Shown here in pieces: positions 1 to 36,193 of a stretch of 36,193 nt of DNA. The DNA lies in NCBI GenBank assembly GCA_017467895.1, contig JAFUKB010000028.1, forward strand, positions 1 to 36,193. Direction: 5' to 3'. The number at the start of each line of letters is the position of its first letter. The first letter of the stretch is position 1. The DNA comes from Clostridia bacterium. GTDB taxonomy: Bacteria > Bacillota > Clostridia > Christensenellales > UBA1242. The position numbers were made by a program, and so were the translations under genes. The notes under the pieces are model-generated. The model made no database searches. It saw only the letters and a program-made list of their open reading frames with translations, and was not told the DNA's origin.

Positions 1-876
1 ACAATAACAACTCCAGATGGAGTAACAGCAACCCCAAGCCCAGCCAGTGCAGACCTAGAAACTGCAGGAGCCGAAGGCGACGAAGCAACATTTACAATAA
101 CACTCTCACTTACAACAACCTCAAGCAACATAACCATGCCAGATATTAACAACTTAAGCGTTGCTATGGAGTTTAATAAGTTTGTAGAAGAAGCATTGCC
201 ACTGTATGTAGAAAACAACAAACTGTTTGTAAACATGGGCACTGACCCAGACACGGGCAACCCAATCAGATGGTACGCTATAGCAAAAGATAACGCAACA
301 CTTAAAGAAACTGAGTTTACAAATATATCTCAAGCAACTGCAGGCACCTATGTGTTTATCTCAGAATATATCTTAGAAAACAGCGAAGGTGGGGACAGTA
401 TTGCTTTTAATTATAACATGACTGCAGAAAACAACTGGGGAGCAAACTACGGTGGTTCAACAATCCAAACCTACATTAATGGCACAGGCACAGGCTCAAT
501 GGACGCCCGTTATAACTTCTCATCATCAGATGTGTGGGCAAAGATTGAGCCAAAAGACTGCGAGAGTGAAACAGTGCAAGATTATGCCATAGACTCAGAT
601 GTAACAATCCCAGCAACTAACGACCAAACATTGTGGCTACTAAGTTACAATGAATACAACTCATGGTTTGGCGATGGCGATTCTTCCGGCGAAGGGTACT
701 TACTCAACTCAACCTCTAGTACCGGCAACTGGTGGTTGCGCTCGGCTTACGGAGTCTACTCCGACGTTAACCTCTCTGGTGTGAAGTATGTCTACGGCCA
801 TGGCGCTTTGGACAACAGCGATGCCGGCAGCGACTCCCATGGCGCCCGCCCTGCTTTCCAAATCACCATTGCGTAG
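1..876 (+). CDS. DUF6273-type surface protein, 3' part (5' end outside window); candidate DGR target
   Basis: The reading frame is open from base 1, so the gene begins upstream of the window; the ATG at 136 is internal and has no ribosome binding site. The visible 291 codons start with a Thr/Ser/Ala-rich linker, followed by a DUF6273-like domain: an IRWYAIAKD strand, an NWGANYGGSTIQTYING segment, a TLWLLSYNEYNSWF segment, and a C-terminal block with WWLRSA and GARPAF. That last block is the hallmark of C-type-lectin-like folds such as those of diversity-generating-retroelement targets. The linker suggests an extracellular protein with a larger N-terminal part. Codon use changes sharply in the last 130 bases, from mixed A/T endings to almost only C/T endings with higher GC. 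The gene ends shortly before a GC hairpin and a terminator. Domain assignment is by motif and is fairly secure; the DGR role is inferred. The ligand is unknown. Confidence 0.7.
   Translation, partial: TITTPDGVTATPSPASADLETAGAEGDEATFTITLSLTTTSSNITMPDINNLSVAMEFNKFVEEALPLYVENNKLFVNMGTDPDTGNPIRWYAIAKDNATLKETEFTNISQATAGTYVFISEYILENSEGGDSIAFNYNMTAENNWGANYGGSTIQTYINGTGTGSMDARYNFSSSDVWAKIEPKDCESETVQDYAIDSDVTIPATNDQTLWLLSYNEYNSWFGDGDSSGEGYLLNSTSSTGNWWLRSAYGVYSDVNLSGVKYVYGHGALDNSDAGSDSHGARPAFQITIA
745..876 (+). other. Candidate DGR variable region (VR) at the gene's 3' end
   Basis: Between WWLRS and GARPAF, 31 of 35 codons (745-849) end in C or T and many are NNC (tac, gtc, tcc, gac, ctc, ggc, agc). 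This is the pattern left when AAC/AAT codons of a template repeat are scrambled by adenine mutagenesis. The flanking codons for WWLRS and GARPAF look constant. The position at the extreme 3' end of a lectin-like gene fits known variable regions. No template repeat or reverse transcriptase is visible in this window, so if real it is a remote target. Confidence 0.5.
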
Positions 877-942
877 CAGGGTAAATTTACCCCAAAACGC
901 ACTGAAGCAAATTGTGTGACGAGCACAGTTGCAAACACTCTT

Positions 943-964
943 GCACCCGCCATTGGCGGTGTGC
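943..964 (+). other. GC-rich hairpin downstream of the candidate variable region
   Basis: GCACCCGCC pairs with GGCGGTGTGC (nine pairs, one bulged T) around an ATT loop. No U-tract follows, so it is not an ordinary terminator; a separate terminator lies 40 bases further on. DGR variable regions are often followed by a short GC hairpin or cruciform that promotes retrohoming. This one sits 67 bases past the stop codon, farther than in phage BPP-1. Confidence 0.45.
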
Positions 965-1002
965 GAAATAAAAGCATAAATGACATTTGTATAAAATAAT
1001 GG

Positions 1003-1039
1003 ATAATAGCAAGAATTGATTTCTTGCTATTATTTTTTT
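1003..1039 (+). terminator. Rho-independent terminator of the DUF6273 gene
   Basis: A 13-bp stem (1003-1015 with 1021-1033), loop TTGAT, runs straight into a T-tract. It ends the upstream gene and isolates the phosphoesterase operon. Confidence 0.85.
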
Positions 1040-1094
1040 GTTGTGAATATTTGTTTTGTGGGTTATGCTTTTAATTTAGAAAAATATCTTAATA

Positions 1095-1123
1095 TTGACA
1101 AGCCATGGGGCGTATGTTAAACT
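1095..1123 (+). promoter_or_regulatory. SigmaA-type promoter of the phosphoesterase operon
   Basis: TTGACA at 1095-1100, a 17-base spacer and TAAACT at 1118-1123. The first gene starts at 1148 behind a run of five G at 1137-1141 that serves as the ribosome binding site. Confidence 0.65.
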
Positions 1124-1147
1124 GTAGGCAAAGATTGGGGGATAATT

Positions 1148-2287
1148 ATGGACGAAACAAAGCCAACAAAAAAATACACAAGGCTGAAAAGTTCTTACAG
1201 CATTTCAAGTGTGGCTGAGGTTGATTTAAGGTTAAAAAGTTTTAGAGAACAAATTAAATCAGATGATTTTAGCCCTATTAAAACAATGTTTTATGACTTG
1301 TCGCAACACAGCCAAATTATGCTTCTTGTGTTAAACGATGTGCACATTGGTTCGCCGGGGTGCAACATTGACAAGGTTATTAGATATTTAAAAGAAGTTA
1401 AAAACATTCCAAACTGTTACATAATTTTAAATGGCGATTTAATGAACAATGCCAACAATTTGGGCAAGTCAAGCCCGCTTGAAAATGCGCTTCCGCCAAT
1501 GAATGAACAAAAAATTATTCACACACTTCTTGCTGACCCATTAATTAGAGAAAAAATTATTTGTTCAACCAGTGGCAATCACGAAAGTGGTGCAAGGGCG
1601 CGTGACAGTGGCTTAGATTCCTTGGTTACGCCAATGGCTTCGCTTGGCATTTTGGACAAATATGCAAGATATATGGCTCAAGTTGTTTTGCGCATTAAAT
1701 GCCCTTACACCGCTTCGGGTTACACGGATTTTAAAATTTTGGTTCGTCATGGCAGTGGTATGGGTGGCAAAGCAGGAAAGATAATAGAAGAGATGTTTAA
1801 TCTTTGTCGCAGTTTTGGAAATTATGATATGGTTATTCAAGGTCATACACACAAAAACCTTTATGCAACCGACGACCAAGTTGTTCAGGGCGAAAAATAT
1901 TCTTGCATTAAAAAGAGTGTTACTCCTATTAATATTCCCGCGTTGGAAGAAGCAAGTCAATATGCAATGGAGGCGGCATATCCGCCACCAAACACCGACA
2001 ACAGCATAATTTGTGTGCGCGCGGTTAGAAATTATGACGCATTAGACAGTGCTCTTAACGAGGGGTATGAGGTTTTGCCTTACAAATTTAACATTGACAC
2101 CATAAGTTTAGATAGACCAGAACTTGTGCATTTTGCCTCACAAAGCATTGAACCACCAAGAGTTATTTCTAGGCAGGAGTTAGAGGTAATTGCCGAGCGT
2201 GTTGCAAGGCAAGTTACCTTAAAGACAAAAAGACCTAAAGCCCCAAAAACAACGCCAGAACCAAATGATGATGGCAGGGAGGAGTAG
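1148..2287 (+). CDS. Calcineurin-like metallophosphoesterase
   Basis: A 379-residue protein of the binuclear metallophosphoesterase superfamily. The full metal-ligand set is visible in order: D64 and H66 in LNDVHIG, D97 in LNGDL, N144-H145-E146 in SGNHE, H201 in RHGSG, and GHTH at 232-235. These residues normally bind two divalent metals and hydrolyse phosphoester bonds, so the protein should be catalytic. The substrate (nucleotide, nucleic acid or phosphoprotein) cannot be told. There is no signal peptide, so it is likely cytoplasmic. The C-terminus (from about 345) is a basic, Pro/Lys-rich tail. Its last codons (Gly-Arg-Glu-Glu) contain GGGAGGAG, the ribosome binding site of the next gene three bases downstream, so the two are translationally coupled. 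The neighbour is a degenerate paralogue, which suggests a heteromeric enzyme. Confidence 0.82.
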   Translation: MDETKPTKKYTRLKSSYSISSVAEVDLRLKSFREQIKSDDFSPIKTMFYDLSQHSQIMLLVLNDVHIGSPGCNIDKVIRYLKEVKNIPNCYIILNGDLMNNANNLGKSSPLENALPPMNEQKIIHTLLADPLIREKIICSTSGNHESGARARDSGLDSLVTPMASLGILDKYARYMAQVVLRIKCPYTASGYTDFKILVRHGSGMGGKAGKIIEEMFNLCRSFGNYDMVIQGHTHKNLYATDDQVVQGEKYSCIKKSVTPINIPALEEASQYAMEAAYPPPNTDNSIICVRAVRNYDALDSALNEGYEVLPYKFNIDTISLDRPELVHFASQSIEPPRVISRQELEVIAERVARQVTLKTKRPKAPKTTPEPNDDGREE

Positions 2288-2290
2288 TGC

Positions 2291-3493
2291 ATGGAATATA
2301 CATTAGATACTTTACAAAGAGAAATTGACGGTTACAGCCCAAGCAAAAACAAACTACCTCGCTCAAAGCACGCAGTTGTTAGATTAAATGAGTCATTAGA
2401 GTTTTTAGATATTTGTGTGCTTTCTAATGTTAACATTGGTTTAACAGGTGCACACTTGCGCACTGCAAAAGATGACAAGCCGTTTAGAATAAACAAATTT
2501 AAAGCCCACATCGCTGAACTTGCCAACGACCCCAATGCACGCATAATTTTGGGTGGAGATTTGTTTTACTTCCCGGGTGGTGGCAGAAAGTATAGAGAAC
2601 TGTATGCGCCAAACTATTATGAGCAAGTTGCCATGATGGCTGAACTTTTGGAGCCAATTAAGCATAAAATTATTGGAGCAATAGACGGCACCGACGAGAT
2701 TAAAATTTTTGAAAACGACGGTTTGAATTTAACTCAAATGCTAATGGACAAACTTGGACTGCACGACCGTTATTTTGGTCAAATGGCAGAAATTGACTTT
2801 GAGTTTAAAAATGCATACACAGGCAATGTGCCAAGAACAGTGCACACATTGTTTGACCATGGCTTTTTGGTTGCCAATGTAATGAACACTGTTGCAAAAA
2901 AGACCGAAGGTTTGCAAACAAAAATGGCTGGGAAAGATTTTTATTTTACTAGCCACTACAACAAAATGTTTATTGAAAAAAATGCAGTAATTGCAACCGA
3001 GGGTGGCTCAAGAATTGTTAAAAAACCTTGCTACTTTGTTTCGGTTGGTGGTTATAGGGATTTTCCTAACAGGCTTACATCAAACCGCAACACGGCTCCG
3101 TCTAGCACTCATAATGGAGTGATTAGAATTTTTGTAACATTAAACCCCGACAGGCACAACATTCATGGTCATGACTACTTAGGCGAACCACAATACAAGG
3201 TGTGTCAAGAGTTTATTAACTTTGGAACAACCACATCTAGCCATTTAGATTTTGACCTTTGCGAAGAAATTGCAAGTTTAAATCAACAAAACTCAATGGT
3301 TCAACAAGAACTTGCAAGGCTTATTCAAGAGAAAATAGACGAAATAAACAGGCAAAACACTGAAATTGCTTTGCAAAAATTCTATGGCGCAAAAGAAGCG
3401 TTAGAGAGAAGAAAAGCAAAAACCGCTCGCCCAAAAACGGCCGATGCGGGAGAAGTTGTAATTATTGACGAAAAGGGAGGCAGAGAAGAATAA
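2291..3493 (+). CDS. Degenerate paralogue of the preceding metallophosphoesterase (likely pseudoenzyme)
   Basis: A 400-residue protein that follows the layout of its upstream neighbour but has lost most metal ligands. DVHIG has become NVNIG (46-50), NGD is kept as GGD (88-90), GNHE has become GTDE (133-136), the central His is kept in DH (189-190), and GHTH has become SHYN (221-224). Spacing between the motifs is preserved, which argues for duplication followed by loss of catalysis, not chance similarity. A longer C-terminal region (about 315-375) is Gln/Glu/Lys-rich and probably coiled coil, followed by a basic tail ending Gly-Gly-Arg-Glu-Glu. The ATG at 2291 lies three bases after the previous stop. 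An inactive subunit next to an active one often regulates or scaffolds it; that role is inferred. Confidence 0.65.
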   Translation: MEYTLDTLQREIDGYSPSKNKLPRSKHAVVRLNESLEFLDICVLSNVNIGLTGAHLRTAKDDKPFRINKFKAHIAELANDPNARIILGGDLFYFPGGGRKYRELYAPNYYEQVAMMAELLEPIKHKIIGAIDGTDEIKIFENDGLNLTQMLMDKLGLHDRYFGQMAEIDFEFKNAYTGNVPRTVHTLFDHGFLVANVMNTVAKKTEGLQTKMAGKDFYFTSHYNKMFIEKNAVIATEGGSRIVKKPCYFVSVGGYRDFPNRLTSNRNTAPSSTHNGVIRIFVTLNPDRHNIHGHDYLGEPQYKVCQEFINFGTTTSSHLDFDLCEEIASLNQQNSMVQQELARLIQEKIDEINRQNTEIALQKFYGAKEALERRKAKTARPKTADAGEVVIIDEKGGREE

Positions 3494-3735
3494 TGGTTCA
3501 AAAAGGAATAAAAACAACGCCTGAGGGGGACAAATGTGCATATTGCGATGCAAAAGTTAACACTGCGGTTTATAATTATTGCCCTAAATGTGCAAACCCA
3601 TTAAATTTTGATGCACTTAGGCGCAACGAGCAACTTAACAAAAAAATTAAACTAGAAATTTTAGACGAACTTTCTTTGCAAATTGACGACGCAAAATCAT
3701 TGCAAATTATTTTAAACAAAATAAAAAGTTTATAG
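3493..3735 (+). CDS. Small zinc-ribbon protein
   Basis: An 80-residue protein with a CAYC...CPKC zinc ribbon at about residues 16-35, followed by a charged helical segment. Its ATG overlaps the stop of the previous gene (TAATG), so it is translated with the phosphoesterase pair and may be a small subunit or nucleic-acid-binding adaptor for it. No specific family is recognised. Confidence 0.65.
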   Translation: MVQKGIKTTPEGDKCAYCDAKVNTAVYNYCPKCANPLNFDALRRNEQLNKKIKLEILDELSLQIDDAKSLQIILNKIKSL

Positions 3736-3787
3736 TTTGGCTAAAACTTTATCCTGTTAGCAAGGGCATAACTTGGCTAAAAACAAG

Positions 3788-3821
3788 AGCAAACACGCAT
3801 TTGTTGCGAGTTTGCTTTTTT
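3788..3821 (+). terminator. Terminator of the phosphoesterase operon
   Basis: AGCAAAC (3788-3794) pairs with GTTTGCT (3810-3816); after one mismatch a further four pairs (CGCA/TGCG) close a five-base loop. A T-tract follows. Confidence 0.8.
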
Positions 3822-3883
3822 GTTGTTGTTTTAAATGTCAAATGTTTTTACTAAAAATATTTTGAAATTTTGATTAAAAGTGT

Positions 3884-3963
3884 TTTACAATATATATTGT
3901 TAGTGATAATATATTTACAAATGTTGTGGTGCTGGTTTTAATGCAACACAACATATTGTGTGT
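3884..3963 (+). promoter_or_regulatory. nrdDG promoter with NrdR-like boxes
   Basis: TTTACA (3884-3889), a 17-base spacer and TAATAT (3907-3912) form a promoter. The perfect 14-base palindrome ACAATATATATTGT (3887-3900) overlaps the -35. A second dyad, ACACAA-cata-TTGTGT (3946-3961), lies just before the ribosome binding site. A weaker ACAA-atg-TTGT (3917-3927) lies between them, so the centres are about 29 and 31 bases apart. The shape and spacing resemble NrdR boxes, the usual repressor sites of nrd operons. NrdR itself is not in the window. Confidence 0.55.
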
Positions 3964-3981
3964 AAAAATAAAGGAGAAAAC

Positions 3982-6153
3982 ATGCTTAAAATAATCAAAA
4001 AAGATGGGACTCAAGAAGACTTTAATGTTAACAAGGTAATTGTTGCCATTCAAAAAAGTGCAGCGCGAGCCCTTGTTATTTTATCCGACTATGAAATCAG
4101 CAAAATAAAAAAATATGTTCGCGAAAAGTCAGAACAAATGGCAACAAGCGTTAATAATGGAGAGTTAAAGTTAATTGACATTCCAACCATGCACTTTATC
4201 GTTGAAAGTGTTTTAGATATGGTTAATGCCGATGTTGCAAAAAGTTATAGGGACTATCGCAACTACAAGCAAGATTTCTCAAGAATGATTGACAATGTTT
4301 ATAAAAAAGTTCAAAGCATTGATTTTATTGGCGACCGTAGCAACGCCAACACCGACAGCACTCTTGTTTCAACCAAGCGTTGTTTGGGCTGGAACGAGTT
4401 AAACGGCGAGTTTTACAAAAAATTCTTCATTAACGGCGAAGAGCGTCAAGCAATGAAAGATGGTTATATTTATATTCATGATCGCAGTGCAAGGCTTGAC
4501 ACATATAACTGTTGTTTGTTTGACATTGCAACAGTGTTTAAAGGTGGATTTGAACTGGGTAATATAAAATATTCTGAGCCAACAACTTTGGCTATTTGCT
4601 TTAATGTTATTGGCGATGTTATTATGGCGGCAGCAAGTCAGCAATATGGCGGATTTACCTTGCCAGAAGTTGACAAGTTTTTGGCACCATATGCGGTAAA
4701 GAGTTACAACAAGTTTGTTGAAGAGTATAAAAACATTGTTAATGATTTAGAAGTTGAAATGAGTGAGTGTGAATTTAACAAAAAAGCGGACGAATATGCA
4801 ACTCACAAAGTAAAGCGTGATTTTGAACAAGGTTTTCAGGCACTTGAATACAAACTTAACACTGTTGGTTCGTCTAGGGGCGATTATCCTTTTGTTACAT
4901 TTACATTTGGGCTTGGAGAACAAAAGTTTGAAAAAATGGCAACGCTTGCTATGCTAAAAGTACGCAAAGGCGGGCAAGGTGCTCCGGGCTTTAAAAAGGC
5001 AGTGTTATTCCCAAAACTTGTATTTTTATATGACGAAAATATTCATGGCAAAGGCAAGTCTAGCGAAGATTTGTTTGACGCTGCTATTGATTGTTCGTCA
5101 AAAGCGCAGTATCCAGACTATTTAAGCATGAGTGGCGAGGGCTATATTGCCTCTATGTATAAAAAATATGGCAAAGTAATTTCGCCTATGGGGTGCAGGG
5201 CATTCCTTTCGCCTTATTATGAGCGCGGAGGACAAAAGCCTGCTGACGAAAACGACCAGCCTGTTTTTGTTGGAAGATTTAATGGTGGTGCAATAAGTCT
5301 TAACTTGCCAATGATTTTTATGAAAGCAAAAACCGAGGGCAAAGATTTTTATGAGGTTTATAAGCATTACTTAGAAATGATTAGGCATTTGCACATTAAA
5401 ACTCGTGATTATTTGGCAAAAATTAAAGCGTCAAAATCACCGCTAGCGTTTATGGAGGGTGGGCTTTATAAGGGCTTTTTAAAACCAGATGAGCCAATTA
5501 AACCTCTTTTAGATTATGTTACTTTTAGTTTTGGATACACTGCATTAAACGAGTTGCAAAAGTTATATAACGGAAAGTCTATTATTGAAGACGGCGCTTT
5601 TGCGTTAGAAGTTATGCAATATTTAAACGACTATGTTGCAAAAATAAAAGAAGAAGACCACATTTTGTATGCCATTTATGGAACTCCTGCAGAGAGTTTG
5701 ATTTCGCTTCAGGTTCAACAGTTTAGAGATAAATATGGCGTTATTGAGGGTGTCTCTGACAAAGATTATTTTACAAACAGTTTCCACTGTCATGTTGCCG
5801 AAGACTTAACGCCTATTGAAAAGCAAGATTACGAAGAGCGTTTTTGGGAACTTTCAAACGGAGGAAAAATTACATACACAAGATACCCAATCGATTACAA
5901 CATGGAAGCATTTAAAACCATTGTGCGTCGTGGCATGGCAAAAGGTTTTTATCAGGGCATAAACATGGAAAAATGTTACTGCGAAGATTGTGGCTATGAG
6001 CAACTAGAAATGCAAGTTTGCCCTAAATGCGGAAGTCAAAACATTACCGAAGTTGACCGTGTTTGCGGTTATTTGGGTTACTCTCGCGTTAATGGTAGAA
6101 GTTTTATTAACGACGGCAAGTTGGCAGAAATTAAAGATAGAAAATCTATGTAA
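3982..6153 (+). CDS. nrdD: Anaerobic (class III) ribonucleoside-triphosphate reductase
   Basis: Reduces ribonucleoside triphosphates to deoxyribonucleotides without oxygen, using a glycyl radical installed by NrdG. The start chosen is ATG 3982, preceded by AAAGGAG; an in-frame GTG at 3958 lies inside an operator dyad and lacks a ribosome binding site. The product is 723 residues. The N-terminal ~95 residues form an ATP-cone (KKDGTQEDFNVNKV), the allosteric site. The C-terminus has a zinc site (C667, C670, C680, C683) followed by the radical motif RVCGYLG (693-699), with Gly696 the expected radical carrier. It is followed after 50 bases by nrdG. Its presence implies anaerobic growth; regulation is probably by NrdR. 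Confidence 0.96.
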   Translation: MLKIIKKDGTQEDFNVNKVIVAIQKSAARALVILSDYEISKIKKYVREKSEQMATSVNNGELKLIDIPTMHFIVESVLDMVNADVAKSYRDYRNYKQDFSRMIDNVYKKVQSIDFIGDRSNANTDSTLVSTKRCLGWNELNGEFYKKFFINGEERQAMKDGYIYIHDRSARLDTYNCCLFDIATVFKGGFELGNIKYSEPTTLAICFNVIGDVIMAAASQQYGGFTLPEVDKFLAPYAVKSYNKFVEEYKNIVNDLEVEMSECEFNKKADEYATHKVKRDFEQGFQALEYKLNTVGSSRGDYPFVTFTFGLGEQKFEKMATLAMLKVRKGGQGAPGFKKAVLFPKLVFLYDENIHGKGKSSEDLFDAAIDCSSKAQYPDYLSMSGEGYIASMYKKYGKVISPMGCRAFLSPYYERGGQKPADENDQPVFVGRFNGGAISLNLPMIFMKAKTEGKDFYEVYKHYLEMIRHLHIKTRDYLAKIKASKSPLAFMEGGLYKGFLKPDEPIKPLLDYVTFSFGYTALNELQKLYNGKSIIEDGAFALEVMQYLNDYVAKIKEEDHILYAIYGTPAESLISLQVQQFRDKYGVIEGVSDKDYFTNSFHCHVAEDLTPIEKQDYEERFWELSNGGKITYTRYPIDYNMEAFKTIVRRGMAKGFYQGINMEKCYCEDCGYEQLEMQVCPKCGSQNITEVDRVCGYLGYSRVNGRSFINDGKLAEIKDRKSM

Positions 6154-6203
6154 ATTACGCACAAAATTATGTGGGTTTTTGCAAAATAATATTGGAGAGA
6201 AAA

Positions 6204-6746
6204 ATGAATTATCATAATATTACAAAAGCAGATTTAAAAAACGGAGATGGGTTGAGGGTCGTTTTATGGGTTGCTGGTTGCAACCACAAATGCAAAGAAT
6301 GCCAAAACCCCGAAACTTGGGATTCTTGTGGTGGTTTGCCATTTGATCAAAATGCCAAAGATGAAGTTTTTGCCGAACTTGAAAAAGACTATGTCTCTGG
6401 AATAACCTTTAGTGGTGGCGACCCATTATATCCAGATAATCGCGATACTGTTTTGGCACTTATGCAAGAAATTAGTGAAAAATATCCAAATAAAACAATT
6501 TGGTGTTACACTGGTTACACTTTTGAGCAGATTCAGGCATTGCCACATCTAAAATTTATTGATGTGTTGGTTGATGGCCCTTATATTCCCGCAAAAAAAG
6601 AATTAAAATTAAAATGGCGTGGTAGTAGCAACCAAAGAGTTATTTTGGCAAAAGAGAGTTTAAACCAAGGCAAGTTAATTATTAAGCAAGACGACGGCGA
6701 CACATGTGTGCAAAACTCTTGGCAAGGTTGCTGTTGCGGGTGTTGA
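6204..6746 (+). CDS. nrdG: Anaerobic ribonucleotide reductase activating protein (radical SAM)
   Basis: A 180-residue radical SAM activase that abstracts hydrogen from the NrdD glycine. ATG 6204 is preferred because GGAGAG sits five bases upstream; an in-frame ATG at 6171 has none. The [4Fe-4S]-binding CX3CX2C motif is C26-C30-C33 (CNHKCKEC), followed by a glycine-rich SAM-binding stretch FSGGDPLYP. The last 15 residues are unusual, with five Cys including a CCCGC terminus, beyond the three cluster ligands. Family members are usually 150-180 residues, so length is normal. It shares the nrdD transcript. Confidence 0.94.
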   Translation: MNYHNITKADLKNGDGLRVVLWVAGCNHKCKECQNPETWDSCGGLPFDQNAKDEVFAELEKDYVSGITFSGGDPLYPDNRDTVLALMQEISEKYPNKTIWCYTGYTFEQIQALPHLKFIDVLVDGPYIPAKKELKLKWRGSSNQRVILAKESLNQGKLIIKQDDGDTCVQNSWQGCCCGC

Positions 6747-6789
6747 AGTAAATTGTATGCTAATAGTTGTTTGAAAAAATACATATAAC

Positions 6790-6819
6790 AAGGCAGGTGC
6801 TATTGCTCTTGCCTTTTTT
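6790..6819 (+). terminator. Terminator after nrdDG
   Basis: An 11-pair stem (6790-6800 with 6805-6815, one mismatch and one G-U pair), loop TATT, followed by a T-tract ending at 6819. Confidence 0.8.
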
Positions 6820-6863
6820 GAAGTGCTTGTGTTAAACTAAAAAATATTAAAGGGAGAAAGCAC

Positions 6864-7190
6864 ATGACAAAAGAGGAACGAAAGAAAATTTATGACAAGG
6901 CGGAAGAATTGTGGGGGCTTGTTGCGCAATATGACCAAGCCATTGAGGAAATGGGAGAACTTATTGTTGCAATAAACAAATACAAACGCAAATGTTTATA
7001 TGGCGAATATAATGGCAATTCTAAAATCATTGACAATTTAATAGAAGAAATTGCCGATGTTAAAATGTGTATTGAACAGTTAGAGGGCTTTGTTGGCGAG
7101 GCAAATGTTGAAAGGGTTTTAGACCAAAAAATGCAAAAATTTATGGGGCAGATTGCCGAGATGACTAAAGTAAAACAAGACAAAAAATAA
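6864..7190 (+). CDS. MazG-like nucleotide pyrophosphohydrolase
   Basis: A 108-residue all-helical protein. E28, E29 and E32 in AIEEMGELIVAINKYKR, then E62 and D65 in LIEEIADVKM, match the EExxE...ExxD magnesium site of MazG-like NTP pyrophosphohydrolases. These hydrolyse (d)NTPs to monophosphates, a house-cleaning role, and a single-domain form like this acts as a dimer or tetramer. It starts behind AAAGGGAG and is followed eight bases later by the flavoprotein gene. Placing it after the ribonucleotide reductase fits nucleotide-pool control, although a terminator separates the two units. Confidence 0.75.
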   Translation: MTKEERKKIYDKAEELWGLVAQYDQAIEEMGELIVAINKYKRKCLYGEYNGNSKIIDNLIEEIADVKMCIEQLEGFVGEANVERVLDQKMQKFMGQIAEMTKVKQDKK

Positions 7191-7198
7191 GGGTAATT

Positions 7199-8356
7199 AT
7201 GAAAAAGATTGCAATTTTAGGTGGTGGGGCAAGTGCACTTATGTGCGCATGTTTTGCTTGCAAAAATTCAAAAGTTGTTATATATGAAAAAAATGACAAA
7301 ATAGGCAAAAAGATTTTGGCAACAGGCAATGGCAGGTGTAACTTAACCAATGTAAATATGGGCAGTTTTGCATATAACAACAACATAGATAATTTTTTAA
7401 ACAGATTTTCAGTTGGGCAAACTATTGAATTTTTTAATTCGTTGGGATTAGAAACCTATGCTGATGAAGAGGGCAGGGTTTATCCACTATCTAACTCGGC
7501 AGTTTCGGTTTTGGAGGTGTTAAAAAATTATCTTGAAATGCAGGCAAATGTTGAATTTAAAACGGGGTGCGAAGTTGTCGCCATTAAACGAAATGACTCA
7601 AGTTTCAAAATTGAATTTGCAAGTGGAGCCCAAGAAAACTTTGAAAGTGTTGTGGTGGCACTTGGCAACTATGCAAATCTAAATATGTTTGAGCAATTTG
7701 GAATAACTGCAAAGCAATTTAAACCTTGTTTGTCGGCCTTAAAGTGCAAAGTTGACAGAGTGCTTGCCGGAGTAAGGGTTGGTGGAGTAAAAGTTTGTTG
7801 CAAATTTGAAGATGGTGAGTTCTGTGAAACTGGCGAAGTTTTGTTTAGGCAAGACGGGGTTAGTGGCATTGTTGTTTTTAATTTATCTTCATTTTTGGCA
7901 AGACGAGGAATTTGTAAGCAAACAATAAGCATAGATCTTTTGCCTCATATGAGTTACGATAAATTAAAGAGAAATTTATTAAATAGAAAAAACAAATTGC
8001 AAGCATATAAAGCGGAAGAATTTTTAACTGGTTTTTTTCATAGATCGTTGAACCATGTTCTTATAAAAAACGCAAAGATAAAAGCAGATACAAAAGTTTC
8101 TAATATTTCATATTTTCAAATAGATACTTTGTGCGATATTATTAAAAATTTTGAATTAAATATTGATGGGTTTTTAGATAATAATCAAGTTTGCCATGGT
8201 GGTGTTAACATAAAAGACCTAACAGTAAACTTAGAAAGCAAGAAGCACAAAGGGCTTTATTTTATTGGAGAAGTAGTTAATGTTGATGGGGTTTGTGGGG
8301 GCTATAACTTGCAATGGGCTTGGACAAGCGGTCAGATTGTTGGTAAATTACTTTAA
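7199..8356 (+). CDS. BaiN/HI0933-type NAD(P)/FAD-dependent oxidoreductase
   Basis: A 385-residue flavoprotein. The N-terminus has the dinucleotide-binding GGGASALMC, then the family signature NGRCNLTN (about 45-52). The C-terminus has GGVNIKDL and FIGEVVNVDGVCGGYNLQWA, which closes the FAD site. Together these identify the HI0933/YhiN/BaiN family, soluble flavoproteins whose physiological substrates are mostly unknown; one member is linked to bile-acid dehydroxylation. Bile-acid activity should not be assumed here. It is co-transcribed with the MazG-like gene (gap of eight bases, AAGGG ribosome binding site). Confidence 0.85.
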   Translation: MKKIAILGGGASALMCACFACKNSKVVIYEKNDKIGKKILATGNGRCNLTNVNMGSFAYNNNIDNFLNRFSVGQTIEFFNSLGLETYADEEGRVYPLSNSAVSVLEVLKNYLEMQANVEFKTGCEVVAIKRNDSSFKIEFASGAQENFESVVVALGNYANLNMFEQFGITAKQFKPCLSALKCKVDRVLAGVRVGGVKVCCKFEDGEFCETGEVLFRQDGVSGIVVFNLSSFLARRGICKQTISIDLLPHMSYDKLKRNLLNRKNKLQAYKAEEFLTGFFHRSLNHVLIKNAKIKADTKVSNISYFQIDTLCDIIKNFELNIDGFLDNNQVCHGGVNIKDLTVNLESKKHKGLYFIGEVVNVDGVCGGYNLQWAWTSGQIVGKLL

Positions 8357-8361
8357 ATTTT

Positions 8362-8392
8362 AAAAGATGTTGCGCTGTAACATCTTTTTTTT
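8362..8392 (+). terminator. Terminator after the flavoprotein gene
   Basis: A 10-bp stem, AAAAGATGTT with AACATCTTTT, loop GCGCTGT, continuing into a T-tract. Confidence 0.88.
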
Positions 8393-8583
8393 GTTACAAA
8401 TTCAAAAATACTTTTAGTTAAAAAATAGTTTTTTATATATTTTTTTTAGATGTAAATGATTTAATTATATCAAAATTTAACAATTATTAAATATTTTAGA
8501 ATAATTGAGAAAAATAATTATTAAAAAATAATTAAAAATATAATTTTAATACAAAATAAATAGTGTAATAGGGGTTAATTTTG

Positions 8584-8612
8584 TTGAAATATTTTACGCT
8601 ATATTATATAAT
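8584..8612 (+). promoter_or_regulatory. Strong sigmaA-type promoter of the surface peptidase gene, behind an AT block
   Basis: TTGAAA (8584-8589), a 17-base spacer and a consensus TATAAT (8607-8612). The ~180 bases upstream (8395-8575) are almost pure A/T with A-tracts and repeated TAATTATTAAAA-type words, which could act as an UP-element or bent DNA. I see no gene in that stretch. Confidence 0.7.
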
Positions 8613-8648
8613 TATGTTGAATTAGAGTATCTTTTTGTTGGAGTTCCA

Positions 8649-11600
8649 ATGTTGAAAAATAATACATGTAAATTTAATAAGTTTTTTATAACAGCCTTTG
8701 TGCTGTGTCTTTTTGCGCTCTTTTCGGCTGTTTGTTTGCTTGGCACTGGGCAAAATGTTATGGCAGATGTGGTTTCTGTGAAGCCAAACAACACATATAT
8801 TGCAAATGATTACATTTTTGAAGACGAGCAAGAACTTGACCTAGTGACAAACAAATCTTCATTCATTTTTGAGGCTGGGGACACCGATGCTTCAAGCATG
8901 TCTTATTATTGTTTGCGTGACGATTATGTTATTTACACTCAAAATCAAACGGCAAATGGTTTATGTTGGGCTTTTGCTTCAAGCATGGCTCTTGGCACAA
9001 CATTTATGCTTGAAACTGGCGAGTTTTATGATTTTAGTGAGGCTTGGGTTGGTTTGGCAACTTCCGAACAAAGTGCGAGTTATGTTTATGGAGACGGTGG
9101 AAATGCCCTTATGTTTAACGCTTCAACAACAACTCATGGCTTGGTTTTAGAATCTGACATGACTTATGATGTGTCACACATTATTTCAGAAGAAAATGCT
9201 TCGGCATATTATGATTATTATTCTCAATTTGCAAATAAGACTTTGCTGGATAATATAAATGCAATATCTTATAATTCTTCAAAGCGTGAAGATATTAAAA
9301 ATCACATATATAACAACGGTGGTCTTAGCATTGGAATGTATTGGAACACTGGGCACGGACGCAGTGGTGTTATGCGTAGCACAAGCGGCGAATATAGTTA
9401 TAAATTCCCAAGTGGAAGAACATCAACAACAGGCGGGCATGCAATAACTGTTATAGGTTGGGATGACACTGTTACAGAAACAGTTAATGGCGTTCCTTAC
9501 AAAGGCGCATGGATTTGCTTGAATTCTTGGGGCGAAGATGTAAACGGCGATGACGATGGAATACTTTATGTGTTTTACAACGATGGCGACATTTACGGAA
9601 CGCTTTATGGCTATGAATACGAAGCCGACCAAACAGACTCAATTTATTTTAATAACAACATTAAAGATGGCACGGGATACACAACATATTCAACAGGCTT
9701 AAAAGGCAAATATTATTCTGGTTACACAGCATCGTCTAATGCGACAAAACAACAAAATATATTTTTCTCAAATAATGTTGACATAACTTACGAATATGAT
9801 ATTTCTGCATCAACTAACATAAACAGCATTAGCATAATTTATGGCAGTGAAGATGTAACTGTAGATTTTGACATTGAACTAGACGAAACAAACAAAGAAT
9901 ACACCATAAAAGCAAGCAATTTGCGTTATGGGCCATATAAAATTTTGGTTGAATATTCTAATGGTTCTTTAACCGAAGAATATACAAATATTTTGTATGT
10001 GAATGGCGATGCTGTTTTAGAATACATGGTTTTATCATATTCATCTTCTGCTTCTGGCATTTCAAACAATGGTTACTATTTAATTTATAACACATACAAT
10101 TATGCGGGAATTAACTTAACTATTGCTACCACAAAACATTCAGGAACTTTTTATGTTTATGGCGGAAGAGCAACTTATGGCAATTTTTCTAGTCCAACAA
10201 GTTTAGTGTTTGAATATACTATTGGAACAGATTTGCCTACAGGAACAACTGCAACAACAGTGGTTGAGAGTTTGACTGGTGTTTCTGGCATGACTTTGCC
10301 GGTTACCATGAATGTTACATATATTGCCGACGCCTCAACGCATAAGCAAGTGAATATGTTTTATGGGTTAAATGGCGGAGTTAATCCTGCAGACAATTTA
10401 TCAAGAGAAGTATTTAGCACAACCGATGGCATGCAATTAAGCGAGCCATCGCGCAAGGGGTACAACTTTGAGGGCTGGTATTATGATAGTGCATTTACAA
10501 CACCTGTTGAATCTAATTTATTTAAATATGAAAATGTTGTAGCGTTTGGTAGCAAAGATTCATGTTATAGTGCTGATTATTATCAATCTTATTGCAATAA
10601 CACATTGTCGGCATTTGTTTATGCAAAGTGGAGTTTAAAAGAACCAACAGGGGCAACCTTAACTTCAGACAGGCAAACATACACCATTGGTCAAAACTAT
10701 GTTGTTTCGGTTGGCTCAATAACTCATGATCTTGGCAAGTTAATGCAGGTTGTTAGTGTTGATTGGTTCTTAAATGGAAGCAAAATTTCAACAACTGCCA
10801 AAGAGTTGGAACAAACTGCTAGCACATATGGTAGATATGTTTACACGGCAAGGTTAACATTAAAATATAGAGAACACACGGTTTATGCAGATACATCTGA
10901 ACTTGAAATTGTTGTTTTGGATGCTGTTTCAAGTGTAAATTATGCTAACGGAACTTTTAGTTGGTCTGCGGTAGGCAATGCTACTGGTTTTGTTTTAAAA
11001 TTATATAAAGAGCAGGGCGAAGACCTTAAACCTCTGCTTGTAAAAACAGAAAATCAAACCGAAACTACTTATTCATTATTCAATAATGTTTCAAGTGAGG
11101 GAGATTATTACTTATCTGTAAGTGCAATAATTGAATATTCTGGAACCAATTATGAATCGGTTGAGGCTAATTCGGCAACAGTAACAGTTTATGAAGTTAG
11201 TTTTGTTTCATATAATAAGACAATAAATAGTTTGTATGTTGACGGAACAACAGCAGTTAATGTGTCCACTCCAGAAATTAGGGCGGGTTACACATTTATA
11301 AAATGGTGTATAGATGAAGAAAAACAAACCGCATTTAGCAATGGCCAAACAATAAGCGAAAGCATTTGCCTTTATGCACTTTGGGAAATGGACGACATTA
11401 ATATTGAAGCAAATGTTGCAAATGTTAACAGAGAATATTCGGGTGAAGCAAGTGAAATTGCAATAAGTGCCAGCCATGCAAGCGGATTAAATGGGTTTGT
11501 TTATGAGTGGCAATATAAGCAATCTGCCAGCGATGAATACGAAATTATTGCCGAAAACACAACTAATTCAGTAAGTGTGTTAAATGTTGCAGACAGCGGT

Positions 11601-12956
11601 TATTATTTGTGCAACATTACATTAACTGACGCAGACGGCTTTAGTGTCAGCAACTCAAGCAATGCTATTATGGTAACAATATCAAAGCAAACAACTTCAA
11701 TTAACACTGATATGGTAGTTAAAGAATATGAATATAATGGCAATGTACAAAAAGTAAATAAAGGTGCAAAACTTTTAGACAGTTATGGTCAAGAGGTTAA
11801 AGGCGTTGAGTTTGTCTATATGCTTATTGGTGACGGCAACGAAGAACTAGGGGATTCGTTTGTTAATGTTCCAACTGGTGGCTTATATAAATTAAGAGTA
11901 TCTACGCAAGGCAATGAAAACTACTCGGGAGCAATGATTGCTACATATATAAATGTTGAAAAGGCAACATCGCAAATTGTGATATCAAAAGCATGGCAAA
12001 CATTCCGTTATTGTGGCAAACCTATAATGCCAGAATACACGCTTTTAAGTGCTCCAGAACAAACTGTTGATGAGGCTACTTTGCCAATTAACAAGGGCGA
12101 GTATGATGTAACTCTTGTTGCACAGGAAACTAGAAACTACAAAAGTATAGATGCAACCGTACATATTACTATTGCTCCTGCAAATATAAAAATCAAAGCA
12201 AATGATGTTACAAGTGTATTATTCTTTGGCATGCAAGAACTTTCTTATAGCATTGAAGGCGAAATTTACGAGGGCGATGAGTTAAATTTACAGTTGCATG
12301 CTGATGTTGATACTGGAAGAATTGGCACTTATCAAATTTCAGTTACTTCAGATAATGACAACTATATAATTGCTCTTGAATATGGCAAGTATACTGTAAC
12401 CGGTATACCATATTATATAGCAGGTGGCATATTGTTGCTTGTTGCATATTTTGTAATTAAAATGTTGGCAAAACGCAGATATCAATATGATTTTGAAACC
12501 AATGGTGGGGGCATCGTCAGCCCAATAGATACAAAAAATCGCAAAGAATTGGAAGTTGATGTCCCAGAGCGCGAAGGTTATACTTTTGCTGGTTGGTACA
12601 CAGACCTTGAACTTTCGAAGCCGTTTAATAACAAATTTGTAAAATCTAAAGGCAAAACGCTTTATGCTAAATGTCAAAAAAATGAAGTTCAAACTCCAGA
12701 ACTTAGCGATGAAACTAAAACCGCTCAGCAAATTGTGGACGAAATTGACCAATTAATAAACCCACACTCAAAAACTAATGTTGAGCAAAAAGCAGTTGAG
12801 CAACCTGCCATTGAAGAACCAAAAGAACCAACCGAACAAGAAAAATTGCAAGATTTAATTAAATCGGTTAATGAAAGCAATGGGGGCAAAAATGTATCTA
12901 ATGCGGAAATGGAAGATTTTATTAAAAAAATATTAGATGCAAATAACCAAGGTTGA
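8649..12956 (+). CDS. Membrane-anchored papain-like (C1A) peptidase with InlB-type repeats and Ig-like domains
   Basis: A 1435-residue surface protein. A signal peptide (about 1-39, hydrophobic core 12-32, cleavage likely after VMA) leads to a papain-fold domain with a complete active site: Q100 (oxyanion hole), C106 in NGLCWAFAS, H264 in GGHAITVIGWDD and N292 in LNSWG. A beta-rich stretch follows, then a Listeria-Bacteroides repeat (~565-660, GYNFEGWY), Fn3-like segments, a second repeat (~850-915, GYTFIKW), an Ig-like domain and two or three MBG-like modules (~925-1250). A transmembrane helix lies at ~1253-1273, followed by basic residues. A third repeat (~1277-1340, GYTFAGWYTD) and an acidic tail lie beyond the helix. 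The gene is monocistronic. It is probably an exported protease acting on the cell surface or host glycoproteins; the substrate is unknown. Confidence 0.88.
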   Translation: MLKNNTCKFNKFFITAFVLCLFALFSAVCLLGTGQNVMADVVSVKPNNTYIANDYIFEDEQELDLVTNKSSFIFEAGDTDASSMSYYCLRDDYVIYTQNQTANGLCWAFASSMALGTTFMLETGEFYDFSEAWVGLATSEQSASYVYGDGGNALMFNASTTTHGLVLESDMTYDVSHIISEENASAYYDYYSQFANKTLLDNINAISYNSSKREDIKNHIYNNGGLSIGMYWNTGHGRSGVMRSTSGEYSYKFPSGRTSTTGGHAITVIGWDDTVTETVNGVPYKGAWICLNSWGEDVNGDDDGILYVFYNDGDIYGTLYGYEYEADQTDSIYFNNNIKDGTGYTTYSTGLKGKYYSGYTASSNATKQQNIFFSNNVDITYEYDISASTNINSISIIYGSEDVTVDFDIELDETNKEYTIKASNLRYGPYKILVEYSNGSLTEEYTNILYVNGDAVLEYMVLSYSSSASGISNNGYYLIYNTYNYAGINLTIATTKHSGTFYVYGGRATYGNFSSPTSLVFEYTIGTDLPTGTTATTVVESLTGVSGMTLPVTMNVTYIADASTHKQVNMFYGLNGGVNPADNLSREVFSTTDGMQLSEPSRKGYNFEGWYYDSAFTTPVESNLFKYENVVAFGSKDSCYSADYYQSYCNNTLSAFVYAKWSLKEPTGATLTSDRQTYTIGQNYVVSVGSITHDLGKLMQVVSVDWFLNGSKISTTAKELEQTASTYGRYVYTARLTLKYREHTVYADTSELEIVVLDAVSSVNYANGTFSWSAVGNATGFVLKLYKEQGEDLKPLLVKTENQTETTYSLFNNVSSEGDYYLSVSAIIEYSGTNYESVEANSATVTVYEVSFVSYNKTINSLYVDGTTAVNVSTPEIRAGYTFIKWCIDEEKQTAFSNGQTISESICLYALWEMDDINIEANVANVNREYSGEASEIAISASHASGLNGFVYEWQYKQSASDEYEIIAENTTNSVSVLNVADSGYYLCNITLTDADGFSVSNSSNAIMVTISKQTTSINTDMVVKEYEYNGNVQKVNKGAKLLDSYGQEVKGVEFVYMLIGDGNEELGDSFVNVPTGGLYKLRVSTQGNENYSGAMIATYINVEKATSQIVISKAWQTFRYCGKPIMPEYTLLSAPEQTVDEATLPINKGEYDVTLVAQETRNYKSIDATVHITIAPANIKIKANDVTSVLFFGMQELSYSIEGEIYEGDELNLQLHADVDTGRIGTYQISVTSDNDNYIIALEYGKYTVTGIPYYIAGGILLLVAYFVIKMLAKRRYQYDFETNGGGIVSPIDTKNRKELEVDVPEREGYTFAGWYTDLELSKPFNNKFVKSKGKTLYAKCQKNEVQTPELSDETKTAQQIVDEIDQLINPHSKTNVEQKAVEQPAIEEPKEPTEQEKLQDLIKSVNESNGGKNVSNAEMEDFIKKILDANNQG

Positions 12957-12980
12957 TTATAATAAATTAAAACACAATTA

Positions 12981-13015
12981 AAACGCAACAAGCATATTTG
13001 CTTGTTGCGTTTTTT
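12981..13015 (+). terminator. Terminator of the surface peptidase gene
   Basis: A perfect 14-bp stem (12981-12994 with 12999-13012), loop TATT, then a T-tract. A TATAAT at 13017-13022 immediately after it may be the -10 of the next gene. Confidence 0.92.
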
Positions 13016-13050
13016 GTATAATAAAACTTGAAAAATGAAATAATAAAAAT

Positions 13051-14736
13051 ATGAATAAATATTTGTTATATCCCAGTGTGTTTGGCGTTTTTGCTGTTAC
13101 AAATAAAAAGAAATGCTTTACTAATGTTTCAAAAATTGGAAAAATAAAAATATTTGACGAAAAAAATAAATTAAATTTTGACAAATATAATAAATTTTTA
13201 ATTAGAGGCTTTTTTTATTTTATTTTTGGCATTTATTATACATTTAAAGGCCTGTTTTTTGCAAATAAGGACGAATTAAATAATATTAGTATTTTAAAAA
13301 AAACAGAAAAAAGTTTAAATATATCTTTAACTAATATTATTGTATTTATTATTTTAATTATTTCTCTTTTGCTTTCGGTTGTTTTGTTGGGTGTTTTGCC
13401 AATAAAATTAAGCGTTTGGCTAAGCCCTAAAAATTTTGATGTTTTTTTAAAAAGGTTAATTGTATGGCTTTGTAAATCAATTATTATTTTTATTATTTTT
13501 TTAATTATAAAATTCATGCCAATTTTAAAAGAATATTACAGTTTTAATTACGCATGTTTGCAACAACAAAAGCAAAATGGACAAATTAATTTTTTAAATT
13601 ATTTTTTATTTTGTGTGTTTTTTGTAACATTAATAATTTCTATGCTTGGCGTTGTTGCTTCTAAGTGGTATTTTTTTCCTTTAAATCTTTTTGTTAGTTT
13701 AGTTTCTGTAAGTGTTGCTTTTGAGTTATATTATGAAATATTAAAAATTAAATGGTTAAATATTTTATTAGCACCAATAAATTTTTTAATTTATCAAAAG
13801 CCTTCACAGTTGGCGCAAAAATGTGTTAAAATTGTTCTGAGTGAATTAGAGTTATCTAATAATGCGAGGGACAAAATGCAGAATAACATGCTTAGTGAAA
13901 ATGACATGGCTTTTAGCGAGGCTTATGTTATTGCTAAAGAAAAACTAGAAAAAGCAGGGAGATTTGAAAAGAGTGACCTTGATTTTATTTTTTGTGAAGT
14001 ATTAAACAAGGGTAGGGCTGAAGTCAAGTTAATTAAAAGCATAAGCAAATCAGATTTTAAAAAGATTGAAAAGGTGGTTGAGCGTAGGGCTGTTGGTGAA
14101 CCAATAACCAAAATTTTTGGTCATGCAAATTTTTATGGGTTAGATTTTGTGGTTACCAAAGATGTGTTGTCGCCACGTAGTGACACTGAAAGGCTTGTGG
14201 AAGAAGTTTTAAACGATATTAAAGCATTAAAAAACAAGCCAAAAGTGTTAGATATTGGCACTGGTTCCGGGGCGATTGCGATAACTTTGGCAAAACTTTC
14301 TAATGCTAAGGTTACAGCAGTTGATATATCTGACAAGGCGCTAGCCGTTGCAAAAGACAATGCTGAAAAAAATAATGTTAAAGTTAATTTTGTTAAAAGC
14401 GATTTGTTTTCTGCTTTGGGTAGACATGCCAAGTTTGACATTATTGTTTCAAACCCACCATATATTCCCAGCAAAGATATTGAGAACCTAGACGATGAGG
14501 TGAAAAAGCACGACCCAATTTTGGCGCTAGATGGTGGTGCTGATGGATTAAATTTTTATAGAGAAATTATTGATGGTGCAACTGTTAAACTTGCTCGTGG
14601 AGGGCGCATTTATTTGGAAGTTGGAGTTAATCAAGCACAACAGGTAAAAAAACTATTGCAAAAAAACTTTAAAGATATTAGAATAGTCAAAGACTATAAT
14701 AAAATTGAAAGGGTGGTTTGTGCCACACTTGACTAG
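13051..14736 (+). CDS. prmC: DUF1385-like membrane domain fused to PrmC (release-factor glutamine methyltransferase)
   Basis: A 561-residue fusion. Residues ~1-270 hold several membrane helices (about 50-70, 95-120, 140-155, 185-230) and resemble a diverged DUF1385 (YqhQ) protein. Residues ~287-561 are PrmC, which methylates the Gln of the GGQ motif in release factors: GEPITKIFGHANFYGL, SPRSDTERLVEE, the SAM-binding VLDIGTGSG (399-407) and catalytic NPPY (468-471) are intact. Clostridia usually encode DUF1385, prmC and prfA as three neighbouring genes; here the first two share one frame with no stop. An internal ATG at 13876, with GAGG upstream, would give a 286-residue protein close to normal PrmC length. 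The start at 13051 has no clear ribosome binding site; an in-frame stop at 13036 excludes a longer form. prfA follows after nine bases. Confidence 0.85.
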   Translation: MNKYLLYPSVFGVFAVTNKKKCFTNVSKIGKIKIFDEKNKLNFDKYNKFLIRGFFYFIFGIYYTFKGLFFANKDELNNISILKKTEKSLNISLTNIIVFIILIISLLLSVVLLGVLPIKLSVWLSPKNFDVFLKRLIVWLCKSIIIFIIFLIIKFMPILKEYYSFNYACLQQQKQNGQINFLNYFLFCVFFVTLIISMLGVVASKWYFFPLNLFVSLVSVSVAFELYYEILKIKWLNILLAPINFLIYQKPSQLAQKCVKIVLSELELSNNARDKMQNNMLSENDMAFSEAYVIAKEKLEKAGRFEKSDLDFIFCEVLNKGRAEVKLIKSISKSDFKKIEKVVERRAVGEPITKIFGHANFYGLDFVVTKDVLSPRSDTERLVEEVLNDIKALKNKPKVLDIGTGSGAIAITLAKLSNAKVTAVDISDKALAVAKDNAEKNNVKVNFVKSDLFSALGRHAKFDIIVSNPPYIPSKDIENLDDEVKKHDPILALDGGADGLNFYREIIDGATVKLARGGRIYLEVGVNQAQQVKKLLQKNFKDIRIVKDYNKIERVVCATLD

Positions 14737-14745
14737 GAGAATATC

Positions 14746-15822
14746 ATGTTACAAAAGTCGCTAAAATTAAAAGAGCGTTACGACGAACTTACCGAACTTA
14801 TTATGAAGCCTGAGATTATTGCCGACAACAAGGAATGGAAAAAACTTGTTAAAGAACGCAGTGGTCTTGAAGAACTTGTTGAAGTTAGAAATGCATTAGA
14901 AAAAGTTGTGGCAGATTTTGAAGCAAATGAGCAAAGTTTAAAGACCGAAACCGATTCAGAAATGATTGCTTTATATAAAGAAGAAAATCATGAACTTAAA
15001 AAACAAAAAGACGAACTTGAAAACAAACTTCAAATTTTGCTACTTCCAAAAGATGAAGATGACGATAAAGACTGTATTGTTGAAATTCGTGGAGCCGCAG
15101 GCGGAGAAGAAAGTGCATTATTTGCAGGCGTGTTAATGAATATGTATATTCGTTATGCCGAGCGTCAACACTGGAAATATGAAGTTAATGACTTGTCTGA
15201 AACCGAAATTGGTGGAGTTAAAGAATGTTCGCTTACAATTAGGGGTAAAGATGTTTTTAGTAAGATGAAATACGAAAGCGGTGTTCACAGAGTGCAACGC
15301 GTGCCAGAAACCGAGAGTCAGGGCAGAGTTCACACCTCAACTGCAACCGTGGCAGTGCTTCCTGAGGTTGAAGATGTTGATGTTGAAATTTTAGATAAAG
15401 ACATTAAAGTTGACACATATCGTTCAAGCGGTGCTGGTGGTCAGCATGTTAATAAAACCGAAAGTGCAATAAGAATAACACATTTCCCTACTGGAATTGT
15501 TGTTACTTGCCAAGATGAACGCTCGCAAATAAAAAACCGTGAGCGTGCAATGAGCATTTTAAAGTCTAAATTGTACTCTTTTTATAAAGAACAAGCCGAC
15601 AGCAAATATGCGGCAAACCGAAAAAGCCAAGTTGGCACAGGTGATCGTAGTGAGCGCATTAGAACTTATAACTATCCTCAAGGGCGCATAACTGACCATA
15701 GAATAAACTATTCAATTTTTAATATTGAACCATTTTTAGATGGCGATATGGGTGAACTTGTAAGTGCGCTTCAAACCGCCGACCAGCAAGCCATGCTAGA
15801 AGCAATGGGCAAGAATGAATAA
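14746..15822 (+). CDS. prfA: Peptide chain release factor 1 (RF1)
   Basis: A 358-residue class I release factor reading UAA and UAG. The GGQ peptidyl-hydrolysis motif is at 231-233 in RSSGAGGQHVNKTESA. The stop-recognition tripeptide is PET (187-189), the form also found in B. subtilis RF1; RF2 would carry SPF. The N-terminal third is a charged coiled coil. The ribosome binding site AGGAG overlaps the stop of prmC, so the methyltransferase and its substrate are co-expressed. Confidence 0.97.
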   Translation: MLQKSLKLKERYDELTELIMKPEIIADNKEWKKLVKERSGLEELVEVRNALEKVVADFEANEQSLKTETDSEMIALYKEENHELKKQKDELENKLQILLLPKDEDDDKDCIVEIRGAAGGEESALFAGVLMNMYIRYAERQHWKYEVNDLSETEIGGVKECSLTIRGKDVFSKMKYESGVHRVQRVPETESQGRVHTSTATVAVLPEVEDVDVEILDKDIKVDTYRSSGAGGQHVNKTESAIRITHFPTGIVVTCQDERSQIKNRERAMSILKSKLYSFYKEQADSKYAANRKSQVGTGDRSERIRTYNYPQGRITDHRINYSIFNIEPFLDGDMGELVSALQTADQQAMLEAMGKNE

Positions 15823-15830
15823 AGAATAAA

Positions 15831-15859
15831 AATAAGGCAAGATTTTGTCTTATTTTTTT
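15831..15859 (+). terminator. Terminator after prfA
   Basis: A 10-pair stem (15831-15840 with 15845-15854, one G-U pair), loop GATT, then a T-tract. Confidence 0.75.
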
Positions 15860-15870
15860 CTTAATTAAAA

Positions 15871-15931
15871 ACACGGGCTATAGAGGCTAACAAAAATTGT
15901 TTGCAATTTTTGTAGCCCCAAAGCCCGATGT
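15871..15931 (-). repeat. Hairpin repeat, copy A
   Basis: This 61-base unit is nearly identical to the unit at 16039-16098; the differences are confined to one flank of the outer stem. It folds into a nested hairpin: CGGGCT with AGCCCG, GGCT with AGCC, and CAAAAATTG with CAATTTTTG around TTG(T). Read on the minus strand it is followed by five T, so it could terminate leftward transcription. Confidence 0.75.
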
Positions 15932-15985
15932 AAAAGTCTAAATAATCTTTAATGTATCTTCGAAGATAACACATCGCACGAGAGT

Positions 15986-16028
15986 ACCCGCAAAATGCCC
16001 AACGAAGTGGGATTTTCGTTTGGCGGGT
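15986..16028. repeat. Inverted repeat between the two hairpin copies
   Basis: ACCCGC (15986-15991) pairs with GCGGGT (16023-16028). Inside, CCAACGAA (15999-16006) pairs with TTCGTTTGG (16015-16023 region) with one bulge. It makes the whole 15871-16098 stretch a three-hairpin block. Confidence 0.6.
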
Positions 16029-16038
16029 AGAAGAAAAA

Positions 16039-16098
16039 ACACGGGCAACAAGGCTTGCAAAAATTGTTTGCAATTTTTGTAGCCCCAAAGCCCGATGT
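16039..16098 (-). repeat. Hairpin repeat, copy B; probable terminator of the tRNA gene
   Basis: The second copy of the unit at 15871-15931 starts nine bases beyond the 3' end of tRNA-Gly. On the minus strand the hairpin is followed by six T, as expected for an intrinsic terminator of the tRNA transcript. Confidence 0.75.
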
Positions 16099-16106
16099 TT
16101 TTTCTA

Positions 16107-16181
16107 TGGAGCGAAAGACGGGACTCGAACCCGCAACCACAGGCTTGGGAAGCCTGTGCCATACCATTAGGCCACTTTCGC
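16107..16181 (-). tRNA. tRNA-Gly (anticodon CCC)
   Basis: On the minus strand the acceptor stem is GCGAAAG/CTTTCGC (seven perfect pairs). The anticodon loop is TTCCCAA on a CAGGC/GCCTG stem, giving anticodon CCC, which reads GGG. The T arm carries GGTTCGAGTCC. The discriminator is U, as usual for bacterial tRNA-Gly, and CCA is encoded. GGG is a rare codon in the surrounding genes, so this is a minor isoacceptor. Confidence 0.95.
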
Positions 16182-16193
16182 AAATATATTGTC

Positions 16194-16222
16194 ATTATAT
16201 CATATTCAAAAAAAATAATCAA
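16194..16222 (-). promoter_or_regulatory. Promoter of tRNA-Gly (minus strand)
   Basis: Read on the minus strand: TTGATT (16222-16217), a 17-base spacer and consensus TATAAT (16199-16194), 12 bases before the mature 5' end. Confidence 0.75.
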
Positions 16223-16337
16223 GTTTTTCAAATGGGAGGCATTTTTTAGTTGGGTGTTTTTGCTAAAATGTTTTGTAATAAACTTAATAAACGGCTAAGT
16301 ATTCATAATTAATTTATATATTTCTTATAAAAATTGA

Positions 16338-16365
16338 TTGAAAAGTTAAAACTTTATGTTAAAAT
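16338..16365 (+). promoter_or_regulatory. Promoter of the CobW-family gene
   Basis: TTGAAA (16338-16343), a 16-base spacer and TAAAAT (16360-16365), giving a leader of about 70 bases that contains an inverted repeat. Confidence 0.55.
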
Positions 16366-16381
16366 ACAATGTGTTTAATTT

Positions 16382-16417
16382 GTTGTTTGCCATAAATGTT
16401 ATGTTGTGGCTAACAAC
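16382..16417 (+). promoter_or_regulatory. Inverted repeat in the leader of the metallochaperone gene
   Basis: GTTGTT-t-GCCA (16382-16392) pairs with TGGC-t-AACAAC (16407-16417), ten pairs with one mismatch, loop of 14. No U-tract follows. It could be a metal-responsive operator or an RNA element. It does not match the classical Zur box (TCGTAAT-N-ATTACGA). Confidence 0.45.
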
Positions 16418-16441
16418 CAAAAATAGAAAGAGGTATTATTT

Positions 16442-17803
16442 ATGAAAAAAGAAATTCCAGTTACATTGCTTACGGGCTATTTGGGTGCAGGTAAAACAAC
16501 ACTGCTTAATCATGTTCTGCAAAACCAACAGGGTTATAGGGTTGCAGTTATTGTTAATGATATTGGCGAGGTTAATATTGACGCAAACTACATTGCAAAA
16601 GGCGGTGTTGTTAGCGAGCAAGATAACAGTTTAATGAAACTTTCAAACGGCTGTATTTGTTGCACATTAAAAGAAGATTTAATGAAGCAAATGGCAGAAC
16701 TTTGTGCAAGTGAAAGGTTTGATTATATTTTAATTGAGGCAAGTGGAATGAGTGAACCCGCTCCACTTATTCAAACTATTGAGGTTTTATCTGATGCAAC
16801 AAAAAGATATAACTTGCCAACAACTGTTAGACTTGACAATGTTGTTTCGGTTGTTGACGCGTGCAGGCTGGTTGATGAGTTTGGTTCAGGCAAAGACCTT
16901 GTTGACAAAAGTTATGAAGAGGACGATGTTGAAAGTTTAATTATTGAGCAAATTGAGTTTTGCACAAAGATTATTATTAATAAGACCGATTGTGTATCCA
17001 AAGAGCAATTAGATGAGGTTAAAGCGGTTATTAAGGCGCTTCAACCCGATGCCGAAATTGTGGAGGCAAACTATGGCAAGGTAGAACTAGACAAAATTTT
17101 AAATACAAAGTCCTTTGAATATGAAAAGGCATCTTTGTCGGCTACATGGATTAAAAAGTTAAACGAACAAGTGGCAGAAGAACATGATGAGCACGAGCAC
17201 CATCATCATGATGAACATTGCCACGACCATGATGGTGAGCATTGTCACTGTCATGAACACGATGGCCATGACCACGACCATGACGAATCCTGTCACTGCC
17301 ATGACCACGACCATGATGGTGAGTGCCATTGTCACGAGCATGGTGAAGACCATGACTGCCATTGCCATGAACATGAACATCATCATGAACACGGCGAAGG
17401 TTGCACATGCGAACATTGCCGAGGGACAAAGTTGAATTATGGCATAGATAATTTTGTTTATACAAGAAGAGAGCCTTTTAATAAACAAAAATTTATTCAG
17501 TTTGCCAACAATAATTTTCCAAAAAGTGTTATTAGGTGCAAAGGTGTTATTTGGCTTAGTGACGATGAAGAAAATATGCATATGTTTGAACAAGCCGGCA
17601 GGCAGAAAAACGCATTTAATGTTGGGCCATGGGTTGCAAGTCTTCCAAAAGAACAAATAGAACAAATTCTTTTAGAAAATGCCGATGTTAAGGCGGATTG
17701 GAGAGATGACATTGGTGATAGAATTATTAAACTTGTGTTTATTGGCAAAAATATGCAAAAATCGGAGATTATTAAAGCACTTGATGAGTGTTTAGAAAAA
17801 TAG
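16442..17803 (+). CDS. CobW/COG0523-family GTPase, putative metal chaperone with a His/Cys-rich insert
   Basis: A 453-residue G3E-family GTPase. The N-terminal G domain has Walker A GYLGAGKT (12-19), the family metal-binding motif CICC (71-74) in NGCICC, and NKTD for guanine specificity. A CobW C-terminal domain (~335-450) ends the protein. Such proteins insert or deliver metals, usually zinc, to client enzymes. Between the two domains, residues ~248-326 are a low-complexity run of about 32 His and 12 Cys mixed with Asp/Glu, far larger than the short His stretches usual in the family, which suggests metal storage. The DNA here is a degenerate repeat of CAT/CAC/GAC codons and may vary in length between strains. 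It is monocistronic, with an inverted repeat in its leader. Confidence 0.9.
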   Translation: MKKEIPVTLLTGYLGAGKTTLLNHVLQNQQGYRVAVIVNDIGEVNIDANYIAKGGVVSEQDNSLMKLSNGCICCTLKEDLMKQMAELCASERFDYILIEASGMSEPAPLIQTIEVLSDATKRYNLPTTVRLDNVVSVVDACRLVDEFGSGKDLVDKSYEEDDVESLIIEQIEFCTKIIINKTDCVSKEQLDEVKAVIKALQPDAEIVEANYGKVELDKILNTKSFEYEKASLSATWIKKLNEQVAEEHDEHEHHHHDEHCHDHDGEHCHCHEHDGHDHDHDESCHCHDHDHDGECHCHEHGEDHDCHCHEHEHHHEHGEGCTCEHCRGTKLNYGIDNFVYTRREPFNKQKFIQFANNNFPKSVIRCKGVIWLSDDEENMHMFEQAGRQKNAFNVGPWVASLPKEQIEQILLENADVKADWRDDIGDRIIKLVFIGKNMQKSEIIKALDECLEK

Positions 17804-17823
17804 TTTTTGGGTTTAAATTATGC

Positions 17824-17862
17824 TTGACAAGCACGGTCTGTGTGTGATAGACTGTGCTTGTC
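17824..17862 (+). promoter_or_regulatory. Promoter overlapped by a perfect inverted repeat, upstream of rplM-rpsI
   Basis: TTGACA (17824-17829), an 18-base spacer and TAGACT (17848-17853) look like the rplM promoter. GACAAGCAC (17826-17834) and GTGCTTGTC (17854-17862) are perfect nine-base inverted arms that frame it; TCT/AGA pairs inside. As DNA this could be an operator; as RNA it would be a hairpin ending the upstream gene, although no good U-tract follows. Bases 17863-17971 hold only a weak 6-bp hairpin (17904-17924) before the rplM ribosome binding site. Confidence 0.5.
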
Positions 17863-17971
17863 TTTGCTTAAAAAGGCATATTTTTTTGTGAATTAGCCCC
17901 TCACTTTAAAATTTAACCTTAAAGAGCAATAACCAAATATTGAAAAATAGCAAAATATATTAGGAGAAATT

Positions 17972-18415
17972 ATGAAAACATTTATGGCAAAGCCTGAAAA
18001 TGTGGAAAGAAAATGGTACTTGGTTGACGCTAGCAACATGCCTCTTGGCCGTCTTGCTTCACAAGTTGCAGATATCCTTTCTGGCAAAAACAAACCAGAT
18101 TACACTCCACATGTTGACACAGGCGATTATGTTGTTATTATAAATGCCGACAAAGTTGTTTTAACCGGCAAAAAACTTACACAAAAACAATTTAGAACAC
18201 ACTCTGGTTACATTGGTGGTTTAAAAGAAACAAACTATGCAACTATGATGGCAAACCATTCTGACCGCGTTGTTTTGAAAGCAGTTAAAGGCATGCTTCC
18301 AAAAACAGTTCTTGGCAGAAAGCAAGCAACTCGTTGCAAAATTTATAAAGGTGCAGAGCATGAACAAACCGCTCAACAACCTGTTAAAGTTGAATTAAAA
18401 GGAGTTAGAGCATAA
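17972..18415 (+). CDS. rplM: 50S ribosomal protein L13
   Basis: A 147-residue L13: [18 protein letters not shown] near the N-terminus, then [18 protein letters not shown] and [15 protein letters not shown] are family-conserved. It binds 23S rRNA early in large-subunit assembly. AGGAG precedes the start. The stop overlaps the rpsI start (TAATG), the standard coupled rplM-rpsI operon. Confidence 0.98.
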
Positions 18416-18825
18416 TGGCAAAAGCAGTTAAAAAAGCAGTTCCTCAAAATCTTGGCACTGGCAGACGCAAAACTTCAGTTGCCAGAGTTAGACTTGTTCC
18501 TGGCGAAGGTAAAATTGTTGTTAACAAACTTCCTTTAGAAGAATATTTTGGTTCAGATATTTATCAACTTGTTGCAACTCAAAGTTTTAACCTTGTTGGT
18601 GCAAACACAAAATATGATGTTGCTGTTAATGTTTATGGTGGTGGTCTTTCTGGTCAAGCCGGCGCCATTAACCATGGCATTGCAAGAGCACTTTGCGAAG
18701 CAGATGAATATTATAGAGCCGAACTTAAAAAAGCAGGTTTCTTAACAAGAGATTCTCGCATGAAAGAGCGTAAAAAATACGGTCTTAAAAAAGCGCGTAA
18801 AGCAAGCCAATTCTCAAAGAGATAA
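18415..18825 (+). CDS. rpsI: 30S ribosomal protein S9
   Basis: A 136-residue S9 with [14 protein letters not shown] at the start, [19 protein letters not shown] in the middle and the invariant basic C-terminus ending SKR, which reaches the P-site tRNA. It is translationally coupled to rplM through the TAATG overlap. Confidence 0.98.
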
Positions 18826-18840
18826 TTTGGAATGTTACAA

Positions 18841-18867
18841 AAAACAACCCAACGAGGGTTGTTTTTT
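18841..18867. terminator. Bidirectional terminator between rpsI and the convergent regulator
   Basis: AAAACAACCC pairs with GGGTTGTTTT around AACGA. There is a T-tract on the plus strand and another on the minus strand, so it can stop both rpsI and the convergent XRE gene. Confidence 0.88.
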
Positions 18868-18909
18868 TGCGTTAAAAAATATTGTAAGAATATAATTAAA
18901 ATGGGTGCA

Positions 18910-19149
18910 TTAATTTGCTAAGTCGCTAATATTAAAATTTAGCACTTTCATTAAGACAACTAACTCTATATCAGTGACAAATCTTTTTTCGGCTTCAATT
19001 CGTTGAATGGCGTTTTTGTCAATATCAAGACCGTTAAGTTGTAACAGTTTTGCTAATTGATTTTGAGAAAGTTTTAAAGATAATCTTTTTTGAGCAATAA
19101 TTTTGCCACATAAATTATTTTTTCCGTCAATGGTTTTGTTAATAAACAT
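18910..19149 (-). CDS. Small XRE-family helix-turn-helix regulator
   Basis: A 79-residue protein that is essentially one Cro/CI-type domain: GKIIAQKRLSLKLSQNQLAK (helices 1-2), then the recognition region NGLDIDKNAIQRIEAEKR, closing with DIELVVLMKVLN. AAGGAAAT lies upstream of its ATG on the minus strand. It has no effector domain and no partner gene. The 112 bases between its start and the strong plus-strand promoter at 19261 could carry its operator, so it may control that unit; this is inference from position. Confidence 0.85.
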   Translation of the reverse strand: MFINKTIDGKNNLCGKIIAQKRLSLKLSQNQLAKLLQLNGLDIDKNAIQRIEAEKRFVTDIELVVLMKVLNFNISDLAN

Positions 19150-19260
19150 TTTTTATTTCCTTATGCTTCATGGTTATTCAATTTTGCAAATGTGTTAGCA
19201 TTAATTTTGAACTATTTCAAAATTGCTTCCAATAAATTATAATTGCCTCGGCAAAACCCT

Positions 19261-19289
19261 TTGACATTTAGTGCATGTCATTTTATAAT
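19261..19289 (+). promoter_or_regulatory. Perfect consensus sigmaA promoter with no conventional gene behind it
   Basis: TTGACA, exactly 17 bases, TATAAT: the only full-consensus promoter found in the window. The predicted start is at about 19296, which is itself an ATG opening a 63-codon frame without a ribosome binding site. Confidence 0.8.
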
Positions 19290-19295
19290 GTGTAC

Positions 19296-19557
19296 ATGGA
19301 AAAATTTATTATACTGAAAAGGAAATTGAAAAAAATAAAATTAAAATATTTAGAAAATATTAAAATTAGTGTTCAGTTAAAAACAAATTTACAACTAGCA
19401 ATGTGTTCTGCTTTTTATAAACTATGTGATGTCGCTTTGCTCGTTTCTCCGCAAATCGAGTTTGCTGTCGCAAACCCCGTTATCTAACGGCATCACAGTT
19501 TGAATAACCATCAGTTTTGCTTGAATATATACTTCGCATGCATTCAGACAAAACTTC
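19296..19557 (+). ncRNA. Candidate structured RNA, or leaderless small ORF with a structured 3' half
   Basis: The strong promoter at 19261 fires into this stretch. From 19419 the sequence is richer in GC and folds compactly. An outer stem (AAACTATGTGATG with CATCACAGTTT, two-base bulge) encloses three hairpins: TTTGC/GCAAA (19436-19455), GTTTGC/GCAAAC (19460-19475) and CCGTTA/TAACGG (19477-19490), giving a four-way junction. A second long hairpin follows (AGTTTTG/CAAAACT plus TGAAT/ATTCA, 19513-19555). The alternative reading is a 63-residue, Lys-rich ORF from ATG 19296 ending at 19487, whose last codons would lie in the junction. No tRNA features and no clear U-tract terminator are seen. The rest of 19150-19676 holds only promoters. 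Confidence 0.4.
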
Positions 19558-19621
19558 CGAGAATATAAAAAAGCGAAAAAAATATGGGTTGCTATGATTT
19601 TTTTTAATATCTTTAAATTAT

Positions 19622-19650
19622 TTGCAAGAAATTTCATAAAATGATAAAAT
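19622..19650 (+). promoter_or_regulatory. Promoter of the SPFH/zinc-ribbon operon
   Basis: TTGCAA (19622-19627), a 17-base spacer and TAAAAT (19645-19650), followed by AAGGAG at 19664-19669. Confidence 0.65.
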
Positions 19651-19676
19651 GTATTTAATTTATAAGGAGAAAATTT

Positions 19677-20735
19677 ATGGGACTTTTTAATTTTTTTAAA
19701 AAACAACTTTTAAAGGTTGTAGAGTGGGAAGACGACTCTAAAGATGTGATTGTTTATCGCTATCCTTTAACAGATAGAGATGAACTTATGACAAGTTCAA
19801 CGCTTGTTGTTAGAGAATCTCAATGTGCAATTTTTATGCACAAAGGCGAAATTGCTGATGTGTTTGGCCCTGGCACATATAAACTAAGCACAGAAAACAT
19901 TCCTTTTTTAACCAAAATCTTGTCTTTGCCATCTGGCTTTGAAAGCAAAATCAAGGCAGAAATTTATTATGTTAACACAAAACAATTCATTGGGCAAAAA
20001 TGGGGAACCCAAAATCCAATTATGATGCGCGATGAAGAGTTTGGCAATGTTAGAGTTAGAGGGTTTGGTGTTTATTCATTTAAAGTTGCTGACCCAAAAG
20101 TGTTCATGAAAGAAGTTTTTGGAACAAATGCAGTATATAAAACTGCTGATGTTTGCGAGCAAATTAAACCTATGCTTATTCAAGGAATAACTGATGCTTT
20201 GGCAGAAGCCAAAATTTCGGCACTTGATTTGGCTGCAAATTATAGAGAGTTTTCAAGCACTGTGCTTGAAACATGTCAAAAAGAATTTGCTGATTACGGT
20301 TTAAATTTAACAAAATTTGTTATTGAAAATATTTCTCTTCCTGAAGAAGTTGAAAAAACTCTTGATGAACGCACAAAACTTGGTGTACTCGAAGACAAAA
20401 TGGGCACATATACTCAAAAGAAGGCTGCCGATGCATTGTTAGATTCTGCTAATAATCCTAACGGCAACAACATGGCAGGGCTTGGCGTTGGGCTTGGCGC
20501 TGGCGTTACTATGAGTAATGTATTTACTAATAATTTGTCAACTGAAAACAAACCTCGCGAAAAGAAAGAAAAAACAATTACATGTTCAAAATGCAATGCA
20601 ACCATTAAAGCAAATGCAAAATTTTGTAGTGAATGTGGGGCAAAAGTAGAAAATGCAAAAAAGTTCTGTGAAGAATGCGGAACAGAACTAGCAGCAAAAG
20701 CAAAATTCTGTCCAAATTGTGGCAAAAAGCAATAG
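19677..20735 (+). CDS. SPFH-domain protein with C-terminal zinc ribbons (YdjI-like)
   Basis: A 352-residue protein. Residues ~25-250 form an SPFH/band-7-like domain of the type annotated virion core protein (MGLFNFFKK start, VFGPGTYKLSTENIPFL, then VRVRGFGVYSFKVADPKVF). A Gly/Asn-rich linker (~255-285) leads to two zinc ribbons with CSKC, CSEC, CEEC and CPNC pairs in the last 50 residues. B. subtilis YdjI has this architecture and works with YdjG/YdjH to recruit PspA to stressed membranes. No pspA-like gene is present here. It is followed 36 bases later by a YdjG-like gene. Membrane association is likely but no transmembrane helix is visible. Confidence 0.8.
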   Translation: MGLFNFFKKQLLKVVEWEDDSKDVIVYRYPLTDRDELMTSSTLVVRESQCAIFMHKGEIADVFGPGTYKLSTENIPFLTKILSLPSGFESKIKAEIYYVNTKQFIGQKWGTQNPIMMRDEEFGNVRVRGFGVYSFKVADPKVFMKEVFGTNAVYKTADVCEQIKPMLIQGITDALAEAKISALDLAANYREFSSTVLETCQKEFADYGLNLTKFVIENISLPEEVEKTLDERTKLGVLEDKMGTYTQKKAADALLDSANNPNGNNMAGLGVGLGAGVTMSNVFTNNLSTENKPREKKEKTITCSKCNATIKANAKFCSECGAKVENAKKFCEECGTELAAKAKFCPNCGKKQ

Positions 20736-20771
20736 TTGTAAATGCTTTAAACAATTTAAAAGGTAACTTAT

Positions 20772-21839
20772 ATGGAAAACACTGTCAAAGCGAACGACTG
20801 CTCGTGCCCTTCTTGTGGTGCAGCAATGCGTTATAGACCAGAGATTGCAAAGTTGTTTTGTGAAAACTGCCAAACAAGCAAAGATATTTTGTGTGAAGCG
20901 CTTACGCAAAAGCATGATTACAGCGACATGGAAAAGCACAGCAAAAAAACTCGTGATTGGCAAGAAGAAACCAAAAATTTAAAATGCCCAAACTGTGGAG
21001 CAAATGTTGTTTTAAATAAATTGCAATATAGTTCAAGTTGTCCTTATTGCGAGTCTAACCTAGTTAGCAGTGATAAGCAAGATGAATCTATTGCTCCTGA
21101 TGGCATTATCCCATTTTTGTTCAGTGACCAAGACGCTTCAAAAAAATATGTTGAGGGATTAAAAAAGAAATGGTTTTTGCCAAATAAATTTAAAAAATCA
21201 CCGCCAGTGGAAAGTATTCATGGTGTTTATGTTCCAATTTTTGGCTTTGATTCGCAAACCACGAGTAGATATGTGGGCAGGCTTGCAAAAGACCATACAA
21301 CAACAAATTCTAAAGGCGAAAGGCGAACTTATACTACTTATCAAAACATATCGGGCGTGCATAATAGCAACCAACGCGATGTTTTGGTAGAAACAAGTTC
21401 AAAATTAAATCAAAATCAATTTGCACAAATTCAGCCTTATTACATGCAAAAAGCAGTGCAATTTAAGCAGGGCTTTATTATGGGTTATACGGTTGAACAT
21501 TACCAAAACACTGTTGCAGAGTGCAAAAAGGTCGCTGAGCAAATTATGATGGAAAATATTAAGCGAGAAATCTTATCAAGATATCATTATGATAGGGTTG
21601 TTTCGTTTGACATGTCCACGGCTTACACTAATCAAAAATATATGTATTATTTGGTTCCTGTTTATAAATGCGACTATAAATTTAAAGAAAAAACATACAC
21701 AACATTTATGAATGGGCAAACTGGCAAAGTTGGTGGCGGGGTGCCTAGAAGCGGTGTTAAAATTTTCTTCTTTGTGCTTATGTGGGTTTTGATTATTGCA
21801 GGCATTATTGTAATTTCAATTTTAACTCAAGGTGATTAA
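20772..21839 (+). CDS. Zinc-ribbon membrane protein (YdjG/TFIIB-zinc-ribbon type)
   Basis: A 355-residue protein with two N-terminal zinc ribbons (C12/C15 with C30/C33, and C72/C75 with C90/C93), a central globular region containing IIPFLFS and VYVPIFGFD strands, and one C-terminal transmembrane helix (~330-351). The bulk should face the cytoplasm, anchored by its tail. The arrangement matches B. subtilis YdjG, a partner of the SPFH protein encoded just upstream, suggesting a two-component membrane-stress complex. AAAAGG precedes its start. It closes the operon. Confidence 0.75.
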   Translation: MENTVKANDCSCPSCGAAMRYRPEIAKLFCENCQTSKDILCEALTQKHDYSDMEKHSKKTRDWQEETKNLKCPNCGANVVLNKLQYSSSCPYCESNLVSSDKQDESIAPDGIIPFLFSDQDASKKYVEGLKKKWFLPNKFKKSPPVESIHGVYVPIFGFDSQTTSRYVGRLAKDHTTTNSKGERRTYTTYQNISGVHNSNQRDVLVETSSKLNQNQFAQIQPYYMQKAVQFKQGFIMGYTVEHYQNTVAECKKVAEQIMMENIKREILSRYHYDRVVSFDMSTAYTNQKYMYYLVPVYKCDYKFKEKTYTTFMNGQTGKVGGGVPRSGVKIFFFVLMWVLIIAGIIVISILTQGD

Positions 21840-21858
21840 ATACTAATAAAAAAATTTT

Positions 21859-21897
21859 AACCTATTGAGAGTGGGGTGCTTTCGATAGGTTTTTTTT
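21859..21897 (+). terminator. Terminator after the zinc-ribbon membrane protein
   Basis: AACCTAT (21859-21865) pairs with ATAGGTT (21885-21891), extended by three inner pairs including one G-U, then a T-tract. The remaining ~215 bases before gyrB contain only promoter-like sequence. Confidence 0.82.
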
Positions 21898-22065
21898 AAC
21901 ATTAATTATTTGCTGTGGTGTTATAAAAAATTAGTGCAATATGGTTATTTGCATAAAAAAACAACCTCAAAAAGGCTAAGTAATTATTTGAGTTATAAAT
22001 ACTGTTTAATATATATTACATATATATTAAATTTTGACAAAAGGCTTTTAATTTTGCTTTAAATG

Positions 22066-22074
22066 TGTTATAAT
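22066..22074 (+). promoter_or_regulatory. Extended -10 promoter of gyrBA
   Basis: TGT-TATAAT is an extended -10 element with no good -35 at the right distance. A TTGACA at 22034 is 29 bases upstream, too far to pair with it. Confidence 0.5.
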
Positions 22075-22102
22075 TTAAGCGAATTGTAAAAACTTGTTTT
22101 AA

Positions 22103-24040
<1,938 letters not shown>

Positions 24041-24066
24041 TTTAGGCACTAAAAAGGATTTTTAAG

Positions 24067-26580
24067 ATGAGTGAAGATAGAAAAGATTTAAAAGAACTTT
24101 TAGAAAATAGCAAAGTTAAAAAAGTAGAAGTTAAAAGTGAATTAGAGAAATCGTTTATTGCCTACGCAATGGCGGTTAATGTGTCGCGCGCTATTCCCGA
24201 TGTTAGAGACGGTTTAAAGCCAGTTCACAGGCGTATTTTATATGACATGGCAGAGCAAGGGCTTTATCACACACACAAATATGTTAAATCGGCAACCATT
24301 GTCGGTGATGTGCTTGGTCATTACCACCCACATGGTGACTCTTCGGTTTATGACGCTCTTGTTAGGCTTGCACAAGATTTTAGCATTAATCATCCGCTTG
24401 TTGATGGGCATGGCAACTTTGGTTCAATCGACGGCGACGGCGCTGCTGCATACCGTTATACCGAGGCAAAATTAACCAAAATTGCAGGGCTATTGCTCGA
24501 GGATATTGACAAAAACACTGTTGACATGTATCCAAACTACGATGATACGCGCATGCAACCAAGGGTGCTACCTGCTAAATTTCCAAATCTTTTGGTTAAT
24601 GGTGCAGATGGTATTGCAGTTGGTATGGCAACAAATATTCCGCCTCATAATTTGGAAGAAGTTTGTTCGGGCGTTCAGGCAATGCTTGCAAATCCAGAAA
24701 TTGCCGATGAAGAGTTATTTGAAATAATTAAAGCACCAGATTTCCCTACGGGTGGCATAATTATGGGGCGTCAGGGTATAATGAATGCCTATAGAACAGG
24801 TCGTGGCAACTTGGTTGTTAGAGGCAAGGCAGAAATTGAAGAAACCAACAATGGCAAATTTAGAATAATTATTTCAGAAATACCTTACCAAGTTAATAAG
24901 TCGAAACTTATTATTCAAATGGCAGACATGGTTAAAAACAAACGCATTGAGGGAATTTCTGACATAAAAGACGAATCTGACCGTGACGGCATTAGAATTG
25001 TTGTTGATATTAAAAAAGACCACAATGCAAATGTTGTGCTAAACATGTTATACAAAAATACCATGTTGCAATCAAGTGACGGCATTATTATGCTTGCACT
25101 TGTTGATGGCAGACCAAAAATTTGTTCTCTTCGTGAAATTTTGGCGTGCTATATTGCCCATCAAAAAGATGTGGTAACTCGCAAAACCAAATATGACCTT
25201 GGAAAAGCCGAAGATAGAATGCATATTGTTTCGGGCTTGGTTGTTGCTGTTTCTAATATTGATGAAGTTGTTAAAATTATTAAAGAGTCAAAAGATAGGC
25301 AAGACGCGCAAAGCAAACTTATTGCTCGTTTTGAGTTAGACGAAATCCAAACAAACGCTATATTAGAAATGCGCCTTTCTAAACTTACAGGCCTTGAGGT
25401 TGGCAATTTAAAGGCCGAAATGGCAGAACTTGAAAAAACCATTGCAGATCTTAAAGATATACTTGCAAAACCAGAACGCGTTGTTGAGATAATTAACAAA
25501 CAAATGGAAGATGTTAAGGCAAAATATGGAGTTGCTAGAAGAACCGAAATCAGTCTTGGCCTTGGCGACATTAATATTGCCGACCTTATTAAAAAAGAAG
25601 ATGTAGTAATTTCTATGACCAAGTGTGGCTATATTAAACGCATTTCACTTGATGAATATAAGGCACAACATCGTGGTGGGGTTGGAATAACTGCACACAA
25701 AGCAAAAGAAGAAGACATGGTTGACCAGTTGTTTATTACTTGCACGCATAATGATTTGCTGTTCTTTACTAACAAGGGCAAGGTTCATACAATGAAGGCG
25801 TATGACATTCCTGAGGCTCAGCGACAAGCAAAAGGCAGGGCAATTGTCAACTTAATTCCTCTTGACCAAGGCGAAAAAGTTACCACCATATTGCCGTTAG
25901 AAGAAGACACTACTGGCAATTTGATTATGGCAACCAAAAAGGGTTTAATTAAAAAGACTAAGTTGCTTGAATTTGCAAGCATTCGAAAAAATGGAAAAAT
26001 TGCAATAACACTAAATGAGGGCGACGAATTGTTTAGCGCTCAAACATCTGATGGCGATGATGAGATTTTCATTTGTTCATCTAAGGGCAAATGTTCTAGG
26101 TTTAAAGAAAGTGGGTTAAGAAACACAGGCAGAAGCAGTATGGGTGTTAAATCAATCGACATTGAAGACGATGAAGAGGTTATTGCTTTAACCGTTGTTA
26201 ACAAAGAATGTCAACTTGTGTCTATTACAGAAAACGGCTATGGCAAACGAACATTATCAACTGAGTTTAGGCTTACATCTCGTGGAAGCAAGGGCGTTAG
26301 GGCTGGTATATTTAATGAAAAAACAGGCGCTCTTGTTGCAATGATAAAAGCAAAAGACACTCAAGACTTGCTTTTAATGTCAGATAATGGTGTTGTAATA
26401 AGAGTTGCTGTTAAAGATATTTCTCTTTTATCTCGTAGCACGCAAGGTGTTAAAATTATGAAACTAAAAGAGGGAAGCAAGATTGTTTCTGTTGCTGCCT
26501 CTGAACATGAGGAAGAAGAATCTCCAGTTGTTGCCGAGGACTTGGTTGTTGAACAAATAAAAAATGAAAATGAGAATTAA
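24067..26580 (+). CDS. gyrA: DNA gyrase subunit A
   Basis: An 837-residue breakage-reunion subunit. The catalytic Tyr is Y131 in AAYRYTEAKL. The quinolone-determining positions equivalent to E. coli S83 and D87 are S92 and D96, both in the usual drug-sensitive state. The C-terminal beta-pinwheel carries a GyrA-box-like QHRGGVG (about residue 533), which identifies gyrase over topoisomerase IV. It ends with an acidic tail. It is co-transcribed with gyrB. Confidence 0.97.
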   Translation: MSEDRKDLKELLENSKVKKVEVKSELEKSFIAYAMAVNVSRAIPDVRDGLKPVHRRILYDMAEQGLYHTHKYVKSATIVGDVLGHYHPHGDSSVYDALVRLAQDFSINHPLVDGHGNFGSIDGDGAAAYRYTEAKLTKIAGLLLEDIDKNTVDMYPNYDDTRMQPRVLPAKFPNLLVNGADGIAVGMATNIPPHNLEEVCSGVQAMLANPEIADEELFEIIKAPDFPTGGIIMGRQGIMNAYRTGRGNLVVRGKAEIEETNNGKFRIIISEIPYQVNKSKLIIQMADMVKNKRIEGISDIKDESDRDGIRIVVDIKKDHNANVVLNMLYKNTMLQSSDGIIMLALVDGRPKICSLREILACYIAHQKDVVTRKTKYDLGKAEDRMHIVSGLVVAVSNIDEVVKIIKESKDRQDAQSKLIARFELDEIQTNAILEMRLSKLTGLEVGNLKAEMAELEKTIADLKDILAKPERVVEIINKQMEDVKAKYGVARRTEISLGLGDINIADLIKKEDVVISMTKCGYIKRISLDEYKAQHRGGVGITAHKAKEEDMVDQLFITCTHNDLLFFTNKGKVHTMKAYDIPEAQRQAKGRAIVNLIPLDQGEKVTTILPLEEDTTGNLIMATKKGLIKKTKLLEFASIRKNGKIAITLNEGDELFSAQTSDGDDEIFICSSKGKCSRFKESGLRNTGRSSMGVKSIDIEDDEEVIALTVVNKECQLVSITENGYGKRTLSTEFRLTSRGSKGVRAGIFNEKTGALVAMIKAKDTQDLLLMSDNGVVIRVAVKDISLLSRSTQGVKIMKLKEGSKIVSVAASEHEEEESPVVAEDLVVEQIKNENEN

Positions 26581-26610
26581 ATTAATAAGTGTAATTTTCT
26601 TGAATTATAA

Positions 26611-26647
26611 AAAAATGTGAAAGATTTGTATCTTTCACATTTTTTTA
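26611..26647. terminator. Bidirectional terminator between gyrA and the convergent gene
   Basis: A perfect 15-bp stem (26611-26625 with 26630-26644), loop TTGT, with T-tracts on both strands. Confidence 0.92.
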
Positions 26648-26693
26648 GTGATTAGTGATTATTATTTTTGTTTTTGTAGTATTATACAAAAAA

Positions 26694-27125
26694 CTAACGG
26701 CTTGCTTGGTCGTCAGCACTTGCCGATGGGTTTGCCATTAAATATTTTGCAAGTTCGCTTCTAATAAAAATAACGTCTTCTTTTGATAAAAGTGGGTCGC
26801 ATTTTTTAAAGCCTGCTCTTTTTAAAACTCTTGCCAAGGGTTCGCTTAAGTACGCACATTTTTGATTGCCCATGCGTTTAAGTGTGTTTTTAAAAGACTT
26901 TACCACAACTGGATAGGTTTCAAGAGTTATAACATCATAAACTCTTGTTCTTGTGCCAAATTCAACGATGGCAAAATTGGTGTATTGGCCTTGTGGAACA
27001 GTGTCGTTTGCCAAGTCTGACGCGGAATCAATTCTAACAAAGTAAAGGTCTTCCAATAAAAAATCGACTTGCTTTTTAATTTCTTTATAATTAACTTGTT
27101 GTTTTTCTTCTTGATTAAATTGCAT
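26694..27125 (-). CDS. Conserved-looking hypothetical protein, 143 residues
   Basis: I do not recognise a family. The ATG at 27125 is chosen because GGAGGC lies seven bases upstream; a longer version from 27161 would start without a ribosome binding site. The protein is soluble and mixed alpha/beta, with no signal peptide or membrane helix. The N-terminal ~30 residues are Gln/Glu/Lys-rich, the middle holds strands (YTNFAIVEFGTRTRVYDVI), and the C-terminal third is basic and helical (FKNTLKRMG, LARVLKRAGFKK). It is divergent from the Clp-type ATPase gene, sharing a 122-base promoter region, so a functional link is possible. Confidence 0.7.
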   Translation of the reverse strand: MQFNQEEKQQVNYKEIKKQVDFLLEDLYFVRIDSASDLANDTVPQGQYTNFAIVEFGTRTRVYDVITLETYPVVVKSFKNTLKRMGNQKCAYLSEPLARVLKRAGFKKCDPLLSKEDVIFIRSELAKYLMANPSASADDQASR

Positions 27126-27151
27126 ATATTTGCCTCCAAATTTACATAAAA

Positions 27152-27180
27152 ATTGTAACAAACAACGGCATTCATGTCAA
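27152..27180 (-). promoter_or_regulatory. Promoter of the 143-residue hypothetical gene (minus strand)
   Basis: On the minus strand: consensus TTGACA (27180-27175), a 17-base spacer and TACAAT (27157-27152), giving a leader of about 20 bases with a strong ribosome binding site. Confidence 0.75.
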
Positions 27181-27212
27181 TGGTCAATTTTTACCAATAG
27201 AAAAATTGACTA

Positions 27213-27241
27213 TTGAAAACATAAAAAATGTGTGATAAGAT
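27213..27241 (+). promoter_or_regulatory. Promoter of the Clp-type ATPase gene, apparently leaderless
   Basis: TTGAAA (27213-27218), a 17-base spacer and TAAGAT (27236-27241). Six bases separate the -10 from the ATG at 27248, so transcription should start at or next to the A of ATG. No Shine-Dalgarno is present. Confidence 0.5.
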
Positions 27242-27247
27242 AAAAGC

Positions 27248-28939
27248 ATGAAAAAAGTTAATGAAATAACAGTTAAACAATTATATGATGTTGCCTATGA
27301 CGAGGCAAAACCGTTTGGGTCATGGAAGAATGGTGGTTATTTTGCAATTACCAATATGCTTGCATATCTTCTAAAAAAGCAACTGGAAGATTCTGACCAA
27401 ATAGGCATAATTGATATTTATGCGTATATGCTTTGTAAGAGGGGCTTGGGGCTTGATGATGTTTTATTTTGTTCCGAAAAGTTGGTTAAGCCTAAAAATG
27501 AGGAATCTTTTGATATAAGGCTTTATAAAACTGTTTGTCAAGATAGGCTATTTGATTCAACAAGAAAAGCGTTTGAAAAGTTGCCTGCATATGTTTTAAA
27601 GCAGTTAGGCTTAGAACAAGCGGAATATGATTCAGGCGAGCCTGTTAATTCTTTATCTTGTGAACTTCAAGAAAGGCTTATGCTTTGTACCTCGGTGTTT
27701 ATCTTTTTTAGAGTTTTTGAAGAAAGTAACAATATGCTAGGCATAACCGATTTAACTGCAAGGCAAGAAACAAAAGACTTTTTGGAGGGATTTTGGAATA
27801 TTAGAAAAACTCCAGAAAAAGATAAAGAGTTGATTGCAAAGTGGGTAAAAAAACTTGGCATAACTATTGATGATATTAAGTTGGCAAGAAACAGTTTAAT
27901 TTTAGAAACCAATCCCGATGCTGTGTTTATGTTAAAAGAATACTTAACGGCTGAGCAAGAAGCAACTTATTCTATAAAAACTGATGGAAAAGGTGTAGAT
28001 TTTTCGCCAATTCAATTAAAGTCATTAGATAAAAAGGTTGTTGGCCAAGAGCACGCAATGTTTAAAATAAAAAGCAGGCTTTTGTCTGCAAGTTTAGGGT
28101 TTAGGCAAGAGCATCAACCTATTGCAAGTTTCTTGCTTACAGGTCCTACAGGCGTTGGTAAAACTGAAACAGCAAAAGCCGTTGCGGATGCATGTTTTGA
28201 TGGCAAAATTTATGTGGTTGATATGTCAACTTTTAAAAACGAGATCGATGTTTCAAGGCTTACTGGTGGCTCGCCAAACTATGTTGGTTATAATGACAAA
28301 AATAACTTTTGTGATTTTGTTAGAGAAAATCCAAATTGTGTAATTTTGTTTGACGAAATTGAAAAGGCGCATCAAGGTTGTGTTGACTTAATTATGCGAA
28401 TTCTTGACGAGGGGCAGTTTATTAACGCAAAGGGTGAAACGATTTCATTTGAAAACACTGTAATATTCTGCACTACAAACTACACGCAAAACAAAAGCGC
28501 AAAAATTGGTTTTGGCGGGCAAGAGGAAACAACAGAGGAAACCGTTGCTGGCGGTGAGGGCTTCAAAAAAGAAGTTGTTGGTAGATTTAGTGAGGTTATT
28601 GAATATAGACCACTTGAAAGAGATGACAGCAAAAAGATTGCAAGAAAGTTTTTAGATGCAGTTATTGCGTCATTTGAAAAAAATAATCAAAGCGGAATAA
28701 AACTTACATACACAGATGATTTGGTTGAGGCAATAGTAGTTAAAGCAAACACAAAATTGCTGGGCGCTAGAGATTTGAAAAAGGCTATTCAATCAGAATT
28801 TATTAATGCAGTTGTTGCATATGTTCAAACTCACAAATGTGCAGGTGCAACTTTGGTTGTAAGTGCAAGCGGTGTCAGAAGGGCAACAAAAGCAAAAACC
28901 GAGCAAAAAACCACAGCCGATAGCCAAGGCACAAAATAG
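27248..28939 (+). CDS. Single-ring Clp/Hsp100-type AAA+ ATPase with an unfamiliar N-terminal domain
   Basis: A 563-residue protein. The C-terminal half (~265-545) matches the second AAA+ ring (D2) of ClpA/ClpC plus its small domain: VVGQEHAM, Walker A GPTGVGKT (299-306), pore loop PNYVGY, Walker B VILFDEIEKAH (D369, E370), sensor region CTTNY, an Arg in VGRFSEVIEY and the LLGARDLKKAI sensor-2. Residues IGF (420-422) occupy the position of the ClpP-docking loop of ClpA/ClpX, so a proteolytic partner is plausible; ClpB-type disaggregases lack it. The first AAA+ ring and the usual Clp N-domain repeats are missing. Residues 1-240 are mostly helical and not recognised, presumably choosing substrates. 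clpP is not in the window. Confidence 0.8.
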   Translation: MKKVNEITVKQLYDVAYDEAKPFGSWKNGGYFAITNMLAYLLKKQLEDSDQIGIIDIYAYMLCKRGLGLDDVLFCSEKLVKPKNEESFDIRLYKTVCQDRLFDSTRKAFEKLPAYVLKQLGLEQAEYDSGEPVNSLSCELQERLMLCTSVFIFFRVFEESNNMLGITDLTARQETKDFLEGFWNIRKTPEKDKELIAKWVKKLGITIDDIKLARNSLILETNPDAVFMLKEYLTAEQEATYSIKTDGKGVDFSPIQLKSLDKKVVGQEHAMFKIKSRLLSASLGFRQEHQPIASFLLTGPTGVGKTETAKAVADACFDGKIYVVDMSTFKNEIDVSRLTGGSPNYVGYNDKNNFCDFVRENPNCVILFDEIEKAHQGCVDLIMRILDEGQFINAKGETISFENTVIFCTTNYTQNKSAKIGFGGQEETTEETVAGGEGFKKEVVGRFSEVIEYRPLERDDSKKIARKFLDAVIASFEKNNQSGIKLTYTDDLVEAIVVKANTKLLGARDLKKAIQSEFINAVVAYVQTHKCAGATLVVSASGVRRATKAKTEQKTTADSQGTK

Positions 28940-28945
28940 ATAATT

Positions 28946-28975
28946 AAAATACTCACATTCGTTGTGAGTATTTTT
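28946..28975 (+). terminator. Terminator of the Clp-type ATPase gene
   Basis: An 11-bp stem (28946-28956 with 28964-28974), loop ATTCGTT, running into a short T-tract. Confidence 0.85.
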
Positions 28976-29112
28976 AATTTGTGAAAATTATTTTAATAAG
29001 ATTTACGGTTTTTCTATGTTTAATGAAAAACATTTATTTTAACAAATTATCATAAAATTGCCATAAAATTTGTCTTTTTTTGTAAATTGTGTTAAAAATT
29101 TTGTAATTTGTA

Positions 29113-29140
29113 TTGAAAATTATAAAATAAATTGTATACT
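29113..29140 (+). promoter_or_regulatory. Promoter of tilS
   Basis: TTGAAA (29113-29118), a 16-base spacer and TATACT (29135-29140), just before AAAGGG at 29153-29158. Confidence 0.65.
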
Positions 29141-29164
29141 ATAAAAAATTTAAAGGGTGCGACT

Positions 29165-30499
29165 ATGAACAATATATTAAATACAATTCAGGAAAACAAT
29201 TTGGTTAAAAGAGGAGATATTTTGGGTGTTGCATGCAGTGGAGGCAGTGATTCTATTGCTTTATTGCATAAACTAAACATGCTAAAAGACGAGTTGGGAA
29301 TTGATATTTTGGCCATTACTGTTGACCATTCATTGCGTGAAAATAGTGCACAAGACGCCACATTTGTTGAAGAGTTTTGTGCAAATCTTGGCATAAGGTG
29401 TTGCAAGTTTAAAGTTGATGTAATGCGAATTGCAAGGCAAAAAGCAATTTCGGTTGAAACGGCTGCTCGTGAGGCTAGGTATGGGGTTTTTGATGCTCTT
29501 ATTAAAAAAGGCGTGGTTACAAAAATTGCGCTGGCACATCATTTGCAGGATCAGGCAGAGACTATTCTTATGCATCTTTTTAGAGGTGCTGGGTTAAGCG
29601 GATTAAAAGGAATGGATTATCAGCATAAAGAGTGTTATATTCGTCCACTGTTAAATACAAGCAAGGCAGAAGTAAAGCAATATATTGAACAAAATAATCT
29701 TAATTTTGTTGAAGATGAAACCAATTCTGATAGCACATACACACGCAATTTTTTGCGTAATGAAATATTTCCACTTCTTTTAAAAAAATGGCCAAATGTT
29801 GTTGGATCGTTAATTAATTTTAGCAAATCTGCCACAGAAGATGATGATTATATTAACAATAATCTAAACGACCATGCTCTTTTAATTGAGGGCAAAGAGG
29901 CAAAAATTCCGCTTGCATATTTTAATTATGATAGAGCGGTTATTAGCAGAATCATATTCAAGGCTCTTCACGGAATAGGCATAAATGTTGATATTGAACG
30001 CAAACATATCGACTCAATTATTGCTTTGGCTGAATGTGAAAATGGCAAAAAAATAAATCTACCGCTTGGCGTTTGCGCACATAAAGAGTATGAATATTTG
30101 ACTTTAACATGCAAAAAAACTAAAAAAATCAACTTTTGTACCGAGTTTAAATGTGGCGAGGTTGAAGTGCCTCACTTTGGTAAAATTGTAATAAAAAGAG
30201 TAAAGGACTTTGATTTTAAGCCAAATGTAATATATTTAGACTATAAAAAACTTCCACGAGACGCTGTTTGGCGTTTTAGAAAAGAGGGAGATGTTATTGA
30301 AAAATTTGGTGGCGGAACAAAAAAACTAAAAAGTTTTTTAATTGATAAAAAAATTCCTAGGCGCGAGCGTGATTTTTTACCAGTTCTTGCATCAGGCAAC
30401 GAGGTTTTTGCCATTGCTGGTGTTGAAATCTCTGATAAGGTAAAAATTGACTCCGAGGTTAAATCGGCTATTAAAATAGAAGTTGTTAAAAAGGTTTAA
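29165..30499 (+). CDS. tilS: tRNA(Ile)-lysidine synthase
   Basis: A 444-residue enzyme that converts C34 of tRNA-Ile(CAU) to lysidine using ATP and lysine, switching its reading from AUG to AUA; it is essential. The start at 29165 has AAAGGG upstream; the in-frame codon at 29132 lies inside the promoter. The PP-loop is SGGSDS (25-30), followed by the family signature AHHLQDQAETILMHLFRGAG. The C-terminal TilS domain has GDVIEKFGGGTKKLKSFL. Its common neighbours hpt and ftsH are absent here. Confidence 0.96.
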   Translation: MNNILNTIQENNLVKRGDILGVACSGGSDSIALLHKLNMLKDELGIDILAITVDHSLRENSAQDATFVEEFCANLGIRCCKFKVDVMRIARQKAISVETAAREARYGVFDALIKKGVVTKIALAHHLQDQAETILMHLFRGAGLSGLKGMDYQHKECYIRPLLNTSKAEVKQYIEQNNLNFVEDETNSDSTYTRNFLRNEIFPLLLKKWPNVVGSLINFSKSATEDDDYINNNLNDHALLIEGKEAKIPLAYFNYDRAVISRIIFKALHGIGINVDIERKHIDSIIALAECENGKKINLPLGVCAHKEYEYLTLTCKKTKKINFCTEFKCGEVEVPHFGKIVIKRVKDFDFKPNVIYLDYKKLPRDAVWRFRKEGDVIEKFGGGTKKLKSFLIDKKIPRRERDFLPVLASGNEVFAIAGVEISDKVKIDSEVKSAIKIEVVKKV

Positions 30500-30512
30500 C
30501 CGTTTAGCATGC

Positions 30513-30543
30513 GTGGCAATATGAACAAATAATCATATTGCAC
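30513..30543. repeat. Inverted repeat after tilS
   Basis: GTG-g-CAATATGA pairs with TCATATTG-CAC, eleven pairs with one bulged G and a loop of eight. It lacks a proper U-tract, so it is a weak terminator or a protein-binding dyad. Confidence 0.5.
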
Positions 30544-30600
30544 TCTTTGTTGGTTTAATTTTAAAGGTAATATAAAAATTCCAATTAAGAATATAGATTA

Positions 30601-30628
30601 AAAAAACAGCCAAATGGCTGTTTTTTTT
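30601..30628 (+). terminator. Terminator upstream of pcrA
   Basis: AAAAAACAGCC pairs with GGCTGTTTTTT around AAAT, followed by more T. Confidence 0.88.
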
Positions 30629-30638
30629 GTTAGATTTA

Positions 30639-30647
30639 TGATACAAT
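30639..30647 (+). promoter_or_regulatory. Extended -10 promoter of pcrA, apparently leaderless
   Basis: TGA-TACAAT is an extended -10. Six bases later is the ATG at 30654, so the transcript should begin at the start codon. There is no Shine-Dalgarno. Confidence 0.55.
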
Positions 30648-30653
30648 TACAGC

Positions 30654-32945
30654 ATGAATATTTTAGACAAACTTAACGAAGAACAACAGCATGCGCTTCT
30701 TTGCACGCAAGGTGCCGTTTTAGTAACCGCAGGTGCCGGCACTGGCAAAACAAGATTGTTAACACATCGCATTGCATATTTAATTGAAGAATTAAAAGTT
30801 AATCCTTATAACATTTTGGCAATAACATTTACCAACAAGGCTGCCAATGAAATGAAAACTCGCGTTGAGGCTTTAGTTGACGGAGGAAATAGGGTTTGGA
30901 TATCAACTTTTCACAGTATGTGTGTACGCATTTTGCGTGCTGATATTGACAAACTGGGCTCTGCTTATGACAGAAATTTTACTATTTATTCGGACAGTGA
31001 TTCTGAAAAAGTTGTAAAAACAATTCTAAAAGAATATAGCCTTGGCGATGACCATAAAAAATTTATGTTTCACATTTCAAATTGCAAAAATAAAAACATG
31101 GAAATTTTGCAATATAAAAAACAAAATGAATACATGCGTGAAATAGACGATGTTGTTAGAGTGTATAATGAGTATGAACGAAGACTGCAAGAAAGCAACG
31201 CTTTAGACTTTGACGATTTGCTGACAAAGACCTTTAAACTATTTGTTAATAACCCAGAGGTTTTGGAGTTTTATTCTAGAAGATTTGAGTATATTTTGGT
31301 AGATGAGTTCCAAGATACAAACAAAATTCAATATGACCTTACAAGAATGTTAGCGTCGTGCCATCAAAATATTTTTGTTGTGGGTGATGAAGACCAATCA
31401 ATTTATTCTTGGCGTGGGGCAGATTTTACTAATATTTTTAACATTACAAAAGATTATGCAAACGCCAAAATTTTTAAGTTGCAACAAAATTATAGATGCA
31501 CAAAGGAAATATTAAATACTGCAAACACTCTAATTGCGTTAAATAGTGAGCGTTTTAACAAAAAATTGTGGACAAACAAAGAAAATTCAGAAAAAGTTTC
31601 TTATAATGTTTACTATGATGAGCAGGAGGAAGCGGAGAATGTTTCTGCTTATATTCACTCGTTGGTTAAAAGGGGCGGATATAATTATAGTGATATAGCA
31701 ATTTTGGTTAGGCTTAATGCGTTAACTATGCCATTTGAAGAAAAATTGCTTTCTTATAATATTCCTTACAAAATTTATGGAGGATTTAAGTTTTTTGAGC
31801 GTGCCGAAATTAAAAATTTGCTTTCTTATTTGCGTATTTTTGTAAATCCTAAAGACGAAACGGCGTTAACAAGAATTATTAACTTTCCAAAGCGAGGGGT
31901 GGGCGATGGTGCACTGGCAACTTTAAAAGAAATCGCTTGGCAGGAAGGCAAGAGCGTTTTAGAAGTTGTATTAAATTTGGAAGACTATCCTCAGGGTAAA
32001 AAGTTGATTGGCAAACTTGCATGCTTTGCTGAAACATATAAGCAATTAGCCAAAGATTTTGAAAGTTTAAGTTTGGACGATTTTGTTGTTGAAGTAATAA
32101 ATCGATTTAAAATTAGAGAGGCGTTTGCTAGCGACAGTGACGAAGATGTTGACAAACTTATGAACCTTGACCAATTTGTTGCTTCGGTTAAACTTTTTGT
32201 TGAAAACAATCCGGGGCAAACACTAATAGAATATTTGGAAAGCGTTACTCTTCAAAGTGACATTGACAGCATGGACGAAAGTAATAATGTTACTGTTGCC
32301 ACCGTTCATGCGGTCAAAGGATTAGAGTTTAAAGTTGTTTTTGTTGTTGGTATGGAAGATGGTGTTTTTCCGCTATCTCGTTGCAAAGATAATCAAAAAG
32401 ATTTAGAGGAAGAGCGCAGGCTTGCATATGTTGCTTTTACCAGAGCGGGCGAAAAGTTGTATGTTTCTTCATGCAAAACTAGGTTTTTGTATGGTAGACG
32501 CAATTATGAAATGGAGAGCAAATTTATTTCAGAAAGTGGGCTTGGCAAGCCAAAACCAAAAAGAGTTTTTGAATTTGACGATTACTCTCAAGATTATTCA
32601 TATGGCAATAAATATAAAAATAACGCAAGTTTTGGTGCAAAAACTGCAAATAATATAGAAAAAACAACTAATTATTCAAGTTTTGGTAGTTATAATACCA
32701 AACAAGATAATTTCTCTTCATTCATGCCAAAGCCCAAAACGCAAGTCTATGTTGATACAAATTCTAAGGCGTCGGGCGAAACTGCAAAATATAAAGTAGG
32801 GCAAGTTGTGGGGCATACAAAATTTGGTGTTGGAACTATTGTTGCAATAAGCGACGGTGGCAAAATGGCAGACATAAACTTTGGTGCGATTGGAACAAAG
32901 ACTCTTATGTTAGATATTGCACCATTAAAAATAATAAAAGATTAA
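30654..32945 (+). CDS. pcrA: UvrD/PcrA-type superfamily 1 DNA helicase
   Basis: A 763-residue 3'-5' DNA helicase acting in repair and in clearing proteins from DNA. All SF1A motifs are present: Walker A AGAGTGKT (26-33), TFTNKAANEM, STFHSMCVRILR, VDEFQDTN, VVGDEDQSIYSWRGAD, LQQNYRCT, TVHAVKGLEFKVVF and RLAYVAFTRA. The C-terminal end (YKVGQVVGHTKFGVGTIV onward) is the Tudor-like domain by which PcrA contacts RNA polymerase. A low-complexity linker of Ser/Asn/Tyr/Lys precedes it. UvrD is a close alternative name; Gram-positive context favours PcrA. Confidence 0.95.
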   Translation: MNILDKLNEEQQHALLCTQGAVLVTAGAGTGKTRLLTHRIAYLIEELKVNPYNILAITFTNKAANEMKTRVEALVDGGNRVWISTFHSMCVRILRADIDKLGSAYDRNFTIYSDSDSEKVVKTILKEYSLGDDHKKFMFHISNCKNKNMEILQYKKQNEYMREIDDVVRVYNEYERRLQESNALDFDDLLTKTFKLFVNNPEVLEFYSRRFEYILVDEFQDTNKIQYDLTRMLASCHQNIFVVGDEDQSIYSWRGADFTNIFNITKDYANAKIFKLQQNYRCTKEILNTANTLIALNSERFNKKLWTNKENSEKVSYNVYYDEQEEAENVSAYIHSLVKRGGYNYSDIAILVRLNALTMPFEEKLLSYNIPYKIYGGFKFFERAEIKNLLSYLRIFVNPKDETALTRIINFPKRGVGDGALATLKEIAWQEGKSVLEVVLNLEDYPQGKKLIGKLACFAETYKQLAKDFESLSLDDFVVEVINRFKIREAFASDSDEDVDKLMNLDQFVASVKLFVENNPGQTLIEYLESVTLQSDIDSMDESNNVTVATVHAVKGLEFKVVFVVGMEDGVFPLSRCKDNQKDLEEERRLAYVAFTRAGEKLYVSSCKTRFLYGRRNYEMESKFISESGLGKPKPKRVFEFDDYSQDYSYGNKYKNNASFGAKTANNIEKTTNYSSFGSYNTKQDNFSSFMPKPKTQVYVDTNSKASGETAKYKVGQVVGHTKFGVGTIVAISDGGKMADINFGAIGTKTLMLDIAPLKIIKD

Positions 32946-32950
32946 AACTT

Positions 32951-32989
32951 AAAACAAGCACTTAAAAAATTAATGTGCTTGTTTTTTTT
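32951..32989 (+). terminator. Terminator of pcrA
   Basis: AAAACAAGCAC (32951-32961) pairs with GTGCTTGTTTT (32975-32985), loop of 13, then a T-tract. Confidence 0.88.
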
Positions 32990-33046
32990 AAGAATGCAAG
33001 AATAACACAAGTGTAATGAGTGTTTTCTTATCACTTGTTTTGAATA

Positions 33047-33075
33047 TTTACAAACGAATGTTTATGTGTTAAAAT
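33047..33075 (+). promoter_or_regulatory. Promoter of the 924-residue DUF6273/LRR gene
   Basis: TTTACA (33047-33052), a 17-base spacer and TAAAAT (33070-33075). Just upstream, ACAAGTG (33007-33013) and CACTTGT (33032-33038) form a seven-base inverted repeat that could bind a regulator. Confidence 0.6.
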
Positions 33076-33096
33076 GTTTTCAGTAAAGGGTGGTTT

Positions 33097-35871
33097 ATGG
33101 CACTTGATTTAACCGAATTGGTTATTTGCTCTAGAGTTGAAAATAGTTTTCCAAAATCTCATAGATTTCGCAGGGCTCTTCGCACGCAAGACAGGGTTTA
33201 TCTTGCCTCTTTTGATGACATAAGAAAACTTCAACCTGAACAACGGCAAAAAGAAACAACCGATTTCGCCATTATTAATTATATTGATAATTTTTATTTT
33301 GGTAGTATAAATGCAGGGGCTTATTATTTGCGCACGCCAGAAGACGGAACTTTTAGCAACTATATTGGCTCTGTTCGAACAAATGGAACATATTTTGAAC
33401 CTAGAGTAACGGTAGACACTATGGGGGTTAGTCCTAGGCTTAAGTTAGATTTATCAAAATTTTTAAGTTTGCGGGCAAATTTGCCAAATGGCGGGGCGCA
33501 AATAGAGAAAAATTCTCGCGGGGGGGGGACATCTTATGTGCTTCAACTTGGAGAATATCCAAAAAATAAAGCAAGCGATTCCACTTGTGTTGAGTTAGAG
33601 CGTTTGTTTAATGGTGGAAGTTTGCTCGAAGGGTTAGAGGCTACTGGGCGTTGGTTTACAACAAACGGCAAGGGAAGTGGCATTGAACCAGGCGATTTTG
33701 TTTCTCATCAAAACCCTGAGTTTGTTTATGGTGGCGAAAAATATATTAGAGTTAGAACTAAAATGACCCGAAGGATATCCGCTTCTGCACATGGTTCTAG
33801 CATAATGGACGGCGAAATAACATGGATTAAGGTTGAGCCTATATCTTTTGTTATAAAAAATTGGAAAGACTTGCCAAAAGAAATTAATCCAAAAGGCAAA
33901 GGCAGGGCAAAATTTTTAGAGTTAGAGGCAGAAGATATAATTTTGGCAGGAATCCCTTTTGCGTCTTCTGAACGAGCAAGGCATGGCGATCTTTGGCAAA
34001 ACTCACTTATTAGAACTTTTTTAAACAGTGAGCAATTTAGTCAAATGAACAAAAATGCAGAATATTCTGAATTTATTGCATGCGATTGGGATTTTAGAGA
34101 CAGTGGATTTTTATATCAGGCGTTTAATTTAGCACGCGAGCCTATTGAAGAATATACAATTCCTAAGCATGAAGAAGTAATTTGCGACTATGCTTTTGAG
34201 GGTTGCGTTGCATTAAAAACCTTAATTATACCATCGCATGTGCAGGGCATTGGTGAGGGGGCATTTAATGGCTGTTGCTTTAAGTTTGCATATTATGATA
34301 AAACTTCTGGCAACTTTATTTTATCGCATGATATGCCTCGAGATTTGAGCCAATGCGTTAATTTGGTTAGTTTAGATAAAATTAAAAAATCAATACTTGA
34401 TTTTAATTATAATTTATTATTAAATGTAGAAAATCTTGAAAAATTGCAAAAAATTAGTGATTTTTTGGTTAAAAATAAAACTATAGTTAATTCACAAACG
34501 GCAAATATGTTAATGGATAGTTTAAACATTGACCAATTTGTGGAGGAAAGCAACCTGCGCTTTTTTGCCAACGAACTAGGTTTTGCCATTGCCGAAGCAA
34601 AAAATTGTCATCCGGCATTGGAGTCTGATCTATATAAGTTTGCTGGTCTTATGGGTTGTTTTTCGACTAAAAAAGTTAAGGACAAACATGGAAAAGAAAC
34701 GCAAGTTATTTTAGCACAAAAAGCATGTTCACTGCTTGCGCAAATGTTAAAACAAAAAGTTATTACCTTGGGTGATATGGGGCCGTTATTAAAAGATGTT
34801 CCGCTTGCATATAAGCCCAGCCAAGACTTTTTAAAATTTATTGGCCTTTTAGGTGACAACAAAAAATTTGTAAATCTTGATATGCTTTTAACTCTTGAAA
34901 AGGGTTATCCCGGAATTTTTATAAAAACCATGACCGATTTTGAGAGAGTTAAGGGTTTTAGAGTTACAATAGGTGCGTATGGAACGCCAGTTACTGTGCC
35001 GTGGGCAGATGCAATTATCAAAGCATACCAAGCCAATTATTATATTGGTGTTACACCAGAAAATCAGGATATTGCCAATTTGTTTGCAGGCAAAGGTTTG
35101 GAGCAATCTATTTTTGAAACGGCAATCAGGCTTAGGGCAGAAGCAAAGCAAGGGCGTGTCCCTTCTCATATTTTGGGAAAGCCTTTAAGAGAATGTTCTA
35201 TATTAGAAAGCATTGAACAAATTAGAGCGCACACGCAATCACAATTATTAGAAGCGCAAGCGCTTATTGATGACCTTTATGCCAAAAAATTTACTTTTGA
35301 AATGTTAGATAAATATGACCCTAAAAATGCTATTTTGGGGCTATACTGCTCTTGTTGTGGAAGTATTTCTAGCATATATTATGGTGCTCAAATAGCAGAG
35401 TCAAGCATTGTTGCAAAAGATGTTCAAAATCTTGTTGTAAGAAATACGCAGGGAGAGATTATTGCAAAGGGAACTATTTATGTTAATAAAAAACTTGGTT
35501 ATGCTGTGATTAACGACTTTGAACTAAACGACGACTATAAAGACCACGAGGAGGGCATTGGCTTTTATAGTGTTCCAGAAGATAGCGAAGAAGAGCAAAC
35601 TAGAGATATGATTTTTGATGCGTTTATGCGAGGCATTCATGCTTTTGTTGAAGAATATGATTTGCAACACCCTGAATGTCCAATAAAATTTGTAAATGTT
35701 GGATTGGGGCATAACAGGCTACAGTTACAATGCTCAAGGTTTGCAGAGGCTACTGAAAACTTGCTTGTTCCTTCTGAATATAATTTTTGTGATGCCGAAG
35801 CAACCCAGCGCGTATTATATGATAGAAAAAAGCATATGAGGCAAAACGCCAAAACTGGAGGTAGGGAATAA
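33097..35871 (+). CDS. 924-residue protein: DUF6273-like region, BspA-type leucine-rich repeat, unrecognised C-terminal region
   Basis: There is no signal peptide, so it is likely intracellular. Residues ~75-118 (YYLRT...VRTNG...GVSPRLKLD) look like the end of a DUF6273-type lectin-like fold. Residues ~147-345 look like the start of one (LQLGEYP, ITWIKVEP, LWQNSLIRTFLNSEQF), as if permuted or duplicated. One BspA-like LRR lies at 350-392 (AFEGCVALKTLIIP). A long helical region follows. The end (~745-900) has CSCC (751-754), alternating strands (VVRNTQGEIIAKGTIYVN) and FVNVGLGHN, which loosely recalls acetyltransferase folds. Gly142-144 are encoded by nine consecutive G, so gain or loss of one G would truncate the protein. 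The stop overlaps the next start (TAATG) and GGAGG lies within the last codons. The function is unknown. Confidence 0.75.
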   Translation: MALDLTELVICSRVENSFPKSHRFRRALRTQDRVYLASFDDIRKLQPEQRQKETTDFAIINYIDNFYFGSINAGAYYLRTPEDGTFSNYIGSVRTNGTYFEPRVTVDTMGVSPRLKLDLSKFLSLRANLPNGGAQIEKNSRGGGTSYVLQLGEYPKNKASDSTCVELERLFNGGSLLEGLEATGRWFTTNGKGSGIEPGDFVSHQNPEFVYGGEKYIRVRTKMTRRISASAHGSSIMDGEITWIKVEPISFVIKNWKDLPKEINPKGKGRAKFLELEAEDIILAGIPFASSERARHGDLWQNSLIRTFLNSEQFSQMNKNAEYSEFIACDWDFRDSGFLYQAFNLAREPIEEYTIPKHEEVICDYAFEGCVALKTLIIPSHVQGIGEGAFNGCCFKFAYYDKTSGNFILSHDMPRDLSQCVNLVSLDKIKKSILDFNYNLLLNVENLEKLQKISDFLVKNKTIVNSQTANMLMDSLNIDQFVEESNLRFFANELGFAIAEAKNCHPALESDLYKFAGLMGCFSTKKVKDKHGKETQVILAQKACSLLAQMLKQKVITLGDMGPLLKDVPLAYKPSQDFLKFIGLLGDNKKFVNLDMLLTLEKGYPGIFIKTMTDFERVKGFRVTIGAYGTPVTVPWADAIIKAYQANYYIGVTPENQDIANLFAGKGLEQSIFETAIRLRAEAKQGRVPSHILGKPLRECSILESIEQIRAHTQSQLLEAQALIDDLYAKKFTFEMLDKYDPKNAILGLYCSCCGSISSIYYGAQIAESSIVAKDVQNLVVRNTQGEIIAKGTIYVNKKLGYAVINDFELNDDYKDHEEGIGFYSVPEDSEEEQTRDMIFDAFMRGIHAFVEEYDLQHPECPIKFVNVGLGHNRLQLQCSRFAEATENLLVPSEYNFCDAEATQRVLYDRKKHMRQNAKTGGRE
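33520..33528 (+). repeat. G9 homopolymer inside the 924-residue gene
   Basis: Nine G in a row encode Gly142-144. With ten G the frame stops after about 13 more codons (TAA), and with eight G it stops after about 24 codons (TAG). Such a run is out of place in AT-rich DNA where GGG is rare, and is the classical substrate of slipped-strand mispairing. Confidence 0.8.
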
Positions 35872-36086
35872 TGAAATTGAATCAAGAACAAACGCAACTT
35901 GTTGGTTTGACTATGCAACTTGAACTAAAAACAAAAGAATACAAAATGCTTTGCAAAGAACTTGATGATTTAAAGGCTCAAGGCATAGACCCTGACGACC
36001 CAATGCTTATAAATTTAAGAGGGCGTTTCTTAAAAAACAATCAAGAAATTGCTGAAATTAATAAAAAATTAAAAAAATTACAATAA
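35871..36086 (+). CDS. Small coiled-coil protein
   Basis: A 71-residue, highly charged helical protein: two helices (about 3-34 and 43-70) separated by a QGIDPDDPML turn, probably an antiparallel coiled-coil hairpin. It is translationally coupled to the 924-residue gene by a TAATG overlap, so it is likely a partner or subunit of that protein. No family is recognised. Confidence 0.7.
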   Translation: MKLNQEQTQLVGLTMQLELKTKEYKMLCKELDDLKAQGIDPDDPMLINLRGRFLKNNQEIAEINKKLKKLQ

Positions 36087-36115
36087 AAACTTGTTTTTAT
36101 GTTACATTTTTTGAC

Positions 36116-36147
36116 AAAAATCGCATTATTTAAAATGCGATTTTTTT
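36116..36147 (+). terminator. Terminator of the DUF6273/LRR operon
   Basis: A 12-bp stem (36116-36127 with 36134-36145), loop ATTTAA, ending in a T-tract. The last 46 bases of the window hold no identifiable gene. Confidence 0.9.
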
Positions 36148-36193
36148 GTCATTGCTTTTAAAATTTAGGCAAATATGTTACACTGTTATGGTA

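What the first reader, a model, noticed from the sequence alone, without database searches (positions are those of the whole stretch)
700..970. Probable target of a diversity-generating retroelement (DGR) whose template and reverse transcriptase lie elsewhere
The lectin-like C-terminus sits between conserved WWLRS and GARPAF, and 31 of its 35 intervening codons end in C or T, many NNC, in a gene otherwise using mixed A/T endings. This matches adenine-specific mutagenesis of AAC/AAT codons in a template. GC content rises exactly there and stays high past the stop codon. A DGR would make this a hypervariable binding protein in an anaerobic clostridium.
Basis: partly seen in the sequence, partly recalled or inferred. 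Interest (0 to 1): 0.75.

Follow-up and report, generated by a model that had tools for sequence, protein, structure and literature searches.

The report
Hypervariable lectin written by retroelement
The gene at the start of this contig encodes an exported lectin-like protein whose binding tip looks rewritten by a diversity-generating retroelement; the same small clostridial genome holds two such retroelements and about 29 related lectin genes, but the template that wrote this particular one was not found.

Summary
The codon observation is real. The gene (1-876, 5' end cut by the contig) ends in a DUF6273 domain, predicted as a C-type-lectin fold. Its 32 codons between WWLRS and GARPAF are 28 NNY. 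The same draft genome (871 kb, 48 contigs, 90% complete) carries two diversity-generating retroelements on other contigs, each with reverse transcriptase, template repeat (TR) and proven variable repeat (VR), one with an Avd gene. TR-to-VR changes fall almost only on adenines (12-22 of 33 and 18-20 of 31 A sites, against 0-2 of 73-78 others). The genome has about 29 DUF6273 genes; a sister genome with RTs has about 26, three congeners without RTs have 0-1. Against its closest paralogue the window gene is 80% identical upstream but 31% in the VR, with the excess at codon positions 1 and 2. Window 786-823 aligns without gaps to TR2, with 9/17 A sites and 1/21 other sites changed, beyond all 500 shuffles. 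No cognate TR was found in the assembled genome by four searches; it may lie in the missing tenth, or be lost. So the gene is a DGR-type target; present activity and its exact template are unproven.

The parts
1..876 (+). 5'-truncated gene for a probably exported DUF6273 (C-type-lectin-fold) variable protein
   Evidence: open frame to stop at 874-876; PF19789 E 3.5e-8 at residues 115-289; AF2 model pLDDT 85, pTM 0.79, best fold matches an IgA peptidase (Z 15.3) and C-type lectins
730..744 (+). constant anchor WWLRS at the 5' edge of the variable repeat, shared with proven VRs and TRs
   Evidence: sequence; same motif in TR1, TR2 and their VRs
745..840 (+). variable core (32 codons, 28 NNY), inferred VR
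786..823 (+). segment matching TR2 with 9/17 A sites and 1/21 non-A sites changed
   Evidence: z 7.4 against codon shuffles
841..864 (+). conserved 3' edge (GGCGCCCGCCCTG then CTTTCCAAATC), candidate initiation-of-mutagenic-homing site; first 13 bases differ from TR2's GGCGCGCGCCCTG at one base
   Evidence: role inferred
879..892 (.). GGGTAAATTTACCC inverted repeat just after the stop; GGGTA in this place is shared with the two cassette VRs and the C5:43235 gene
   Evidence: 6 of 29 family genes, background 1.5%; motif chosen after looking
942..965 (.). GC-rich hairpin downstream (TGCACCCGCC...GGCGGTGTGC), similar stem 3' of a VR in SIG415
   Evidence: z -2.4; hairpins are not enriched family-wide, so this may be only a terminator-like element

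Best explanation
The gene is one of about 29 DUF6273 lectin-fold genes in a small clostridial genome that serve, or have served, as targets of diversity-generating retroelements. A DGR reverse transcriptase with Avd copies a template RNA, misreading its adenines. The cDNA then replaces the 3' end of a target gene between the conserved WWLRS stretch and the GARPAF/homing edge, so AAC/AAT template codons become NNC/NNT. Two such DGRs are shown in this genome by TR/VR pairs. That the window gene's VR (745-840) was written the same way, in trans, by a template related to TR2 is inferred from its codon pattern, its paralogue comparison and its partial TR2 match. Its own template is either in the unassembled tenth of the genome or has been lost, leaving the last written variant in place. 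The product is probably an exported or surface binding protein with a changeable binding face: full-length paralogues start with a charged, hydrophobic signal-anchor-like segment, but no signal predictor was run.
For: Two DGR-type RTs (GVPMGNQSSQ / YMDD) and an Avd (NF033474 7e-10, PF22296 7e-6) in the genome. TR1 and TR2 with VRs: A sites changed 15/33, 22/33, 12/33 (TR1) and 20/31, 18/31 (TR2), other sites 0-2 of 73-78, p 9e-6 to 2e-14. DUF6273 copy number follows DGR presence within the genus: about 28-29 and 26 with RTs; 1, 1, 0 without. TR-less VR families C and D vary at codon positions 1/2/3 in 18/19/4 and 14/12/4 of 38 codons. Window gene against nearest paralogue (C31): upstream differences 0.15/0.11/0.32 at positions 1/2/3, VR 0.47/0.53/0.41. 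TR2-compatible segment 786-823, score 20.4 against shuffle maximum 14.3, absent in the non-NNY relatives on C34 and C1. DUF6273 with the VR at its C-terminus is a published DGR target in Faecalibacterium prophages (PMC11792537; see also PMC10743442).
Against: No cognate TR by degenerate pattern with 3 mismatches, by TR-shaped pattern, by the downstream 13-mer found after five of the six TRs seen in the two genomes, or by an inferred template. The fit to TR2 covers only 38 of 96 variable bases. Third positions in the VR also differ from the closest paralogue (0.41), so the two were not recently written by one template. No within-species variation could be examined.
Confidence: 0.8

Rival explanations
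1. Retired target (a sub-case of the best explanation, not exclusive with it): the VR was written by a DGR template that has since been lost or has drifted, and the gene is now a frozen lectin under ordinary evolution.
For: No cognate TR in the draft. Decay is visible nearby: C35 keeps a TR1-type VR (L030) next to an RT relic at C35:4808-4930 and no TR-marker 13-mer. Both genomes hold DUF6273 genes with mixed third positions and no template. T. denticola strains keep targets after losing RT and TR (PMC4891356).
Against: The NNY pattern (28/32), GC block and intact 3' edge are still sharp, unlike drifted relatives C34 and C1 (0.61 and 0.59 NNY). The assembly lacks about 10% of the genome, and eight-, five- and two-member VR families lack TRs too, so TRs may simply be missing.
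Confidence: 0.4
2. Ordinary diversifying selection on a DUF6273 lectin that happens to use NNY-ending codons, without any retroelement writing.
For: NNY richness alone is reached by an unrelated gene; lectin binding loops can evolve fast.
Against: Adenine-specific TR/VR pairs in the same gene family and genome, codon-position pattern, TR2-compatible segment, family expansion only where DGR RTs occur.
Confidence: 0.12
3. Horizontal or recombinational import of a GC-rich 3' cassette from another bacterium.
For: GC steps up in the segment and past the stop.
Against: The TRs and VRs of this genome are themselves GC-rich islands of the same kind and are local, so a TR-derived segment explains the GC step; the flanks share paralogy with C31, C41 and C5 genes of the same genome.
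Confidence: 0.04

Closest known systems
Treponema denticola DGR with remote TvpA-type targets (PMC4891356)
   Same: One TR/RT locus and several C-type-lectin-fold targets scattered in a cellular genome; orphaned targets in strains without RT
   Different: Up to 7 targets and one TR per isolate there; here about 29 family genes, two TRs found, at least three further TR-less VR families, DUF6273 instead of FGE-sulfatase annotation
Thiohalocapsa PB-PSB1 multi-DGR repertoire (PMC10907252)
   Same: Several DGR loci, degenerate loci and candidate remote targets possibly served in trans
   Different: 15 targets in a 7.95 Mb multicellular bacterium, proposed sensors of conflict systems; here a genome of about 1 Mb with exported-looking lectins
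DUF6273 DGR targets of Faecalibacterium prophages (PMC11792537, PMC10743442)
   Same: Same domain, VR at its C-terminus, C-type-lectin-like fold
   Different: Phage proteins there; here chromosomal paralogues on contigs with housekeeping genes
Bordetella phage BPP-1 DGR and Mtd (PMC3240598)
   Same: Adenine mutagenesis, 3' homing edge; Mtd is among the weaker fold matches of the model (1yu1, Z 4.6)
   Different: Phage, cis cassette; BPP-1's required hairpin right after the VR has no family-wide counterpart detected here

Membership tests
Diversity-generating retroelement (genome level) | DGR-type reverse transcriptase | tested here: met
   C44:1695-2762 and C30:371-1447 ORFs, RVT_1 E 2.7e-20 and 7e-19, GNQSSQ and YMDD motifs; that these motifs mark DGR RTs is from my own knowledge; no RT tree was built
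Diversity-generating retroelement (genome level) | TR/VR pairs differing almost only at template adenines | tested here: met
   TR1 with three VRs, TR2 with two
Diversity-generating retroelement (genome level) | Avd-type accessory gene | tested here: met
   C30:1852-2340, NF033474 7.4e-10, PF22296 6.9e-6, both below the curated cut-off scores; none seen on the short contig C44
DGR target (window gene) | cognate template repeat in the genome | tested here: inconclusive
   none in the 871 kb assembled, but the genome is only about 90% complete; the gene is therefore called a DGR-type target, not a proven TR/VR pair
DGR target (window gene) | NNY-coded hypervariable segment near the 3' end, bounded by conserved edges | tested here: met
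   28/32 NNY; VR identity 31% against 80% upstream
DGR target (window gene) | variation only at template-A positions among strains or reads | not testable with these tools
   one genome per species held; no reads
DGR target (window gene) | C-type-lectin or similar scaffold carrying the VR | tested here: met
   DUF6273; VIA-align 9qa6 Z 15.3, Lcl C-terminal domain 7.9, C-type lectins 5-6.5, Mtd 4.6; plain Foldseek found nothing at E <= 0.001
DUF6273 (PF19789) | profile score over the curated cut-off | tested here: met
   33.9 bits against 23.5

The most novel reading that the evidence does not exclude
A clostridial cell with a genome of about 1 Mb spends some 29 genes on exported lectins written in trans by a few shared reverse transcriptases from several templates, some physically detached from any RT (as the orphan template between glnS and rplQ in the sister genome), giving a combinatorial, continually renewed surface-binding repertoire.
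Probability: 0.4. Interest if true: 0.75.

Novelty: new member of a known kind. Interest (0 to 1): 0.55.

Why it matters
The examples with the most targets in the papers read here are T. denticola (7) and Thiohalocapsa (15). About 29 candidate targets of one domain family in a reduced clostridial genome, with template families, a detached template and decaying cassettes, would make it possible to study how templates and targets are exchanged, retired and served in trans, and what a small anaerobe gains from a changing set of binding proteins.

Tried and rejected
Window VR written directly by TR1 or TR2: rejected over the full length; only 786-823 fits TR2. A post-VR DNA hairpin as a family-wide homing element: no enrichment against other genes. 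Relatives as a source of the cognate TR: none in 297 family genomes by degenerate pattern, none in the genome loci fetched by then, and 0 viral contigs with TGGTGGTTGCGCTCGGCT. The TR-tail pattern in viral contigs gave 22 matches that were not followed. Contig breaks as evidence of VR hypervariability: 17 of 29 family genes lie within 1.5 kb of a contig end (p 4e-7; the 17 were counted by hand), but most breaks fall on the 5' side of the domain, so repeated N-terminal parts are the simpler cause. Plain Foldseek against the PDB found no match.

Full report
What was checked. The gene at 1-876 is open from the contig start to TAG at 874-876. Its last 175 residues are a DUF6273 domain (PF19789, E 3.5e-8). 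The rest of the gene has 125 of 243, and window genes average 54%. GC is 0.56 in the VR against 0.43 upstream and stays raised to about 960. The pattern is real, but a His/Asp-rich gene in the window reaches a similar NNY density, so it is not proof by itself.

The machinery exists in the same genome. The window is contig C20 of an 871-kb, 48-contig draft, 90% complete. RVT_1 finds two RTs, on C44 and C30. Both read GVPMGNQSSQ and YMDD, as DGR RTs do (my knowledge of the family; no RT tree was built). On C44 a DUF6273 gene ends in a VR; an A-rich near-copy outside the gene (TR1, 1227-1339) follows, then the RT on the other strand. On C30 the order is VR, RT, TR2 (1674-1789, minus strand) and an Avd gene (NF033474 7.4e-10). 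TR1 explains three VRs (C44, C21, C35) and TR2 two (C30, C22). Changes hit 15, 22 and 12 of 33 A sites and 20 and 18 of 31, against 0, 2, 2 of 73 and 0, 1 of 78 other sites. These are bona fide DGRs, and three of the five targets lie on contigs other than the RT and TR (C21, C35, C22).

A large target family. The genome has 30 DUF6273 matches, two of which are the TRs; with the C31 gene this makes about 29 genes. Besides the TR1 and TR2 groups, the VRs fall into further families: C (5 genes), D (2) and E (8 with the GVRAAF edge). In C, variable columns at codon positions 1/2/3 are 18/19/4 of 38; in D 14/12/4; in six aligned members of E 22/21/12. That is the trace of AAY templates, yet no TR for them was seen in the assembly. 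Within the genus, G002 (whose contig C15 matches SVIS01000015, MAG SIG415, in length and TR) has about 26 DUF6273 genes and three RTs. G001, G003 and G004 have 1, 1 and 0 and no RT. Full-length paralogues begin MKNKFRLWLNIVTICLCVCAIAIGVYSA..., a signal-anchor-like start; no signal predictor was run.

The window gene itself. Its nearest paralogue, on C31, is 80% identical upstream but 31% in the VR. Differences at codon positions 1/2/3 are 0.15/0.11/0.32 upstream and 0.47/0.53/0.41 in the VR. The excess is at positions 1 and 2 while position 3 stays near background. Bases 786-823 align to TR2 without gaps with 9 of 17 A sites and 1 of 21 other sites changed. The score is 20.4 against at most 14.3 in 500 codon shuffles. 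Several family E VRs reach similar scores; the non-NNY relatives on C34 and C1 do not. The 3' edge GGCGCCCGCCCTG differs from TR2's by one base, and the stop is followed by GGGTA as in both cassette VRs (motif chosen after inspection).

The missing template. A pattern allowing A or the VR base at the variable positions found only the VR itself. A TR-shaped pattern found only TR1 and TR2. The 13-mer GGGTAAAGGAATC follows five of the six TRs seen in the two genomes (not the one of G002's third, divergent DGR) and occurs, with up to one mismatch, only at TR1 and TR2 here and at three TRs in G002. An inferred template found the VR, then TR2 and TR1, then only short stray matches. So the cognate TR is absent from what is assembled. 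A tenth of the genome is missing, and the fifteen genes of families C, D and E share the same lack. TR loss also occurs: C35 carries a TR1-type VR beside an RT relic without the TR marker.

Structure. The AF2 model (35 sequences, pLDDT 85, pTM 0.79) matches the Thomasclavelia IgA peptidase 9qa6 (Z 15.3 over 182 residues). Weaker matches are the Lcl C-terminal domain (7.9), C-type lectins (5-6.5) and Mtd (4.6). Plain Foldseek gave nothing significant, so the lectin-fold reading rests on VIA-align and on the published DUF6273 models (PMC10743442).

Mechanism and known systems. Shown: adenine-specific TR/VR pairs, RT, Avd and a shared target family. Inferred: that this VR was written in trans by a TR2-like template, and that the product is an exported binding protein. 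The kind is known: remote and orphaned targets in T. denticola (PMC4891356), several DGRs with 15 targets in Thiohalocapsa (PMC10907252), DUF6273 targets in Faecalibacterium prophages (PMC11792537, PMC10743442). The size of the family in a genome this small and a template detached from any RT in G002 are the notable parts.

Noticed in passing
L216:3150-3350 (G002:C10): Orphan template repeat between glnS and rplQ with no RT or Avd beside it, with the usual TR tail and 13-mer; three VRs in the same genome match it with 13-15 non-A differences.
   Followed up: partly
L217:1318-6192 (G002:C20): A third DGR whose TR, in the Avd-RT gap, matches a VR near the N-terminus of a 944-aa protein (0 non-A and 6 A differences in 80 bases).
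   Followed up: partly
window 33097-35871: 924-aa gene homologous (38% over 412 aa, E 1e-80) to that DGR-targeted 944-aa protein; the aligned region (from about 33313) has mixed third positions, so no sign of DGR writing here.
   Followed up: partly
L012:1330-1400, L011:1610-1690, L063:1405-1475, L218:2180-2250, L216:3285-3352: TR RNAs share a possible 3' stem: ACCCTA/TAGGGT in three templates and ACCCC(AAA)/(TTT)GGGGT in two, a compensatory change, running into GGGTAAAGGAATC (by eye).
   Followed up: no
L220:2320-2930 (G000:C35): Decayed DGR cassette: TR1-type VR gene followed by DGR-like noncoding remains and a short RT relic.
   Followed up: partly
G000 contig ends, e.g. C20:343, C44:257, C41:391, C7:7698: 17 of 29 DUF6273 genes lie within 1.5 kb of a contig end (expected about 5), so such target families are likely under-assembled in metagenomes.
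   Followed up: partly
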